Shown piece after piece: positions 1 to 64,000 of a stretch of DNA of 64,000 nt (its first letter is position 1; each line of letters starts with the position of its first letter). Origin of the DNA: an uncultured Chitinophaga sp. (GTDB lineage Bacteria; Bacteroidota; Bacteroidia; Cytophagales; Cyclobacteriaceae); contig CABHOK010000007.1 of assembly GCA_902168205.1 (NCBI GenBank), positions 558,001-622,000 on the forward strand. Direction: 5' to 3'. The notes under the pieces were generated by a model. It searched no databases. It was not told where the DNA came from and saw only the letters and a list, made by a program, of their open reading frames with translations. A program made the translations under genes and the position numbers.

Positions 1-295
1 ATGCGCCGGATGAGGCTGCATATGATTCAATTTGATGGTCAAGTTTGGTAAGGCAGTCATTTGTATAAAATATAATATCGTATCCATTGCTATTGGTTAC
101 GTGTCCTCCATTAGCCGTGGTACGAAGGTCATTATCACTTACCGAAATCAGAACGGGGAAATCTGTATGATTTGACGTGCCGCTCACCTGCGATACTTGT
201 ATGGTGATTGTTTTTCCATAATTATACCCTATGGGCTGGGCGTGTATACCACTAATGGCAATGACTAAGAGCAGTACAGTAATACCGATTCTCAT
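1..295 (-). CDS. DUF2341-domain secreted protein, N-terminal part (runs off left edge)
   Basis: An open frame of 98 codons reads leftward from an ATG at 295 and has no stop before the window edge, so this is the start of a longer gene. Residues 1-20 form a signal peptide ending in HAQ. What follows fits the DUF2341 family of Bacteroidetes surface proteins: a beta-rich segment with FPVLISV, then GYDIIFYTND, then a conserved acidic stretch HQIESY before a Gly-rich turn. DUF2341 is usually found in very large extracellular proteins, often beside concanavalin/LamG, PKD or T9SS sorting domains. None of those can be seen here because the gene is cut. Function is unknown; secretion or surface display is the safe inference. 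Confidence 0.72.
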   Translation of the reverse strand, partial: MRIGITVLLLVIAISGIHAQPIGYNYGKTITIQVSQVSGTSNHTDFPVLISVSDNDLRTTANGGHVTNSNGYDIIFYTNDCLTKLDHQIESYAASSGA

Positions 296-963
296 ACAGG
301 TGGGCTAAAAAAGCGATATTAAATGTACTAACAAATATTCTATTTCTACAGCACTCTCAGGTATAAAAGAATATGGTTGCGAGTCTGTTGTCTACCATGT
401 ATATAATACTGAAATGTGTATTATGGCCTAGAAATATTAGATGTACACATTTGTAAGTTACTTTCTAAATTATATACATAACGTAATATATAGTATCTCT
501 TGTCTCCTGAGAAACAACAGGCGTGATCGCTATCAACCCTTCCGAAACGCTTTCGTACAGCGATTTTTAGTATGATTTATGGGGGCTGAACCACTGCTAC
601 AGCAGGATTTTAGAGTGATTGCACTGGAATGGAAACCTCATGTTGATTTGGGAGCCAAAGCATGTAGCTATCGTGATGCCGAATGCCGAGTTCGCCCCAT
701 TAAACGTGGAGATGATCAAGGAGACAATGGAACAAAGGCAATCCACTATTACAGATAGACCGATATTTTCAATCCCATATCATACGGAAAAATACATGTC
801 GCAAATATATTGTTACCATGTTGAGTATATTTACTTCGGATTAACAAATCCCTTGCACAAAGGAAATCACAAAGAAGACTCAGAGTTACACAGAGAAAAT
901 ATACTTTGTGATTTCTCTTTGTGTTTCTGGATTTTTCTACGGTTAACGGTTAATCGTTAATGC
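296..963. other. Intergenic region without a convincing gene
   Basis: About 670 bases between the DUF2341 gene and the histidine kinase gene. Two plus-strand open frames exist (579-758, 59 codons; 619-960, 113 codons). They overlap in different frames, match no family I know, and the longer one runs through an inverted repeat at its 3' end. I do not call either a gene. The only clear structure is the CACAAAG/CTTTGTG inverted repeat at 856-923. Confidence 0.6.
856..923. repeat. CACAAAG/CTTTGTG inverted repeat
   Basis: Arms 856-874 and 904-923 are complementary except for one extra base (CACAAAGGAAATCACAAAG against the complement of CTTTGTGATTTCTCTTTGTG), separated by 29 bases. It sits just past the stop of the minus-strand kinase gene (964), so it may help end that transcript. 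Similar CTTTGTG-type intergenic repeats occur in many environmental bacterial genomes, as far as I recall. Confidence 0.7.
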
Positions 964-3381
964 CTAATGGCTCGGCAAGTATATATCAAACCTCGCACCA
1001 CTATCCGGCACCGCTATGGCCTCTATATAGCCGCGGTGATTTTCAATGATCTTCTTCACGATGGCCAGCCCCACTCCTGTTCCTGAATATTCATGTTTAC
1101 CATGCAGACGCTGAAATACTTCAAATATTTTTTCCTTGTAAAGCGGATCAAAACCAATTCCATTATCAATAACGGTGATGCGGTAATAACTTTCATCACG
1201 AGGTGTAAACTTGGTACGAAGGTCTTCAGCTTTTATACCATTCGTAGTCTCAATCCGGATTACCGGTGGTCGCTCCGGCGATGCAAACTTTAACGAGTTG
1301 CTGATCAGATTAAACATTACCTGCTTGAACTGCAATGGAATGACCTTTACTTCACAAAGATTAACGGACTCTATCGTTCCTGCTTTCTCACGCAACGTTT
1401 CTTCAAAATCACTTTTCAACTCATCAATGATATCCTGAAGCTTTACCGTTTCAAATCTACGGTCGCTTGTGCTGGTGCGCGAGTATGCAAGTAAATCCTG
1501 AATGAGCACTTGCATCTGATTGGCAGCCTTCTCCATACGGGTAAAGTAATCATTGGCCCGCTCCGACAAATTCTCTTTCTGCTTGATGCGCGATGCAAAG
1601 GTCTGAATTTTTCGCAGCGGCTCTTGTAGATCGTGACTCGATACATACGCAAACGACTGGAGTTCTTCATTCATACGCTCCAGCGTACTGTTCTTCTCTT
1701 TCAGCTCAATCGTTCGCTCGGTAACTTTCTTCTCCAGTTCGGAAGCAAAACTCTCAAGTATAGCTTTCTGATTTTTTTCTTCGGTGATATCGCGAATCGT
1801 TCCCAGCATTTTTTCAGGTTGACCCTCGCGATCATAAAATACTTTACCGCGCGCTTCCATCCAATGTATACTCTGATCTTTCCACAAGAGTCGCGCTTCA
1901 TAATACAACTTGCCTGTCTTAAGCGCCTGCGCAAGTGCCGCATGGCGGGTAGAAAGATCATCGGGATGTATATGGTCGAGCAATTGCTGATGCTGCAACG
2001 TTACCCGCTCGTTATAGCCCAGTATCTGCAGATAGCGATCAGAATATATTCCTTCGCGTGTTTTCAGGTCCAGCTCCCATGTCCCAAGTTCACTGGCTTC
2101 GATAACTACGTTCAGCTTCTCTTCGCTTTTTTCTATCGTTGTGCGTGCTTCTACTTTTTCAGATACATCATTCACCGTAACAAACATGCCCCACACTTTA
2201 TTATCTTCATCAAACAACGGAGCGTATTCATAATCCAGTATAAATTTCTTCAGTCCGTCATCTCCCTGTACATACGCAACAGCTTCTTTTTCATTATGGA
2301 CCTGTCCTGATTGATAGACTCTGCGCAATAGCTGCGGATACTTTTGATCTTTAAGTTCCGGAAATACATCCAGCAGTTTTTTACCAATAACTTCATGCTC
2401 CTGCTTGCGCCAGATCTTTTCAAACATAACGGAGTTGGCAAGCTCGATCACATAGTCAGATCCGCGAAAGATCGTCATCGGTATAGGTGACTTCATGATC
2501 ATCTCACGAAATTTACCTTCACTCTCAGCGAGTTTATACCTGGCACGAACCTGTTCCGTGACTTCAGTGGCTACTACAATCACACCGGATATCGCAGCGT
2601 CCTCGCGCAGCGGATGGTATACAAAGTTGAAATACGTATCCTCTTTACCACCGTGACGTTTGAGTGAGACTTTAAACTCTGTTCCGTAATAAGGTTCGCC
2701 TGTTTCGAGTACGCCCAACAGCAAGTGCTGCACAGCATCACGCAACTCCGGAAATGTCTCAAAGAACGGTTTACCTACTACCTCCTCCTCTTCTCTGTCA
2801 ACAATCTCCAGGTAAGTCTTATTCGTCATTTCTACAATGAGCTCGCGACCACGAAATATAGTTATACCAATGGGTACTTCCTGTACTATACTTTTAAACC
2901 TGTTGTTGCTGTCTGTCAGCTTTTGCGTGTTCAGTATTTTTTCGGTTGTCTCATTGCAGATTACCAGTACACCGGCAATCTTACCAGACTCATCGGGTAC
3001 AGCGCTATAGCTAAAAGTCCAGTATATATCTTCAATTCTGCCATTGCGATAGAACGGCACCAAAAGATCTTCGCGCCATACAGCTTCACCGCTTAACGCC
3101 TGGTCGAGCAGCGGCTTGATAATATCCCATATCTCTATCCACGCTTCTTTCGCGGGCTTTCCCAAAATATAGGGGTGCTTTCCATCTATACCCAGACTAG
3201 GGCGAAAGGCATCGTTGTAAAATGAAATCAGATCAGGGCCCCAGAATAGAAACATCGGGAACCTGGAATGATGCATCACATTGAGAAGCATGGACAACGT
3301 TGATGGCCAATGTTCGCGCGCTCCGAGCGATGTCTCTTCCCAGTTTTTACTTTCTATCAATTGCTGCATATCGGAGTTCAT
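964..3381 (-). CDS. Multi-PAS sensor histidine kinase
   Basis: An 805-residue protein without a signal peptide or clear membrane segments, so probably cytoplasmic. The N-terminus has the Bacteroidetes motif WEETSLG..WPSTLS...FPMFLFWGPD..SFYNDAF that opens a first PAS domain (about 15-150). PAS domains follow at about 160-280, 285-410 and 420-545; the last has the PAC-like WMEARGKVFYDREG. A short coiled coil leads to HisKA with phospho-accepting His583 (SSHDLQEPLRK). The HATPase_c domain has an N box (FNLISNSLKFA), G1 (DNGIGFD) and G2 (GTGVGLAIVKK). It lies 32 bases downstream of a single-domain response regulator on the same strand, the likely partner. The signal sensed is unknown; four PAS domains suggest redox, light or ligand integration. 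Confidence 0.9.
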   Translation of the reverse strand: MNSDMQQLIESKNWEETSLGAREHWPSTLSMLLNVMHHSRFPMFLFWGPDLISFYNDAFRPSLGIDGKHPYILGKPAKEAWIEIWDIIKPLLDQALSGEAVWREDLLVPFYRNGRIEDIYWTFSYSAVPDESGKIAGVLVICNETTEKILNTQKLTDSNNRFKSIVQEVPIGITIFRGRELIVEMTNKTYLEIVDREEEEVVGKPFFETFPELRDAVQHLLLGVLETGEPYYGTEFKVSLKRHGGKEDTYFNFVYHPLREDAAISGVIVVATEVTEQVRARYKLAESEGKFREMIMKSPIPMTIFRGSDYVIELANSVMFEKIWRKQEHEVIGKKLLDVFPELKDQKYPQLLRRVYQSGQVHNEKEAVAYVQGDDGLKKFILDYEYAPLFDEDNKVWGMFVTVNDVSEKVEARTTIEKSEEKLNVVIEASELGTWELDLKTREGIYSDRYLQILGYNERVTLQHQQLLDHIHPDDLSTRHAALAQALKTGKLYYEARLLWKDQSIHWMEARGKVFYDREGQPEKMLGTIRDITEEKNQKAILESFASELEKKVTERTIELKEKNSTLERMNEELQSFAYVSSHDLQEPLRKIQTFASRIKQKENLSERANDYFTRMEKAANQMQVLIQDLLAYSRTSTSDRRFETVKLQDIIDELKSDFEETLREKAGTIESVNLCEVKVIPLQFKQVMFNLISNSLKFASPERPPVIRIETTNGIKAEDLRTKFTPRDESYYRITVIDNGIGFDPLYKEKIFEVFQRLHGKHEYSGTGVGLAIVKKIIENHRGYIEAIAVPDSGARFDIYLPSH

Positions 3382-3413
3382 AACTAACGGGGTTAAGGGG
3401 CAATTCAGTAAAC

Positions 3414-3860
3414 TTACGGATTTAATACGATGTGATGCGAAGTAATTTTTCCCTGTTGTTCATCTGATATCAATACCAGCCCCCGATGAATAACAGCCCT
3501 GAGATTTTCAAACCGCGCGGGTTTACAGATATAGTATCGGGCGCCTTTGGCAAAGAGCAATTGTACAATATCGGGATCGAACGATGTGGAAATTATAATT
3601 ACAGGAATATCCTTGGTGCGATCGTGCTTCTTTATTTCCTGCAAACAATCAAAGCCATTCCTGCGGGGCATGTTGAGATCGAGAAAAAGAACTTCCGGCA
3701 ACTCTTCCACACCAAGCAGGCGTTTCAAAAGCTGCTCTCCGTCATTTGCAACGGACAGGCTGGTGAGCATCGGTATTTCTGTAAGCGCCTCTTCGAACAA
3801 CAAACAATCATCAACATCATCATCGGCAAGCAATATCCGGATAGCAGAGGAGGATTTCAT
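3414..3860 (-). CDS. Single-domain response regulator (CheY/Rcp1-like)
   Basis: I take the ATG at 3860, giving 148 residues that begin directly with the receiver fold; the frame is open to 3932 but the extra residues look unrelated. Visible receiver hallmarks are the acidic cluster ADDDVDD (13-18), phospho-accepting Asp61 in LFLDLNMPRRNG, the Ser/Thr switch in VIIISTS and the conserved Lys in ICKPARF. There is no DNA-binding or enzymatic output domain. Small regulators of this kind (phytochrome regulator Rcp1 type) normally work with PAS/phytochrome-type kinases, and the kinase gene follows 32 bases downstream on the same strand. Inference: an operon encoding a phosphorelay whose output partner lies elsewhere. 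Confidence 0.88.
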   Translation of the reverse strand: MKSSSAIRILLADDDVDDCLLFEEALTEIPMLTSLSVANDGEQLLKRLLGVEELPEVLFLDLNMPRRNGFDCLQEIKKHDRTKDIPVIIISTSFDPDIVQLLFAKGARYYICKPARFENLRAVIHRGLVLISDEQQGKITSHHIVLNP

Positions 3861-4034
3861 TTGTCCAAATATACATTTTAGCGACAAGCCGGGAGCTACG
3901 GGGCGCGTGAAAAAGTTACTGGCTGCTGGCAACTGGACTATTTCCGTAGTGTTATACTACATATCCATAGCCCATGGCCAGACGGCAAAAGATGAAGCTG
4001 CCGCACGGGGCTAACTGGCATTCTATTTTAACGA
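3861..4034. other. Intergenic; contains a short CCAGTTGCCAGC-type repeat
   Basis: No gene is seen. Bases 3915-3936 on the plus strand read GTTACTGGCTGCTGGCAACTGG, a short imperfect repeat whose relatives recur at about 53141-53173. Confidence 0.4.
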
Positions 4035-4623
4035 ATGTCAGATAAATCTTATGCACGAGTGGATCAACTGGTCGGTTCTCCGGAATTCGAGGTGTCTCAA
4101 TTTCCTCAGCCTGCAACAGAAGAGGAATTGTAAAACATTGTTCGCCACTTTTATCGTTCCGGTAAAACTGAAGCTCGCAGCCGCAGGACACTCTTCTCCG
4201 CCATTGGTACAAACAAAGGATACACTGGTTCATTTGCATAACTTCGATAAGCTCCGACAGATCGATTCACAGCAGCAAATTGTACGTTTCAATCCGGTAT
4301 AACAGTGCAACGCGAAAAGCGAATTACAAAAGCACTCGCTGGCGTTATTCAATACCGGTGATGTTGACGTTCAGACGCTGGCAAGTGCTATTGCTACCGG
4401 CACGCACGGCACTGGTAAATACTTACCGAACCATGCTTCGATATTGGAAGGTGTACGAATGATCGACTATGCCGGTGATGTAAAAATATACACCCAAAGA
4501 GATCATCCCAATGTGATGCAAGCGATGCGTGTATCGTTAGGTGCGATGGGAATATTTACGTACATCATAATGCCGGGCTTCGGTTCGATGAATTCTTCCA
4601 GGGTATTGCTGATACTTCGTTAG
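4035..4623 (+). pseudogene. Decayed FAD-linked oxidase (L-gulonolactone / D-arabinono-1,4-lactone oxidase family)
   Basis: Pieces of this family can be read across several frames. One frame gives HEWINWS near 4051, the WTNWS start of gulonolactone oxidases. Another gives EFEVSQFPQPATEEEL then a stop. A third gives AAAGHSSPPLVQTKDTL, matching the FAD-binding GxGHSFxxL segment, and runs into a stop at 4300. From 4303 an open frame reads LALFNTGDVDVQTLASAIA then TGTHGTG, the strongly conserved family motif, and later VSLGAMGIFTYI before a stop at 4621. The catalytic C-terminal half (ALO domain) is absent. At least two frameshifts and two in-frame stops make the gene non-functional. It was an FAD enzyme oxidising sugar lactones or related polyols; no intact copy is in this window. 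Confidence 0.8.
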
Positions 4624-4686
4624 CGATAAAATATATACCTGTTGAACCTCTCCCCTGCCCCGATCAACTATAGGACGTGTTTTAGG

Positions 4687-4795
4687 TATGTACGTGTGTG
4701 GGTATTTACGTTTGGGATGGTGCGATGAGGAGTAATACGGGCCATCAAAACAAGCAGACACATAAACACGTACACACGTAAACACATAAACACAT
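4687..4795. repeat. ACACATAAACACGT short direct and inverted repeats
   Basis: Bases 4758-4795 contain overlapping copies of ACACATAAACAC and ACACGTAAACAC. Bases 4687-4710 hold a GT-rich, roughly complementary counterpart (TACGTGTGTGGGTATTTACG). The array abuts the stop codon of the minus-strand gene at 4798 and could fold in its transcript. Confidence 0.5.
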
Positions 4796-4797
4796 CT

Positions 4798-5220
4798 TCA
4801 CCGCTTCGTCAGGCACTCCTGGTTAAACGCAGTCACAAATTTATTCTCGTTATATACTTCGATGCGGTCGATTTTTTCTTTGTTTACCTGCAACGGGTCG
4901 GGGGTTGATTGCGAATTGTAAGGCTTGGGGTTGCCCAGGTAAATGTGCAGGGCTATGTCGCTGATCTTGAATCGCACGATGATGCCACTCAAAATTCCCT
5001 GCGGTGTTACGATGTATGATTTTTCATAATTCTGCGAATCGATCAATCCTAACAACGACTCTACTTCCCTGCCCACGAATTTATTGAGTGGTGGCAAATT
5101 CAGGCTGTCAATCCCGACAGCGGCTGGCAATTTATCCGGATTAGCAGCTGCGTGAATTTTGCCGGCCATTGCCATTAACAGAAATACAAATGCAATTATC
5201 TTGATTTTCGGTAAAGCCAT
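4798..5220 (-). CDS. Secreted protein of unknown function
   Basis: The ATG at 5220 gives 140 residues starting MALPKIKI, followed by a hydrophobic stretch and cleavage near KIHAAA, so a signal peptide is likely. An upstream ATG adds only nine charged residues before the signal and is less plausible. The mature part has a VGREVESLLGLIDS segment and a beta-rich region (YIVTPQGILSGIIVRFKISDIALHIYLG), then KIDRIEVYNE. I do not recognise a family. The stop lies next to a short repeat array. It could be a small periplasmic or outer-membrane-associated protein. No operon partner: the neighbouring gene on the same strand starts about 350 bases upstream. Confidence 0.6.
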   Translation of the reverse strand: MALPKIKIIAFVFLLMAMAGKIHAAANPDKLPAAVGIDSLNLPPLNKFVGREVESLLGLIDSQNYEKSYIVTPQGILSGIIVRFKISDIALHIYLGNPKPYNSQSTPDPLQVNKEKIDRIEVYNENKFVTAFNQECLTKR

Positions 5221-5569
5221 TGACGTGTGTTTAGTCCTTAAGCACAAAACGGACCTCTTACCCCCAAAGGGTCGTCATAAAATCTGCATAAATTTTCAGG
5301 TACCTATTCTGCTGAAAAATACAAAAACAACGGGGGCACGATCAGTAATCATCGCGCAGTGATACCGGATTTTCCTGGCGGTAAAAATATTCTTCTCCAC
5401 AATCGTCTGTAGTACTTCCTGAGCAATGTAAATCACAGCTGTACCGGTCAAATATATACTTCACAAACCCGCCTGGGTAAAGCCATCGGCCTTATACCCG
5501 GAACGTTTTATATAGGCTGGAAAATACTTCGTGCAACAGGTAACGAGAGAATGGATGATGATGCTTTGA
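5221..5569. other. Intergenic region without a clear gene
   Basis: About 350 bases. A minus-strand open frame of roughly 47 codons ends at 5342 (fragments WLYPGGFVKYIFDRYSC and DDCGEEYFYRQENP), and a plus-strand frame without a start codon is open from 5413 to 5613 (LGKAIGLIPGTFYIGWKI). Both look somewhat protein-like but lack starts, are short, and match no family I know; they may be remnants. Confidence 0.35.
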
Positions 5570-6310
5570 CTATCGTGCTGACAATAACCTTTCGTATTCG
5601 TCAAGAATTTTGATCAGGTCTTCTTTTTGTTTAAAGCTCAACTTGTTCTGATCTGCATATTTACCCAAGGTAGGGTAATGTCCTGCCGTATATTTGCCAA
5701 ACAAGTCCACTTCAATGAATCGGCTTCTTTTCCCATGAGTGTCTAACAAGTCACCTTCTTTTTCTTTTATTGTGATTTCGAGGTATGCCTCAAACAAGCC
5801 ATCGCTATTTACAAAATATACTGTTTCAGTTTGCACCATCTTCAAGTCCTTACGGTCTGTTGTCGATTTGGCCTGGCGTCTTCCCATTATATTAGCCGGT
5901 GTTACAGACTTTAAGCGACCAATCTTTGATAGTACTGCGAAAGCCTGAAATTCCTTCAGGACTTCAAAGATTTCGATATTTTTTATCCCCGTCTCTTCGT
6001 CAGCAAATTCAATACAATAGAAACGTCTAAGTCTGCCAAGGTCACTTGCATAAAACTGAAAGTTTGTAAGACGCTTGGCGTTGAAAGATTTAGTATCATT
6101 ATCATCGACATGCACGATAACTATACCATCATTATCGTTGAACACGATTTTACCCGTTATCTCCGATCCATCAATCAGAACAACTTTACCTGGTCTGGCC
6201 GTTGTGTCATATTGAATGATCCGCGATTTCCCGACTTGAGCAAATGAATTGGTTGAAAAAGAAAGAATTGCCAATGTAAGGCAAAACGAATAAACACAAG
6301 TAGACGGCAT
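5570..6310 (-). CDS. Secreted protein of unknown function
   Basis: The 246-residue product begins with a signal peptide ending SFAQ near residue 25, so it is exported. The mature region starts with a small beta-rich module in which VVLIDGSEITGKIVFNDNDGIVIVH resembles the SH3/LSm-like strands common in Bacteroidetes secreted proteins with 'GxxxxGxI' patterns. A mixed region follows, then a charged C-terminal helix (KQKEDLIKILDEYERLLSA). There are no catalytic motifs, lipobox or T9SS tail. I do not recognise a family. It stands alone on the minus strand with about 130 bases to the next upstream gene, so it is probably transcribed separately. Confidence 0.62.
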   Translation of the reverse strand: MPSTCVYSFCLTLAILSFSTNSFAQVGKSRIIQYDTTARPGKVVLIDGSEITGKIVFNDNDGIVIVHVDDNDTKSFNAKRLTNFQFYASDLGRLRRFYCIEFADEETGIKNIEIFEVLKEFQAFAVLSKIGRLKSVTPANIMGRRQAKSTTDRKDLKMVQTETVYFVNSDGLFEAYLEITIKEKEGDLLDTHGKRSRFIEVDLFGKYTAGHYPTLGKYADQNKLSFKQKEDLIKILDEYERLLSAR

Positions 6311-6441
6311 AGGTTAGAATATCGGTCCTAAAAATATACCTTATGTCTATGATTCACAACTTTGTCTGGAACATCTGTATAAATAAAAAGTCCTTCACCC
6401 GGACCAGACGATGGATCTTATTTTATTACGAGTGTAATGCG

Positions 6442-7359
6442 TTAGCTCGTTAAATATCGCTGAAGATTTTTCCTGAAGAATATAGCACTGTCTGTTATAC
6501 TTTGCATGGAGTCTTTCGCAAAATTACCGCCTTGTTCGATGAAATAATATTGAAGACCGGCCCGCTTTGCTTCAGGCAATATAACCGTATAGTCAATTGA
6601 ACCATTGCCAAGTTCGGTATAGTCGCGAGTCTTCTTGTCCATATCTTTGACGTGCCACATTACAAAGCGACCGGGTTGTTTGCTGAACAACTGTGCCGGA
6701 GTAAGCCTGGAAGAATGTACCGCCCAGTATAGGTCAATCTGCAACTTTACCAACGATGCATCCGTATCGCGCATAATGATGTCGTAACCATTCTCACCGT
6801 TATGGTCAATGAATTCAAAGTCATGATTGTGATAGGCAAAGCCCAGTCCCGCTTTCGTTACACGCTCTCCTACTATATTCAGTTTTTGCGCTAACAATTT
6901 AAACTTCTCTATTGATCTGGAATCCGGATCAAGCCATGGCCACGTAATATAGCGTTGTCCCAGTGCATGCGCTCCTACAATACAGGCATCTACATAGCGA
7001 TCTAATTCTTCCTGAGGTTTACTCAGATATTGATAAAGATCATAATGACCACTGGAAGCTGATAATTTATGATCGTCCAGTAGTTGCTTGAAGGCGGCAG
7101 CTTTCATTCCATAGTACTCTGTCTTTACCGGATCAAATCCATACGTCTCCAGATCCTGGTAACCGAGTGCTGCTATCTTTTTCAAACTGCCGTGTATATC
7201 TTTAGCCAGAGCATCGCGAACTGTAAAAAGTTGTAATCCCATTTTTAAAGACGATACACTCGGACTGGCATTAACACCCAACGCGAGAAGCGAAGCCGTC
7301 CCCATAAGTGTACCAGACTGCTGTATAAATTTTCTGCGATCAATAGGTTGGTTGAACAT
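6442..7359 (-). CDS. Sugar phosphate isomerase/epimerase-like TIM-barrel protein, Tat-exported
   Basis: The ATG at 7359 gives 305 residues starting MFNQPIDRRKFIQQSG, a twin-arginine signal followed by a hydrophobic stretch; the longer frame to 7407 only adds residues in front. The rest fits the xylose isomerase-like TIM barrel (AP endonuclease 2 family): MGLQLFTVRDALAKD, an early ALGYQDLETYGF strand, a metal/substrate region FAYHNHDFEF, LQIDLYWAVHSS, MWHVKDMD and YYFIEQGG. These are the usual positions of Glu/His/Asp metal ligands. Such Tat-dependent proteins are abundant in Bacteroidetes and mostly uncharacterised, probably acting on sugars in the periplasm. It is followed by an SDR cluster on the same strand, but with gaps that do not prove an operon. 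Confidence 0.85.
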   Translation of the reverse strand: MFNQPIDRRKFIQQSGTLMGTASLLALGVNASPSVSSLKMGLQLFTVRDALAKDIHGSLKKIAALGYQDLETYGFDPVKTEYYGMKAAAFKQLLDDHKLSASSGHYDLYQYLSKPQEELDRYVDACIVGAHALGQRYITWPWLDPDSRSIEKFKLLAQKLNIVGERVTKAGLGFAYHNHDFEFIDHNGENGYDIIMRDTDASLVKLQIDLYWAVHSSRLTPAQLFSKQPGRFVMWHVKDMDKKTRDYTELGNGSIDYTVILPEAKRAGLQYYFIEQGGNFAKDSMQSITDSAIFFRKNLQRYLTS

Positions 7360-7549
7360 AATGTAGCGTATAGGTTTGTAAGTGCAGTAATATAGCAAAA
7401 GATACATATACTGGCTATGGAGCGGTGAGCCGCTAGTTTGATTCTGGTAGTGAAACGCTTACTGCTAAGAGCTATATTTCCGAAAGCCAGAGGCCTGTAA
7501 CCAGCAGCTTGCATTTTCTCCTCTCGCAACTCAACGCTCGCAGCTCTTT

Positions 7550-8290
7550 CTACGCCATCGCTCCATTCACGCCTACATTTTGCGCGCTGATCCATTTGGC
7601 TTCATCGCTTACCAGGAAGAGTACAACATTGGCGATGTCTTGTGGATCTCCGATGCGATTGAATGCTGAGAGCGATGCCAGTCTGCTGATAGTCTCATCC
7701 GACTTTCCATTCGTGAATAGCTCGGTGTTGGTTGGCCCCGGAGATATAGAGTTTACATTGATGCCGCGTTTACCAACTTCTTTAGCAAATACGCGGGTGA
7801 GTTGTTCCACTGCTGCCTTGGTTGCTACATACGTTCCGTATCCGGGTAACATGATGCGATTAACAGATGTAGAAAAATTAACGATGCTTCCTTTATCAGC
7901 CAGGTGTGTCGCTGCTTCGCGCAAGGCATTGAATACACCTTTCACGTTGGTGTTAAATTGCTTGTCGAATTCTTCATCGGTTGTATCAGCGATCGGCTTC
8001 GTAATCATAACACCGGCATTGTTTACCAGTATATCTACGCGACCGAACCGCGCTATAGTTTGAGCAAAGAGATTCTTTACCTCACCGGGCTTACTCACAT
8101 CTCCCTGAATCGCTATAGCCGTTCCGTCATCGGATGTGATATCGTTCACTACCTGCTCGGCAGCATCCTTACTGCCTGCATAATTTACTACCACAGCAGC
8201 ACCGGCACCTGCGAGTGTTTTGGCCACGGACGCTCCTATACCTTTGGAAGCTCCGGTCACAATAGCGATCTTATTCTTTAAAGTGTTCAT
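7550..8290 (-). CDS. Short-chain dehydrogenase/reductase (3-oxoacyl-ACP reductase-like)
   Basis: The ATG at 8290 (MNTLKNKIAIVTG) gives 246 residues, the normal classical-SDR length; the frame is open further to 8338. It has the Rossmann TGASKGIG motif, VVVNYAG after beta-2 (suggesting NADP preference), NNAG (ILVNNAGVMITKP), a Ser in the NFSTS strand, the active-site YVATK, and the C-terminal SPGPTNTELF and GDPQDIANVVLFLVSDEAKWISAQ. It is closest to the FabG/glucose dehydrogenase-like group, but the substrate cannot be told. It is one of five SDR genes in about 9 kb, all on the minus strand. Confidence 0.9.
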   Translation of the reverse strand: MNTLKNKIAIVTGASKGIGASVAKTLAGAGAAVVVNYAGSKDAAEQVVNDITSDDGTAIAIQGDVSKPGEVKNLFAQTIARFGRVDILVNNAGVMITKPIADTTDEEFDKQFNTNVKGVFNALREAATHLADKGSIVNFSTSVNRIMLPGYGTYVATKAAVEQLTRVFAKEVGKRGINVNSISPGPTNTELFTNGKSDETISRLASLSAFNRIGDPQDIANVVLFLVSDEAKWISAQNVGVNGAMA

Positions 8291-8413
8291 AGTCGTTATA
8301 GCTTTTTGGTTATCGTATTTAACGTAATGATGAATCAAAGGTCGTGTATCGGTATGCTTTATGAAGTACAGAATTTACAGCATTACCTATACAAATCACA
8401 GATCAATTAAATG

Positions 8414-9166
8414 TTAATAGATTGACGCTCCGTTTACCAGCAGGTGTTGTCCGGATACAAATCCCGATAAATCACTGGCAAAGAACTCGGCTACATCGGC
8501 TACATCCTGTACAGACGTGAGGCGGCCCATAGGGGAACCGTTGAGCAGCTCTTTATAGAACGGATCTTCTTTCGCCATTTCAACAAACACACCTGTATTT
8601 TCTACCGGACCGGGTATAATCGAGTTGACCGTTACCTTACGATGTCCTATTTCCTTCGCGAGTATTTCCACGAGATACTTCGGTGTAGTCTTGCTACCTC
8701 CATAAACAGCCATGCCCGGCACCGGTGATGTAGTTGTACTGGAAGATATATAGATGATTCTTCCTCCATCAGCAATGTCTCTGGCGGCCTGCTGCAGGGT
8801 GAGATATGCGCCTTTTACATTGATGTTGAAGACACGGTCGAACTGCTCTTCGGTAAATTCAGTTACCGGCACTTGTATTAATTCTATACCGGCATTGGCC
8901 ACTACGATATCAACTGTGCCGAAAGCTTTTTTTGTTTCCCCAAAGAGATACTTTACTTCTTCAGCCCTGGTAACATCAGCCTTTACAGCGATAACATTCG
9001 CTTTCATGGCTTTGATGTTCTTCACAACTTCTTCTGCCGATGCATGATCGCGCGAATAGTTGATAACAACGTTGGCACCGAGTGCTGCGTAACGCTCTGC
9101 GATTGCTTTTCCTAAACCACGGGCTGATCCGGTGATGATAGCCGTTCTGTTTTTTAATGAGTTCAT
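8414..9166 (-). CDS. Short-chain dehydrogenase/reductase
   Basis: The ATG at 9166 (MNSLKNRTAIITG) gives 250 residues; residues encoded further upstream are not family-like. Motifs: TGSARGLG for the cofactor, INYSRDHAS after beta-2, ANAG in place of NNAG (IVVANAGIELIQ), Ser in YISSSTT, active-site YGGSK, and IPGPVENTGVF plus SVQDVADVAEFFASDLSGFVSGQHLLVNGA at the C-terminus. It is similar in layout to the neighbouring SDR at 7550-8290, suggesting local duplication. An AraC-type regulator ends about 110 bases upstream on the same strand and may control one or both dehydrogenases. Confidence 0.88.
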   Translation of the reverse strand: MNSLKNRTAIITGSARGLGKAIAERYAALGANVVINYSRDHASAEEVVKNIKAMKANVIAVKADVTRAEEVKYLFGETKKAFGTVDIVVANAGIELIQVPVTEFTEEQFDRVFNINVKGAYLTLQQAARDIADGGRIIYISSSTTTSPVPGMAVYGGSKTTPKYLVEILAKEIGHRKVTVNSIIPGPVENTGVFVEMAKEDPFYKELLNGSPMGRLTSVQDVADVAEFFASDLSGFVSGQHLLVNGASIY

Positions 9167-9274
9167 GTTGTTGACTTTTGTTTTTTGTTTGATGAAACAA
9201 AGGTCATACAACCACCGCGCGCATAAAGTACAGATATTACAGGACTTCCTATAAAATTGAAAGCTTGTCCTGCA

Positions 9275-10198
9275 TCAGAGTGTTTTCCGGAAAGCGTTCG
9301 GTGTAAGGCTTGTATACTTCTTGAAATAATTACTGAAGTGATTGGCTTCGCTGAAGCCCAACTGGAAGGCAACCTGTTTAATAGATATAGAGGAATTCTT
9401 TAATAGCGACTTGGCTTCTGCTATAGTTTTATCGGCAATCCAGGCACTGATTGTTTTACCCGTTTTTGTTTTAATAACATTGCTGAGATAATTAGGATTG
9501 AGACTCTGCAACCGGGCATAGTCCTGCACCTGGAAAACTATTTGCACTTTTCCTTCTCCGAGATCGCGGTAATGTTTCTCAAGATTCTCTTTGAATGTTT
9601 TTACGATCTGCGAGCTTCGGTTGCCTTCATATATAGGATTGTAGTCTGACCAGAAATACTCCTTGATCTTCAACAGCAGCACGACAAATAGATTACCAAT
9701 AATACGTTTTTTTAAAAGCGATGTGCCCTTGTATTCATTCAATATCTGCAGGTATAATTTTTCAAATTCGGCAAAGGCTTCAGCATCGAGTGTACGCGGG
9801 CGAACTGTCTCAGCCAGCAGGAATGGAAATTCTTCAAAGATCTCCGGATGGACATTCTCTTTTAAAAACGATTCACTGAACGTGATCAGGTAAAGCTCCT
9901 GTACACGAAACCATTCGAAAGCCTTCAGGTGTCCGGGGTTTGTAAAGTAGATCGTGCCGGGAACTGTCTCAAACGTCAGGTCGTCCGTTATATATTTCCC
10001 GTTCGCATCTTTTACAAAGACAAATGAAAAATAGCTCGGCCGATATACAGCCGATTTGAAAGGTGCCTGACGGTGAATCTCTGCCAGATTGTTAATCGTG
10101 AAATCAACCGACTGATCAATGGAACCAACGGGCAGTCCCAAATTCTTATAGGTCTCGTAAAGGCTGGGATAAGTCTGAAAGGCTGCGTTATCTGGCAT
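9275..10198 (-). CDS. AraC-family transcriptional regulator
   Basis: A 307-residue protein with an N-terminal cupin-like sensing region (about 20-190, including SYFSFVFVKDANGKYI and GTIYFTNPGHLKAFEW) and a C-terminal AraC DNA-binding domain (about 205-305). The DNA-binding part shows both helix-turn-helix units; the second is the typical SISIKQVAFQLGFSEANHF followed by FKKYTSLTPNAFRK. Regulators of this subtype in Bacteroidetes are commonly adjacent to SDR or other oxidoreductase genes that they control. Here the SDR genes lie immediately downstream on the same strand. The effector is unknown. Confidence 0.9.
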   Translation of the reverse strand: MPDNAAFQTYPSLYETYKNLGLPVGSIDQSVDFTINNLAEIHRQAPFKSAVYRPSYFSFVFVKDANGKYITDDLTFETVPGTIYFTNPGHLKAFEWFRVQELYLITFSESFLKENVHPEIFEEFPFLLAETVRPRTLDAEAFAEFEKLYLQILNEYKGTSLLKKRIIGNLFVVLLLKIKEYFWSDYNPIYEGNRSSQIVKTFKENLEKHYRDLGEGKVQIVFQVQDYARLQSLNPNYLSNVIKTKTGKTISAWIADKTIAEAKSLLKNSSISIKQVAFQLGFSEANHFSNYFKKYTSLTPNAFRKTL

Positions 10199-10321
10199 GG
10201 CACCAAGTAAACTTACTTCCTATAAATTCACAAGGTAAATTTAGCGAATGTCTCGTTAATCGGGCAACGAGATTTTCTATGAACGATTTACTAAGCTCCC
10301 TCCATGGTGTTAGTTAAACTA

Positions 10322-10347
10322 TATCCCTGAAAGTAATATCAGGGATA
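10322..10347 (-). terminator. Possible terminator hairpin after the ABC exporter gene
   Basis: Arms TATCCCTGA and TCAGGGATA pair perfectly over 9 bases around an 8-base loop, downstream of the minus-strand gene ending at 10404. There is no strong T-run after the stem, so it may be only an RNA-stabilising hairpin. Confidence 0.4.
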
Positions 10348-10403
10348 CAGCATAGATTTTAACGTACCGGCTTGGCCACACCAAAACCACATTTATCTCG
10401 GAG

Positions 10404-12170
10404 TTATACTTTAACAGCAACACGCTGCTCCACCGATTCTCCGATCTGCTGACGCCACATGGCGTAGTATAGTCCTTTTTCAAGAAGTAAATCTTCGTGT
10501 CTTCCGGATTCAACCACATTGCCTTTCTCCAATACATAGATCTTGTCAGCATGCATAATAGTAGACAGACGGTGCGCGATAAGAATGGTGATATGATTCT
10601 TAACCACTGATATGTCGCGAATAGTCTCGGTGATTTCTTCTTCCGTAATGGAGTCCAATGACGAAGTCGCTTCATCGAACACGAGTATATCCGGCTGGCG
10701 AAGCAGGGCACGTGCAATGGAAAGTCGCTGCTTCTCTCCTCCTGAAACCTTAACACCTCCTTCACCGATCACGGTGTCCAAACCTTTATCCGCACGATCC
10801 AGCAACGACTGGCATGCTGCTTTTTGCAATACCTGCATACACTCTTCATCGGTAGCATCAGGTCTTACAAATAACAGGTTTTCGCGAATGGTTCCTGAAA
10901 ATAATTGAGTGTCCTGTGTTACGAAGCCAATCTTTTCACGCAACTCATCCATATTAATAGATGTGCTGGATATACCGTTGTATAATACCTCGCCTTCCTT
11001 CGGTTGATAAAGTCCGACCAGGAGTTTTACCAATGTAGTTTTGCCCGAACCGGAAGGTCCAACAAAAGCAATAGTCTTACCGTTGCTTGCTTCAAATGAT
11101 ATATCATTCAGGGCATTCCGCGAGGCCGTCTGGTGACGGAAGCTTACACCTGAAAAACTTAAGTTATTGATTCTCCCCATCAGCACGGGATTCTCCGGTT
11201 TGGCTTCTTTCGGTAAATTCAGAATGCGATTAAAATTGATGAGCGATACTTCTGTTTCGCGGAAAGCGATGATCACGTTGCCAAGTTCCTGCAACGGAGT
11301 AAACAGGAAGAATGAGTAGAACAGAAACGTGAAATATTTACCGGCAGAGATCTCGTTATCAAAGATCAGCACCAGCAGAATGACTACCATCACACTGCGT
11401 ATAAAGTTGACCGTAGTGCCTTGCAGAAAACTCATGCCTCGTACATACTTTACTTTCTTCAACTCGAGACCGAGAATTTTATAGGTCGTATTATTAAGTC
11501 GATCAATCTCCTGTTTGGCAAGTCCCAGACTCTTTACCAACTCTATATTTCGCAACGACTCTGTTGTTGAGCCTGCGAGCGAAGTTGTTTCCTTTACTAT
11601 ATTTTTCTGAACCGTTTTTATCTTACGACTCAGTAACCAACTGGTAGCAGCAATGATTGGCACCGAAGCAAAATATACCAGTGTAACTTTATAACTTACC
11701 GTTAAGGAATATACCACCACAAAGATCATCGCTACCAGGCTTGAAAATAAAATACTGATAAACGAAGTGATAAACTTTTCAGAATCGGTTCGTACCTTCT
11801 GCAATATACCCAGTGTCTCACCGCTTCGCTGATCTTCAAAGGTCTGATACGGTAACTCGAGCGAATGCCGGATACCATCCGCATACATTTTCGCACCGAG
11901 CTTCTGCACCACGATGCTTGTAAAGTAGTCCTGCAGGTTCTTGGCGATGCGCGATACCATTGCGGCACCTACCGCCAATCCTACCAGGTACAGAATACCT
12001 TTTATAAACTCATCGCGACTTTGTGCATCGCGCTTCTCAATAAAATTGTCAACAATTTTTCCGGTTATGTGCGGATCGAGGAGCGAGAAAACCTGGCTGG
12101 TAGCAGCTAACAACAACGCAAGGGCAATAAGACCTTTATAGTTCCTGAGGTATGTAAAGAGTATTTTCAT
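10404..12170 (-). CDS. ABC exporter, permease-ATPase half-transporter (multidrug/lipid type)
   Basis: A 588-residue fused half-transporter. Residues about 1-320 are a six-helix ABC transmembrane domain (opening LALLLAATSQVFSLLDPHITGKIVD), and 340-575 the nucleotide-binding domain. All motifs are intact: Walker A GPSGSGKTTL, Q-loop VTQDTQLFSG, signature VSGGEKQRLSIARAL, Walker B ILVFDEATSSLD and H-loop LIAHRLST. It should work as a homodimer or with a paralogue, exporting lipids, drugs or peptides. It lies between an AraC gene and another SDR gene on the same strand. Its ATG overlaps the stop of an open, start-less frame (12167-12400) read in the same direction. Confidence 0.92.
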   Translation of the reverse strand: MKILFTYLRNYKGLIALALLLAATSQVFSLLDPHITGKIVDNFIEKRDAQSRDEFIKGILYLVGLAVGAAMVSRIAKNLQDYFTSIVVQKLGAKMYADGIRHSLELPYQTFEDQRSGETLGILQKVRTDSEKFITSFISILFSSLVAMIFVVVYSLTVSYKVTLVYFASVPIIAATSWLLSRKIKTVQKNIVKETTSLAGSTTESLRNIELVKSLGLAKQEIDRLNNTTYKILGLELKKVKYVRGMSFLQGTTVNFIRSVMVVILLVLIFDNEISAGKYFTFLFYSFFLFTPLQELGNVIIAFRETEVSLINFNRILNLPKEAKPENPVLMGRINNLSFSGVSFRHQTASRNALNDISFEASNGKTIAFVGPSGSGKTTLVKLLVGLYQPKEGEVLYNGISSTSINMDELREKIGFVTQDTQLFSGTIRENLLFVRPDATDEECMQVLQKAACQSLLDRADKGLDTVIGEGGVKVSGGEKQRLSIARALLRQPDILVFDEATSSLDSITEEEITETIRDISVVKNHITILIAHRLSTIMHADKIYVLEKGNVVESGRHEDLLLEKGLYYAMWRQQIGESVEQRVAVKV

Positions 12171-12399
12171 CCGGATTGGTGGTGAATAAAATGGACAATA
12201 TCAGCATCTGAACAAAGAAACGCATCAGTAGGTTCTGTTTTTAACCGATAAACTGATTTTTTTATGCCCATCCCCTTTCGCCAGCCGTCCGGCAGATCAT
12301 AAACGAACCGATGCTGCTTGTCACCATAGTATAGCCTGACCGTTAAAGATTTTTTAACAACGTTGTAAGTACCTGATACTATTTCAGATATACCCGCGT

Positions 12400-13146
12400 C
12401 TATCGTCCCCCCGAAACATCGAGTAACGTACCGGTAATATAGGATGCTTCATCAGACAACAGCCACAGAATTGCATTCGCCACTTCTTCGGGCTGACCTC
12501 CACGCTTCATGGGTGTAAACACTTTTACACGTTCAATACGATCAGGCTCGCCCGCTTTGGCATGTATATCAGTATAGATTATACCGGGACGCACTGCATT
12601 CACACGAATATTTTCTTCAGCAATTTCTTTGGCAAGCCCGAGTGTCATCGTATCAACAGCTCCCTTCGTAGCCGCGTAATCTATATACTCAAACGGTGCC
12701 CCGTACTTTGCTGCCATGGAAGATACATTCACGATACTGCCACCTGCACCGCCCTTTCGCGTAGACATGCGATTAACAGCTTCACGTGCACAGAGAAAAC
12801 TGCCCACAACATTCGTAGCAAAAACTTTATGCAAGCGCTCTGCTGACATCTCTGATAACTTCTGCTGCGGCTCAATGATACCCGCATTGTTTACAAGCGC
12901 TGTGATCATTCCGACTTCACGATCGATTGACTCAAACATGGATTTCACCTGAGTCTCATCCGAAACATCGGCCTGAAATATATAGGCTTCTCCTCCATCC
13001 TTTTCAATGGACGATGCCACCGCTTTTGCAGCGGCATGATTACGAAGGTAATTTATACATACGCAATAGCCTGCACGCGAAGCCAGCGTTGCTGTAACAG
13101 CACCTATACCGGTACTCGCACCGGTTATCAAAAGTATTTTTTTCAT
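12400..13146 (-). CDS. Short-chain dehydrogenase/reductase (glucose 1-dehydrogenase-like)
   Basis: A 248-residue classical SDR starting MKKILLITGASTGIG. It has VCINYLRNHAAA after beta-2, VNNAGIIEPQQ, the Ser in VNVSSMAAKYG, active-site YAATK (EYIDYAATKGAVD), then VRPGIIYTDIHA, PEEVANAILWLLSDEASYITGTLLDVSGGR. The C-terminal VSGGR is typical of glucose-1-dehydrogenase/3-ketoacyl reductase-like SDRs. The true substrate is open. It lies about 50 bases from a DinB-like gene on the same strand (ending 13196), with which it may be co-transcribed. Confidence 0.9.
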   Translation of the reverse strand: MKKILLITGASTGIGAVTATLASRAGYCVCINYLRNHAAAKAVASSIEKDGGEAYIFQADVSDETQVKSMFESIDREVGMITALVNNAGIIEPQQKLSEMSAERLHKVFATNVVGSFLCAREAVNRMSTRKGGAGGSIVNVSSMAAKYGAPFEYIDYAATKGAVDTMTLGLAKEIAEENIRVNAVRPGIIYTDIHAKAGEPDRIERVKVFTPMKRGGQPEEVANAILWLLSDEASYITGTLLDVSGGR

Positions 13147-13195
13147 TTACGGAATGGCGCAATTGCTATAAAGATTGAAAATAATAAAAATGGAA

Positions 13196-13723
13196 TCAGG
13201 ATTTAAGCACGCTTAGAAATTTGATCCACGGCCCCACGTCTTCCCGATAGTGCTTCGCCATTACACGGATAATCTGTGCTATATGTGTGAAGTCATGAAC
13301 AGTCCATGTTGATAGAAGCTGTGCGAGCGTTACTTCGCCAAACTCGGGATGTATACCGATTCTGCTCATATCAACCTCTCGTAGGTTCCTCGATTTGATT
13401 CGTGCAATATTTTGTGATCGCAGCTCTTTGAATTCGGTCAACAGTTGATCGAGTGATTTTCCTGCGTTCTCATCGATCTGTGCCGTGCGATTAACGGGCG
13501 CGAATCGCTTGCCACTCTCTTCTGAAATAATGATCTCAACACGAACAAGCCAATCTGTTTTTTCGAGATGAACAAGATGACCGATAACGTCACATGGAGT
13601 CCAGGTATCAGGGCCTTCATTCAGCGTTGTCCAATCTTTGCTGAGGTTTAACAACAATGCCTGCAGCACATCGGGTGTGCGCGAAAGGATCTCGAGTGAT
13701 TTGGCCAGTGTAAAATTCTCCAT
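13196..13723 (-). CDS. DinB/YfiT-family four-helix metal-binding protein
   Basis: A 175-residue DinB-like protein. The metal-ligand histidines are in place: DVIGHLVHLEKTDW in the second helix and TVHDFTHIAQIIRVMAKHY in the fourth, matching the H...HxxxH pattern of the DinB/YfiT fold. The N-terminal LEILSRTPDVLQALL and WTTLNEGPDTWTPCDVI (a W-S/T-xxD-V-xGHL segment) also fit. Members include thiol-dependent transferases such as bacillithiol S-transferase, but most are uncharacterised. It probably shares a transcript with the SDR gene at 12400-13146 just downstream. Divergent AraC gene at 13828 lies about 100 bases away. Confidence 0.82.
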   Translation of the reverse strand: MENFTLAKSLEILSRTPDVLQALLLNLSKDWTTLNEGPDTWTPCDVIGHLVHLEKTDWLVRVEIIISEESGKRFAPVNRTAQIDENAGKSLDQLLTEFKELRSQNIARIKSRNLREVDMSRIGIHPEFGEVTLAQLLSTWTVHDFTHIAQIIRVMAKHYREDVGPWIKFLSVLKS

Positions 13724-13827
13724 ACGTTGTTTATAGCTACAGAAGCTCGAAATATTAATTTTTTATTTCTAATATTCGCTGTAAAAAACGGCCAATCAGA
13801 AAAAGATCATTCATTTATCCTGCTGAC

Positions 13828-14658
13828 GTGGAATTACAAAAGATCAAGCCGAAACATTTATCGCAACAGATCAAGTATATCTATATACTTCGGTCACACG
13901 CCACGGAGATCATTCCGAAGCCTCACATGCTCATACCCGATGGGACATTCGAACTCATTCTGAATTTTGGTGATGCGGTGTATCATACCGATCAGCAACA
14001 GGAAGCAATACAAAGACCGACTGCGCTGCTGGCCGGAGGATTTCGGAAGCAGTTCAGTCTGCACTATGCCGGCCACATTCACATGATCGGTGTTGTCTTC
14101 AACCCGGTGTATCAAAATATGATCCTGAACGACCGGATGGATATATATAGTGCCTCGCTGATAAAGGCGGAGCAGGTCTTGGGCAACACACTCAACACAA
14201 TGATTGATCCGCTGCCTGACTTATCCAATACAGAACACCTGCGCGAGCACATTGAAAATTACTTTATGAAGTTCTTTACTGATCAGCACCAGGATGTGCA
14301 TACAGAAAATCTGCAAACTGCTATAGAGATGATTCAACGTTCAAAAGGAAATATAGACCTGTCGAAATTGTCATCGCGTGTATGCATGAGTACTCGCAAT
14401 TTCAGAAGAGTATTTACAGAAACCATAGGAATATCTCCGAAAGAATATATACGGATTATCCGTTCGAAAAATATACTGCACCTTACCAGGAAAGGAAAAT
14501 CAATTGAGGCGATGGCATTTGAACTGGGCTACTACGACCCTTCACATCTTATCCGGGATTTTAAAGAGATCAGTGGCACGACCCCACGAGGGTATGTGGA
14601 TCAACTTAACACTATTGACGAAAGCTTTATGCGGGTTAGCCAGTACGCTCGATTGTAG
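13828..14658 (+). CDS. AraC-family transcriptional regulator (GTG start)
   Basis: A 276-residue regulator that appears to start with GTG at 13828, since no in-frame ATG lies closer to the conserved N-terminus. The N-terminal domain (SATEIIPKPHMLIPDG-like region, LILNFGDAVYH, ALLAGGFRKQF) is the DUF6597-type sensor common in Bacteroidetes AraC proteins. The C-terminal domain (about 170-265) has IDLSKLSSRVCMSTRNFRRVFTETIG and the second helix-turn-helix SIEAMAFELGYYDPSHLIRDFKEISGTTPRGY. It is divergent from the DinB-SDR pair (13723), so the intergenic 100 bases likely hold its operator. Effector unknown. Confidence 0.88.
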   Translation: MELQKIKPKHLSQQIKYIYILRSHATEIIPKPHMLIPDGTFELILNFGDAVYHTDQQQEAIQRPTALLAGGFRKQFSLHYAGHIHMIGVVFNPVYQNMILNDRMDIYSASLIKAEQVLGNTLNTMIDPLPDLSNTEHLREHIENYFMKFFTDQHQDVHTENLQTAIEMIQRSKGNIDLSKLSSRVCMSTRNFRRVFTETIGISPKEYIRIIRSKNILHLTRKGKSIEAMAFELGYYDPSHLIRDFKEISGTTPRGYVDQLNTIDESFMRVSQYARL

Positions 14659-14757
14659 TATATATCAACTAAGTGAAGACAATATCTGTCGCAGCCGAAA
14701 GATTATATATCTATTACGACCGTTCCAAACTTGTCTGTCACTTGTTGAGAAGAATAC

Positions 14758-15501
14758 TTACGCTACCTGGTTCAATACCTTGAAGGCCTGCTCAGGCGAG
14801 GAAAGAAAAACTTTATAGAGATCGGCAGTCATGCCTACGTGAATTTCATATACATTATTCTGTATAGCCGTCAGCAACTGACTTGACACCTCAGACGAAG
14901 GCATTCCACGCGTTTCGCCTCCTATATCTTTTGCCATGTCGGTATTAACGAGTGGCGGCATCAATTCAAAAACTTTTACAGAAGTATTGGTAAGTGCACT
15001 TCGTAACACCTGTGTATAGGCATGCAACGCAGCTTTACTGGCCGAGTAGGTAGGAATAACAGTTCCGGCAGCAAACACCACAATGGAAGTTACATTTATG
15101 ATAGCCGCTGTTGGCTGGGCTTTCAATACCGGGAGAAGGTGCTCCGTTAATCGCACTACCGATAAGTAGTTGATCTCTATTTCTTCGTTGGCTATGCTAA
15201 AGGTATCACTTCCTTCGTGCAGATTATGGACGTGGGCAACACCGGCATTGTTCATGAGTACGCTGAGATCACTGAACTCATTTTTAATTCTTTTCGCGAG
15301 ACTTATGACGTCACTCTCCTTTGTAACATCACAACGGATCGGGGTAACATTTTTCAAAGCCTGCGATGCTTTCAATAATTTGTCTTCGTTTCTTCCGGTA
15401 ATGATTACGCGATTACCAAGTGCACTCAGAGACTTGGCTACTTCAAAGCCGATGCCGGAACCACCACCGGTAATCAGCACTGTTCTGTTTTCAATATTCA
15501 T
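14758..15501 (-). CDS. Short-chain dehydrogenase (DltE-like oxidoreductase)
   Basis: A 247-residue SDR starting MNIENRTVLITGGGSGIGFE. TGGGSGIG and VIITGRNEDKL (Arg after beta-2, NADP type) bind the cofactor; LMNNAGVAHVHNL, the Ser in INVTSIV, and the active-site YSASK follow. The C-terminal part (VFELMPPLVNTDMAKDIGG, GMPSSEVSSQLLTAI, EIHVGMTADLYKVFLSSPEQAF) matches the DltE/YvaG-type oxidoreductases rather than FabG. It lies 40 bases downstream of another SDR gene on the same strand, which itself is downstream of a TetR gene with flanking operators, so TetR control of both is likely. Confidence 0.88.
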   Translation of the reverse strand: MNIENRTVLITGGGSGIGFEVAKSLSALGNRVIITGRNEDKLLKASQALKNVTPIRCDVTKESDVISLAKRIKNEFSDLSVLMNNAGVAHVHNLHEGSDTFSIANEEIEINYLSVVRLTEHLLPVLKAQPTAAIINVTSIVVFAAGTVIPTYSASKAALHAYTQVLRSALTNTSVKVFELMPPLVNTDMAKDIGGETRGMPSSEVSSQLLTAIQNNVYEIHVGMTADLYKVFLSSPEQAFKVLNQVA

Positions 15502-15540
15502 TTGTATGTATAGGTATGTGTGAATTTTATAAAAGGTATA

Positions 15541-16401
15541 CTATGCATTTGCCGCTGCACGTTGGAAATCCGTGCTGGCGGAAATTTCTTCCCATGCTTT
15601 GATTTCGGTTTCTGTCTCTGCCATCTTTTCACGGAAGGAAGCAATCGCATCTTTACCGATGGGTAAATGAACCGGGGGATTGCTGCTGTTGGCTAAAGCG
15701 ATAATTACCTGCGCAAATTTTGCAGGGTCGCCAGGTTGATTGCCGTGTAGCTGATGCGCGAAATCTTTCAACTGGCCAACAGTAGAAGCATACGCCTCGA
15801 TAGAATTTTGTGATACTATATAAGAGTCGCTCGCGAGAAAATCGGTCGCGAATATACCCGGTGCAACAGACGTTACATGGATACCCAATGGCTTAACCTC
15901 TAATGCCAGCCCCTCCGATATACCTTCTACAGCAAACTTCGTTGACGCATAAATTCCGAAACCGGGAGCAGAAGCTTTGTAACCAAACAGGGATGAGAAG
16001 TTAATGATGTGACCAGCCTTGGCCTGTCGCATGTGTGGTAACAGCGCTCGCGTTACATGCAGGAGCCCAAACACATTTGTATTATACTGTTTGAATATAT
16101 CTTCATCCGTTGCTTCCTCAAATGCTCCGAGATAGCCATACCCGGCATTATTCACGAGGACATCTACCCGACCGAACGTTGCCAGTGCTTTCTGTACTCC
16201 TTCTTCTACGTGTTGCTTGCTGGTTACATCCAGCACAACTACCAACAGATCGCTACCCGCACCCAATGATGCTGTAAGTTGCTCTGCATTTTTTCGTACT
16301 GTGGCAACTACCTTATCACCAGCACGCAGCGCAGCTTTCGCAATTTCAAAACCGAAGCCTCTCGATGCCCCGGTGATAAACCATACTTTTTGCTTTTTCA
16401 T
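15541..16401 (-). CDS. Short-chain dehydrogenase (17beta-HSD-like SDR)
   Basis: A 286-residue SDR, longer than classical ones, starting MKKQKVWFITGASRGFGFEIA. It has TGASRGFG, VVATVRKNAEQL after beta-2, VNNAGYGYLGAFEE, Ser in INFSSLFGYK, active-site YASTK, and the extended C-terminal region (HGNQPGDPAKFAQVIIALAN and LPIGKDAIASFREKM) found in the SDR group annotated as 'oxidoreductase, SDR family NAD(P)-dependent', often next to TetR genes. A palindromic operator (16445-16466) lies immediately upstream of its start, between it and the TetR gene. It is probably repressed by that regulator. Confidence 0.9.
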   Translation of the reverse strand: MKKQKVWFITGASRGFGFEIAKAALRAGDKVVATVRKNAEQLTASLGAGSDLLVVVLDVTSKQHVEEGVQKALATFGRVDVLVNNAGYGYLGAFEEATDEDIFKQYNTNVFGLLHVTRALLPHMRQAKAGHIINFSSLFGYKASAPGFGIYASTKFAVEGISEGLALEVKPLGIHVTSVAPGIFATDFLASDSYIVSQNSIEAYASTVGQLKDFAHQLHGNQPGDPAKFAQVIIALANSSNPPVHLPIGKDAIASFREKMAETETEIKAWEEISASTDFQRAAANA

Positions 16402-16444
16402 TTGTTCCTAATTTTTGTGTTGAGACTTCTTGTTCTATCTATTA

Positions 16445-16466
16445 AAAATGACCGATCGGTCATTTT
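16445..16466. promoter_or_regulatory. TetR operator (22-bp palindrome)
   Basis: A perfect 22-base palindrome with core TGACCGATCGGTCA lies between the TetR gene (ends 16481) and the SDR start at 16401. The same 14-base core recurs at 17094-17107 ahead of the TetR gene. Palindromes of this kind are the usual sites of TetR-family repressors. Confidence 0.85.
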
Positions 16467-16480
16467 ATAATCAAAAAAAA

Positions 16481-17068
16481 TTACGCACTGTGATCTTCAA
16501 TTTCTTTCTTCAAACCGCGCGCAATCACTTTCATGGTTTTATTGTCACCTGCAATGCGCGACATCATGATGCCCCCTTCGATGGTCGCAAACATCCTGAT
16601 GGAAAACTCTTTGCCGTCCCAGTCTGCTTTAAACTCACCGTTGTCCTTTCCACTCTTTATTATAGAGTAGATCAGCTTAAGGCCCGTATCCATGAACGAA
16701 CATATTTTTTTACGAATCACCTGGTCCGTATCATCCGATTCCATTCCAAAATTCAACATGGGACATCCTCCTGCTAACAGCGGATTTACAGGATCCATAA
16801 AGAGATCGATATACGCCAGCAATTTTCCCTGCGCGGAAGCCGCTTTACCAAGCGCTGTCTCAATAGCTTTCCCCAGGCGCTCAATGTGATAATCAACAAC
16901 AGCGTGCGCCAGATCCTCTTTGTCTTCGAAGTGAACGTATAAACTCCCCTTGGCTAGCTTCGTAACTTCCAGGATATCACTCATTGAAGTTCCGGCCACG
17001 CCTTTTGTATTAAAGAGTGGGGCAGCTTTCGTGATAATCAGTTCCCGTGTGCGCTCAGCTTTTGTCAT
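16481..17068 (-). CDS. TetR/AcrR-family transcriptional repressor
   Basis: The ATG at 17068 (MTKAERTRELIITKAAPLF) gives 195 residues; a few more codons are open upstream. The N-terminal TetR helix-turn-helix reads GVAGTSMSDILEVTKLAKGSLYVHFEDKEDLAHAVVDYH. The C-terminal ligand-binding part includes GGCPMLNFGMESDDTD, the YcdC/AcrR-like TetR_C motif often seen with GGCP. Identical operator cores TGACCGATCGGTCA lie directly upstream (17094-17107) and between this gene and the SDR genes downstream (16448-16463). Inference: autoregulation plus control of the two SDR genes. It is a close relative in layout to the regulator at 57069-57650. Confidence 0.92.
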   Translation of the reverse strand: MTKAERTRELIITKAAPLFNTKGVAGTSMSDILEVTKLAKGSLYVHFEDKEDLAHAVVDYHIERLGKAIETALGKAASAQGKLLAYIDLFMDPVNPLLAGGCPMLNFGMESDDTDQVIRKKICSFMDTGLKLIYSIIKSGKDNGEFKADWDGKEFSIRMFATIEGGIMMSRIAGDNKTMKVIARGLKKEIEDHSA

Positions 17069-17090
17069 GGCTTCGTTTCGGCACAAATAT

Positions 17091-17110
17091 AAGTGACCGA
17101 TCGGTCATTT
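17091..17110. promoter_or_regulatory. TetR operator upstream of the tetR gene
   Basis: Core TGACCGATCGGTCA at 17094-17107 is a perfect 14-base palindrome, about 25 bases upstream of the TetR start codon (17068) on the minus strand. It matches the site at 16445-16466. Most likely the autoregulatory site. Confidence 0.82.
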
Positions 17111-18043
17111 TAACGATTGACCATAAAAAAAGATTCATGAGACACCTGAAATTTTCTCGTCATTGAATTGTGGACACTGTTCCGCCAACCATAAGACGAC
17201 TTTAAGACTGGTGTTGTAACAGCGTAAGGCACAGTAAGTAAGGAAAGCCCTGATGGTCCTTGTTTTCTTCACTGTAAGGATAAGGGATTCCCTGATAGTG
17301 CCCTGATATAGTTGTGTAAGGAAGCCCGATATATATATCAGGATATATAGCAAAGTATATATCAGAAAAGCCTTTTTAATCGCTTCATTTTCTAACAAAC
17401 ACGCTCCTTTTCATTAAAAAAATCTTTTTGCTCTGTAATTCTTCACGGCAAGTCGCGCGGGAAGCTTGTACTTTTTTTCTGATATATATACTTTTTTGAT
17501 TTTTATGTACACTACATGCTTCCGCACCAGTCAAGATGGACACATGTAATAAATGAAGTGGTGATGATAAGAAAATGAGACAGTGACCTGCGATGCATCG
17601 ATATCATCCACACGTTCACATGCAGTTGATACACTTTTTCGACAGACTCGTCAGTATATTTTGAATCTCAACCTTAACTGAAACAAAAAATTTAACATGT
17701 GTTCATGATAAACGTACGAACACTTTTTGTGTGACATCCCGAAGTAAAATTGAAAATACACATCGTTCACAGATGTTTCTCCTTTCACCGATCATATCGA
17801 CACATCTTCTATTTACTTCGGTATGTAATTAATGCTGAGCTGTCCAAATATAGTCTTCGCACATCTATACTTTGCCTCATCATTTCGCTTTGGGCAAAAA
17901 AGTAAACATAACTCTATCGCATGTAAGCCGGTGTAGATATGAAACAGAATTACCTTTTCGGGGCGCTATAGCTTTGCATCATCAAACTTTCAATCAGCAA
18001 GGTGCTGGTGGTTAAATAAAGTGGTAACAAACTATAACAAGTG
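17111..18043. other. Long AT-rich intergenic region with degenerate direct repeats
   Basis: About 930 bases with no gene I can support. A minus-strand frame at 17135-17398 (87 codons) lacks a family match and runs through repetitive sequence. At about 17230-17350 the plus strand repeats a degenerate unit GTAAGGA followed by CCTGAT: near 17238, 17274 and 17316, the last continuing into TATATATATC stretches. The remaining 640 bases lead to the T9SS-secreted protein gene and may hold its promoter and regulatory leader; I cannot place a firm promoter. The TATACTTTG at about 17867 partly resembles the Bacteroidetes -7 box. Confidence 0.5.
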
Positions 18044-20503
18044 ATGAAAGCAAAAACGATGTTGAAAATTGTCTTAGTGGTGGTTGTGTCTCTTATTGCA
18101 CGTCTTTCATGGGCGCAAAGTTGTAATTGCAAGTACACAGTAGGACTGACGGAGACGAATGTTGATGGAAAGGCTTTATCCATTCAACCGGGGGATGTGA
18201 TCTGTATACAAGCAGGTAACAGAAGTGTATTGAGATTCTCTAATATAGTAGGTACTGCAGCGAATCCAGTTATAATAAAGAACTGCGGTGGCGTAGCTAA
18301 TATAGAGAATACGGATAAGAGTTATGCCGTGTGGTTTTCAGCAAGCCGCTACTTCCGTGTAACGGGAACCGGAGATGCTGCGAACAACTATGGTATACGC
18401 GCGAAGACTTCAAAATCAGGATCGAATGCATTTGTAGTAACAGATTTAAGTTCTGATGTTGAAGTGGATCACGTAGAAGTTGCAGGTGCTGGTTTTTCGG
18501 GTATCATGGCGAAAACAGACCCGCGTTGCGATCTGACTGCAAACCGCGGTGTATTTACCATGTATAACGTTGTTATTCACGAAAACTATGTGCACGATGT
18601 AACGGGTGAAGGTATGTATATCGGTAACTCATTCTATAACGGATGGACTGGTAACACTTCGTGCAGCGGTACAACACTTTATCCTCACGACATCATTGGT
18701 TGCAAAGTATATAAGAACATCATCAAACGCACAGGCTGCGAAGCGATTCAGGTTGGTACGGCTTCATCGGGTTGCGAAATATATAATAATGACATCGAAC
18801 TTTTCGGACAGGATCCATTTGCAAACTATCAGAACAACGGTGTGCAAATCGGCCTTGGTACCGGTGGTAAAATGTATAACAACATCATCAAAAATGGTCC
18901 TGGTAATGGTATAATTGTACAAGGTAAAGGCGATAACGTTATCTATAATAACATCATCATCGGTGCAGGCAGCAACGGTATATATTGTGATGACGCTACA
19001 ACAAGCGGTACACTCGGTCCTGGTTTCTCTTTCATCAACAACACGATTATCACACCCGGTGGCGATGGCTTAAAGATCGCTGCTGAGCGTGTGGCCATGA
19101 ACCACTTCATCAACAACATTATCATCAAGCCGGGCACAGGTGTATATGTAAACAAAGCTCCTGCTACCGTGAAAATGGAAGAAGTGAACAACTACTATAG
19201 TGCAAACATTGCTGACGCGAAATTTGTAAATGCTGCTACAAACGATTATCACCTGCTTAACACATCACCAGCGTTGAACAAAGGTACTGCAACATCCACA
19301 TACGGTGTAACGTTCGACTACGACAGCAAAGCAAGACCTTCCGGTGGTGTATATGATATCGGTGCATTCGAATTGCAAACTGTTAGCAACGTGCTGCCTA
19401 CTGTAAACGCGGGCACTGATAAAACGATAACACTTCCTACAGCAACCGTATCACTCACCGGAACTGCAAGCGACTCTGATGGATCTATAGCATCGTATAA
19501 CTGGACAAAACAAAGCGGTGGTGCTGCTACGTTGACGAATGCTACTACGGCTACACTATCTGCTTCTGCACTGGTAGCTGGTACCTATACTTTCAGACTT
19601 ACTGTAACAGACAATACTGGTGCCACTGCGTATGACGATGTAGTTGTAACGGTGAATGATGCTGCGAAGCCTCCTGTAATCGTTGAAACTCCGATTTTCC
19701 GAATCAACACCGGTGGTGCTACGATCAGCGCAAGCCCGATCAACTGGATCTCTGATACACAAGCTGCCAAGTCTCAATATCTGGATGCTGCCAGCGCAAA
19801 CTATACTGCAGGCGGTTCAAGCTGGACTGGTACAAATACAACCGGTGCTCCTAACAATATGTTTGGTCCGAACCGATACTCGCCTACTTACGGTGGTACT
19901 ACCATGGAATGGAACTTCCCTGTACAAAGCGGAACGTATAAGGTAAATCTGTACTTCGCAGAGACTCCGTATACAGGTGGTGTGAAAGCTGCTGGTGCAC
20001 GTGTGTTCCACATCAACGCAGAGGGTACACGCAAACTCAGCAACATCGATATCTATGCTGAAGCAGGAATGAACGCACTGAAAAAGCAGTTTGAAATAAC
20101 TGTAACAGACGGTACACTTGACCTGGACTTCGTTCGCTCAGTAGGTAACCCGCAAGTGAATGGCATCGAGATTGTAGCATTAACAGAACAAACTACTACA
20201 ACGGCTCGCTCAGCAACTGCTGAAGAAGAATTTGAGACAACAGACGAGACAACTGCGGTTGCTTCTGTACAGGCAAGTCCGAATCCTTTCACTGACAGAC
20301 TAAACCTGACGTTGACTGCACAAAGTGAAAATGTTTCGATCGCATTACAAGATATGAATGGCTACACAGTTCTGGAAGATGTTCAGCATGATGTATCTGA
20401 AATCAACCTTGACTTCGGTACTACCAGACTCCCTGCCGGTATATATATACTGACTGTAAATGCAGATGGTAAAGTTGCCAAGCAACGTGTGATCAAGCGA
20501 TAA
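18044..20503 (+). CDS. T9SS-secreted beta-helix / PKD / malectin-domain protein
   Basis: The ATG at 18044 (preceded directly by a GTG) gives 819 residues. A signal peptide ends at SWAQ. Residues about 30-430 form a right-handed parallel beta-helix: repeated NNIIIK..., IYNNDIELFG, MYNNIIKNGPGNGIIVQG, IYNNIIIGAGSNGIYCD rungs, as in pectate lyase/inulin-type surface enzymes. A PKD-like Ig domain follows (about 435-530, NAGTDKTITLPTATVSLTG ... YTFRLTVTDNTGA). Then comes a malectin carbohydrate-binding domain (about 540-700, FRINTGGATI ... YKVNLYFAET ... NGIEIVAL). The last about 85 residues are a type A T9SS sorting domain (SPNPFTDRLNLTL ... LPAGIYILTVNADGKVAKQRVIKR). Inference: exported through the type IX system and surface-bound or released, probably a polysaccharide-active or -binding protein. 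Confidence 0.9.
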   Translation: MKAKTMLKIVLVVVVSLIARLSWAQSCNCKYTVGLTETNVDGKALSIQPGDVICIQAGNRSVLRFSNIVGTAANPVIIKNCGGVANIENTDKSYAVWFSASRYFRVTGTGDAANNYGIRAKTSKSGSNAFVVTDLSSDVEVDHVEVAGAGFSGIMAKTDPRCDLTANRGVFTMYNVVIHENYVHDVTGEGMYIGNSFYNGWTGNTSCSGTTLYPHDIIGCKVYKNIIKRTGCEAIQVGTASSGCEIYNNDIELFGQDPFANYQNNGVQIGLGTGGKMYNNIIKNGPGNGIIVQGKGDNVIYNNIIIGAGSNGIYCDDATTSGTLGPGFSFINNTIITPGGDGLKIAAERVAMNHFINNIIIKPGTGVYVNKAPATVKMEEVNNYYSANIADAKFVNAATNDYHLLNTSPALNKGTATSTYGVTFDYDSKARPSGGVYDIGAFELQTVSNVLPTVNAGTDKTITLPTATVSLTGTASDSDGSIASYNWTKQSGGAATLTNATTATLSASALVAGTYTFRLTVTDNTGATAYDDVVVTVNDAAKPPVIVETPIFRINTGGATISASPINWISDTQAAKSQYLDAASANYTAGGSSWTGTNTTGAPNNMFGPNRYSPTYGGTTMEWNFPVQSGTYKVNLYFAETPYTGGVKAAGARVFHINAEGTRKLSNIDIYAEAGMNALKKQFEITVTDGTLDLDFVRSVGNPQVNGIEIVALTEQTTTTARSATAEEEFETTDETTAVASVQASPNPFTDRLNLTLTAQSENVSIALQDMNGYTVLEDVQHDVSEINLDFGTTRLPAGIYILTVNADGKVAKQRVIKR

Positions 20504-20532
20504 TTTTTGATAGTTAACTTTTCCTAACCAAC

Positions 20533-20568
20533 AGAGGCCGTCTCAAAAGGACGGTCTCTTGTTTTTAT
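20533..20568 (+). terminator. Intrinsic terminator after the beta-helix protein gene
   Basis: Arms AGAGGCCGTC and GACGGTCTCT (one G-T pair) with a 7-base loop, followed by TGTTTTTAT, 30 bases past the stop at 20503. Confidence 0.9.
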
Positions 20569-20575
20569 ATAAAAT

Positions 20576-20605
20576 AAAAAAGAAGAGACTGTACTCTTCT
20601 TTTTT
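20576..20605. terminator. Bidirectional terminator between convergent genes
   Basis: AAAAAAGAAGAG and CTCTTCTTTTTT pair perfectly over 12 bases around ACTGTA, with the A/T runs serving both strands. It separates the plus-strand secreted protein gene from the minus-strand phosphodiesterase gene ending at 20629. Confidence 0.88.
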
Positions 20606-20628
20606 ATTTATAGTATAATGAATCCGTG

Positions 20629-21693
20629 TTATCGCTTCACCAACGAAAGCAATAATTCAGGTTCGTTGGTAGTGATAAAATCTACATTTTGTTTAAGCAG
20701 TTCATCCAGCACCAGTTTGTCATTCACCGTCCATACATTGATCGTTAACTTTCTGTTCTTTGCATCGGTTAACCAGTCTGGATTTTTCTGCAGTACACTG
20801 ACGTGATAGTCCAGTCCATACAAATTATCGGCAGCCAGTTCAGCGGGTGCTTTATCCCCTTTCAAATAAGCAGCATGTGCGTACGGTGCAAGCTTCATTA
20901 CCTCCTTGCACACATCATAATCAAAACTGATATAGTCAACCCAGGCTTGTGCGTGGAGCTTTTCTACCAGCGTTATAATTTTATGTGTTAACGCCAGCGA
21001 ACCTTCTTTACCCAGCTCCGATGGTTTTATCTCCAGGATCAGTTTTGTTTTGTTTTGCATCATGCCGGCCTTAAGATAATTTTCGAGTGTTGGCAACGAT
21101 TCACCATTTGAAAGCTTCACCGTTAGTAATTCGCGCGAATTGGTTTTAGCGATGGAGATACCTTGTATTGATGCATCGTGGTTAATTACCGGAAGTGAAT
21201 CAGCAGACATGTGCACATCGAACTCGCTTCCTTCACAGCCCAATGCTATAGCATGGTTCAACGCTGCAATGGAGTTTTCAGTTGCACCTGTATTTTTCCA
21301 CGCACCACGATGCGCTATCACCTTGTTCCGGATGAAATCATCTTTAACAATCCGGAATATACTGGTCTCTTCACCGGAAGTTGTCTTAACGATAATACTG
21401 ACGTCAGCATACGTTGCACCCGCCTTTAATTTTTCAGGACGAATGGATAGCTGATGATCTTTGCTGATTTTGAATGCAGCCTGATTCTCACCATCGAGTG
21501 TGATGGATTTAATGTCACCCGTTCGAAGTCTCACGTAACCGACCGCCTGTGTATTCTTGCTCCATGTATAGCCCGTCAGGTATACAGTAGCCCGACCGTT
21601 GGTTTGTGCCACACAATAGCCCTGTATCAAAAGCAACGGCCACAACACAAGCATAAGTACCTCTCTGATAAACATTTTTTTAATTAGAAACAT
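20629..21693 (-). CDS. Glycerophosphodiester phosphodiesterase, secreted
   Basis: A 354-residue protein with an N-terminal signal peptide (cleavage near YCVAQ). Residues about 30-115 are an Ig-like/BACON-like accessory domain seen in Bacteroidetes phosphodiesterases (YLTGYTWSKNTQAVGYVRLRTGD). Residues about 120-350 are a GDPD TIM barrel: AHRGAWKNTGATENSIAAL (catalytic His-Arg, metal Glu), GSEFDVHMSADSLPVINHDASIQG (metal Asp, second catalytic His), LILEIKPSE, and the C-terminal INVWTVNDKLVLDEL and FITTNEPELL. It should hydrolyse glycerophosphodiesters to glycerol 3-phosphate and an alcohol in the periplasm. It is monocistronic, with a terminator pair downstream. Confidence 0.92.
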   Translation of the reverse strand: MFLIKKMFIREVLMLVLWPLLLIQGYCVAQTNGRATVYLTGYTWSKNTQAVGYVRLRTGDIKSITLDGENQAAFKISKDHQLSIRPEKLKAGATYADVSIIVKTTSGEETSIFRIVKDDFIRNKVIAHRGAWKNTGATENSIAALNHAIALGCEGSEFDVHMSADSLPVINHDASIQGISIAKTNSRELLTVKLSNGESLPTLENYLKAGMMQNKTKLILEIKPSELGKEGSLALTHKIITLVEKLHAQAWVDYISFDYDVCKEVMKLAPYAHAAYLKGDKAPAELAADNLYGLDYHVSVLQKNPDWLTDAKNRKLTINVWTVNDKLVLDELLKQNVDFITTNEPELLLSLVKR

Positions 21694-21716
21694 AAGGCAA
21701 ATTTATTTGTAAACAT

Positions 21717-21834
21717 TGGAAGATGAGATAATTGAAAGATTAGAAGATTGCAAGATTGAAAGATTAAGGAGATTGTGCCAGCGCTATATTTCAATTTTAA
21801 ATTTTGAACATTTCAATCTTCTACCCCTCCAATT
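21717..21834. repeat. GATTGAAAGATT purine-rich direct and inverted repeats (left flank of the MoxR-bpX block)
   Basis: Bases 21717-21772 carry repeated GATTGAAAGATT / AGAAGATTG units; 21790-21834 carry the complementary pattern (ATTTCAATTTTAAATTTT ... ATTTCAATCTTCT). The two halves can form an imperfect stem. A clearly related array lies at 28656-28790, at the far end of the five-gene block. Repeats of this type are common between genes of Cytophagales in my experience. Confidence 0.7.
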
Positions 21835-21886
21835 CCACGATCTTGTAAGTTTTCCGTGTAAAGTGCTTAAAATCCGGGAGTAGTTC

Positions 21887-22588
21887 ATGCATTTCAAATT
21901 TGCTATGCTCCGCAGATCGCGCCATCTTGCAAATCTGTATATGGCAATAGATAACCAATTTCTGAAAATGATCGCGCAGCTCCGGCAACACGAGGAAGTG
22001 ATGCTATATGGAAATCTCCTGCATGTTACACAACCCGATCTGGAAGCGGTAATCCATTTCCTGGAACAAGAGTATAATCGTGAAGTATTACAGTATCCAT
22101 CCGGTGCTCCCCCGTTCCATGCAGCTGCAGCCTCGTGGTCTGCACAACTTGTATACAAGGCTGCACAGTTGATGCTACACCGCGAAAATAAACCGGAAGA
22201 TCTCCGCGCTTTACTGCCGGTATTTACCCAAGAGCAAAATGATTCCGCAATTTTATCGGCTGATCTATGCCTTCGATTTATACCAGCGATGCGGGAGCAT
22301 TTACACGTAATCGATCCCGAGGATCCGCTACTCGTGTTACTGGATGAATTATTGATACAGTGGCACTACTCCGGTATATCTGCCGCACTTGACATTTCAA
22401 AACTTGACTTGGGCCCGATTGTCTCATCCTCTGCTCTTCTGACGCTATATACCGAACGTATTATATACTATCGAAAAACAGAACTGGCTAAACATCCGCT
22501 CTTCCTTGAAACAATTCGTGCATCACTGGGTATATATGGCGATACCTTGTGGAAAGAATTTAAAGACGTTATTATTCCTGAACCATGA
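21887..22588 (+). CDS. Unknown helical protein, first gene of the MoxR-bpX operon
   Basis: A 233-residue protein, mostly helical by sequence pattern (DNQFLKMIAQLRQHEEVM, LEAVIHFLEQEYNREVLQ, WSAQLVYKAAQLMLHRE, DELLIQWHYSGISAAL). The ATG at 21887 gives the full frame; an ATG at 21941 (MAIDNQFLKM) is an alternative that removes 18 basic residues. I do not recognise a family. Its stop overlaps the start of the MoxR gene by four bases (ATGA), so it is translationally coupled to it. By position it corresponds to the small helical partners encoded next to MoxR in MoxR-vWA-beta-propeller ternary systems. Its role is unknown; a scaffold or client-adaptor role is an inference. Confidence 0.65.
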   Translation: MHFKFAMLRRSRHLANLYMAIDNQFLKMIAQLRQHEEVMLYGNLLHVTQPDLEAVIHFLEQEYNREVLQYPSGAPPFHAAAASWSAQLVYKAAQLMLHRENKPEDLRALLPVFTQEQNDSAILSADLCLRFIPAMREHLHVIDPEDPLLVLLDELLIQWHYSGISAALDISKLDLGPIVSSSALLTLYTERIIYYRKTELAKHPLFLETIRASLGIYGDTLWKEFKDVIIPEP

Positions 22589-23712
22589 ATACTATTGACA
22601 ACCTGAACAAGGTTCTGACATTTGTAAAAAACTCTTTCGTTGGAAAAAATGAAATTGTTGATCTGCTGGGTATAAGTTTGCTGGCCCGTGAAAATGCTTT
22701 TCTTCTGGGCCCTCCCGGCACAGCGAAGAGCGCTATTATCCGGCAGCTTTCAGATTGTATTCAGGGCGGAAAGAACTTTGAATATTTACTCACGCGTTTC
22801 ACAGAGCCAAACGAGATATTCGGTCCATTTGATATTCGTAAACTGAAAGAAGGCGAACTCATTACCAACACCGATGGTATGATGCCGGAAGCATCCATGG
22901 TGTTTCTGGACGAAATCTTCAATGCCAACAGTGCTATATTGAACAGCTTGCTCATGGCATTGAACGAACGCATTTTCAGACGCGGTAAAGAAACCCGTAA
23001 ACTTCCTGCGCTCATGTTCGTAGGCGCGAGTAACGTGTTGCCTGAAGACGAAGCGCTGAATGCGCTGCTTGATCGCTTCCTGATCCGCGTGCGTTGTGAC
23101 TACGTTGATACTGATTTACTGGAAGAGGTATTGCTCGCAGGCTGGAATCTGGAGAGTCGGTCTGTTGAGCGTCCGGTAATAACACCACAGGAAATTACCG
23201 AGCTGCAGCAACGTTGTCGCCAGGTAGACCTTGCTCCTGTCCGGAAACAATTTGTAGATGTAGTCCATACGTTGCGTAACACCGGTATAAAAGTTTCGGA
23301 CAGGCGCGCAGTAAAGATTCAGAACCTGATGGCCGCGAGTGCACTGATCAGCAACCGGACGCAGGCGATTCTTTCTGACTTGTGGGTGTTGAAATATATA
23401 TGGGACACGGAAGAGCAGATCGAAATACTGGCAGGTATCATTGACTCGATCATTGAAAAAGATACAGCACTGCAGCCACATCCGCAGGCACACTATAACA
23501 AAACTCCCCAGGCAGAAGAGCTGATCAAAGATGTACAGCTGCTTGCTTCACGTTGGGAGTCAGGTAACCTCTCGTTTGAAGAACAGAATGTTATCAAGGA
23601 TAAACTCCGTTATGTGCAAACGCGCTGTAACTGGATCAAAAAGAATGAGCACAAAGATCATATACAGGCTGAAATAGAACAGTTATGGAAAAAGATGCTG
23701 GAGGCAGTATAG
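22585..23712 (+). CDS. MoxR-type AAA+ ATPase (RavA-like branch)
   Basis: A 375-residue AAA+ protein. Residues 42-49 are the Walker A GPPGTAKS; Walker B is VFLDEIF with Asp109/Glu110; sensor-1 sits in FVGASNVLPEDEALNALLDRFLIRV, which also carries the arginine-finger region. The pre-Walker-A FVGKNEIVDLLGISLLARENAFLLG and the RFTEPNEIFGPFDI stretch are the MoxR/RavA signatures. The all-helical lid with DRRAVKIQNLMAASALISNR follows, then a RavA-like C-terminal extension of about 80 residues. MoxR ATPases act as remodellers that activate or insert cofactors into partner complexes, usually with vWA-domain proteins. Here the fourth gene of the operon encodes a vWA-like protein. It overlaps its upstream neighbour by 4 bases and the downstream gene by 28, so it is coupled to both. 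Confidence 0.9.
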   Translation: MNTIDNLNKVLTFVKNSFVGKNEIVDLLGISLLARENAFLLGPPGTAKSAIIRQLSDCIQGGKNFEYLLTRFTEPNEIFGPFDIRKLKEGELITNTDGMMPEASMVFLDEIFNANSAILNSLLMALNERIFRRGKETRKLPALMFVGASNVLPEDEALNALLDRFLIRVRCDYVDTDLLEEVLLAGWNLESRSVERPVITPQEITELQQRCRQVDLAPVRKQFVDVVHTLRNTGIKVSDRRAVKIQNLMAASALISNRTQAILSDLWVLKYIWDTEEQIEILAGIIDSIIEKDTALQPHPQAHYNKTPQAEELIKDVQLLASRWESGNLSFEEQNVIKDKLRYVQTRCNWIKKNEHKDHIQAEIEQLWKKMLEAV

Positions 23713-24428
23713 TATATTTCCTTTCGATTCCGCAGGCCTATAAAAATGATCTGGCGCGCATCCGGCAATGGACCAATCTGAAAGCCGGCTTCGATGAAAA
23801 TATCATTTGGATCAGGGATCTGAATTACCAGCAGGTATACTCGACCGAAGTACGTTCGATACCTTTTGCCACGGCATACTATGAGAAAGGTAATCAGCTT
23901 TATTTACTCGATCGGAAATTACCCGAACGTAATGTGCCTGGATTGCTGTGGACACCAATAGACCGCGCCCTGCCGGTTAAGCTTCCATCGCTCAACCATA
24001 ATTATTTTGGTATACATGATACGATCAGCATTACAATGGTACCATCGGATCGGGAGACCGATGCTGTTGCCATGATTGTATCACTTGATGTGCTCAGTCA
24101 CTATATAGAGAACGCACCCGCTGTTCGTCTCGAAAAAATACGTTGGGCTGTTCTCGGTTCCAATCAGGCATTCCTGTTAGGCACTCCGTTGTTGCCGATT
24201 CCGGGTACAACGGTATGGTCGCGCAAGGATCTGCTTTTTCCTACCGGGTACGATTTTGAATTACATTCTGTATCGGATGTGATCCAGAAGAAAATCAACC
24301 CGGGAAGAGACTCCTGGATTCTTTGGGACACCGATAACTCTTATCAACTGATTTCGAAAGAAAGTCTCGTACCTTTATCCCGGAGCTCATTTCGCGTTAC
24401 GATCACCAATCCACTACAGCAATCGTGA
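23685..24428 (+). CDS. Unknown protein of the MoxR-bpX system (bpX-type partner)
   Basis: A 247-residue protein starting MEKDAGGSIVYFLSIPQAYKN, overlapping the end of the MoxR gene by 28 bases and ending in a GTGA overlap with the next gene. The composition is beta-rich with aromatic and Pro-rich turns (LLWTPIDRALPVKLPSLNHNYFG, FLLGTPLLPIPGTTVWSRKDLLFPTGYDFE). That pattern fits the family-specific partner domains named bpX in MoxR-vWA-beta-propeller ternary systems described by Aravind and co-workers. I cannot say which bpX class it is. No signal peptide or membrane segment is visible. Inference: a cytoplasmic component recognised or remodelled by the MoxR-vWA pair. Confidence 0.62.
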   Translation: MEKDAGGSIVYFLSIPQAYKNDLARIRQWTNLKAGFDENIIWIRDLNYQQVYSTEVRSIPFATAYYEKGNQLYLLDRKLPERNVPGLLWTPIDRALPVKLPSLNHNYFGIHDTISITMVPSDRETDAVAMIVSLDVLSHYIENAPAVRLEKIRWAVLGSNQAFLLGTPLLPIPGTTVWSRKDLLFPTGYDFELHSVSDVIQKKINPGRDSWILWDTDNSYQLISKESLVPLSRSSFRVTITNPLQQS

Positions 24429-26977
24429 CACCTGCAAATTACTTTCAATCGTATCAGAATTATTTCTGGCAGTGGGAAGATACCGCTGAGGTGATCGCTA
24501 TACCAAAAGAGTCTACGATCGCTTATCGAGAGCTTCTCGGAGAGATTATAGGTAAACTATATCCGCAGGGCTTACCTCCTTTCGGTTCGTTGCTATTGGT
24601 GATGATCGCTACGAATCCTAATGGTTCTGCGTCATTGGATGCCGTATATAGTATTGTTCAGCAATCCGGCTCCCTGCCTAAAAACAGTGAAACTACTTTG
24701 GCAGGCGCGATTGGCTTTCTGAAACTCTTAACAGAATTACCGAAACCTTATAAGGAAGGCAAACGCAGGTTGTTGCTGTTACAGGCGCTATTCGAACAAT
24801 GCCACAATATTTTATCGTTGAAAGCTTCTGCTGGTGTACAGGCCCAATACCATCAACGCTTATTTGAAAACGGACTTCAACCAGTTCCCCTGCAGGATAG
24901 TGTATTTGATAAAGACTTCAGACCACTGAGTATACTGGCTGGTAAATTTCAAAGTACACAGGAAATCATCAATCGCATTGCGGCCTTGCCGGATACACAG
25001 CAGTATGATATCAAGTTTGATGAGACACCCGGAGATGATACGCCTGCTCCGAAAACGGATCTCGTAGATGAGCTCTTGCAGAGCTATAAAACATTTGCTG
25101 TGGGCTCACTGATTCGCTGGCTCTGGAGCGGACTAAATATACCTGTACACAGCACTTTGCCGAGCCAGCAGCCGCTGGGTGGCTTCTCTGATCTGACCAA
25201 CAAGGGAGACTTCGATAAACTTCTTGTTTCTGAATTTGCGTATGACGATCTTCTATTCCTATCGCGACTCGCGAATAACGAAGCCCTGTATATTCACCGC
25301 GAAGTTCCTCCCACGCATAACAACCTGCAACGACTCATCCTGATCGATGCTACGCTGAAGAACTGGGGCAACCCGAAGGCTATTGCTTTTGCTATAGCCA
25401 TCGCGATTGCACGTCATCCCAAAACAGATATAGGTTGTTCGGTGGTAGTATTGGGAAACACTTCTTATCACACGGTATCCATCGAAACAATCGATTCAAT
25501 CATTGATGCCGTACAGATCGTTGAAGAAGGCCTTCATCCGGCACACAGTCTCGAAGCATTTTTAAAAGAGAACAAAGTTGATTCGAACAGAGAGGTATTC
25601 TTTATAACGGAACCGTCTACAGTAAAGCAATCGGCCCTGCTGAAAGTATTGAACGAGCATCAACAACGTATCCACTATCATATATATACTGATATTGCCG
25701 GCAATGTAGATATATACAAGCGACAAGGCAGCAGCAAACGGCATGTACAACACATCCTCCTCCCGCTTGAGACACTCTGGAAAAAACCAGCGTCACTCAA
25801 GGCGGAACAGCGTGTGCAGCAACCTGGTTTTCGTGTAAATTATCCGATCCTGCTGAAAGATGACGCATCTGCAAAAGTAAGGCTGGCTCCCGATGGAGAG
25901 GTCTTCCTGTTTACGAAAGAACAAACTATACTACGACTATTCGACAAGGCAACGGAACGTCACGAACGCGGCTGGGATCTGATATACTGTAACCTACCCT
26001 TTCATTCTGATCATTGCGAAATCGGTATTTCGGAAAATCGCCATCACGTTGCACTGATCTTTAACAGCAACACACGCGAACTGCTTCTGCTTGACTTGCA
26101 TACTGCAGAGAAGAAGATTATACCATTCCGGGAATGGAAATTTACTACACGGCCTTCCTTTATATTTGATGACGGTAATTTTGTTCATTCCAATTCCGCT
26201 GGAGCATGGAGTATAGCAACAGACGGTACTGTCAAGCGCATCGATACGATCGACTCCGGCAAATTTCAACAACGGGAAACCGCATTGCAATCGGCTTCAA
26301 AATATACCTGGGCTCATTCCGTTCTAAAAAATGTAACGAAAGTATTTATTAATGATGGCGGAGAACTCGTATTCAAGCTTCACACACTGAGACTCGTAGG
26401 GCAAAGCATGCACATTAAATTTATGCAATGCCGTGATTTAACCTCGAAAGCCACGGCAGAGCTTAACGATAATAATATATTTGTATTTATTGATGGCAGC
26501 TCCGTTGAAGTTAATCGCTCCGGCCTGTTAATATTGAACAGCAGTGACAAGCAGATCCCAACGATATATATACCTACTGCGCTCGACAGTTCACTAGGGT
26601 TGGCGACAGATTCTGAATTTGCGGGTAACACCTACTATTACAAAGAGCCCGTGTATGAAGTAATTCTGAAACGGATCGGTGAACGTAAATTAGAAAGCGT
26701 AAAAACCCTGAAAGAGCTGGCTAATTTCTCGCTGATGGACGCAAAGTCGATGATTGACAATGAAAATCATGCCGTTATTTTTACCCATTGCCTAAGACAA
26801 AAAGCACTTGCGTTTCAAAAGACCATGACTGAGATCGGAAACGATGTTGAATTGAGGGAAATAGCAGGCTCAGCAGAGCTGCAAAAAATAACATTGGAAG
26901 AATTTTACAAGAAGTACCTCGGGCGCTATATAAATACAATTCTAAATCATGGAGCTGAAGCTGATACCAACCGATAA
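24425..26977 (+). CDS. vWA-like / beta-propeller protein with L7/L12-like C-terminal domain
   Basis: An 850-residue protein that starts with GTG at 24425, inside the stop of the previous gene. Residues about 1-280 are helical. About 295-440 resemble a von Willebrand A fold (RLILIDATLKNWGNPKAIAFA ... SVVVLGNTSYHTVSI ... EVFFITEPSTV), but the metal-ion site is degraded: the usual DxSxS is DATLK at 308-312. About 470-730 carry beta-propeller-like blades (VRLAPDGEVFLFTKEQ, HHVALIFNSNTRELLLLDL, FVHSNSAGAWSIATDG). About 745-835 look like the ribosomal protein L7/L12 C-terminal fold (YEVILKRIGERKLESVKTLK ... FSLMDAKSMIDN ... VELREIAG). The 3' end overlaps the next gene by 29 bases. It matches the vWA plus beta-propeller component of MoxR ternary systems. 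Confidence 0.72.
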   Translation: MTPANYFQSYQNYFWQWEDTAEVIAIPKESTIAYRELLGEIIGKLYPQGLPPFGSLLLVMIATNPNGSASLDAVYSIVQQSGSLPKNSETTLAGAIGFLKLLTELPKPYKEGKRRLLLLQALFEQCHNILSLKASAGVQAQYHQRLFENGLQPVPLQDSVFDKDFRPLSILAGKFQSTQEIINRIAALPDTQQYDIKFDETPGDDTPAPKTDLVDELLQSYKTFAVGSLIRWLWSGLNIPVHSTLPSQQPLGGFSDLTNKGDFDKLLVSEFAYDDLLFLSRLANNEALYIHREVPPTHNNLQRLILIDATLKNWGNPKAIAFAIAIAIARHPKTDIGCSVVVLGNTSYHTVSIETIDSIIDAVQIVEEGLHPAHSLEAFLKENKVDSNREVFFITEPSTVKQSALLKVLNEHQQRIHYHIYTDIAGNVDIYKRQGSSKRHVQHILLPLETLWKKPASLKAEQRVQQPGFRVNYPILLKDDASAKVRLAPDGEVFLFTKEQTILRLFDKATERHERGWDLIYCNLPFHSDHCEIGISENRHHVALIFNSNTRELLLLDLHTAEKKIIPFREWKFTTRPSFIFDDGNFVHSNSAGAWSIATDGTVKRIDTIDSGKFQQRETALQSASKYTWAHSVLKNVTKVFINDGGELVFKLHTLRLVGQSMHIKFMQCRDLTSKATAELNDNNIFVFIDGSSVEVNRSGLLILNSSDKQIPTIYIPTALDSSLGLATDSEFAGNTYYYKEPVYEVILKRIGERKLESVKTLKELANFSLMDAKSMIDNENHAVIFTHCLRQKALAFQKTMTEIGNDVELREIAGSAELQKITLEEFYKKYLGRYINTILNHGAEADTNR

Positions 26978-28673
26978 GAATACTTTTCCGTTAAAGGGAC
27001 TGCTGATCAAAAGTGCTTCAGCTGTTCAATGGCTCAAAGAGATCCAGTCATTGAAACTAGCATTGTCAGATATACAGCTATATCCTATACCGGATGTTGT
27101 TCCCAATACGATCTGGGGTTGTCTCATCATCTCGCGCGAGAAGATGTCCACAAACAACATTGGTCGCCATGAACTGTGCCAACACGTTACGGATAATCTA
27201 TATATACCGGAACGTTCTACTGTTTTTCCGATGCCATCTGCTGCAGAACTGGAAAAACTCTTCGTTTCGGGAATATATATAGTACATCCTGATTTTGGCT
27301 GGGTTGAATTAACCGAAGAAGTAAATCTTCCGGATATAATTACCGTATCTACTGCAAAATCTGACTTGGTAACGAAGCCTGCTCTTTCTGTGTATATCCC
27401 GCGTACGATCAGAAGCTTTCAGATCCATTCGCTTCCTGCCGAAGAAGTGTTGAAGAACCTGGAAGAACAGACATTTCCGAAACACAAAGCGCTTGAAAAC
27501 AAACCGCTGAATCTTTGGGAGAAGATGCGACTCGGGTTCTATAAATTTATATTTGCAAACACACCAGGTTCTCCGCAGGGAGGAACAAGTAACTCTTCTG
27601 CGAGTTCTGCTTCGAAGCTGGAATTGTTCTTTCAAAAACTATTCAAGAACGACAAGCAATGGAACCGTGTACAACAGGATTTTAAAGACCTGGAGGAGCG
27701 TAACAAAAAGAATATTGAGCGCCTGATGGACCTTTTGAAAAAAGATCCCGATCTCGCCTTGCAGTACGCCATTCCTCTCAGTGAAGGTGGTGTTACGCGT
27801 GGCGGCACAACAGCTCAAATTGATTTTGCCAGACGCTGGTTTGACTTTTCGCTCTTTGGTAATACCACCTCGGGTGGTTCATCCGGTTCGATTGAACTTG
27901 GCGATCATTACTATGATCTGCAACGACAGTATCATGCAACCGCTGAAGATCTGATCAAACGAAAAGAATATCAGAAAGCAGCATTTGTATATATGAAGTT
28001 GTTAAAAGACTATAACAAAGCTGCCGGAACATTGGAAGAGGGCAAGCACTACCAGGAAGCTGCCACTATTTTTCTAAAACACGCTGGCAATAAGCGCAAG
28101 GCTGCAGAGTGTTATGAGAAGGGAAATATGACGAGCGATGCCATAGCACTTTACAAAGAATTGAATGAAAATGAAAAAGTGGGCGACCTGTATATGACAC
28201 TCGCGAACAAACCGCAGGCACATATATACTATGAAAAAGTAGCCACCGACTATAAAACACGCGGTCAGCATGTAAAAGCTTCACTGGTATACCGCGGTAA
28301 AATGGAAAATTCACCAGCAGCACAGTCCACTTTACTGGATGGTTGGCGAATGCAGAAAGATGCTGCCAACTGCTTGCAGAATTACTTTGCCCATATTGCG
28401 GATATAGACGAGTTAGGAAAAGAGATCAATACACTCTATCAGAATGAAGTAGCATCGCATAATCGTGAGGTCTTTTTACAGGCTCTGAAACATGAGTATA
28501 AAAAGAAACACAAACTGCAGGACGTGATCCAGGAAATGGCTTACGAAATCATCGCGATGCAAATCCCGGTAAACCGATCTATAGTCTCTGAGCTCAAAGA
28601 TTTCAATCCCGGCAACCAGGAGCTACTGAAGGACACCCTTCGTTTTAAGGTTAACAAGAGATTGAAAGATTGA
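26949..28673 (+). CDS. TPR-like repeat protein of the MoxR-bpX system
   Basis: A 574-residue protein. The N-terminal about 200 residues (ELKLIPTDKNTFPLKGLLIK ... LYPIPDVVPNTIWGCLI ... AELEKLFVSGIYIVHPDFGWVELTEEV) are beta-rich and likely a bpX-type domain. A low-complexity Ser/Gly linker (about 215-225) follows. From about 330 to 500 helical repeats of TPR/clathrin-like type appear: HATAEDLIKRKEYQKAAFVYMKLL, AAGTLEEGKHYQEAATIFLKHAG, AAECYEKGNMTSDAIALYKELN. These are protein-interaction modules. The last codons and stop (RLKD) lie inside the right-hand GATTGAAAGATT repeat array. The reading is that the TPR part docks substrates for the MoxR ATPase. Confidence 0.7.
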   Translation: MELKLIPTDKNTFPLKGLLIKSASAVQWLKEIQSLKLALSDIQLYPIPDVVPNTIWGCLIISREKMSTNNIGRHELCQHVTDNLYIPERSTVFPMPSAAELEKLFVSGIYIVHPDFGWVELTEEVNLPDIITVSTAKSDLVTKPALSVYIPRTIRSFQIHSLPAEEVLKNLEEQTFPKHKALENKPLNLWEKMRLGFYKFIFANTPGSPQGGTSNSSASSASKLELFFQKLFKNDKQWNRVQQDFKDLEERNKKNIERLMDLLKKDPDLALQYAIPLSEGGVTRGGTTAQIDFARRWFDFSLFGNTTSGGSSGSIELGDHYYDLQRQYHATAEDLIKRKEYQKAAFVYMKLLKDYNKAAGTLEEGKHYQEAATIFLKHAGNKRKAAECYEKGNMTSDAIALYKELNENEKVGDLYMTLANKPQAHIYYEKVATDYKTRGQHVKASLVYRGKMENSPAAQSTLLDGWRMQKDAANCLQNYFAHIADIDELGKEINTLYQNEVASHNREVFLQALKHEYKKKHKLQDVIQEMAYEIIAMQIPVNRSIVSELKDFNPGNQELLKDTLRFKVNKRLKD

Positions 28674-28790
28674 AAATTATAAGATTGGAAGATTCTAAAA
28701 TTAGAAGATTACAGCACAACTATATTTGCATCAATCGTTTACGACTTACCTAATTTTCCAATATTTCAATTTTCCAATCTTCAATTTTCC
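28656..28790. repeat. GATTGAAAGATT repeats between convergent genes (right flank of the MoxR-bpX block)
   Basis: Bases 28656-28712 carry AAGAGATTGAAAGATTGAAA and AGATTGGAAGATT-type units; 28750-28790 carry the complementary AATTTTCCAATATTTCAATT pattern. The array covers the last codons of the TPR gene and ends just before the stop of the convergent helicase-associated-repeat gene (28795). It can form a stem in both transcripts and is related to the array at 21717-21834. Confidence 0.72.
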
Positions 28791-28794
28791 CAAA

Positions 28795-30597
28795 TCACAA
28801 CTTATCCAACCCTACGCGAAGAAGCGTTGCTTTTCTTTCGGGAGGTAACTTTTTAAAGTTCTTTCTTTGCTGGTATATCCAACTGTATAAAGGCGTATGA
28901 TGAGGAACGGGCTTCTTCATCTTTTTGTATTCCAGGTATTCTTCTATCCTTTGCTTCCATCGTTTTTCGGAGATTTCGTTTTTCCAGGAGAATCCCAGTG
29001 CTGTCAGTTTTCTCTTTTTATCAGCAGAAAGCTTTTTCATGCGTTGCCCGTTTACCCAACTAGCAAGTGATTGATTAGCCGGATATTTTTGTGGCACATC
29101 ACAATGTCCATGTTTATTCTTGAAGACAACCAGTGCTTCAAACATTCGCTCCCATCGTTCACTCCAGTAATGTCCGCTGCGATCCCAGAGAAAATGTATA
29201 GCATTCAGCTTCTCTTTCTTATAGGAAGACAATTTACCTTTACTATGCAATTGTAGTCGCACCCATTCGTCCAGTTCTGTATGTTCTTTCAGTTTGATAT
29301 GATATTGCGTGCCATGCTTTTTCTTAAAGGCAGCAAACTTTGTATACATCACATCCCACGTCTTCAGTTTCTCCGCTGCGGCTTCCCCTTTCCATATAAA
29401 TCCAAGCGCAGTTAATTTCTGATCGCGAATTTTATTCAAACGATTCTCGGCCTTGAGCCGTTTCTGTGTTTGTATCCATTCATAGAGACGCGCTTCGGTG
29501 CGCGGCACAATCAAATGCTTATGCTCTGTCTTGAAACTCTTTAGTGTATGATACATACTCTCCCACGTCTCGTGGAAAAGTTCATGTGGCCATTTCACGC
29601 CAAGCTGTTCGAGCTTCTTTCGCTTCTCACGGCTGATCCTATTTTTATCGCGCTTGTTTCGTTGCAGCCATACAGCGAGTTTAAAATCTTCGCGTTGCTT
29701 TACCTGGCAATGGCCATGCTTCGATTTATAGGTCTTCAAGCGGGTATACATTTCTTCCCAGCGCTGTTCGGCAAAGTCTTCTTTGTCCCATGCAAAGCCT
29801 ATAGCATCCAGTTTCTTCCTGCGTTGTGACGATAACCTGTTCTGACCTTTCATCTGTGTCTCCATCCACAAGCCCAATTGGAAATGATCTTTACGCACCT
29901 GGATTCTGTCGATGTGTCCGTTTGTTTTTTTATACTGAACCAATTGCTTATAACGTATATCCCATGAGTCTTCACGCAGTTTCAGTATATCTTCTTTCCA
30001 GAGAAAACCAACCTTGTTCAGAAGCTTTACGCGATCGGCAGAGAGTATATTTCGCGTCTTGCTGCTCCGCTGTCGGGAAACCCAACTGCCTAATGCTTTA
30101 TTTTCTTCGAAGCCCTGAGGAACTTTGACATGACCATGTTTCTTTTTAAAGTCCAGCAGCTCACGATACATTTCGCTCCACTGTATATCTTTATGCGTGC
30201 GGGTCTCCCAGTCAAACTGCACACTGTTTAGCTTTTGTATTTGTGCCGGTGTAAGCACTGCTTTGGACAGTCGCTGATTGGTAATCCAATCAAACAACGA
30301 CTCAAGTGCTGGTTCATTTGAAGAGACATAGGTATGTCCATGCTTCCGGTAAAAACTTTCAAGTTTACTGAACATGGTATTCCAATCGCTTGTGGCATGA
30401 AATTGAAATCCAAGCTTCATCAGCGCGTTATAGGATTTGGCTGGCAGTCGCTCCGGATGTTTGCGAATGTTTTCAAGCCACCGCGCCAGCAGTTTATCTT
30501 TACCTTCGGATGGGACATTGAAACTACCGTATTTTTGATGATAGGCTTTTAGCTTCCTGAAATTCTCTTTCCAAACTTTTGAATCTTCCTTTACCAT
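28795..30597 (-). CDS. Helicase-associated (HA) domain repeat protein without a helicase
   Basis: The ATG at 30597 (MVKEDSKVWKENFRKL) gives 600 residues. The entire protein is about nine tandem copies of the helicase-associated domain, each near 65 residues with the pattern W..MY..L..FK..HGH..VP......L..W...QR......L...R...L...GF.W. Examples are YRELLDFKKKHGHVKVPQGF, YTRLKTYKSKHGHCQVKQRE and FEALVVFKNKHGHCDVPQKY. The ninth copy is degenerate. This domain is normally appended to DEAD/SNF2-type helicases, where it is thought to bind nucleic acid; here no helicase part is present. It converges with the MoxR-bpX operon and shares the repeat array between them. Very Lys-rich, consistent with nucleic-acid binding. 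Confidence 0.85.
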   Translation of the reverse strand: MVKEDSKVWKENFRKLKAYHQKYGSFNVPSEGKDKLLARWLENIRKHPERLPAKSYNALMKLGFQFHATSDWNTMFSKLESFYRKHGHTYVSSNEPALESLFDWITNQRLSKAVLTPAQIQKLNSVQFDWETRTHKDIQWSEMYRELLDFKKKHGHVKVPQGFEENKALGSWVSRQRSSKTRNILSADRVKLLNKVGFLWKEDILKLREDSWDIRYKQLVQYKKTNGHIDRIQVRKDHFQLGLWMETQMKGQNRLSSQRRKKLDAIGFAWDKEDFAEQRWEEMYTRLKTYKSKHGHCQVKQREDFKLAVWLQRNKRDKNRISREKRKKLEQLGVKWPHELFHETWESMYHTLKSFKTEHKHLIVPRTEARLYEWIQTQKRLKAENRLNKIRDQKLTALGFIWKGEAAAEKLKTWDVMYTKFAAFKKKHGTQYHIKLKEHTELDEWVRLQLHSKGKLSSYKKEKLNAIHFLWDRSGHYWSERWERMFEALVVFKNKHGHCDVPQKYPANQSLASWVNGQRMKKLSADKKRKLTALGFSWKNEISEKRWKQRIEEYLEYKKMKKPVPHHTPLYSWIYQQRKNFKKLPPERKATLLRVGLDKL

Positions 30598-30969
30598 AAG
30601 TACAACAACAATGTTCCGGATTGTTTGGTAATCTTCAACTTTTACAGGGACCACCGGTTAAAAAATTTGCCAGAACGCTGAATACAGATTTATAAAGCTA
30701 TATATACCTATAAATTACTATACCCTAACTGACTCCTTGTAAAAGGTAAACTTCCGTGAGGCTAAATGTATATAAAAATATCACTTCAAAATATACCCTA
30801 AATACAAGGATAAAACCTATACATCTATAGTACACAAACAGGTATATAGAAAAGAAAAATAAATACTAAATACGTACGTGGCTACACTATGCCGATCAAG
30901 CAATTATATAAAAAGAAAAGCACCGATAACCAAATGCTATCGGTGCTTCTGAAGAGGTAATAATTTGTA
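30598..30969. other. AT-rich intergenic region, no gene seen
   Basis: About 370 bases upstream of the HA-repeat gene and downstream of a DinB-like gene. Rich in TATA and AATA words, with no open frame I can support. Its only clear element is the terminator hairpin at 30918-30948. Confidence 0.6.
30918..30948 (-). terminator. Intrinsic terminator after the DinB-like gene
   Basis: AAGCACCGATA and TATCGGTGCTT pair perfectly over 11 bases with a 9-base loop. On the minus strand the stem is followed by TTCTTTTTATA, past the stop at 30970. Confidence 0.9.
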
Positions 30970-31476
30970 TCAGGCCTCACTCATAAGGCCAATCTTATTC
31001 TCTGTATTGTTACTCAACACCCGAACCATTTGCCGTATAGCCCCGAGGTGGTATGCCATGTGCGGAAGCATCGCCAGAGTTCCCTTCACCATATGCGGTT
31101 CGTTCCAGTCATCACGTTTTCCGACACTGTCGCGTATAGCTGTATAAACATCATTCAGATCTTTCTGAAGTTTCTTCCACTGCTTCTCATCAACTGTTTT
31201 TATACGCCAACTTTCATCCCAGTTTGCGGCAGGTCTTTCACCCTTCAAAAAACCAAGCGCAAGCTGCAAACTCCAACGCACATGTTCTGTATGCGCTGCG
31301 ACCGTGCTGCCTCCTTCTGTAATAGGAAAAGATGCTTCTTCCGCGGAAAGCTGCTCAATGGTGCGAATAATGCCATGTCCTGGTTCGCGGTCTATCACCC
31401 AGGTAAACTCCTCTGTTTTACCAATCACCAGTTCATCCAATAACTCCAGGTAGGATTGTTTGCTGAATGTACTCAT
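30970..31476 (-). CDS. DinB-family protein
   Basis: A 168-residue four-helix DinB-like protein. HTEHVRWSLQLALGFLKGE in helix 2 and MAYHLGAIRQMVRVL in the last helix supply the putative metal-binding histidines; the early IRTIEQLSAEEASFPITEGGSTVAAH matches the usual position of the GHxx loop but with an AAHTEH variant. Family members bind divalent metal and some are thiol transferases; nothing here fixes the function. It is monocistronic with its own terminator, and divergent from the tetR-ABC-hlyD-tolC operon. It is distinct from the DinB-like protein at 13196-13723. Confidence 0.82.
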   Translation of the reverse strand: MSTFSKQSYLELLDELVIGKTEEFTWVIDREPGHGIIRTIEQLSAEEASFPITEGGSTVAAHTEHVRWSLQLALGFLKGERPAANWDESWRIKTVDEKQWKKLQKDLNDVYTAIRDSVGKRDDWNEPHMVKGTLAMLPHMAYHLGAIRQMVRVLSNNTENKIGLMSEA

Positions 31477-31669
31477 AATAGTCTTTTTTTTAAGTTTACG
31501 ATTGTTCCGAAAATATCATTCCCGCTCGCCAGAGTGACAACTCAATGTTGCGGTACGCTGCCTGCAAGGCTCCTTGCATCGACAGCATGAGAAAGCCTCA
31601 ACCAATTTCCTGATGCAGCCTTTAAAAAAATCAGGTTCAATCTGAACAAAATGGCAACACATTCGTTTA

Positions 31670-31686
31670 TGATAGTAATACTATCA
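31670..31686. promoter_or_regulatory. Candidate operator of the TetR regulator at 31698
   Basis: TGATAGTAATACTATCA has perfect 7-base arms around AAT and ends 12 bases before the ATG of the TetR gene. A second inverted repeat, GTTCAATCTGAAC (31635-31647), lies 22 bases upstream. Both fit an autoregulated TetR promoter. Confidence 0.68.
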
Positions 31687-31697
31687 AATTTAAACTA

Positions 31698-32384
31698 ATG
31701 GCTATCGTGTCGTTTCATCTGAATTCCAATTTGTACTTGCGTGACCCCCAGTCAAGTACGTTGGGTCAGAAAATCATTCAATCGAGTATTAAAATGATCG
31801 ACAAGACCGGGGCAGATGATTTTACATTTAAAAAGCTGGGCTCCGAGATCGGCTCTACCGAAGCATCTATATACCGGTACTTTGAAAACAAGCACCGGTT
31901 GCTGTTATACCTGATTGACTGGTATTGGACCTGGCTGGAATATAAAATAGACTACAAGATTCAAAATATAGCGAGCCCCATAGAGCGTTTGCGAATGTGT
32001 ATCCGTATGCTTGTAGAGGAAAAAAAGACAGACCCCGATATACCTTTCGTAGATGAGCAGAGACTTCAGCGAATCGTTAACACCGAGTTTGAAAAAACGT
32101 ATCTGACACGACAGGTTGATACAGACAACAAGGAGGGACTTTTCCTTCCCTATAAATCGCTTTGTAAAAAGATTGCCGGCATTCTGAAGGAGATCAATCC
32201 GCAGTATCCGTTTCCAAACTCGCTCGTAAGCACCATTGTGTTGAGTGCGAATCACCAGCTATACTATGCACAGCATCTCCCTTCCCTGACGGATATAAAA
32301 ACAGAATCCCGGCAAAAGCACGACAAGCTTGTCGAGTTCCTGGAGACTATGATACTGAATACGATAAATACAAAGATTAAATGA
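31698..32384 (+). CDS. TetR-family transcriptional regulator
   Basis: A 228-residue regulator. The helix-turn-helix reads KMIDKTGADDFTFKKLGSEIGSTEASIYRYFENKHRLLLYLI, a clear TetR N-terminal domain (about 20-70). The C-terminal ligand-binding part has no recognisable subfamily motif. Its stop overlaps the start of the ABC gene by four bases (ATGA), so it is the first gene of the export operon and presumably represses it through the palindrome just upstream. TetR genes leading tripartite export operons are common for drug or metabolite efflux. The ligand is unknown. Confidence 0.9.
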   Translation: MAIVSFHLNSNLYLRDPQSSTLGQKIIQSSIKMIDKTGADDFTFKKLGSEIGSTEASIYRYFENKHRLLLYLIDWYWTWLEYKIDYKIQNIASPIERLRMCIRMLVEEKKTDPDIPFVDEQRLQRIVNTEFEKTYLTRQVDTDNKEGLFLPYKSLCKKIAGILKEINPQYPFPNSLVSTIVLSANHQLYYAQHLPSLTDIKTESRQKHDKLVEFLETMILNTINTKIK

Positions 32385-34555
32385 CCAACCACTCAATTAT
32401 ACGGATACTGCGCGAAGCTGCACTCTTGTTGAAGCATGAATTCAACCCGGCCGACCTGCGCTTTGTAGAGATCAACAATCGTCACTACACGAAAAGTGAA
32501 TTTGGTGAATTCAAGAACGATCTGATCGAAGCGGGCAGCAAGATGCGTATGCTTTTCCTGGAGCAAAATATACCCGTTGCAGCATTACCTGATGTGGTAA
32601 AAGATGACAACGTACTGGTGCTCGTGTTTCACGAAACGCAACAGCAACTCATTCCTGTCCTCATTTCCGGTGACCGAAAGAAAATAACAGTCGATGCGCT
32701 GCAAGACGATACGCAAGTTTCAGTTCCAACGGATGTCTCCGGCCTTACTTCGCTCTACGCTAACCAGGATGACGTGCTCAGCTATATACTCTATCCGTAC
32801 AAGAACCTGGTGAGCGACTATGCGTATGAGGGCGATGTTGTGCCCGAGCCTATGAGTCCGGTAAGGAGATTTTTCAGGTTACTCTCCACAGAGCGTAAAG
32901 ATATACTATATATACTCTTCTACTCCATCGTAGTCGGTCTTATCGGCCTGGTGCTGCCGGTTGGCATTCAGAATACAGTGGAACTGATCTCCGGTGGTGT
33001 GTTTTTCAGTTCGGTATACTTGCTGATCGCGGCCGTTATCCTGGGTGTATTGTTCACCGGAATATTGCAGATCGTGCAGATAAGCCTCGTTGAACACTTG
33101 CAAAGGCGCGTATTTACCAAAGCCGCTATAGAATTTGCATTTCGTATTCCGCGCATTCGTATGGAATCGATTCTCAACAACTATGCCCCTGAACTTGTCA
33201 ATCGTTTCTTTGATGTAATTACGTTACAGAAGGGACTGCCAAAAATGTTGATCGATCTTTCTTCGGCTGCGATTCAAATTCTGTTCGGACTTATCCTGTT
33301 GTCTCTTTATCACCCCTTCTTTGTATTCTTCAGTCTTATACTGGTGTTTGTATTATTCCTGATCTTCTGGCTTACCGGATCAAATGGATTGAAATCATCC
33401 ATCAATGAATCAAAGTATAAATATAAAGTTGTACAATGGCTGGAAGAACTTGCCCGCTCCATCAATTCGTTCAAGCTTGCCGGTAACACCGATCTGCCGA
33501 TTCGCAGAACCGATAACACCGTCAATAATTATCTCAAATACAGGAAAGCTCACTTCCAGGTACTCATCACACAATTCTCTTTCATAGTAATTTTTAAAAC
33601 GGCAGTAACTGCGAGCTTGCTTATACTCGGTACTATACTGGTTGTTAACCGCGAAATTACATTGGGACAATTTGTTGCCTCCGAGGTGATCATCATTCTC
33701 ATTCTGAATGCCGTTGAGAAAACAATCACCTATATGGACGTTATCTACGACCTGTTAACGGCAGTAGACAAGATCGCGCAGATAACGGATCTGCCCTTGG
33801 AGAAAGTTGGCGGACTCGATTTCCAGCGACATGCTGTAGCTGGTTACGCGATCGAGTTGAAACAACTGCGGTACCGGTATCCTGAAAAACCAGAACATGT
33901 ATTGAATGGAATTGATCTCCGCATCAACTCGGGTGAGCGTATTTGCATAGCAGGTCCTGGTAATGCTGGTAAAACAACGCTTACCAACCTGATTGCGGGT
34001 ATACATACTGACTACGAAGGTATTATTACCATCAACAATTATTCTTTGCGCGACCTCGACATCCGTCACCTTCGAGATAGTATGGCCAAAAATATTTCAC
34101 CGGAAGATATATTTGATGGCAGTATACTGGAGAATATTACACTGGGCAGTGCTACACGAACCGTTGAAGATGCTATACATGCAATACGCAAGGTAAAGTT
34201 GGAAGATGAGATCAACCGTTTACCTGAAGGATTGAATACTCACATTGTGAGTGGCGGAAAAGGATTTTCAAGTTCGTTCATTCATAAACTTATACTGGCA
34301 CGCTGTCTTGCAAAAAAACCAGCGCTCATCATTCTCAACGATTTCTTCTCCGGGCTGAAGCGACAGGAGAAACTCGATCTGCTTCAATCGGTGATCAATG
34401 CTGAAAACCGGTATACATTAATCGCGGTATCCAATGATCCGTTGATCATGGCAGCGTGCGATCGGGTTATACTTCTCAACAACGGACAAATTTCTGATGA
34501 AGGTCACTTTGATGAACTTCTGAAAAAAGGTACGATCAATAACTACATTGATTAA
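32381..34555 (+). CDS. ABC transporter, fused permease-ATPase, with degenerate ATPase site
   Basis: A 724-residue protein. The N-terminal about 150 residues are soluble and may be a decayed peptidase-like domain. The transmembrane domain spans about 165-450 (YILFYSIVVGLIGLVLPVGIQ ... FGLILLSLYHPFFVFFSLIL). The ATPase domain (about 490-720) keeps Walker A GPGNAGKT (525-532) and SGG of the signature (624-626). However, the Walker B Asp is Asn653, the catalytic Glu is Asp654, and the H-loop His is Asn685 (AVSND). That predicts weak or no hydrolysis alone. It is operonic with HlyD- and TolC-type genes, as in type I secretion systems. Confidence 0.88.
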   Translation: MTNHSIIRILREAALLLKHEFNPADLRFVEINNRHYTKSEFGEFKNDLIEAGSKMRMLFLEQNIPVAALPDVVKDDNVLVLVFHETQQQLIPVLISGDRKKITVDALQDDTQVSVPTDVSGLTSLYANQDDVLSYILYPYKNLVSDYAYEGDVVPEPMSPVRRFFRLLSTERKDILYILFYSIVVGLIGLVLPVGIQNTVELISGGVFFSSVYLLIAAVILGVLFTGILQIVQISLVEHLQRRVFTKAAIEFAFRIPRIRMESILNNYAPELVNRFFDVITLQKGLPKMLIDLSSAAIQILFGLILLSLYHPFFVFFSLILVFVLFLIFWLTGSNGLKSSINESKYKYKVVQWLEELARSINSFKLAGNTDLPIRRTDNTVNNYLKYRKAHFQVLITQFSFIVIFKTAVTASLLILGTILVVNREITLGQFVASEVIIILILNAVEKTITYMDVIYDLLTAVDKIAQITDLPLEKVGGLDFQRHAVAGYAIELKQLRYRYPEKPEHVLNGIDLRINSGERICIAGPGNAGKTTLTNLIAGIHTDYEGIITINNYSLRDLDIRHLRDSMAKNISPEDIFDGSILENITLGSATRTVEDAIHAIRKVKLEDEINRLPEGLNTHIVSGGKGFSSSFIHKLILARCLAKKPALIILNDFFSGLKRQEKLDLLQSVINAENRYTLIAVSNDPLIMAACDRVILLNNGQISDEGHFDELLKKGTINNYID

Positions 34556-34559
34556 AAGT

Positions 34560-35858
34560 ATGCTGCGACTATCAACACATCGAATCGACAAAATGGTAAA
34601 GGAAGAAAATCTATACTCGCTGCGTGCATTGAAGCGGCCGGCAGCAGGTATACTGATCGCTAAATGGCTAATGGCACTCGGTGCTATATTTATAGTATTT
34701 CTCTTTTTACCATGGCAACAGAATATACGGGGCACCGGAAAAGTTACCGCGCTGAATCCTGCAAATCGTCCGCAAACGGTACAGGCTGTTATAGCGGGGC
34801 AAATACAAAAGTGGCACGTGCGTGAAGGAGAACTTGTAAAAGCAGGCGACACGATTGTGACGATACGCGAAGTAAAAGAGAAATATTTCGATCCGCAGTT
34901 ACTGCCTCGCCTGCAGGAACAGCTTACTGCGAAGAAGAGCAGCCTGGCATCCAAAAGCGAAAAGGCAGAAGCACTGCAACGACAGATCACCGCCTTGCAA
35001 ACAGGTATGCAACGCAAGATCGAACAGGCCACTGCCAAGCTCGAAGCAGAACGTGTAAAATTACAGAACGCTGAGAACCAGTATCAGCGAAATAAAAAAT
35101 TATATGAAGCCGGAAATATACCGCTCACTAAATTTCAGGAGATCGAGTATAAATACCAGGGCAGTGAAGCAGACTACAGGAACGCAACCCTGGAAATTGC
35201 CAGACTTCGTGCTGAGTACCAGGAGAAGATCAGTAAATCTGAATCGGACCTGAGTGCTACGCAGGGTGAAATATTTGAGACACAGGGCGAGATATCCAAA
35301 CTCACCAATGAATATACCAACACGCAGATACGAAGCAGCCAGTACCAGATCACGGCTCCGCAGAGTGGCTATGTGGTACGCGCGATGAAAGCAGGTATAG
35401 GTGAAACTATAAAAGAAGGTGACGCTGTTTGCACCGTGATGCCTGAAGTGACTGACCTGGCGGTAGAGATGTATGTAAAGGCTATGGACATGCCACTGAT
35501 CAGCAAGGGACGAAAAGTGCGCGTTGAATTTGACGGATGGCCCGCGTTGCAATTCTCCGGATGGCCGAGTGTTTCCGTAGGAAGCTTTGGCGGAACCGTG
35601 GAAGTAATTGATTATGTAAGCTCACAGCCTGGTGAATTCAGAATGCTTGTTATACCGGACAAAGCAGAAGAGGCATGGCCGCAGCAGTTGCGCGTTGGTT
35701 CAGGTACACGCGGGTGGGTAATGCTTGAAAATGTACCCGTATGGTATGAGATCTGGCGACAACTTAACGGCTTCCCTCCCAGCCTGTATAAAGCACCGCT
35801 GCAGGATGCACTCCCTTCCAAAGGCGAGAAGAAAGAAACAGAAGCGAAAAACAGTTAA
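34560..35858 (+). CDS. HlyD-family periplasmic adaptor
   Basis: The ATG at 34560 is used (a TTG at 34548 overlaps the previous stop). The 432-residue product has one N-terminal membrane anchor (GILIAKWLMALGAIFIVFLFLPW), then a lipoyl-like domain starting IRGTGKVTALN and QPTVQAV-like strands, a long coiled-coil hairpin (about 130-260, QEQLTAKKSSLASKSEKAEALQ ... ISKSESDLSATQGEIFETQG), the second lipoyl half (YQITAPQSGYVVRAMKAGIGETIKEGD) and a beta-barrel domain. This is the membrane-fusion protein linking the inner-membrane ABC protein to TolC. Only 4 bases separate it from the ABC stop, so it is co-translated. Confidence 0.9.
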   Translation: MLRLSTHRIDKMVKEENLYSLRALKRPAAGILIAKWLMALGAIFIVFLFLPWQQNIRGTGKVTALNPANRPQTVQAVIAGQIQKWHVREGELVKAGDTIVTIREVKEKYFDPQLLPRLQEQLTAKKSSLASKSEKAEALQRQITALQTGMQRKIEQATAKLEAERVKLQNAENQYQRNKKLYEAGNIPLTKFQEIEYKYQGSEADYRNATLEIARLRAEYQEKISKSESDLSATQGEIFETQGEISKLTNEYTNTQIRSSQYQITAPQSGYVVRAMKAGIGETIKEGDAVCTVMPEVTDLAVEMYVKAMDMPLISKGRKVRVEFDGWPALQFSGWPSVSVGSFGGTVEVIDYVSSQPGEFRMLVIPDKAEEAWPQQLRVGSGTRGWVMLENVPVWYEIWRQLNGFPPSLYKAPLQDALPSKGEKKETEAKNS

Positions 35859-35878
35859 CAACGGTATACCTACACGTT

Positions 35879-37327
35879 ATGAAGAAAGTATGGCTGATCA
35901 TGTTGTTGGGTATATGCGGTAACTCCGCTCTGGCGCAACAGGGAAACGATTCGATCTTTGTTTTGCCGGATACGGCAAAGCCCGTTACCCTTGAAAACTT
36001 TTACCAATTGGTGATACGTTACCACCCGGTGGTGAAACAAACCAATTTACTTTCGGATGTAGCCAAACAGGAGATACGTTTGGCGCGTGGCAATTTTGAT
36101 CCGAAAATTGAAAGTGAATTCCTGCTGAAGCACTATAACAATACAGAATACTATCGCCTGTTTAACGGAGGTATAAAGTTTCCGACTGCCAGCCCGGTAA
36201 CTCCTGTCATTGGTGTTGAGCGGAACACCGGGGATCGTCTGAATCCGGAGCACTATATATCCGGTGAATATAATTACCAGCAGCTCTATGCGGGTATATC
36301 ATTACCATTGGGCCAGGGGTTGCTTACCGATGAACGCAGAACGGCTCTGAAGCAAGCCGAATTGTTCCGTGATATGATGGAAGCCGAACAGGTAAAACTC
36401 ATTAACAAGTTATTACTCGAAGCAGCCAAAGATTACTGGCAATGGTACTACAGTTACTATAACTATCGCCTCGCCACGCGCACAACGGCTGTTGCCGAAG
36501 AAATATTCAGAAGAGTAAGAATGAATTTTGAGGGTGGCGAACTGGCTACGATGGACACGGTTCAGGCCAATATAACCTTGCTGGAACGACAAGTAAATAT
36601 GCAGGAAGCACTGCTTGCCTTGAAGAACAGTACCATTAAGATATCAACCTATTTATGGGACAGCACGATAAACCCGGTAGACCTGTCGTTGCAGCATGCT
36701 CCGGTTGTCCCATCATCGTCTATGTTACTCTCGAAGAATATACTGGAAGAATTGATCAGTGAAGCAAAGTTGAATCACCCGGAATTACGGAAACTCAATT
36801 TGAAAATTCAGCAACTTGAACTCGACAAGCGACTTGCCTCGGAGTATATGAAACCGCGTCTCAACGTCTCATATTATATGCTGAACCAGCCTTTTACTCC
36901 CGAAGGTACCAGCAACTCGTTTGTGCTGGACGACAACTATAAACTCGGCATTGACTTCTCTATACCTATATTTCTGAGAAAAGAACGAGCGAAGGTAGCG
37001 CAGACGAGACTGAAGATCTCGAATACAACATACGATCGTGACATTACCCGCAGGCAAATCATTAACGATATACAGGCCGCGTACAATCAACTGCTCAATA
37101 ACGGAACCATCCTTCAACAGCAGCGTGCCATGGTTGATAATTATAACCGCTTAATGAGTGCCGAACTGCTAAACCTTGAAAATGGGGAGAGTGACTTATT
37201 CAAGATCAACGTTCAGCAGGAAAAACTTTTCAATGCACAATCCAAACTTATCAAGACTATTGCGGAGTATGAAAAGCAAAAGTCGGTATTATACTGGTCT
37301 GCCGGAGTAAGGCCATTGGCATTCTAA
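35879..37327 (+). CDS. TolC-family outer-membrane efflux protein
   Basis: A 482-residue protein with a signal peptide ending SALAQ. It shows the two OEP repeats of TolC channels: long helical segments (LTDERRTALKQAELFRDMMEA ... LLEAAKDYWQWYYSYYNYRLAT ... AEEIFRRVRMNFEGGELATMDTVQANITLLE, and YNQLLNNGTILQQQRAMVDNYNRLMSAELLNLENGESDLFKINVQQEKLF). The mature part starts with a Bacteroidetes-type extension. It is the last gene of the TetR-ABC-HlyD-TolC operon, 20 bases after the adaptor gene. A terminator follows at 37343. Cargo is unknown. Confidence 0.92.
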   Translation: MKKVWLIMLLGICGNSALAQQGNDSIFVLPDTAKPVTLENFYQLVIRYHPVVKQTNLLSDVAKQEIRLARGNFDPKIESEFLLKHYNNTEYYRLFNGGIKFPTASPVTPVIGVERNTGDRLNPEHYISGEYNYQQLYAGISLPLGQGLLTDERRTALKQAELFRDMMEAEQVKLINKLLLEAAKDYWQWYYSYYNYRLATRTTAVAEEIFRRVRMNFEGGELATMDTVQANITLLERQVNMQEALLALKNSTIKISTYLWDSTINPVDLSLQHAPVVPSSSMLLSKNILEELISEAKLNHPELRKLNLKIQQLELDKRLASEYMKPRLNVSYYMLNQPFTPEGTSNSFVLDDNYKLGIDFSIPIFLRKERAKVAQTRLKISNTTYDRDITRRQIINDIQAAYNQLLNNGTILQQQRAMVDNYNRLMSAELLNLENGESDLFKINVQQEKLFNAQSKLIKTIAEYEKQKSVLYWSAGVRPLAF

Positions 37328-37342
37328 ATACATGAATCATAA

Positions 37343-37376
37343 AAAAGGTCTTGCATATACCGCATGCAGGACTTTT
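37343..37376. terminator. Bidirectional terminator between convergent operons
   Basis: AAAAGGTCTTGCAT and ATGCAGGACTTTT form a long stem with one G-T pair; A/T-runs flank both sides. It lies between the tolC-type gene (ends 37327) and the esterase gene (ends 37395). Confidence 0.85.
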
Positions 37377-37394
37377 GCTATATATAGCGACCGG

Positions 37395-39053
37395 TCAGAG
37401 AACGCGATCAGGCGTTAGCGACAACAGTTCTTTGTCGTGGTGATACTTCTCAACACACGTGTTATCAAAGATCATCGTAGCGCCATTCTGCGGAGTATAT
37501 TTCTGCCAGGTTGGTAAACCTTTGTGGTTCGGATTTCCGCCGCGGGCAAAATTAATCCACGCCTGACTCACTTTATCTGCGAGTGTATGGGCTTCCTTCC
37601 CTCCACCGGTCATTTCTTCGCAGCGCGCTATATTATCAAACACGAACGGAATTTCGATGCAATGAATAGCTTTATAGTTTCCGTTCATTACCGGAGACTG
37701 CCATGCGAAGAGGTACATATATACCGGGGCAGCTCCGCCTGCAGTTTTCAGATCGGCCATGCGGATAGCACTTCTCCGAAACAGGTCATCCACATCGATC
37801 AGGTCACTTGGCTTCTTATCAGCCGGGTATGCCGTTTTAACGGCCTCGATATACGCATCCGTTTTATCCCCCAGTTGCTTCTGTAAAAAGCTCTTCATGT
37901 CGTCAGCAGTGCCTTGTCTCAATTCCGGCATACGCAGCGAATTCATAAACTCATTCTTCGTAGACCCGATCATCAACGGTATATTTGCTGACAACGCTTT
38001 GGCCTGTGCGTCCGATGGCTGGTATGGAAGAAATGTACCATCGAGACACGGTCCCCAGGTTAGCCCGAATACTCCGGCACTTTTTCCTTCTGCTCTCAGT
38101 TCGTCATTTACTTTAGCGAGTGCCTTCTTGGCAGCCGCGGCAAGAAGCGTGAACGGTACTTTCTGAAGTGAATCAACCTGCGATGGTTGTAGTTTAAACT
38201 CTGCCATTACCGCAGCGGCAACACGGGTCGTAACAGCTTTGTCTTGAAAATTTAGTCCGAGGCCACCGCTTTGAATAATTGCCTTGTGAAAAAGTCCTTT
38301 GGCCGATGGTGCATTAAGCAACGTATTTACCTTACCACCACCACCGGATTGTCCGAAGATGGTAACGTTCGAAGGATCGCCACCGAAGTTCGCTATATTT
38401 GCTTTTACCCACTCGAGTGAAGCTACTATATCCATGATGCTGACGTTGGGTGACGCGCTATATTTCTGACCGTATGCCGACAGATTCAAAAAGCCAAGAA
38501 CATTAAGCCGATGGTTGATGGATACAATGACCACGTCACCCTTTCGCGAAAGGTTCTCGCCATCATACGAAGGCAACTCCTGTGAAGAACCGGCCGTGTG
38601 TCCTCCTCCGTGCAACCATACCAGCACCGGTCGCTTCTTGGTATCAGTTGCCGAAGCTATACCGGGACTCCAGATGTTGAGTCGCAGGCAATCTTCGTTG
38701 GGATATCCCCAGTCGTGGTGAAATACAAATTCAACTTCATCGTTCACGCCCGTTGTAGGGTCAATCAACGGACATACGGGACCGTACGTCAGTGAACTTC
38801 GTACGTCCTGCCAGGCATCGGGTTTAGTCGGTGCCATGAAGCGCTCGGCCTTTGCATACGGAATACCCTTATAGGTATATATACCGTTGTGAATATAACC
38901 TCTCACTTTTCCATAAGTCGTTTGAGCCACAGCTATATCTCTGCCTGTAACCAGTGGCAGGCTTCCCGCAGTGGCTGGTGTTTTCTGACCATATAAAAGC
39001 GAAACGCTAAGCGCAATAAGTGCTAACACGAATAGAGTTTTCCGGATTTTCAT
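37395..39053 (-). CDS. Carboxylesterase type B (secreted)
   Basis: A 552-residue alpha/beta-hydrolase. A signal peptide ends near LLYGQ. The oxyanion-hole region is VWLHGGGHTAGSSQELPSYDG; the nucleophile is Ser236 in FGQSGGGGKVN; the acid/His region includes the Glu in IGSTKNEFMN and His464 in AIHCIEIPFVFDN. The C-terminal WINFARGGNPNHKGLPTWQKYTPQ is typical of the COesterase family. It should hydrolyse esters of alcohols or sugars in the periplasm. The upstream region shared with the divergent stress-protein gene holds a strong inverted repeat at 39135-39202. Confidence 0.92.
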   Translation of the reverse strand: MKIRKTLFVLALIALSVSLLYGQKTPATAGSLPLVTGRDIAVAQTTYGKVRGYIHNGIYTYKGIPYAKAERFMAPTKPDAWQDVRSSLTYGPVCPLIDPTTGVNDEVEFVFHHDWGYPNEDCLRLNIWSPGIASATDTKKRPVLVWLHGGGHTAGSSQELPSYDGENLSRKGDVVIVSINHRLNVLGFLNLSAYGQKYSASPNVSIMDIVASLEWVKANIANFGGDPSNVTIFGQSGGGGKVNTLLNAPSAKGLFHKAIIQSGGLGLNFQDKAVTTRVAAAVMAEFKLQPSQVDSLQKVPFTLLAAAAKKALAKVNDELRAEGKSAGVFGLTWGPCLDGTFLPYQPSDAQAKALSANIPLMIGSTKNEFMNSLRMPELRQGTADDMKSFLQKQLGDKTDAYIEAVKTAYPADKKPSDLIDVDDLFRRSAIRMADLKTAGGAAPVYMYLFAWQSPVMNGNYKAIHCIEIPFVFDNIARCEEMTGGGKEAHTLADKVSQAWINFARGGNPNHKGLPTWQKYTPQNGATMIFDNTCVEKYHHDKELLSLTPDRVL

Positions 39054-39374
39054 GGCGGATGGTATAAGGGTTATGGATATTTCGGTATATCAATAATACA
39101 CAATCGTCTCATTATGTCAAAATTACACAATGAGAACAGCAGGCCCGGAGTCTTATGAAGATATAGCGCGGGCTCGTAGTGAAGGCAATTGGGCCTGTTG
39201 TTATTATAATGACATTTTAATCATCCGCCAGCATGGCCCGGTTTTGTAAGTTGTACCTTACCGAACGTTTTACCCCCTGTTACAAAACGGGGTCACTGAT
39301 ATTTATCAGAAATCAAAAATGATGTAAGTCGTTTTAAAGAGAATCAGCGCACTATACATTCGAAAAAAACAATT
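39054..39374. other. Divergent intergenic region with a strong inverted repeat
   Basis: About 320 bases between the esterase gene (minus) and the universal stress gene (plus). It must hold both promoters. I see no gene. The inverted repeat at 39135-39202 is the main feature; ACCCC...GGGGT near 39280 is a weaker one. Confidence 0.5.
39135..39202. repeat. Long-stem inverted repeat AACAGCAGGCCC / GGGCCTGTTGTT
   Basis: Arms 39135-39146 and 39191-39202 pair over 12 bases with one G-T, around a 44-base loop that itself contains a GCGCGGGCTCG segment. It lies between divergent genes. It could be a structured leader or a protein-binding element; I do not recognise a riboswitch. Confidence 0.55.
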
Positions 39375-40208
39375 ATGAAGCGAATACTTGTTCCTTGCGA
39401 TTTTTCTTCTCCGGCCCGGGAAGCTTACAAGCTTGCCGCGAACATCGCAGCTAAAAATAATGGTGAGGTGTTATTACTGCACGTTATCAATATACCAGTG
39501 GTTTACGATCCGGGGCTTGGAGGCCTGCCCTATACGGATCCTACATTGCTGGAGGACCTGGAAGCGGCAGGTATTAAAAATTTTGAGACTTTGCTGGCAG
39601 ATGAAACTATACCCGCCATTCGCTCTTCCTATCAAATAACCAATGGCGATATTCTTTCTTCCATCCTGGAATATAGCGAAGACAAGAATATAGATCTCAT
39701 CGTTATGGGTACATCCGGCTCCAGCGGCCTTGCCGAAATCTTCATTGGTTCTACTACGGAAAAAGTGGTGCGGCATGCACAGGTTCCGGTACTCGCTGTA
39801 CGACAGGCTCCAGCCATCGATACTATTAAAAATATACTTTTACCCAGTACGCTTTCGCCTGAACATGCAAACTTCATGAACAAGGTAAAAGAAGTACAGG
39901 ATTTCTTTCAGGCTACTTTACACGTTCTGCTGATCAACACACCGTCCCGTTTCAGAAATCATGCAGAAGCAAATGAAGCGCTGGAAGCTTTTGCCACACG
40001 CTACCAGTTAAAAAACTATACGACACACCTGAGCAATTATAGCAGCGAAGCAGATGGAATCATTGATTACGCGAACGAGGAGCAGGTTGACCTGGTGCTC
40101 ATGGGTACGCATGCACGAACCGGACTTGCACACGTGTTCAACGGAAGCATTACTGAGCGTGTTGTTAATCGCATTCAGTATCCTGTGTGGACGTGTCACC
40201 TTCAATAA
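39375..40208 (+). CDS. Tandem universal stress protein (UspA fold)
   Basis: A 277-residue protein with two UspA domains. The first (1-145) opens KRILVPCDFSSPAREAYKLAANIA and ends with the ATP-type motif MGTSGSSGLAEIFIGSTTEKVVRHAQVPVLAVR. The second (about 155-277) ends MGTHARTGLAHVFNGSITERVVNRIQYPVW. Both keep the G-x2-G-x9-G-S/T pattern linked to ATP binding. Such tandem proteins respond to stress, starvation or low oxygen. Monocistronic as far as can be seen. Cytoplasmic. Confidence 0.92.
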   Translation: MKRILVPCDFSSPAREAYKLAANIAAKNNGEVLLLHVINIPVVYDPGLGGLPYTDPTLLEDLEAAGIKNFETLLADETIPAIRSSYQITNGDILSSILEYSEDKNIDLIVMGTSGSSGLAEIFIGSTTEKVVRHAQVPVLAVRQAPAIDTIKNILLPSTLSPEHANFMNKVKEVQDFFQATLHVLLINTPSRFRNHAEANEALEAFATRYQLKNYTTHLSNYSSEADGIIDYANEEQVDLVLMGTHARTGLAHVFNGSITERVVNRIQYPVWTCHLQ

Positions 40209-40633
40209 CATGGCTATAGCACGTGCAGGTATGGCAGCATAGGATTTTATCCGCATTTATATATACTCCTGTTGTAAGAGAGTTTGACTTTCAATGGCAT
40301 CGGACTGGCTGCGCTATGTTTACCCGGACCAAGCCTCCTTGCATTTTAAAAGATGTTATTAAAAGAATGAAGAAGATTTGGTCATATCTTATCTTCTGGC
40401 TTCGGACAACAACCAGCGGAAGCAACATGGGACGGATAGCCCGGCAGTTGGCACGGTTATTTTTCTGAACCCTGTCGTTTAACCAGCCAATGTGACTGAT
40501 CTAACAACGAAATCATTTTCGAAAGCGCTTCGTAGTTACAAGCGATCCTATAGCTGGGGATTTTTTTCGCCATAATGGGCAATGAAAGAATCAAGCGTAC
40601 CTCCCCCACACTTTTTATTCAACTTCAACCACC
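40209..40633. other. Intergenic region, no recognised gene
   Basis: About 425 bases before the PAS kinase gene. A plus-strand frame at 40223-40468 (81 codons) has no family features. Nothing else stands out; it probably carries the kinase promoter. Confidence 0.5.
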
Positions 40634-42997
40634 ATGAAGACTGAAAACCTAACGGATTTTTCAAAAATCAGCTTAAGCACGGACGTAGCGTTAGATGCAG
40701 AGGACGACTCATTCAAGAACTATGACCTCCTTGAGGTTCTTCCTTGGGGAGCCTATATCTGCGATGCTGCCGGGATCATCCGGAAGTACAATCAAAAGGC
40801 AGTTGAACTTTGGGGACAAACACCCGGAGCGCTTCAAAATGAAGCACGCTTCAGCGGAGCGTATCGCTTGTATTCAGCAGAAGGTATATATATTCCACAT
40901 CATAAAAGTTCCGTTGCCAGCTGCCTGCAGAGCGGTATAGCGATCGAGGATCATCAATTCTATATCGAGCGTCCGGATCATTCACAGCTTTTTGTCCAGG
41001 CCAGCATCACACCGTTAAAAAATACACACGGTGATATTACCGGGGCCGTTACGTGCTTTCATGCCATTGGCGAACCGAAGAGAAGTAAATCCGAACTTCA
41101 GCGACAGGATTTCCAAGACTATGTTGACAACGTTGCTATCGGAATACACTGGGTAGATGCCAATGGAATTATCGCGTGGGCCAATACAACTGAACTGGAA
41201 ATGCTGGGCTATACCCGCGATGAATATATAGGGCATCACATTACCGAATTCCATGTGGATAACGACAAGATCACGGATATATTAAACCGGCTTTGTAATC
41301 AGGAGACGTTGACGCAGTATGAAGCTTCTCTTCGTTGTAAAGATGGAAGTATAAAGATTGTATCCATTAACTCGAATGTACTTTGGGAAAATGGCCGGTT
41401 CATTCACACCCGTTGCTTCACAACTGATATAACGGAACAGAAGCGCTCCCTGCTGGCATTGGAAGAAAGCGAGAAAAGACATCGTCAACTGATCGAAAGC
41501 TTACCGGCTTCAGTATATACCTGCGACTCAACCGGTGTTATAACAAGTTTCAATGAGTCGTCTGTGAAACTGTGGGGACGTAAACCGCAGCTCGGTACTG
41601 ACTTGTGGTGTGGCTCCTTGAAAATGTATAGTCTCGATGGTGAACTTCTATCTCCTGATTCCTGCCCGATGGCGATTGCTCTTCAGGAGGGCAAGCCGGT
41701 ATATGGAAAAGAAATTGTGATTGAGCGGCCGGATGGAACAAGGCGCCACGTACTTCCCCACCCTACACCATTCCTGGATGCTTCCGGAAAAGTTGTTGAA
41801 GCAGTTAACATGCTGGTAGATATAACCGAACTGCGGAATACCGAACTGGCCTTACAAATAAGCGAAGATCGTTTCCGGCAAGCCGCAGATTCCACACCTG
41901 TATTATTCTGGATGGCCGAGTCAAACGGAAATCGCAATTTCTTTAACCGGGCGTGGCAGGAATTTACCGGAAAAATATATCCCGCCACAGAAAGCGACTG
42001 GAAGAGAAGTATACATACGCAAGATATCAGCCAATACCTGATGATCTATAGTCGGGCGTTCGATAAGCGCGAAGAATATAAAATTGAATATCGCCTGCGA
42101 AGAAATGATGGTATATACCGGTGGATACTGGAGCATGGCATTCCCTGGTATACTTCAGACGGAACTTTTGAAGGTTATTTAGGTTCGTGCGTAGACATCG
42201 AAGAAAAGAAAATGATGACGGATGCGCTCGAGAAAGAAGTTGAAAAAAGGACACGTCAGCTCAAGCAAGCCAATCATAAACTACAGCGGTATAACGAGCA
42301 ACTGGAGCAATTTACCTACGCGGCCAGTCATGATATGAAGGAACCGCTCCGTAAAATATTTTTCTTCAATAACTATCTCTACGAATCACTAAAGGATCTT
42401 AAACCAAAAGAAAAAGATTTCCTGGAGCGCTCGGTTACTGCTACCAAACGCATGCAGATATTGATCGATGATCTGCTGGTATATGCTACAACAGCATCTA
42501 CTATTCCCAATCTCGAATGGGTATCATTGGACAAGGTTGTGAAGGATGTGGTTGATGCGCACGAAGTAACCATTGAAGACAAGAACGCACATATTAAATT
42601 TGATGTCCTCCCGGAGATACTGGGAGTACCGTTTCAGATCAACCAGTTGTTCGATAACATTATTGGCAATGCTCTGAAATATAGTCATCAGCAACGCGCT
42701 CCGCATATTGTTATCAGCTATGAAAGTATACCGGGTTCTGCGTTGGACATGGATGAAGCTGACGTGCATACGCTATACCATAAGATTACTATTACAGACA
42801 ATGGCATTGGCTTTAAGCCGGAGTACGCTACACAAGTCTTTAACCTGTTTCACCGTCTGCACGGACGGTCTGAGTATTCTGGCTCCGGTATAGGACTGGC
42901 TATATGTAAAAAGATTATTCAGAACCACCAGGGCTTCATCACAGCAACCGGCCGCGTTAATGAAGGTGCTTCCTTTGAGATTTACCTGCCCCGGTAA
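40634..42997 (+). CDS. Multi-PAS sensor histidine kinase
   Basis: A 787-residue soluble kinase. PAS domains lie at about 30-150 (LPWGAYICDAAGIIRKYNQKAVELWG), 155-275 (ANTTELEMLGYTRDEYIGHHI), 285-405 (LPASVYTCDSTGVITSFNESSVKLWG) and 410-535 (PAC part WILEHGIPWYTSDGTFEGYLGSCVDIEE). A coiled coil then leads to HisKA with His566 (YAASHDMKEPLRKI). The HATPase_c domain has DNIIGNALKYS, DNGIGFKPEYA, FHRLHGRSEYSGSGIGLAICKK. It is built like the kinase at 964-3381 but divergent in sequence, and has no adjacent response regulator. The signal is unknown; PAS 1 and 3 are similar to each other, suggesting internal duplication. Confidence 0.9.
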   Translation: MKTENLTDFSKISLSTDVALDAEDDSFKNYDLLEVLPWGAYICDAAGIIRKYNQKAVELWGQTPGALQNEARFSGAYRLYSAEGIYIPHHKSSVASCLQSGIAIEDHQFYIERPDHSQLFVQASITPLKNTHGDITGAVTCFHAIGEPKRSKSELQRQDFQDYVDNVAIGIHWVDANGIIAWANTTELEMLGYTRDEYIGHHITEFHVDNDKITDILNRLCNQETLTQYEASLRCKDGSIKIVSINSNVLWENGRFIHTRCFTTDITEQKRSLLALEESEKRHRQLIESLPASVYTCDSTGVITSFNESSVKLWGRKPQLGTDLWCGSLKMYSLDGELLSPDSCPMAIALQEGKPVYGKEIVIERPDGTRRHVLPHPTPFLDASGKVVEAVNMLVDITELRNTELALQISEDRFRQAADSTPVLFWMAESNGNRNFFNRAWQEFTGKIYPATESDWKRSIHTQDISQYLMIYSRAFDKREEYKIEYRLRRNDGIYRWILEHGIPWYTSDGTFEGYLGSCVDIEEKKMMTDALEKEVEKRTRQLKQANHKLQRYNEQLEQFTYAASHDMKEPLRKIFFFNNYLYESLKDLKPKEKDFLERSVTATKRMQILIDDLLVYATTASTIPNLEWVSLDKVVKDVVDAHEVTIEDKNAHIKFDVLPEILGVPFQINQLFDNIIGNALKYSHQQRAPHIVISYESIPGSALDMDEADVHTLYHKITITDNGIGFKPEYATQVFNLFHRLHGRSEYSGSGIGLAICKKIIQNHQGFITATGRVNEGASFEIYLPR

Positions 42998-43024
42998 AAT
43001 CCAACACATCCTAAGTATATACTA

Positions 43025-43059
43025 TAAAAAAGCCCAGGCATCATCCTGATACCTGGGTT
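43025..43059. terminator. Bidirectional terminator between the kinase and the EEP enzyme genes
   Basis: AAGCCCAGGCATCA pairs with TGATACCTGGGTT (one bulge and a G-T), followed on the minus strand by TTTTTT. It ends the minus-strand SusCD-EEP transcript and possibly the plus-strand kinase transcript. Confidence 0.85.
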
Positions 43060-43070
43060 CGATGTTCGAA

Positions 43071-43922
43071 TTACCGTTTACCTTTCGCTGCCGTATATTT
43101 TACTTCTATCATTACTGGAAAATGATCGGATGGAAATTTACCACTATAAGTATCCGTTAGTATACCGTATCGTTTTACTTCAAACGCGGCTGCCAGGAAG
43201 ATGTGATCAATTCTGCGATCTGTCTTGGTGGTAATATCAAAGCTGTTGAATGTACCGTTGGGAGTGAGTTTAATGGGCGCTATGGTAAAAGCATCCTTCA
43301 TCATGCCAGACGTATTCAGCAACGTATAGCTTTCATTGAACTGATCTACGTTGAAATCACCCGTAAGCACAACGGGAGCACTACCCGCTATACTCTTTAT
43401 CTTGTTCAGAATAAGTTGCGCGCTTTGCTTGCGGGCCTCCACGCCCCGGTGATCGAAGTGTGTGTTGAACAAAAAGAATTTCAACCCGCTTTTGCGATCT
43501 TCAAATTCACCCCACGAACAAATGCGAGGCAGCGCAGCATCCCATCCTTTATTAGGCTTGTCTGTTGTCTCCGATAGCCAGAACGTACCTTTCTGCAGCA
43601 GTTTGAATTTGTCGGTCTTGAAATATATAGGCGAAAACTCACCTTTCTTGTCACCGTCATCACGACCTATACCGATATAGTCGTAACCGGGCAGCTGGCG
43701 CGATAAATCTTCACGCTGGTTGTTGAGCACTTCCTGTGCTCCGAATATATCGAAGTCGTAGAAGTTAACCATCTGCACAATTATCGGCAACCGGTCTTTC
43801 CACGCATTGAGACTATCACCTTTGTTATCATAACGCACATTGTAGGTTGCAATGCGATACGTTTGTGCGTATACCATACCCGTTGCAAACAGCAAGATCA
43901 GGCAAATACTTAGTTTTTTCAT
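43071..43922 (-). CDS. Endonuclease/exonuclease/phosphatase-fold enzyme, secreted
   Basis: The ATG at 43922 (MKKLSICLILLFATGMVYAQ) gives a 283-residue product with a signal peptide; nearby upstream ATGs only lengthen it. EEP-fold motifs are clear: RIATYNVRYDN (metal Asn), FGAQEVLNNQ (metal Glu), FLFNTHFDHRG (catalytic His), VLTGDFNVDQFN (Asp/Asn pair), and a C-terminal SDHFPVMIEVKY (Asp-His). These are phosphodiesterases such as sphingomyelinase, inositol phosphatase or DNase-like enzymes. It lies directly downstream of SusD on the same strand, so its substrate is probably what this SusCD pair imports; a phospholipid or sugar phosphate is plausible. Confidence 0.9.
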   Translation of the reverse strand: MKKLSICLILLFATGMVYAQTYRIATYNVRYDNKGDSLNAWKDRLPIIVQMVNFYDFDIFGAQEVLNNQREDLSRQLPGYDYIGIGRDDGDKKGEFSPIYFKTDKFKLLQKGTFWLSETTDKPNKGWDAALPRICSWGEFEDRKSGLKFFLFNTHFDHRGVEARKQSAQLILNKIKSIAGSAPVVLTGDFNVDQFNESYTLLNTSGMMKDAFTIAPIKLTPNGTFNSFDITTKTDRRIDHIFLAAAFEVKRYGILTDTYSGKFPSDHFPVMIEVKYTAAKGKR

Positions 43923-43998
43923 TCTTCTCATCATTGTATATACATATATAGCAGGAACACCGTTTATCATGGGCGGTGCTCCTGCATTTTTCTCTATA

Positions 43999-45756
43999 TT
44001 ATTCCCAGCCTGGATTCTGTCCTAAGGCAGGGTTCATCAGGCGATCGTTCTCGGGGATCGGATACAGGTAATTTTTCTCATCCCACTTCCGTGGAATGTT
44101 GGCAAGCCAGGTTATTTCACCAGACGTTGTATTGGACAATCGCTGCGGGTTAACACCTGCGCTGATAGTGGGTGCTACATTTACATACGTTACACCCGGC
44201 AGCGGATTCTGTGGTGCTGTTATATAGAAGCATACATCCATCTTGCCATCTTCGTTCAGATCAAGTGGTTGATCGAGAGCCGGTACATAGAAGCCATTCC
44301 ATAGTTGCTCCAGCAGATCACCACGCTTCCAGCGAACGAGGTCATAAAAACGAAATCCTTCCAACACCAATTCAATACCACGCTCCCTTCGTATCTCCAG
44401 AATTACCGGATCGGCAATATCCGGAAAATAGTTACGCTGCAAATATGAGTCTACAACGGTAGGCATACTGGACGTACCAGCGGTTATCCCAGCACGTTTG
44501 CGTAACGTTCCGATGGTCTTCGTCCAATCGGCATCGCTCAGTGTACCAAGCTCAGCTTTCGCTTCAGCATAGTTCAATAACACTTCCGCATACCGAATAA
44601 TGGAGATCGAGTTATCGTTACGACTGCCACCATCATAATAGGTATCATCAAGACACCACTTGATGGGTTGATAGCCGGTATAGGTATAAGAAAATACAGG
44701 AGGTGCTACTTCCGTTACTCCGGCATTGGTACGTTTATAGTCGCCCATGCGAATGGTTTGCTTCAAACGCAGATCACGATTTTTTACTTCCTGCGGAAAC
44801 GTCATCGTTTCATAACCGGCATTATCGGTAAACGGAGTTCCATCTATATTCAGGTATGTATTGATAAACATACGCGTAAAGCTGAGCCGCGGTCCATAGG
44901 TAGCACTGGTCCACCACCAGTTGGCGTCATTATAAACACTCAGAGTCGGATCGCACAACGCAGCCAGCATAACTTCTCCTCCTACAGGAGTTTTAGACGT
45001 AAATAGTTGTCGGTAAGACTTCCCTGCACCTCCGCCTTCGCTAATGCTAAAGCCTGATTCTGTCATCACTACATCCGCTGCTTCTGCTGATTCATTCAAC
45101 CATTTCTCTGAGCCATCAATAGCATGATACTTCCGGAACGTGCCCTCAAACAAACATACACGTGACTTAAAGGCGTATGCAACATATTTTGTTATGAGAC
45201 TTCTTGTATTGTCGGTAACGGTACGGATATTAGTCGTAGCATAATCGAGATCAGCCAACACCGAATCCATTACCAATACACGCGAATCACGACCGGCAAA
45301 TAATTGAGGATCGTTTACATCCATGGTCTTGCCAATCCACGGCACATCACCAAAACGTTTTACTTTATCAAAATAAAACCACGCGCGGAAGAAACGGGCA
45401 AGTCCTATATAGTGACGCTTTACATCGGGTGCTATATTTGGATAGTTACAGTTCTCGATAAAGTAATTCAGATTGCGCAAATCTCTCCAGTCCCAACCGG
45501 AGCTTTGACGTGGACCGAACGCACCTTCGCGAATGTAGTCAGGCACCTGGCTCCGGGCACCGAAATCAGAAATCTCATCTGCACGGTGTATATTGTTAGC
45601 AGTCGGCAAAATCGAATAAAAAGAATTGGCGTAGAGCTCCAGCCCTTTCTCGCTTCCGAAAACAGCGTCTTTGGAAGTTGTGGATTCAGGAGTCTGCTCC
45701 AGGTCGCAGCTTGCCAGCAACGCAGCCAACAGCAGCAACAGACTATATTTTTTCAT
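43999..45756 (-). CDS. SusD/RagB-family nutrient-binding lipoprotein
   Basis: A lipoprotein: MKKYSLLLLLAALLASC is the signal peptide with the lipobox cysteine at about residue 17, near the outer-membrane surface; an upstream ATG adds two residues. Family markers are the opening TPESTTSKDAVFGSEKGLELYANSFYS, then RFFRAWFYFDKVKRFGDVPWIG (the SusD TPR-like motif), and the C-terminal YAEVLLNYAEAKAELG, RRERGIELVLEGFRFYDLVRWKRGDL and YLYPIPENDRLMNPALGQNPGW. SusD caps the SusC barrel and captures the ligand. Stop is 28 bases upstream of the EEP gene and the gene follows susC by 35 bases, so all three form one operon. Confidence 0.95.
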   Translation of the reverse strand: MKKYSLLLLLAALLASCDLEQTPESTTSKDAVFGSEKGLELYANSFYSILPTANNIHRADEISDFGARSQVPDYIREGAFGPRQSSGWDWRDLRNLNYFIENCNYPNIAPDVKRHYIGLARFFRAWFYFDKVKRFGDVPWIGKTMDVNDPQLFAGRDSRVLVMDSVLADLDYATTNIRTVTDNTRSLITKYVAYAFKSRVCLFEGTFRKYHAIDGSEKWLNESAEAADVVMTESGFSISEGGGAGKSYRQLFTSKTPVGGEVMLAALCDPTLSVYNDANWWWTSATYGPRLSFTRMFINTYLNIDGTPFTDNAGYETMTFPQEVKNRDLRLKQTIRMGDYKRTNAGVTEVAPPVFSYTYTGYQPIKWCLDDTYYDGGSRNDNSISIIRYAEVLLNYAEAKAELGTLSDADWTKTIGTLRKRAGITAGTSSMPTVVDSYLQRNYFPDIADPVILEIRRERGIELVLEGFRFYDLVRWKRGDLLEQLWNGFYVPALDQPLDLNEDGKMDVCFYITAPQNPLPGVTYVNVAPTISAGVNPQRLSNTTSGEITWLANIPRKWDEKNYLYPIPENDRLMNPALGQNPGWE

Positions 45757-45790
45757 ATACATGATCTGTTAAATCGGATGAATGATCGAA

Positions 45791-48700
45791 TTAAAGTGTC
45801 AGTGAAATTCCAATGGTATAGCTCTTCAGCATCGGGTAATTATTGCCGTTACCGGATGATCCTGTAGTCAGTACTTTATCAGAAGGGCCTGTGCTCTCCG
45901 GATCAAGATCCCGCGTAATTCTATAGAGAGGAGACCATGACCATAAGTTCTCACCGGATATGTAGATACGGGCACTGTTCAGTTTTACACGCTCTGCAAT
46001 ATGCTGCGGAAGATTGTAGCCCAGCTGTATATTCTTCAACCGGATATAGGCTATATTTTGAAGATACTTTGTTTGCTTCACACCCAACTCACGCGATGAG
46101 CTTTGTGCTGTATAGCCACGCAGGCGCGGAAAGTATGCATCAGTATTTTCTTCTGTCCAGTAATTGTCCAGCATCGACTGCGGCATACTGTTATAGGGGC
46201 GGTTATAAGGTCCCCAGAAGTAATCCGCTTCAGCACCGGGCCACCAGTCTTGTTTACCAACGCCCTGGAAGAATGCGTTGAAGAAAAAGTTATTCCAGTC
46301 AAGACCGAACAGCGCCCCATAGGTATACCGTGGTGACGTGTTACCAATTATTACCATATCGCCCGGATCGTTAACGGTGTTGGCACCATTGTCTATAACC
46401 GTACGGCCATTCGCACCAACTTTACCATCGATGTCTCTGAACTTGATATCACCCGGAAGTATTTGTCCGGAGTTCGAAGCTTTGATGAGACTTTGATCTG
46501 CATGGTTCTTTATATCTTCTTCCGAAGTAAAGAAGCCTTCTGTAACATACCCCCACACTTCGCCTACTTTCATACCTTCATAGTAATCAGTAAGTTTTTT
46601 ATCAGGGTTATTATAGCGGAGTATTTCCGATTGACTATCTGCTAATGTAAGACGGATCGAATATCCCAAGGGCTTGGATCCAACTGTAACTTCATCATTC
46701 CATCCCAATACAAATTCCCATCCGGTAGTTTTCAGATCGGCATAATTACCTTTCGGCACATCGGTACCAAATACAGCCGGCAACGTCATACCTACCGTAA
46801 ACATGTCGGTTGTCTTGCGGGTATAGGCATCACCGGTAAATGTTAAACGTCCCGATAACATAGAAAGATCAACCCCTATATTTTGTGTAGTCGATGTCTC
46901 CCAGGTTAATCCATCCGGTAATACACCGGGCTGACTGGTATATTGTGGTTTAACACCATTGAGTATAAGACCGGATTGTGAGATGGCAAATTTTTCCTGG
47001 AAGGAATACGATGCTATACTTCCGTTACCCAGTGATCCGTAAGAACCGCGCAGTTTCAAATCTGAGATAAACCGATCGGACACATTCCAGAACGACTCTT
47101 TGGAAATTCTCCAGCCGGCCGAAACCGAAGGGAAGAAAGCATAGCGCTCGTTGGCCGGAAACTTGGAAGAACCATCGTAGCGTCCGTTTACTTCCAACAG
47201 GTATTTCTCGTTAAATATATAGTTTACACGGAAGAAACCACCGAGTATATTCCACTTGTCCCAGCCGCCCACGGTCGAGATAGATTGTCCTAATGCCAGA
47301 TTTATATCCTTGGCATCTTCATAGATAAGACCGTTACGTTGTGCCGATAAACCTCTATAGGTTGACTGCTCATAATTATAACCTGCCATCGCCTTCACGT
47401 AGTGTTTCTGATTGAATGTGTTTTCATACTCCAGGTAAAAGTTTGTGGCCAGGTACTGTGTCTCGTAATATGCATCCCTGATGTCGTTGGTATTAGTACC
47501 CACGTATTCAATCACGCCCGGTCTTCTGCTATAGGGAACCGGCACGCGTATAGCCTTCTGGTTGTCATCTGTATTCTGGAAGGTAAAATTACCTTTGAAG
47601 CTCAGCTTGTCCTGGATAACATCAGCTGTAAAGGCCGTTGTGTTACGAAGTACACGGTTCTCCATATCAATTCCGTTCTTGCCATACCAATAGTCACCTA
47701 CAGTATAGGCTGCAGAATAGGTTAACGTTCCATCCGGGTTAAACATAGGCGACATCACGTGACCTTCATCCGCTATATTTCGCCATATACCTCCGCCTTC
47801 ACCTACGTTGAGCGGATTGTGATAATTCATGGTTGAATACTGTGCATTGTTTTCCAACAGCAACCACGGTCTGATTTGTATCGATCCTTTCGCACGGAAG
47901 TTATACATCTTGTAATCGTCCGAGTTATAGCGGAACAATCCTTTCTGATCGAAGTAACGACCCGTTACATAGAATGTAGTTTTATCAGTGCTTCCGGACA
48001 CACTCAGGTTGTGTTCCATGGCACTGTTCGATTTTTTATAGAGTTCGTTATACCAGTCAGTGCTTCCGTAGTATACGTATTCACCGGTAGGTCCTACTTC
48101 TACCCGTGGCAGACTTGGATCTTCCGATCTTCTCTTCAACTCGGCGAGATATTCGGGAGAAAACTTCAACGTCTTGTTTACGTTCTGTGGTGTTTGTGAG
48201 TAATCATTCCAGGCCGTCCACGCTTCATTAAATACCGATGCCCAGGTATAGCCATCGGTTACAAGTTCAGGTACAGCGGTGGGTTTCTTGATGGAGTAAT
48301 TCGCGGTGTAATCAATCGTGAGGCGGTCTTTCACAGGTCGCTTCGTTGTAATGAGCACAACACCAAATGCACCACGGGCTCCATATATAGCAGCAGACGC
48401 TGCATCTTTCAGAACAGATACACTGGTAATATCGCGTGGGTTGATCAGGCGCGGGTCACCTTCAACACCGTCAATCAGAATCAACGCACTACCACCTTGT
48501 CCAATTGAAGTGGTTCCGCGAATGTTATAGCTTGGTGATTGAATCGGTTTACCATCTTCCAGGCGGATGTTCAGATTGGGTATAAGTCCCTGCAGACCTT
48601 GCGTCAGGTTCGCTACGGGGCGGTTCTCAAATACTTCACTGGTCACTTGGTCAACTGCGCCTGTCATATTTACTTTCTTCTGTGTACCATATCCGACTAC

Positions 48701-49339
48701 CACCACTTCTTCCAGAGACTTTGAATCCGGAGGAAGCTGAATGTCCAATGTAGTTTGTCCGGCAATGGAACGCTCAATGGTTTTATACCCGATGAAGCTG
48801 AACTGCAACACGGCATCGTCCGGGGCATCCAGTGTAAAGCTTCCGTTTATATCGGTGGTTGTACCGGTCGCGGTACCTTTCACCAGTATATTTACTCCGG
48901 GTATAACTTCACCGGTAGTCGCATCGGTAACTATACCTTGTATTGTTTTTATTACCAGCAACGGTTTCTCCTTTTCCGGCATGGTCTTGCGGGAAACAAT
49001 AATGTTATAGTTGATCTGGCGAAATTGCAGCTCGCTGTTACGTGATATTTCGCTGAGTATATCAGCAACTGTTATATTCTTGTCCTGAAAAGTAAATCGA
49101 CCTTTTACCTTTTTTACGGAACTCTGGTATACAAACACATATTTTGTTTTCTCCTCGATGGCCGAGAATACTTTTGTTATACCGGCTTCTTTCAGGTCAA
49201 TAGCAATCTTCACCTCCCGTATGGTTTGACCATGGGACGGTTCCGCGAGCAAAATCTGCATGGCTATACATTGCCACACAAAAACATAGAGGATTTGTTT
49301 TGATGCGAACATCAATATTTTGAGTAATTTCAAGCTCAT
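45791..49339 (-). CDS. SusC/RagA-family TonB-dependent receptor with STN domain
   Basis: The ATG at 49339 (MSLKLLKILMFASKQIL) gives 1182 residues; a longer open frame exists but its first 31 residues are not family-like. Order: signal peptide, STN domain (about 50-115, IDLKEAGITKVFSAIEEKTKYVFVYQ), a CarboxypepD_reg-like domain (about 135-215, IQGIVTDATTGEVIPGVNILVKGTATGTTTDINGSFTL), the TonB box/plug (SLEEVVVVGYGTQKKVNMTGAV ... DGVEGDPRLINPRDITSVSVLKDAASAAIYGARGAFGVVLITTK), then the 22-strand barrel ending in IGISLTL. The STN domain marks receptors that signal through FecR to an ECF sigma factor; both genes lie just upstream. Transports large ligands across the outer membrane with TonB energy. 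Confidence 0.95.
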   Translation of the reverse strand: MSLKLLKILMFASKQILYVFVWQCIAMQILLAEPSHGQTIREVKIAIDLKEAGITKVFSAIEEKTKYVFVYQSSVKKVKGRFTFQDKNITVADILSEISRNSELQFRQINYNIIVSRKTMPEKEKPLLVIKTIQGIVTDATTGEVIPGVNILVKGTATGTTTDINGSFTLDAPDDAVLQFSFIGYKTIERSIAGQTTLDIQLPPDSKSLEEVVVVGYGTQKKVNMTGAVDQVTSEVFENRPVANLTQGLQGLIPNLNIRLEDGKPIQSPSYNIRGTTSIGQGGSALILIDGVEGDPRLINPRDITSVSVLKDAASAAIYGARGAFGVVLITTKRPVKDRLTIDYTANYSIKKPTAVPELVTDGYTWASVFNEAWTAWNDYSQTPQNVNKTLKFSPEYLAELKRRSEDPSLPRVEVGPTGEYVYYGSTDWYNELYKKSNSAMEHNLSVSGSTDKTTFYVTGRYFDQKGLFRYNSDDYKMYNFRAKGSIQIRPWLLLENNAQYSTMNYHNPLNVGEGGGIWRNIADEGHVMSPMFNPDGTLTYSAAYTVGDYWYGKNGIDMENRVLRNTTAFTADVIQDKLSFKGNFTFQNTDDNQKAIRVPVPYSRRPGVIEYVGTNTNDIRDAYYETQYLATNFYLEYENTFNQKHYVKAMAGYNYEQSTYRGLSAQRNGLIYEDAKDINLALGQSISTVGGWDKWNILGGFFRVNYIFNEKYLLEVNGRYDGSSKFPANERYAFFPSVSAGWRISKESFWNVSDRFISDLKLRGSYGSLGNGSIASYSFQEKFAISQSGLILNGVKPQYTSQPGVLPDGLTWETSTTQNIGVDLSMLSGRLTFTGDAYTRKTTDMFTVGMTLPAVFGTDVPKGNYADLKTTGWEFVLGWNDEVTVGSKPLGYSIRLTLADSQSEILRYNNPDKKLTDYYEGMKVGEVWGYVTEGFFTSEEDIKNHADQSLIKASNSGQILPGDIKFRDIDGKVGANGRTVIDNGANTVNDPGDMVIIGNTSPRYTYGALFGLDWNNFFFNAFFQGVGKQDWWPGAEADYFWGPYNRPYNSMPQSMLDNYWTEENTDAYFPRLRGYTAQSSSRELGVKQTKYLQNIAYIRLKNIQLGYNLPQHIAERVKLNSARIYISGENLWSWSPLYRITRDLDPESTGPSDKVLTTGSSGNGNNYPMLKSYTIGISLTL

Positions 49340-49415
49340 AAGTAGACGATAAAGGTTTACAAATCTTTGTTGTCGGCCCATCCCTGTTGCCGCAGCGGAT
49401 GGGCCTCTTTTTTTT
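49294..49415 (+). ncRNA. Candidate antisense RNA in the susC leader
   Basis: On the plus strand, opposite the leader and start of susC, an intrinsic terminator lies at 49375-49415: GGCCCATCC/GGATGGGCC stem with an inner CTG/CAG, followed by an eight-T run. No plus-strand gene exists within several kilobases upstream. About 50-80 bases upstream a weak Bacteroidetes-like promoter is readable (TTTG at 49294-49297, 18-base spacer, TATTTTG at 49316-49322). A transcript from about 49329 to 49415 would overlap the susC start region. In Bacteroides, PUL-associated antisense RNAs sit in just this place and repress susC. The terminator is directly visible; the RNA is an inference. Confidence 0.55.
49375..49415 (+). 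terminator. Orphan plus-strand intrinsic terminator between susC and fecR
   Basis: A 9-base perfect stem (GGCCCATCC / GGATGGGCC), extended by CTG/CAG with a bulge, followed by CTCTTTTTTTT. In the minus-strand direction of the local genes the run would be A, so it acts on a plus-strand transcript. Confidence 0.88.
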
Positions 49416-49483
49416 ACAGGCGTTGCTTCCACACAGAAACAAACAGCCCCGGTATTTATAGCGTCATGGTCATAGCATAGGCA

Positions 49484-50494
49484 TCAGGGTTTACAGGGTT
49501 TTCCTTTAATGACGATTTCATGTTCGCTGGCAAAACGGTATTCTATACCGTGCATGATCTTCAATCCTTCGAGGATGTTGGTCAAACGGTCGCTTTTATA
49601 TTTACCGCTCACCGTACAATTGCCAAGCGCTTTATTGTCCAGGGTAATGGTTACATCATACCACTTCTCCAGAATGTCAGTAAGCTCTTCCATGCGAGTG
49701 TTATCGAGGTATATAATTTTGTCTGTCCAGGCGAGGTAGCGCTCCAGCGATACTTCGCGTTTCTCCCAGATTGCCCTAACAGGATCAAAGTATATTTGCT
49801 GATTGGGATGGAGTTCGAGCCGGTCTGTTTGCTTCCGCACATTGGCAACGAGTACCCTACCGGTTTTTACTGTCACTTCAATAGGCTTATGCTGATAGGC
49901 GCATATATTAAAAGAAGTACCGAGTACGGCCGTGGTAAGATCACCAGTCTTAACGACAAATGGTTTTTCCGGATCGCGTTTTACTTCGAAGAACGCTTCG
50001 CCCTGCAACGTGACTTCGCGTTTACCATTGGCAAATTTCTCCGGAAAAGAAATAGCACTGCTGTTGTTGAGTTTTACCACGGAACCATCCTGTAAGGTAA
50101 TTACCGCCTGCTGGCCGCGGCTTGTCGTGTGCGTAATATACTTTACCTCTTCCTCCTTACGGCTGCGCGATGTATACAGTATCCAACCCGCTGCCACCAG
50201 AATTATAACAGACGCAGCAACGTTTAGCCACGCACGTATAAACGATCTCTTCGGTGATGTCTCAAATTCCTCCACCGGGATTTCCCGTGCAAGATCATCT
50301 GATTCCATCGCTTTGGTCAGCGATTGATACAATTCTATTTTAATACGATCGCGTTCAGTAAGCTCCCAATCTTTCCAGTATGAATCGTCCTTCTGAAATG
50401 CTTTATAAAAGTCATCGAAATATTGCTGTTCAATAGCAGAGCACGATCCTTTAACATATCGGTCCAGTAGTGCTTTGAATTCTTCTTTAGTCAT
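49484..50494 (-). CDS. FecR-family anti-sigma factor
   Basis: A 336-residue inner-membrane regulator. Residues 1-85 are the cytoplasmic anti-sigma part (FKALLDRYVKGSCSAIEQQYFDDFYKAF). One transmembrane helix follows (AWLNVAASVIILVAAGWILY, about 88-108). The periplasmic FecR domain starts YITHTTSRGQQAVITLQDGSVVKLNNSSAISFPEKFANGKREVTLQGEAFFEV and ends in the C-terminal secretin/TonB-like DUF4974 region (LDNTRMEELTDILEKWYDVTITLDNKAL). It relays the state of the neighbouring STN-containing SusC to the ECF sigma factor encoded upstream. Typical sigma-FecR-SusC order. Confidence 0.95.
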   Translation of the reverse strand: MTKEEFKALLDRYVKGSCSAIEQQYFDDFYKAFQKDDSYWKDWELTERDRIKIELYQSLTKAMESDDLAREIPVEEFETSPKRSFIRAWLNVAASVIILVAAGWILYTSRSRKEEEVKYITHTTSRGQQAVITLQDGSVVKLNNSSAISFPEKFANGKREVTLQGEAFFEVKRDPEKPFVVKTGDLTTAVLGTSFNICAYQHKPIEVTVKTGRVLVANVRKQTDRLELHPNQQIYFDPVRAIWEKREVSLERYLAWTDKIIYLDNTRMEELTDILEKWYDVTITLDNKALGNCTVSGKYKSDRLTNILEGLKIMHGIEYRFASEHEIVIKGKPCKP

Positions 50495-50596
50495 GCCGTG
50501 GCGTTACACCTGTATAGTGTAACTGATACCACCGAACACGGGGGTAATTTTTTTAAAAAGTGCACATATAACAAATCAATAACGCACTTAATATTT

Positions 50597-51169
50597 TCAT
50601 AACATGTATAGGACAATTAAAGGAAGAGCAGAAATATACCGGCATTCCAGTGTATGACGAAGGTGCTTTAACGCATTGGAGATATGCCACTCTACCGTGC
50701 GTGTAGACAAGTTGAGGCGTTCGGCAATTTCTATATTCGAAAGATGCTCAAAGCGGCTGAGGTAGAATATCTTCCTGCATTTTTCAGGCAACGTATCGAG
50801 TGAGGTTTGTAACAGCGTATCGAGTTCTTTATACGCGATAAGCTCTTCCGTTGTATTGATCATCGGGGTTGCATCAATATAGGCAGCATGCTCTGCCGAG
50901 AGAGCCGCTTTGCGAAGTTGCTGTGCTACCTGGTACTTTACCGATTGAAATATATAGCCAGCGAAGAAAGCGATCTGGAGCGTTTGTCGTTTCTTCCACA
51001 AATCAAGAAATATATCCTGAACAATATCCTTAGCGGCATCTTCATCACGCAACAACGCATAGGCTGCACGGTACATACCTTCCCAGTAACGATCGTATAG
51101 CGTGCTGAATGCTATGCGGTTATCATCCTTAAGAAGCAGTACAAGCTGTTCGTCAGAAGGTGTATGCAT
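50597..51169 (-). CDS. ECF RNA polymerase sigma factor (FecI-like)
   Basis: The ATG at 51169 (MHTPSDEQLVLLLKDDN) gives 190 residues; a TTG further upstream is less likely. Sigma region 2 is AFSTLYDRYWEGMYRAAYALLRDEDAAKDIVQDIFLDLWKK; region 4 is LDTLPEKCRKIFYLSRFEHLSNIEIAERLNLSTRTVEWHISNALKHLR with a clear helix-turn-helix. This is the usual Bacteroidetes 'RNA polymerase sigma-70 factor' of the FecI group. It precedes FecR by about 100 bases and should drive the susCD operon when the FecR signal arrives. Confidence 0.94.
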   Translation of the reverse strand: MHTPSDEQLVLLLKDDNRIAFSTLYDRYWEGMYRAAYALLRDEDAAKDIVQDIFLDLWKKRQTLQIAFFAGYIFQSVKYQVAQQLRKAALSAEHAAYIDATPMINTTEELIAYKELDTLLQTSLDTLPEKCRKIFYLSRFEHLSNIEIAERLNLSTRTVEWHISNALKHLRHTLECRYISALPLIVLYML

Positions 51170-51406
51170 CTGCGCGGGGTCTGTTTTTCGCTTCAAAGAA
51201 CTTAAATAAAAGAAGAGCCAGCGGTGTGAGTATCGTTAAGGAATTTTTAAGTTTTCAGTATCCACCCCGTTGCTACCCCACCTATCGCACCGATATACCG
51301 GTATGTCTCAATTAATAAAACGTTAACCGTGTTGCTATGGCAAATTCACACGGGCCGTGTTTCTTTGAGGCCCTACGCGCAACCCAATTAACCGCCAGGT
51401 TCTTCT

Positions 51407-53149
51407 ATGAGAGATTTTCTTTTAGGACTGAAGATACGGATCAAGCTGCTGGCTGCATTCGGATCGCTCCTTTTGCTTTCAGTTCTGCTGATCGCTTTAT
51501 CGGTTTCATCGATCCACAAGATCATACACTATAAATCCGTCAACGAAAAGATGGACGTACTCAAGCTTCGCCTCGAAACGCTTGACCTCGCCACCAAAGA
51601 ATTTATATACGAAGGATATAAATCGAAATCATTCCTCGAAACGCAAAAAACACCTTCGCTGCAATCCTTCCATGAAAATTATACTGAAGCAAAGGCCATC
51701 ATTACCGATGTTGAAAGTACAACACTGAAGGATCATGCCTTGCTTGCACAAAACCTGATTTCACCCTTGGACAGTCTGCAACACGATTTCAATTTACTGG
51801 TAGCGTTGTTAGGCGCGCGGGGCTTTAAGGATTTCGGACTCGAAGGTTCACTGCGCGATGCCATCCACACGGTGGAAAACTCTGGATTTGAATTTGACAA
51901 AGTTACGTTGCTGATGCTGAGACGACATGAAAAAGATTTCTTCCTGCGTAAGGACGTCAAGTATCAACAGGAATTCAACAAGCGTTTTGATATACTGCAG
52001 CAACAGATCACATTAACATCCAACGCAGCTTTACTGGCATCGCTCGCGAATTATAAAGATGCCTTTAATAAAGTGGTAGCAATCGAGCAACAGATCGGGT
52101 TGAGCAACGATGAGGGTATACGCGGCCGCATACGGGAAAACTTTCAATTGATTCGTCCGCGCATTGAGACAATCCGCTCTTCGATAAAGAAACAGAATGA
52201 GACCGAGATTGCCCGCACCCAATGGATGCTATGGATTATCTTCGGCGTGCAGATTATAGCCGGTATTGGTATGGCCTTACTATATGCGGGTCTGCTTACA
52301 AAATCTATCACGGAAATCCGTAACGGTATGCAGAAACTGGCAAGCGGTATATTTCCGGATAAGTTACGGATTCATACCACGGAAGAAATCGGACAAACAA
52401 AAATTGCGTTTAATCAATTCATAGACCGTCTTCAGGCTGCGTCTTCTTTTGCAGAGCACTTAGGTTCGGGTGAACTTACGTATCGTTACGATGAACAATA
52501 CGCGAACGATGTACTGGCACAATCGCTTATCAGCGCACAACAAAAACTTCGTCATGCAGAAGAACAGCAGCGGAAAATAAACTGGATGAACGAAGGTGCA
52601 GCGCGCTTCAATGAAATTCTCAAAAATGATTCAGAAGGAATCACCGTATTGGGCGACCGCATACTAAAGTTGATGGTATACTATCTGCAAGCCAACCAGG
52701 GCGCACTCTATATATTAAAAGGTTCTGCAGATGATGGACTACTGGAACGTATAGCCACCTATGCATACGACAAAAAGAAATATATACACGAACGCATCGC
52801 AGCAGGCGCTGGTCTTATCGGACAATGCGCACTGGAAGGAGAAACGATTCACCTGAAAGATATACCGAAAGACTATATCAAGATTACGTCCGGTCTTGGA
52901 GAAGCAACGCCACGTCACCTGGTTATTGTACCGCTAAAGACGCGTGGTGAAGTTAATGGAATTATTGAACTGGCTTCTTTCAATACAATGGAACAGCATC
53001 ACATCGAGTTCATCGAGCGCATGGCCGAAAATATAGCCTCCCTCCTCGCCAATAAAATAACAAGTTCACAGCGACTAACGCAGTCAGATGAAACCCACGC
53101 AAAACTACAACCCGTGGAAATATTGATAGACGCTGAAGTCAGTTACTAG
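51407..53149 (+). CDS. Membrane sensor with 4HB-like, HAMP and GAF domains, no output kinase
   Basis: A 580-residue membrane protein. One N-terminal helix (LLAAFGSLLLLSVLLIALSV, 15-34) and a second (IIFGVQIIAGIGMALLYAGLL, about 275-297) bracket a helical periplasmic region of about 240 residues like a chemotaxis-type 4HB sensor (LRRHEKDFFLRKDVKYQQEFNKRF is the MCP-like RRxEKDFxLR motif). A HAMP domain follows (TKSITEIRNGMQKLASGIFPDKLRI), then a coiled coil and a GAF domain (about 425-560, YYLQANQGALYILKG ... AGAGLIGQCALEGETIHLKDIP). It ends without a kinase, cyclase or methyl-accepting domain. It would pass a signal to a partner encoded elsewhere. Confidence 0.85.
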   Translation: MRDFLLGLKIRIKLLAAFGSLLLLSVLLIALSVSSIHKIIHYKSVNEKMDVLKLRLETLDLATKEFIYEGYKSKSFLETQKTPSLQSFHENYTEAKAIITDVESTTLKDHALLAQNLISPLDSLQHDFNLLVALLGARGFKDFGLEGSLRDAIHTVENSGFEFDKVTLLMLRRHEKDFFLRKDVKYQQEFNKRFDILQQQITLTSNAALLASLANYKDAFNKVVAIEQQIGLSNDEGIRGRIRENFQLIRPRIETIRSSIKKQNETEIARTQWMLWIIFGVQIIAGIGMALLYAGLLTKSITEIRNGMQKLASGIFPDKLRIHTTEEIGQTKIAFNQFIDRLQAASSFAEHLGSGELTYRYDEQYANDVLAQSLISAQQKLRHAEEQQRKINWMNEGAARFNEILKNDSEGITVLGDRILKLMVYYLQANQGALYILKGSADDGLLERIATYAYDKKKYIHERIAAGAGLIGQCALEGETIHLKDIPKDYIKITSGLGEATPRHLVIVPLKTRGEVNGIIELASFNTMEQHHIEFIERMAENIASLLANKITSSQRLTQSDETHAKLQPVEILIDAEVSY

Positions 53150-53282
53150 CTACCAGTTGCCAGCTGCTGGTAGATTTGTAGTAGGCTATATTTCGACGAG
53201 CATAAACGTTATATATAGCGGCTGCATTTTTCCCTGTGGCCAGAAGCCAACATAGCCCAGAAGCTGCGGCTAGCAGCCATCT

Positions 53283-53942
53283 TCAGTTTTCTTTGATCAG
53301 TCTTCCCGATCCTGTTTTGGTGAGTCTTACAATCGGAGGATTGCCGCGGTATCGAACGCTGCCGCTGGAATTGATAAATACATTTACTACTTGAGTAGCA
53401 TTCACTTCGGTGTCCACCACACTCGTTGAGTTCACGTGTGTACTATCGGTAACAAGATTAAACGCCTCGATGCTGACAAGGTTTATACTGGAAACCGTAA
53501 AAAAATGTGAATAGCCACTGAATTTATAGGTGCCCAGGTTTTGAGCGTTCAGTCCGAGATAACCATTGATATGTATATCCTGCAGATCAACCGAGCCTGC
53601 ATGTACTGACATGTTCAGTGTATCCGCCACCAATGGCTCTGTATTTTCTATTGAGCACGCATTGCACCACAACAGGTTTAAATCTTTTACCGCTACTGTC
53701 ATGCTTCCACCAGCTGCATTAACCTGAAGTGTATTTCCCGACACGTTATACATCGCATCGCTGATGTTGGTGGAGATTACACGGTTATCAATGCCTGTAA
53801 CCAATTTAAACTTTACACTTCCGTTCGACTGTATATAATCGAAGGAAGGAAGATTTTTAGCCGGTGTCTCTTCAATTTCGCAGCCGGCCAGGTTAAAAAT
53901 GCATGCAGAAGCTATTACCGCTTGCGTAAACAGACGTTTCAT
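53283..53942 (-). CDS. GIN-domain (DUF2807) lipoprotein
   Basis: A 219-residue lipoprotein with a lipobox (NLAGC, Cys about residue 21). The rest is a beta-helical GIN domain ('head GIN', DUF2807-type adhesin-head domain): short repeated strands SVKFKLVTG, GNTLQVNAAGGSMTVAV, LNMSVHAGSVDLQDIHINGYLGLNAQNLG, ending VNVFINSSGSVRYRGNPPIVRLTKTGSGRLIKEN, the conserved C-terminal GSG-R pattern. Very common in Bacteroidetes; anchored in an outer or inner membrane leaflet, function unknown. Two Cys in LLWCNACS might form a disulfide. Confidence 0.85.
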   Translation of the reverse strand: MKRLFTQAVIASACIFNLAGCEIEETPAKNLPSFDYIQSNGSVKFKLVTGIDNRVISTNISDAMYNVSGNTLQVNAAGGSMTVAVKDLNLLWCNACSIENTEPLVADTLNMSVHAGSVDLQDIHINGYLGLNAQNLGTYKFSGYSHFFTVSSINLVSIEAFNLVTDSTHVNSTSVVDTEVNATQVVNVFINSSGSVRYRGNPPIVRLTKTGSGRLIKEN

Positions 53943-54048
53943 AGCGCTGAATATAGCAGCCCTGACGAACGTAACCGGCAGTGTAAGATATCCGGAGAAA
54001 AGTACGAAACAGCTTTACGTACACCGGTTTACTATACCGCAAAGCCCC

Positions 54049-56724
54049 TTACTCATACTTCAACGTATTTGCCGGATTTACCCGCGCTGTCTTTAAGACC
54101 TGGAAGCTCACCGTAAAAGCAGCAATCATAAAGACAACCAGCATTGGCACCATAAACAAAAACCATTGCAATGAAATCCGGTACGGATAATTCCGCAGCC
54201 AGCTATCCATCGAGAAGTATGCTATGGGCACAGATAGTAAAATAGCAACGGCAACCAGTTTCATAAAATCCGATGACAGCAATGTAATGATATTAAGCAA
54301 TGATGCTCCCAATGCTTTTCGTATACCGATCTCCTTCGTACGCTGAACAGCCGTGTACGATGAAAGTCCTACAAGCCCCAGGCAAGATATAATTATACCC
54401 AATCCGGTAAATATGGAAATGATTCGGGCGAAACGTTTTTCATCCATATACTGTGCATAGTATCGATCTTCTATAAATGAATACTGAAATGCATTTCCCG
54501 GAAAGAATTTCTTATATATAGTTTCAACCACCGGAATGAGTTCATCCTTACGCGCATCGGCTATCCGTATGGAGGTCGGACCATACGTGCTATAGGTTGG
54601 CAAAAATACAATCGGCTCCATCGGCTTCTTCAACGACTCCTGGTGAAAGTCATTAACCACACCAATAATAGTCCACTTTCTGTTTCCATCAATAATCTCC
54701 TGCCCCACCGCTTCTTCTGCATTGGCAAAACCAAATAACTTCACAGCATTCTGATTGATGACGGCAACCGTGATGTCATCGAAATTTACTTTATGATCCG
54801 TAACCACAAACTTTCTTCCGGTTATAACCGATATACCATACGTATCAAAGAAATGATAGTCGGCACCAAGGAAACTTGTTGTATAGTGTGATTCAGTTGG
54901 TTGATTGCTTATCCGAAAATCAAAGCCTCTCCCCAGGCGATCTCCCGGCAAGCGGCTGGAAGTTGCAGCACTTGCAATGCCATTGGTATGCACCAGTTCA
55001 TACTTGAAATTCTCAACACGCTCCACAAATGTTGAGTCCCACGCCATGAGTTCCGGCCCGTCCACAATCATTATATCATTGATGTTCATTCCTAAATCGG
55101 CCGTGTTCATAAAACGCAATTGCTTCGATACGATCAGTGTACCGGTGATCAACGTAGCTGACGCTGTAAACTGAAATATTACCAATGCTTTTCGCAGATA
55201 GTGTCCACTGGACGAACGTTGAAATTTACCTTTCAATACGCTAACCGGCTGATACGAAGAGAGCACAAAGGCAGGATAAAAACCCGACAGCAATATACCG
55301 CCTAGCATCACGCCAATAAATATAAATATACTGGAGCTATTCAATTCCGAAAGTACATGCCACAGACTCAATTGATGTCCCACTATGTCGTTAAAAGTAA
55401 ACTGACATGCCTGTACACAAAGTATAGCGGCTACAAATGCAAGGCATGATATAAGCGCTGATTCAAAAATAAACTGTCCTACAAGCTGGCTCTTCATCGC
55501 TCCCATTACCTTGCGCAAGCCAACCTCTTTGGCCCGGTCGAGAGCACGCGAGGTCGTCAGGTTTATATAGTTGATCCAGGCTATTACCAGGATAAAGATT
55601 GCTATCACCAGCATGGCCCATACTGATTTCCCACTGGCCGTACGGGCTATATCGTATTCATAATCTGAGTATAGATGCGCGCGACTAAGCGGCTGCAGGT
55701 AAAATTTTTCAACACTGCCTGATACTTTATCGCCTTTAAAATATCGTTCACTGAAAACAGGAAATTTACTCTCAAGAGATTGATAGTCTGCGCCTGGCTT
55801 CAACACAATATAGTGTCTGAAATCAGACCATTTCCAGCTGACATCCGCATCGTTGTTACCTTCGCCAATCAGCGTTCTATACGACACCAAAGCATCAAAC
55901 TGCAAATGCGAATTATCCGGCACATTCGCACAAACACCGGTCACTTTATAGGGTTGCTTATCACTTCCCCAGTATATTTCCTTACCAAGCGCATCCACTA
56001 TATTGCTACGCGTCAGGTTAAAATATTTGCGCGCCAGGTCTTCCGTAATTACAACTGTATGTCCATCCTTCAAAGCCGACAAGCGTTCACCTGCCAAAAG
56101 CGGAAAGCTGAATACAGAAAGAAAATGCTCGTCTACCATCAGACTTTGATCGTCCTGAAAGTACTCATCATTAACCCGCGCATTAAAGGCTCCCGATGGC
56201 ATCAGCCGGGTATATATCTCTATTTCAGCATAGTCTTTCGCCATAGTCGGACCTATAGTCGGGTATGTAATCGTACCATGCTGTATCAGCTTTCCATTTT
56301 GAAACCGGTCGTTGGTCACCCGGTATATTCGATCATACTTATCATGAAATTTATCGTAGCTCAGTTCGAACGTTACAAACTGAAAGATCAGCAGGCACGC
56401 AGCGAGGCCGATGCCAAGACCAAATACATTTATAGCGGAGAATACTTTGTTCTTCGCTACATTTCGAAAAGCAATGATTAAGTAATTACGCAGCATCATC
56501 GTATTGATCAGTTGGAAAGTAAATTTGTTCCGTAGTAAAATGCCGGGCCGGAAAAACTTCAGCGCACTCCACACCAACTTTCGCGTGGCGTTCCGTTCGC
56601 CTATACGCTTCACATCACGATAATAACGTTGCACCAAATCGCCCTCTATTTCTTCACGCAATTCTTCCGGGCAGATCCACCGCAAAAACTTTCTTGCAAA
56701 ACGGGAAGGGTGTTCCTCCTGCAT
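54049..56724 (-). CDS. FtsX-type ABC transporter permease with Bacteroidetes prefix domain
   Basis: An 891-residue permease. Residues about 5-75 are the permease prefix domain (FARKFLRWICPEELREEIEGDLVQRYYRDVKRIG). A FtsX/MacB core follows: first helix at RNVAKNKVFSAINVFGLGIGLAACLLIFQFV, a large periplasmic MacB_PCD domain (about 115-345), three helices with RALDRAKEVGLRKVMGAMKSQLVGQFIFESALI, a second periplasmic domain and final helices with TKEIGIRKALGASLLNIITLLSSDFMKLV. The RKxxGA motifs are typical for the MacB/FtsX mechanotransmission family. It needs a separate ATPase, not present in the window. Likely handles antimicrobial efflux or lipoprotein/peptide export. Confidence 0.92.
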   Translation of the reverse strand: MQEEHPSRFARKFLRWICPEELREEIEGDLVQRYYRDVKRIGERNATRKLVWSALKFFRPGILLRNKFTFQLINTMMLRNYLIIAFRNVAKNKVFSAINVFGLGIGLAACLLIFQFVTFELSYDKFHDKYDRIYRVTNDRFQNGKLIQHGTITYPTIGPTMAKDYAEIEIYTRLMPSGAFNARVNDEYFQDDQSLMVDEHFLSVFSFPLLAGERLSALKDGHTVVITEDLARKYFNLTRSNIVDALGKEIYWGSDKQPYKVTGVCANVPDNSHLQFDALVSYRTLIGEGNNDADVSWKWSDFRHYIVLKPGADYQSLESKFPVFSERYFKGDKVSGSVEKFYLQPLSRAHLYSDYEYDIARTASGKSVWAMLVIAIFILVIAWINYINLTTSRALDRAKEVGLRKVMGAMKSQLVGQFIFESALISCLAFVAAILCVQACQFTFNDIVGHQLSLWHVLSELNSSSIFIFIGVMLGGILLSGFYPAFVLSSYQPVSVLKGKFQRSSSGHYLRKALVIFQFTASATLITGTLIVSKQLRFMNTADLGMNINDIMIVDGPELMAWDSTFVERVENFKYELVHTNGIASAATSSRLPGDRLGRGFDFRISNQPTESHYTTSFLGADYHFFDTYGISVITGRKFVVTDHKVNFDDITVAVINQNAVKLFGFANAEEAVGQEIIDGNRKWTIIGVVNDFHQESLKKPMEPIVFLPTYSTYGPTSIRIADARKDELIPVVETIYKKFFPGNAFQYSFIEDRYYAQYMDEKRFARIISIFTGLGIIISCLGLVGLSSYTAVQRTKEIGIRKALGASLLNIITLLSSDFMKLVAVAILLSVPIAYFSMDSWLRNYPYRISLQWFLFMVPMLVVFMIAAFTVSFQVLKTARVNPANTLKYE

Positions 56725-57068
56725 AGGTATAATTCAAACTATACTTGTGATTCAGACAATAAATCTCACAACACGTACCCTCCGTCAACGTATTTCCTTC
56801 TATTTTGTTAAGTAAATATGTAAAATAAATATTACAATGGCAATGCCTGCGGCCCGCGCTATCCGCTACAAGTCCGCCATGCGCGCAAACCCAACACGCT
56901 TCGGGCTTTCCGCTACTATCGCTATTGCAGATTCCGGCAAGCATACCGGACATCCCCCCCTTCCTGGCTCGGTCTCAAAAAAAGTTAATAAAAATTATAA
57001 GAACCGGAACCAATTATTATTCTTTGCGTTTTCTAGAATAAGACCGAACGGTCTAAAACTACAGTACT
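56725..57068. other. Divergent intergenic region with GC-rich dispersed repeat
   Basis: About 345 bases between the permease gene and tetR. Bases 56837-56950 are GC-rich (CGCGCTATCCGCTACAAGTC ... TTTCCGCTACTATCGCTATT) and stand out from AT-rich surroundings. The segment resembles the 'GCGATAGxAGCGGA' intergenic repeat family of Bacteroidetes as I remember it. A TetR operator follows at 57041. Confidence 0.55.
57041..57054. promoter_or_regulatory. TetR operator upstream of tetR
   Basis: AGACCGAACGGTCT: perfect 6-base arms AGACCG/CGGTCT around AA, 14 bases before the tetR start codon at 57069. The related site at 57669-57682 supports regulation by the adjacent TetR. Confidence 0.8.
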
Positions 57069-57650
57069 ATGACAAAGTCAGAGCGAACCAGACAGTTTAT
57101 TATCGAACAATCGGCTGCCATTATTAATAAAAAAGGAGTTGCCGGCACCGCTATATCCGACCTGATGGAAGCAACCAAACTTGCCAAAGGCGGCATCTAT
57201 GGCAACTTTGAAAATAAAGATGAGATCTGTGTGGAAGCATTTGATTACCTCACAGGTCTGGTCGCTCGCGGATTAGACAGCGCCATAGCAAACAAACAAA
57301 CCGCCCGCGAAAAACTGTTTGCACTCCTGGATTACTACCACGACAACCTCGCCACAAGCGAAACCGGAGGATGTCCTCTGCTCAACTTTGGCACGGAAGC
57401 AGATGACACAAACCCCGAGCTTAAACAACGTGTTGCCAAAGGAATAAAAAGAAGCCAGCAACGCATGATCAAACTTATAGAAGAAGGACAAGCAGCCGGT
57501 GATTTCAGCAAACGCACCGATGCCAGTCTCTTCGCGCTAAAAATGTTCACTATGATTGAAGGCGCAATCTTCGCATCGCGGGTAACCAACAATAAAGCCA
57601 TGATGAAATCAGTAGTGGACATGCTGAAAAAAGAAATTGACGCGCTCTAG
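57069..57650 (+). CDS. TetR-family transcriptional repressor
   Basis: A 193-residue TetR protein. The helix-turn-helix is GVAGTAISDLMEATKLAKGGIYGNFENKDEICVEAFDYL, close to the regulator at 16481-17068, with the same GGCPLLNFGTEADDTN C-terminal motif. Operators lie upstream (57041-57054) and between it and the MFS gene (57669-57682). Inference: represses itself and the efflux gene 87 bases downstream, being released by a substrate of the transporter. The palindrome cores differ (AGACCG here, TGACCG at the other TetR), so the two regulators may be separable in specificity. Confidence 0.92.
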   Translation: MTKSERTRQFIIEQSAAIINKKGVAGTAISDLMEATKLAKGGIYGNFENKDEICVEAFDYLTGLVARGLDSAIANKQTAREKLFALLDYYHDNLATSETGGCPLLNFGTEADDTNPELKQRVAKGIKRSQQRMIKLIEEGQAAGDFSKRTDASLFALKMFTMIEGAIFASRVTNNKAMMKSVVDMLKKEIDAL

Positions 57651-57668
57651 TTTTTTTTAACCATAAAA

Positions 57669-57682
57669 AGACCGATCGGTCT
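57669..57682. promoter_or_regulatory. TetR operator upstream of the MFS efflux gene
   Basis: AGACCGATCGGTCT is a perfect 14-base palindrome located 55 bases before the MFS start codon (57737) and 18 bases after the tetR stop. Confidence 0.82.
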
Positions 57683-57736
57683 AAAATAAAGATAAGAACA
57701 CATGAACCCGAACAATCAAAAAAACACAATACAAAA

Positions 57737-58960
57737 ATGAAAACCCTGAAAGAAAGTCACGCAGCAATCAGCACAGTGCTTGCATTTGCCCTCATCCCCC
57801 TATCGGGCTTCGCCACCGATATATACCTTCCATCCTTCCCTGCCATGGCCGTATTGTTCGGCACCAGCCAGGCAGATATACAGCTATCGCTTGTGGTGTT
57901 TGTGGTTAGTAACGGTATCAGCCAGTTGTTCGTGGGCAGTCTGCTCGATACATTTGGTCGTTATCGTTTAAGCATTGCATCGCTTGTTGTTTTCGCATTG
58001 TCGAGTTTCATCATTGCTGAGACACACAGTCTGCCGATGTTGCTAAGCATGCGGATTATACAAGGCATTGCCATAGCATTGATCGTTGTCGGCAAACGCG
58101 CTTTCTTCATCGATCTATATACCGGCAGCCGGTTGAAACACTATACCAGTCTGTTCTCCATTATGTGGGCCACAGCACCCATCATCGCTCCTTTCCTGGG
58201 TGGCTTTCTTCAGCATTACTTTGGGTGGCAGTCCAACTTCTATTTCCTCGGTTTTACCACACTGGCTATTCTTACACTTGAACTGATCTATAGCGGAGAA
58301 ACACTCAAGTCACCGCAGGTCTTTAAAGTCAGCACACTTTTAAACATCTATGCATCAAAACTAAAAACCTTCGACTTCAGTGTCAGCCTCTTCATTCTGG
58401 GCTCAGCATTCTCTATGGTTATTGTCTTCAACATGGCAAGTCCATTCATTATCCAGCATATCTTCCATGCATCGGCAGTCACCATCGGCTATTGTTCACT
58501 TTTATCAGGTGTAGCAATTCTGGCGGGGGGATTAATCAGCAAGTCAATGATCAACCGTCCATTGGCTACCAAGATGCGTATAGTGGCACCGTTGCTGATT
58601 ACCTTTTCAACTGCGATGATTATGACCATGACCTATCTCCCTTCGCTGGTTACATTCATGATCATCGTTATCCTGACGCACATGGCCAGTGGCTTTACCT
58701 TTAATACATTCTATACCTTTGCGCTGGGCCGCTTCTCATCCAATGCCGGCATCGTAAGCGGTATTACCGGGGGCGGAACCTATATTATTACGTCAATACT
58801 TAGCTTTAGCGTTATTACCGTTCTGCAGGTGCAGGATCTTGTTATGCTCGGTACCGCATATCTAACACTAGCCACGTTGATCAGCGTAGCATTCATTATC
58901 TTCTCTTTCGCACAAAAGCGCGTTCTCGCTATACAAGCACAGACAGTAGCAGCAGTATAA
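57737..58960 (+). CDS. MFS transporter, Bcr/CflA-like multidrug efflux
   Basis: A 407-residue protein with about 12 transmembrane helices. The first loop motif is FATDIYLPSFPAMAVLFGTSQADIQLSLVVF, with motif A-like GSLLDTFGRYRLSIASL in the 2-3 loop; these are hallmarks of the Bcr/CflA subfamily (DIYLPxFP, DxxGRR-like). Other parts: RIIQGIAIALIVVGKRAFFIDLY, FLGGFLQHYFGWQSNFYFLG. Such proteins export bicyclomycin, chloramphenicol or small metabolites using the proton gradient. It is controlled by the adjacent TetR through the operator at 57669. A terminator follows at 58982. Confidence 0.92.
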   Translation: MKTLKESHAAISTVLAFALIPLSGFATDIYLPSFPAMAVLFGTSQADIQLSLVVFVVSNGISQLFVGSLLDTFGRYRLSIASLVVFALSSFIIAETHSLPMLLSMRIIQGIAIALIVVGKRAFFIDLYTGSRLKHYTSLFSIMWATAPIIAPFLGGFLQHYFGWQSNFYFLGFTTLAILTLELIYSGETLKSPQVFKVSTLLNIYASKLKTFDFSVSLFILGSAFSMVIVFNMASPFIIQHIFHASAVTIGYCSLLSGVAILAGGLISKSMINRPLATKMRIVAPLLITFSTAMIMTMTYLPSLVTFMIIVILTHMASGFTFNTFYTFALGRFSSNAGIVSGITGGGTYIITSILSFSVITVLQVQDLVMLGTAYLTLATLISVAFIIFSFAQKRVLAIQAQTVAAV

Positions 58961-58981
58961 ATTCTGTTGATTGAAATAAAG

Positions 58982-59014
58982 AAAGGTTGCCTCCTTTGGG
59001 GACAACCTTTTTTT
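58982..59014 (+). terminator. Intrinsic terminator after the MFS gene
   Basis: AAAGGTTG and CAACCTTT form the outer stem, with CTCC/GGGG pairing inside, followed by a T-run (TTTTTTTGTTT). Confidence 0.9.
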
Positions 59015-59150
59015 GTTTCTACCGTCACGAAAGCTATTAATACATGAAAAACTTTTATCAGCCGTTTCATGAATTTCTCTTTTTTATATAGTATTATGAA
59101 TTGTTGAAATTTCAACCGGAGAACTTGCACTACAACAAACGCTGTGTCGC

Positions 59151-60290
59151 ATGGCAGACGTAATACGCTTTCATATACTTGCTCACATTTTAATTTCGTT
59201 TACAGGTGCGTTGCTGTTGCTGGCAATCTGGTATAATATCAGCGATCGGTTCAAACAGATTCTACAGGAAGATAACTCTCCAAAACGCGTTGATAAAGGT
59301 TTGCTGTATTTAAGCCTGGCAATCTTCGTATGGGTGGTTGCCGGCTGCTGGGCATATATAGGCAATACGTCTCATTTTTCGCAAACACTATATTTCAAAA
59401 CCGGGAATAATCTATTCTCTATTATAAATGATCTCTTCCTGTTTCTCGCGTTACGCTATGCAGATCATGCGCCTCAGTTTATTCACAAGCATACGAAGAA
59501 CAGCGTTCGGATCATTGTTCTCATTTTTATTCTGGCTCTCCTTACTTGTGCTATACCGTTCCTTTCAGGAGTACACAACGAGGTATATGGAGTTCGGATA
59601 AGCGCACTTCCCGACCTTGTTCTATCCGGCTTCTTAACGTTTCTGCTCATCGTTACTTTCTACAGAACATTTGCAAACCGCGGGCTACAGATCGTTGCTG
59701 TTATTTCTGTCATTGCCATTGTCTTTATATTCGTTTCCATCCTCCCCGATGCTTTCCCGGATTTGTATGATGACTTCACAAAAGACCTGATAAAAATTAC
59801 AGCTAAAACTTCGTTCATTGCCATCACACTGGTGCTGGCAACAAGCTGGGTTATTCAACTCGCGAATACACCTAAACCCAACGAGATGACGATTAGCTTT
59901 ATGGATTGGTCTCTCATAAAAATTACAATCCCTTCCAAGGAGATATTTGGCGCAACGCTTGAGTTTGGCTCGAAGACCACACAATATATCAACCTGCTGA
60001 AGTTTGCCATCCGGAGAAAACACGGAAATGAGACAGCGCAAAGTATTCTGATTGGTCTCGGGGGTGAGATCAACAATCAAACCTATCTCAGCCGCATCAT
60101 CGACAACATGAATGAAATTCTCAAGCTGGAAGAAGATCAGAAGCTGGACAGAAAAGATCTTTTTACATTCATCGGCCAGGGAAAGTACCGGCTGCGGATC
60201 ATTCCGGAGAATATCAAGATTGATGAAACATTACTCCGCGAATTTATCAATTCACCTGGCAATCAAGAGTATAAGTCCATTGTAACTTAA
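59151..60290 (+). CDS. Multi-pass membrane protein of unknown function
   Basis: A 379-residue protein with about seven transmembrane segments in the first 235 residues (ILISFTGALLLLAIWYN, LYLSLAIFVWVVAGCWAYIG, IIVLIFILALLTCAIPFL, LVLSGFLTFLLIVTFY, IVAVISVIAIVFIFVSIL, TSFIAITLVLATSWVIQLA). The C-terminal 140 residues are cytoplasmic (LIKITIPSKEIFGATLEFGSKTTQYINLLKFAIRRKHG ... LEEDQKLDRKDLFTFIGQGKYRLRIIPENIKID) and look like a helical, possibly winged-helix domain. I know related Bacteroidetes hypothetical proteins with this N-TM plus soluble tail layout, but no function. No close operon partners. Confidence 0.7.
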   Translation: MADVIRFHILAHILISFTGALLLLAIWYNISDRFKQILQEDNSPKRVDKGLLYLSLAIFVWVVAGCWAYIGNTSHFSQTLYFKTGNNLFSIINDLFLFLALRYADHAPQFIHKHTKNSVRIIVLIFILALLTCAIPFLSGVHNEVYGVRISALPDLVLSGFLTFLLIVTFYRTFANRGLQIVAVISVIAIVFIFVSILPDAFPDLYDDFTKDLIKITAKTSFIAITLVLATSWVIQLANTPKPNEMTISFMDWSLIKITIPSKEIFGATLEFGSKTTQYINLLKFAIRRKHGNETAQSILIGLGGEINNQTYLSRIIDNMNEILKLEEDQKLDRKDLFTFIGQGKYRLRIIPENIKIDETLLREFINSPGNQEYKSIVT

Positions 60291-60306
60291 TGTAACCGCA
60301 GTTACA
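60291..60306 (+). terminator. Weak hairpin after the membrane protein gene
   Basis: TGTAACCGCAGTTACA, 6-base arms around CGCA, starting at the base after the stop. A T-rich stretch begins about 10 bases later. Weak support. Confidence 0.35.
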
Positions 60307-60406
60307 CATCGTTTCTTTCCATTACTTTTTACTATTCTTTACAACAGCACTGGACTCTCGCATTACCAGCCAGATACATTTGGGCATTACCAAAATCCCT
60401 AAGCCC

Positions 60407-61864
60407 ATGGCAAACATCTGGCTCAAGAAAAGTATCACACAACTGATGAACGAAGCCTCCGGCAACGACAAAGGTCTCAAGCGAACCATCGGCACGATGG
60501 GACTTATTGCACTTGGTATCGGAGCAATTATAGGGGCCGGATTATTTACCAGCACAGCAGAAGCCATCGCGAATCATACCGGCCCTGCCGTGACAATCAG
60601 TTTTGTTATCGCAGGTATTGGTTGCGCGCTGGCGGGTCTGTGCTATGCCGAGTTTGCTTCTATGATTCCGATCGCGGGCAGCGCCTATACCTATGCGTAT
60701 GCAACGATGGGCGAATTCATTGCATGGATCATCGGGTGGGACCTCGTGTTGGAATATGGTGTTGCCTCAGCCAAAGTAGCTACATCGTGGTCAGAGTACC
60801 TGAATAAATTACTCAGCAATGTTTTTCATATTCAGATTCCGTATGAGTTCTCACACTCCCCATTCCAACAATCGGCTGACGGAGTGCACGGTATTATGAA
60901 TATACCGGCTTTATTCATCATCCTGCTGTTATCGCTTGTGTTGGTGAGAGGTGTTAAAGGATCATCGCTTGTGAACAGTATCATCGTTGTTATTAAAGTA
61001 GCCATTGTGTTGCTGTTCATTGGCTTTGGATGGTCCTATATCAATCCGGACAACTATACTCCCTATATACCGGCCAATACCAACGTATCGGGCGAATTCG
61101 GCTGGACCGGTATATTTGCCGGAGCAGGTGTTGTGTTCTTCGCATTTATAGGATTTGATGCTGTTTCCACCGCTGCGCAGGAAGCAAAAAATCCACAACG
61201 CGATATGCCCAAAGGTATATTATTATCATTATTGATCTGCGTAGTGCTATATATACTCTTTGCACACATACTGGCCGGTGTTGCCAACTATACAGAATTC
61301 AGAACCGTTGGACAGGAAGCATCCGTTACCTATGTTATCGATACCTATATGAAAGGCTATGGCTGGCTGTCAACCCTGATCACGATTGCTATACTGGCCG
61401 GATTTTCTTCCGTTATACTCGTTATGCTCATGGGACAATCGCGCGTATTTTTCTCAATGTCCAACGATGGCCTGGTACCAAAAATATTCTCGCAGCTTCA
61501 CCCGAAATTCAAAACACCCTGGAAGTCAAATTTCCTGTTCTTCATTTTCGTAGGACTCATCGCTGCCTTTATACCAGCCTCCATCATTTCCGACATGACC
61601 GTGATTGGAACATTATTCGCCTTCGTGCTGGTATGTATAGGCATTATCGTTTTGCGTAAAACAGATCCATCGCTTCCCCGCCCCTTCCGCACACCGTGGG
61701 TGCCGGTAATTCCGATTCTGGGTATTCTCGTTTGTACAGGACTAATATATACCCTCGGCCCTGCTAACTGGCTGCGGCTGATCGTCTGGCTGATCGTTGG
61801 TGTATTTATATACTTTAGCTATGGTGTTAAGAATAGTAAACTGCAAAACGAGTCAGTCTCCTAA
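60407..61864 (+). CDS. APC-family amino acid permease
   Basis: The ATG at 60407 (MANIWLKKSITQLMNEASG) gives 485 residues; a TTG upstream is less likely. About 12-13 transmembrane helices. The start GLIALGIGAIIGAGLFTSTAEAIANHTGPAVTISFVIAG contains the GxGxxGxG-like substrate-binding loop of APC transporters, followed by LCYAEFASMIPIAGSAYTYAYATMGEFIAWIIGWDLVLEYGVAS. FFAFIGFDAVSTAAQEAKNPQRDMPKGI and MGQSRVFFSMSNDGLVPKIF are typical of the cationic-amino-acid transporter (CAT/YhdG) branch. It takes up amino acids with protons. Monocistronic. Confidence 0.93.
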   Translation: MANIWLKKSITQLMNEASGNDKGLKRTIGTMGLIALGIGAIIGAGLFTSTAEAIANHTGPAVTISFVIAGIGCALAGLCYAEFASMIPIAGSAYTYAYATMGEFIAWIIGWDLVLEYGVASAKVATSWSEYLNKLLSNVFHIQIPYEFSHSPFQQSADGVHGIMNIPALFIILLLSLVLVRGVKGSSLVNSIIVVIKVAIVLLFIGFGWSYINPDNYTPYIPANTNVSGEFGWTGIFAGAGVVFFAFIGFDAVSTAAQEAKNPQRDMPKGILLSLLICVVLYILFAHILAGVANYTEFRTVGQEASVTYVIDTYMKGYGWLSTLITIAILAGFSSVILVMLMGQSRVFFSMSNDGLVPKIFSQLHPKFKTPWKSNFLFFIFVGLIAAFIPASIISDMTVIGTLFAFVLVCIGIIVLRKTDPSLPRPFRTPWVPVIPILGILVCTGLIYTLGPANWLRLIVWLIVGVFIYFSYGVKNSKLQNESVS

Positions 61865-61963
61865 TTATGAACAAGGGCTTCGTCAACTCTAATCTTTTTT
61901 TCAATCTCAACAGAGAAGGAAAGTAAACAGTTTACCGTACATTTTTTTGCGCTCGCTCGACAA

Positions 61964-62479
61964 TTACAAATGTTTGAGCTGATAAACCCTATTGACTTTT
62001 GGTTGTAGGACCCAAACTCCGATAGGAAATAGCAAAAATAATATAAAATAAAAAACCATACTTGAGTCCTGTGCTGTGCTTTGTTCTTCCCTCTTAAGTA
62101 ATTTACTAACAATCCAGAGACAAATCAGCAATGAAAAAAAAGCAAACGATAAAAGGATTTTCAAGACCTCTGGTATCGATACCTCACCGGTAGTTGCCGA
62201 TATATCAGCAAAAGCAAAAGTGTTCAAGTTATATATGGCAAATACCATAATAGCAAAAAACCAGCAACCTTTGAATACAATTAGGTGATAGGCGGCCCCG
62301 TTACGCGAAAGAAACGATACAATACACCAAAGCCAAAGACCATATATAACTAAAGAAATAATATTTGCGAAAGCTCCATACCGTACAATCTCCTCCTGTG
62401 AACTTGCTAATATGCTTGAAGCCAAAGGAGAACAAATGAGCATGAAAAATAACAACCAAGGTTTTAACTTAAGAAACAT
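61964..62479 (-). CDS. Small four-TM membrane protein next to the RHS gene (candidate immunity protein)
   Basis: The ATG at 62479 (MFLKLKPWLLFFMLICSPL) gives 171 residues, starting one base after the stop of the RHS gene at 62481, so both are probably co-translated. Four hydrophobic segments are visible (WLLFFMLICSPLASSILAS, IISLVIYGLWLWCIVSFL, GCWFFAIMVFAIYNLNTF, FAFFSLLICLWIVSKLL, with FYFILFLLFPIGVWVL at the end). I do not recognise a family. A small membrane protein immediately after an RHS tail is the classic place of an immunity protein; that is inference from position only. Confidence 0.6.
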   Translation of the reverse strand: MFLKLKPWLLFFMLICSPLASSILASSQEEIVRYGAFANIISLVIYGLWLWCIVSFLSRNGAAYHLIVFKGCWFFAIMVFAIYNLNTFAFADISATTGEVSIPEVLKILLSFAFFSLLICLWIVSKLLKREEQSTAQDSSMVFYFILFLLFPIGVWVLQPKVNRVYQLKHL

Positions 62480-62480
62480 A

Positions 62481-64000
62481 TTACTTACTCTCAAAATCTT
62501 TTGTGATCTCAATACCAAATAAAACATAGCCAACTGAAAAAACAACGTTTTTCCTTTCAATCTCAACTCGTCCCACTTGGTCAGTTTTATAGGTCGTACC
62601 ACCTTGCATTTTTAAGGTCTTAAAATCTGACTGTTGAAATACTGGCTCCCTATTAGGAAAATATTGTAGCTTATGTTCCATCCCTGTCCCTATAACATTC
62701 AACTGAAAGAAATTCAGAGTAGCCGAATGTTCATTTGTAATCTTTCCATCATTAAATTCTTCGCTGGAGAGATCATCTTTTGTCGAAATTTGTCCAAACG
62801 TCCAAGCTTTGAGATCAAAACTAATCATTTCAGATATATTAAATCCGATTTGTGGACCGAACGATACACCAATATTATACTCCCAGGGAATTCCTTTTTT
62901 CTTAGGCGGCTTTTGTACAGAGCCTTCCTGTGGCTTGTTGCTCTTTTCCCTTGTCTTCTCCTTATTTTCGGCATCCTTTTTCTTTTTCTCTTTCTCTTTC
63001 TCTTTATCCTTGTCCTTAGGATCTGTATCAGGTTTTGCCTGATATATCCTAGTTAAGTCATTATCGGTCACACCATGATCTCTTTTCCATTCTTCTGTCG
63101 AATACATACCATCGGGGTCAATGTATCGCATTGGATTATCATAAGCATAATTATACGAACTCCATCTTCTACTGATCTCCGTCAGCGGATCAATCACATT
63201 CCATCTGCCAATCACGGGGTCATACATTCTTGCTCCGTAATCAAGCAAAGCTAAATTCAATTCATTCTGTTCCTCTTTCCCGTTATACTTATACTTATTA
63301 CCAATAGTATTCTCTCTTTCATACGAGTTAAAATTTAACCCATATGGATAGTAATCTTGGGATTGAATAACAGGTGACTTCGCTTGCTCCACGTTGAAAT
63401 CATCAAAATATACTTCATATGGATTTACTCCCTGTTCATTCGAGATGAATACATATATGTAGCCTGGTTCTGAAATCGTAACAGTACCCGATAACAACTC
63501 GTGTGCCACATCACTTCCATCCTCTTTAGAAACAGAACTCATCTGCCTGAAACCACTCTTCGATGGTATCAAAGTATAGTTACGATCATATACCAACCAG
63601 CTCAAGAATGCCTTTGGGCTTGCTTCATTGCTGCTCGATGTATTCTGTGTAGCATCCGCAGGGAATGGGAACGAACTTGTGCTTGCGGCATAATTACCTC
63701 CGTCCACTACGGTAGTTCCGGGTGCTGTACCGGCAGCAATCTGCATGATGAGCGTGTTCAAGGCCGCAGTACGGTTCGATTCATTCGGATCTATATACTT
63801 CGCATATACCTCCATGTTTATAACATCACCCGGCATTACACTCAACGATTTCGCTAAGCCATATATTTCATTACCGTGTCCACTTAAACGTTGCGCACCA
63901 CCTTCCACTTGTGTTGGTTTCGAACCTTTTGTATGATCGAACAAGAAGTGATTTACAATTCGTGCATTGTCGTATCGTAAAAACTGTCCTGCTTCCTCAT
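62481..64000 (-). CDS. RHS repeat-associated core protein, C-terminal part (runs off right edge)
   Basis: The open frame continues upstream to the window edge, so only the last about 506 residues are visible. The middle part contains NMEVYAKYIDP-type beta-rich region and ISEPGYIYVFISNEQGVNPYEVYFDDFNVE, usual upstream of the Bacteroidetes RHS core. The RHS repeat-associated core reads DYYPYGLNFNSYERENTIG ... YNGKEEQNELNLALLDYGARMYDPVIGRWNVIDPL ... YNYAYDNPMRYIDPDGM. After it comes a variable tail: a Lys/Glu-rich linker (about 300-345), then about 150 residues beginning IPWEYNIGVSFGPQIGFNIS, not recognised. RHS proteins encapsulate a C-terminal toxin; the tail is therefore a candidate effector, paired with the membrane gene at 61964. 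Confidence 0.85.
   Translation of the reverse strand, partial: EEAGQFLRYDNARIVNHFLFDHTKGSKPTQVEGGAQRLSGHGNEIYGLAKSLSVMPGDVINMEVYAKYIDPNESNRTAALNTLIMQIAAGTAPGTTVVDGGNYAASTSSFPFPADATQNTSSSNEASPKAFLSWLVYDRNYTLIPSKSGFRQMSSVSKEDGSDVAHELLSGTVTISEPGYIYVFISNEQGVNPYEVYFDDFNVEQAKSPVIQSQDYYPYGLNFNSYERENTIGNKYKYNGKEEQNELNLALLDYGARMYDPVIGRWNVIDPLTEISRRWSSYNYAYDNPMRYIDPDGMYSTEEWKRDHGVTDNDLTRIYQAKPDTDPKDKDKEKEKEKKKKDAENKEKTREKSNKPQEGSVQKPPKKKGIPWEYNIGVSFGPQIGFNISEMISFDLKAWTFGQISTKDDLSSEEFNDGKITNEHSATLNFFQLNVIGTGMEHKLQYFPNREPVFQQSDFKTLKMQGGTTYKTDQVGRVEIERKNVVFSVGYVLFGIEITKDFESK

Follow-up and report, generated by a model that had tools for sequence, protein, structure and literature searches.

The five genes described here are gained and lost together as one exchangeable cassette, and their sequences identify the operon as a beta-propeller MoxR-vWA ternary system, as already described by Kaur et al. 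2020. We favour, at a probability of roughly 0.55, the reading that this system is a horizontally exchanged conflict cassette, probably directed against invaders. The operon lies within a 64,000-nucleotide stretch of DNA, hereafter the window.

The five genes and their domains

An earlier note on this DNA had described five same-strand genes with short overlaps and likened them to the beta-propeller ternary systems of Kaur, Burroughs, Iyer and Aravind. Both points hold. The ORFs span 21887-28673 of the + strand, with overlaps of 4, 28, 4 and 29 bases (Table 1), and the Pfam profile search that the note had proposed placed each of them above the curated cut-off of a bp* family, with domains bpX0-bpX4 all present, in agreement with the paper's description (PMC7159879). 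In that classification the beta-propeller ternary system is MoxR-vWA subsystem 4, for which the Pfam families bpMoxR and bpX0-bpX4 are named (PMC7159879). A literature search, with most subscription journals outside its coverage, found no paper mentioning 'bpMoxR', and no experiments on this subsystem were among the matches listed.

Table 1. Features of the cassette (positions in the window; aa, residues of the named protein)
Feature	Position	Strand	Evidence
Cassette extent, DNA without counterpart at the collinear site of same-genus G005	21711..28763		genome comparison
Left flank tract, AAGATTGAAAGATT-like units	21728..21820		repeat inspection of flanks
Gene 1, bpX4 protein, 233 aa	21887..22588	+	PF19920 9.5e-67, 225 bits
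Gene 2, bpMoxR AAA+ ATPase, RavA-like, 375 aa	22585..23712	+	PF20030 4.2e-101, score 336.7, cut-off 27
Gene 3, bpX2 protein, 247 aa	23685..24428	+	PF19918 2.9e-85, 286 bits; start nested 28 bases inside MoxR
Gene 4, bpX0 - vWA-like - predicted propeller - bpX1 - L7/L12 CTD-like, 850 aa, GTG start	24425..26977	+	ORF and Pfam
bpX0 domain, gene 4 aa 30-183	24512..24973	+	PF19915 1.7e-31, 110 bits
vWA-like region, gene 4 aa 285-470	25277..25834	+	motif and assignment in Kaur et al.
Region equivalent to variable predicted beta-propeller, gene 4 aa 439-671	25739..26437	+	conservation and comparison with relatives
bpX1 domain, gene 4 aa 684-741	26474..26647	+	PF19917 3.9e-19, 69 bits
Ribosomal L7/L12 C-terminal-like domain, gene 4 aa 745-810	26657..26854	+	Ribosomal_L12 36 bits
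Gene 5, bpX3 - linker - TPR-like solenoid, 574 aa, no TM segment	26949..28673	+	PF19919 5.4e-43, 147 bits
Gene 5 aa 298-309, counterpart of variable two-TM hairpin of L123 (Flavobacterium)	27840..27875	+	alignment, hydropathy
Gene 5 helical solenoid, aa 320-574	27906..28670	+	structure model; profile likeness to IFT144/WDR19 TPRs
Right flank tract, same AAGATTGAAAGATT-like units as left	28658..28781		repeat inspection of flanks

The 28-base overlap between the MoxR and bpX2 genes is probably real, because it is identical in 51 of 87 loci and because 39 of the 87 contain no bpX2-frame start codon between -4 and +12 of the MoxR stop; these counts lend no support to a start-codon artefact as its source. 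Nor is the overlap required, since the two genes are separated by a one-base gap in 16 of the 87 loci. The overlaps alone do not support the strict stoichiometry that had been read from them.

Residues S124, D126, R130, D146 and W222 of the bpX4 protein are invariant in 54 sequences, and a profile search of PDB sequences returned no relative of it; the bpX2 profile likewise gave nothing significant (best E=1.3). The earlier assignment of the second gene to the MoxR AAA+ ATPases stands (bpMoxR PF20030, 337 bits). Its P-loop, GPPGTAKS (invariant in 15/15), fits the GXXXTAKS variant, and the MoxR profile matches RavA in PDB sequences (9e-53); against the NCBIfam equivalog for ATPase RavA the protein scores 183.5 bits, below the cut-off of 681. 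The dN/dS of MoxR is 0.01-0.04 in 11 pairs.

In gene 4 the vWA-like region has D308 and an S or T at 310 in 75/75 sequences and no conserved Asp near aa 396, and is thus a half MIDAS. The vWA assignment rests on Kaur et al. and on this motif, because no profile used supports the fold (ivWA, E=0.074 only; VWA_3, 1 of 38 members at E=0.058). The predicted propeller is the least conserved part of the vWA protein, and its position between the vWA-like region and bpX1 agrees with the layout described for the system; neither a propeller repeat nor a PDB or Pfam propeller match was found in gene 4, Hemopexin appearing in 1 of 38 members at 0.078. Of 75 aligned sequences 20 carry the L7/L12 C-terminal-like domain, the window's among them.

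That the fifth protein is TPR-like, as the note had claimed, is borne out by a model in which aa 320-574 form a helical solenoid (pLDDT mostly 90 or more) and by a profile match to the IFT144 TPR in PDB sequences (E=1e-6 over 89 positions), with TPR models themselves below their cut-offs. Hydropathy scans predict no TM segment in this protein or in any other of the window's five, and none in the third component of 38 of 82 other loci, whereas many Flavobacterium and Chryseobacterium relatives have predicted TM segments in gene 5; given the 38 loci, a predicted TM segment in the third component is not treated as universal. A hypervariable bpX3 N-terminus is not seen in the window's lineage: aa 1-160 score 0.44-0.54 in conservation, and the whole protein averages 0.53. 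Profile searches recognised no effector enzyme in the five genes, and a hidden enzymatic effector found no support, the gene 4 (best E=0.18), gene 5, bpX4 and bpX2 profiles giving no significant enzymatic match in PDB sequences.

Gain, loss and distribution of the cassette

The conserved-neighbourhood comparison that the note had suggested found all five genes in the window's order in 82 of 90 loci, the other eight being cut by contig ends; in five loci (L060, L091, L137, L146 and L157) parts absent from the ORF calls were recovered by tblastn. Orthologues without MoxR, which the note had counted against its reading, were not encountered: each of the 11 loci that bpX2 detected and MoxR did not has an adjoining MoxR. 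The same-genus genome G005 has an empty site at the collinear position, and a second empty site, unrelated to that of the window, was found in Flavobacterium. Between the cassette breakpoints lie only the five genes. The bpX2 gene is present in 3 of 148 genomes of the family and 10 of 395 of the phylum, the window's own genome being counted in both, and in 10 of 150 Flavobacterium-genus genomes. In the tree the window's system and the Chryseosolibacter one form a pair (SH-aLRT 99), and that of same-genus G003 forms a long branch elsewhere, of unsure placement. Cassette exchange is supported by the kept order, the presence or absence of the whole block at two unrelated sites, the patchy distribution and a tree at odds with kinship.

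Carriage by phage or plasmid was considered and rejected: 14 viral-contig matches at 25-39% identity read as ordinary MoxR/RavA-like proteins, a single plasmid, of Hymenobacter yonginensis, matched MoxR (55%, E<=1e-60), and bpX2 was not found in the phage collection. There is no clear defence island. With PADLOC the five proteins match no known defence model, gene 2 giving a weak AAA+ match (0.0036); among the 40 window ORFs five models match one protein each (best mad3, 1.2e-29); and in flank ORFs outside Flavobacterium and Chryseobacterium (127/331) the best 25 of 83 models are all reverse transcriptases, in 2 proteins. As a limited look for a DGR origin of the variation, RVT_1 was counted in flank proteins and occurs in 2/126 and 2/127.

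Variable blocks, proposed mechanism and alternatives

In a pair of Flavobacterium loci with a median identity of 96% (L123 and L128) two blocks of ~300 bp have been replaced, one in the predicted propeller and the other in the two-TM hairpin of the TPR protein. Propeller exchange is also seen in other pairs, as abrupt blocks of diverged sequence; the N-terminal half of L097 is nearest L105 (96%) and its propeller nearest L111 (70%). Two comparisons speak against a coupled swap of the two blocks. Between L097 and L105 divergence lies chiefly in gene 4 past aa 450 and the hairpin windows are 80-97% identical. Between L103 and L105 aa 451-630 of gene 4 are kept (87-100%), and the differences fall in the hairpin (50-70%) and in gene 4 past aa 630. 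The two blocks can thus move apart. In windows pooled from 6 pairs pN/pS is 0.04 in the vWA core, rising to 0.32-0.59 in the propeller part and 0.65 over gene 5 codons 240-300, and every dN/dS value is below 1. The variable blocks were seen in Flavobacterium operons, the window's TM-less lineage having no close enough relatives, and they suggest that the propeller is a swappable recognition module.

We propose that the RavA-like MoxR ring and the vWA-propeller protein would form a chaperone/adaptor pair, held together with bpX2 and bpX4. The propeller would act as the recognition module, and binding of the target, which may be a phage or another invader, would enable MoxR to use ATP through the half-MIDAS vWA; by the same route MoxR would remodel the bpX3-TPR protein, the putative output arm. 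Arms with TM segments, such as those of many Flavobacterium and Chryseobacterium relatives, would have the membrane as their site of action, and the window's TM-less form would be soluble or peripheral. More tentatively, and with somewhat less than an even chance of being right, recognition may be allelic and in two parts, an interchangeable propeller and an independently exchanged TPR-protein hairpin (output or second recognition site) around a constant RavA-like motor, with a hairpin-free, soluble arm in nearly half of the loci, the window's included.

It could be argued that the operon encodes a RavA-ViaA-like chaperone for maturation of a host complex or for membrane homeostasis, and is not a conflict system. 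Matches of the MoxR profile to PDB sequences at E<=1e-10 are indeed to RavA only, gene 5 is a predicted membrane protein in many relatives, no effector enzyme is seen, and RavA-ViaA acts on lipids and aminoglycoside sensitivity (PMC9489729). A rare and patchy system with empty sites and exchanged propeller alleles would, however, be unusual for a housekeeping chaperone, and we regard this alternative as rather unlikely. Clearly improbable, in our view, is a stress system linked to nucleic-acid damage or repair, in which the operon would act together with proteins encoded nearby (RNA ligase, RNase T-like exonuclease, Endonuclease V-like or phosphoesterase). Among the 150 Flavobacterium-genus genomes an RNA ligase is present in 8/10 holders against 2/140 others (raw counts, one of the two a partial match; scored with a Flavobacterium protein query, the RLIG1 Pfam model giving no matches even in controls), and an RNase T-like gene in 10/10 against 20/140, with kinship ignored. 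Eight loci, from Flavobacteriales, a Chitinophagales MAG and Glaciecola, have an Endonuclease V-like cluster in the vicinity of the operon (individual Pfam confirmation for 4/8), at a distance of <=3 bp or with a one-base overlap in 5 of the 8. The genome G622, however, lacks the cassette and still has both the RNA ligase and the RNase T gene, so that these two may reflect only chromosomal neighbourhood, and none of the genes named was seen beside the window's cassette.

Inter-bacterial competition, or self/non-self recognition through exposed variable parts, would accommodate the variable hairpin and propeller, and hosts of the system are often surface-living Bacteroidota. The cassette, however, consists of five genes only, with no secretion or immunity gene, and the window's proteins lack TM segments by hydropathy; we regard this explanation as very unlikely. 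An AAA+ chaperone whose propeller can be swapped would, if confirmed, add a new logic of recognition to bacterial immunity. The natural empty sites offer ready-made gain/loss designs, and propeller exchange between near-identical operons points to the part to swap in a recognition test.

Relation to known systems

With RavA-ViaA of E. coli the window's system has in common a RavA-like AAA+ protein and a partner described as vWA, but it comprises five genes with bpX domains, and only positions 19-292 of the profile are covered by the RavA match. To the FtsH ternary system gene 4 shows a weak resemblance (ivWA, E=0.074), and Kaur et al. 2020 noted a divergent vWA and the TAKS P-loop (PMC7159879); the five-gene operon lacks an FtsH or ubiquitin-like gene. 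The likeness to the IFT144/WDR19 solenoid is confined to the TPR part of gene 5 and may be a general TPR likeness. VMAP ternary systems diversified by DGRs (PMC10907252) share the MoxR-vWA core and a variable putative sensor, whereas variation among the bpX relatives takes the form of block replacement, with no DGR identified in a limited look. For subsystem 4 itself, Kaur et al. describe a propeller behind the vWA, an L12 insertion in several bacteroidetes, a P-loop that is often GXXXTAKS, a TPR third component whose membrane-spanning segment they place within the variable region, and extra linked genes (PMC7159879). The window's third component differs in having no TM segment and no propeller in its model. 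Conservation in its bpX3 N-terminus is close to that of the remainder, and it is in the vWA protein's predicted propeller that conservation is lowest. The Pfam families of all five proteins, the L12 domain, the TPR-like third component and the TAKS P-loop are common to both.

Identity and completeness of the five-gene set

The Pfam search that an earlier note had proposed assigned bp families, each above its curated cut-off, to all five proteins of the cassette (genes 1 to 5 in order: bpX4, bpMoxR, bpX2, bpX0 with bpX1 and Ribosomal_L12, and bpX3), and the ORF listing of the window contains the five genes as that note described them. PADLOC and NCBIfam scans of these genes added nothing specific, the NCBIfam RavA model matching gene 2 below the cut-off of the model.

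Related loci were gathered through whole-genome searches (14) and as the best 80 matches of a contig scan with the MoxR alignment; four of the 94 lay on the same contig as another and were removed, leaving 90. ORF calls gave five complete genes in 78 loci and the exact order bpX4-MoxR-bpX2-gene 4-gene 5 in 77, and at locus L088 an additional MoxR-like ORF lies beyond the cassette. When the remaining 12 were searched by tblastn, L060, L137, L146 and L157 (its bpX4 in two pieces) had the five genes in standard order, while L059, L070, L091, L094, L100, L108, L132 and L135 held the leading genes as far as the contig end. The complete set is therefore present in 82 of 90 loci, and eight are truncated by the contig end. 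At L060, in genome G004, bpX2 homology (29% over 220 residues) lies where the ORF calls lack a full-length ORF between MoxR and gene 4, and this bpX2 gene may contain a stop or frame error. As most loci were recruited via MoxR, its presence in them is by construction; the independent check on linkage is provided by the 11 loci recruited by bpX2, in all of which MoxR adjoins bpX2, and orthologues without MoxR, the pattern that the earlier note had set against its identification, were absent from them. A further same-strand ORF lies within 40 bp upstream in only 12 of 84 cases and downstream in 8 of 79, indicating that the operon is usually closed. Locus L092, from the gammaproteobacterium Glaciecola amylolytica, has the complete cassette, with a MoxR 77% identical to that of the window; 1.8 kb downstream lies an Endonuclease V-like gene.

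Coordinates of the cassette, its flanking repeats, variable blocks and neighbouring features
Feature	Sequence	Position	Remark
Five-gene cassette	window	21887-28673	+ strand
AAGATTGAAAGATT-like units	window	21728-21820 and 28658-28781	the two cassette flanks
AAGATTGAAAGATT-like units	L073	8651-8664	
HA-repeat gene	window	28795-30654	619 aa
Regulator-like gene and efflux operon	window	31698-37327	
Variable block 1	L123/L128	13451-13750	gene 4; corresponds to aa 536-619 of gene 4 in the window
Variable block 2	L123/L128	15051-15350	gene 5; two-TM hairpin
SWIM gene cluster	L064, L067, L103, L105, L112, L114, L124, L129		adjoins cassette

Distribution and empty sites

The five-gene set is a mobile cassette. 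Its distribution is patchy, bpX2 occurring in 3 of 148 family genomes and 10 of 395 phylum genomes (the window's own genome counted in both) and in 10 of 150 Flavobacterium genomes, with strong bpMoxR matches in four of seven same-genus genomes, again counting its own. Genome G005, of the same genus, is collinear with the window around this site: 15 genes match at 54-92% protein identity, 11 reaching 80-92%. Its GDPD gene adjoins the HA-repeat gene, and the cassette is absent. Homology between the window and this empty site ends at 21710 and restarts at 28764; between these breakpoints the window has only the five genes, and G005 has approximately 0.45 kb of other DNA, which may be a TonB-receptor end. 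The HA-repeat gene, whose product has nine helicase-associated repeats and no helicase domain found by Pfam, is not part of the cassette, since G005 has such a gene too. In Flavobacterium, G622 matches the flanks of the cassette holder G611 (eight genes, 84-99% protein identity) but lacks exactly the five genes, 51 bp replacing 7.1 kb, and in G368, G544 and G630 an RNase T-like gene adjoins a PhyH gene with the cassette absent. The content of this site varies among L176 and its Flavobacterium relatives: between the RNase T-like gene and either the PhyH gene or the 592-aa gene that follows there is the cassette, no insert at all, a transposase-like ORF together with an AAA_14/DUF4143 gene (in G646) or, in G670, an unclassified ORF of 421 aa. 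The site is a candidate exchange hotspot. In a tree of MoxR, bpX2 and the N-terminal part of gene 4 (83 rows, quick method, without bootstrap) the window pairs with Chryseosolibacter histidini (SH-aLRT 99) and then with same-genus G006, and G003, also of this genus, sits on a very long branch in another part of the tree, its placement unsure.

The window has 11 AAGATTGAAAGATT-like units with up to two mismatches where 1.0 would be expected, and nine of these sit in the two flanks of the cassette. An exact copy is present at the G005 empty site; genome-wide, exact copies number 14 and the reversed pattern is absent. The units are possibly a recombination substrate, possibly an ordinary intergenic repeat. 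The putative regulator-like gene and ABC transporter/HlyD/outer membrane efflux operon (Pfam for the operon) are unmatched in the collinear G005 locus and represent another insertion, 3 kb away from the cassette.

Constant and variable parts of the proteins

MoxR is the constant part, with a mean conservation of 0.82 (15 sequences) against 0.47-0.53 for the other proteins in a different sample (53-75 sequences). In the vWA-like region of gene 4, D308 and S/T310 are kept in all 75 sequences and the expected second aspartate is not; conservation is lowest at residues 561-680 (0.28-0.34). NG86-type dN/dS in 11 close pairs was 0.01-0.04 for MoxR, 0.07-0.17 for bpX4 and 0.09-0.20 for bpX2. Uncorrected windowed pN/pS, pooled from six pairs, was 0.04 in the vWA core, 0.32-0.59 at gene 4 codons 480-780 and 0.65 at gene 5 codons 240-300. 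No value in these pairs or windows exceeded 1, the mark of positive selection.

Divergence can be sharply confined. Across 237 windows of 50 bp (operon plus 2.5 kb either side) the loci L123 and L128 have a median identity of 96%, and all 12 windows below 80% fall inside two blocks. Between L097 and L103, 30-residue windows of gene 4 are 77-100% identical over residues 1-450 and 20-73% beyond; gene 5 is 83-100% identical, falling to 67% at residues 61-90 and 241-300. The first half of L097 gene 4 is closest to L105 (96%) and its predicted propeller to L111 (70%), the sister loci falling outside the best four propeller matches; as judged from sequence relationships, this mismatch reflects allele exchange. 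In 22 pairs with at least 96% MoxR identity, drawn from all pairs of 78 loci, not independent and mostly Flavobacterium, mean identity was 72% for the propeller region, 78% for gene 4 after residue 700 and 89-94% for bpX4, bpX2 and the two vWA parts, the propeller region lying below all four in 17 pairs. No such diverged block was seen in the close pairs L124/L129 and L145/L147. Window and L078 show only a broad identity dip in the same gene 4 region, the sharp blocks being known from relatives.

Gene 5 was called in 82 loci, and by a simple hydropathy scan a TM segment is lacking in 38 of them (the window's gene 5 also has none); seven have one, 16 have two within a single ORF, and in 21 the gene is split and has five or six. 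The AlphaFold2 model of the window's gene 5 (mean pLDDT 81, pTM 0.55) comprises an alpha/beta bpX3 domain (about residues 1-125), then a linker of low confidence, and a helical solenoid that starts at residue 320; it has no propeller. The gene 5 profile matched IFT144/WDR19 TPRs at 1e-6. The L12-like domain occurs in 20 of 75 aligned gene 4 sequences; the single PF00542 match elsewhere in the window's genome, on contig C18, is presumably ribosomal L7/L12.

Neighbours, proposed role and known systems

Of the flank ORFs, the scans took in 126 out of 196 from Flavobacterium and 127 out of 331 from other groups; those from Chryseobacterium (125) were grouped into clusters and lay outside the scanned set. 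The Flavobacterium flanks were rich in RNase_T (16), Band_7 (8), RLIG1 (7), WGR (7) and Endonuclease_5 (4), and in those of other groups Por_Secre_tail reached 7, every other family at most four. RNA ligase is present in 8 of 10 cassette holders versus 2 of 140 other genomes, and G622, which lacks the cassette, has it too. Eight loci of several lineages carry an Endonuclease V-like cluster (Pfam verified individually on four). With PADLOC, the 25 of 83 models listed for 127 flank proteins were all reverse transcriptases, in two proteins. Among the 40 window ORFs five models matched one protein each, outside the cassette: mad3 (1.2e-29), C3a194 (1.1e-15), mad8 (1.4e-10), AbiLi (4.5e-7) and ATPase-Toprim (3.8e-6). 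The SWIM zinc finger gene cluster (Pfam on L112 only) of eight Flavobacterium loci lies downstream, on the opposite strand and within 93 bp in seven and upstream in one; several of these loci also have a WGR-DUF6493-DUF7824-DUF7825 gene (Pfam on L124), and the cluster may be a second system.

We consider it somewhat better than an even bet (roughly 0.55) that the cassette is a conflict system with the propeller as recogniser: the predicted propeller of gene 4 would bind a target, upon which MoxR/vWA would remodel the bpX3-TPR arm. The main rival is a role as a host chaperone, a reading raised by the comparison with RavA-ViaA (PMC9489729). The earlier note's identification of a MoxR-vWA-beta-propeller ternary system stands, the Pfam families agreeing with the description in the defining paper (Kaur et al. 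2020, PMC7159879). That paper already describes a vWA protein that bears the propeller, the L12 insertion and TAKS P-loop, additional linked genes, and a third component in which TPRs are combined with a variable part and a TM segment; the window locus is thus a further member of an already described system.
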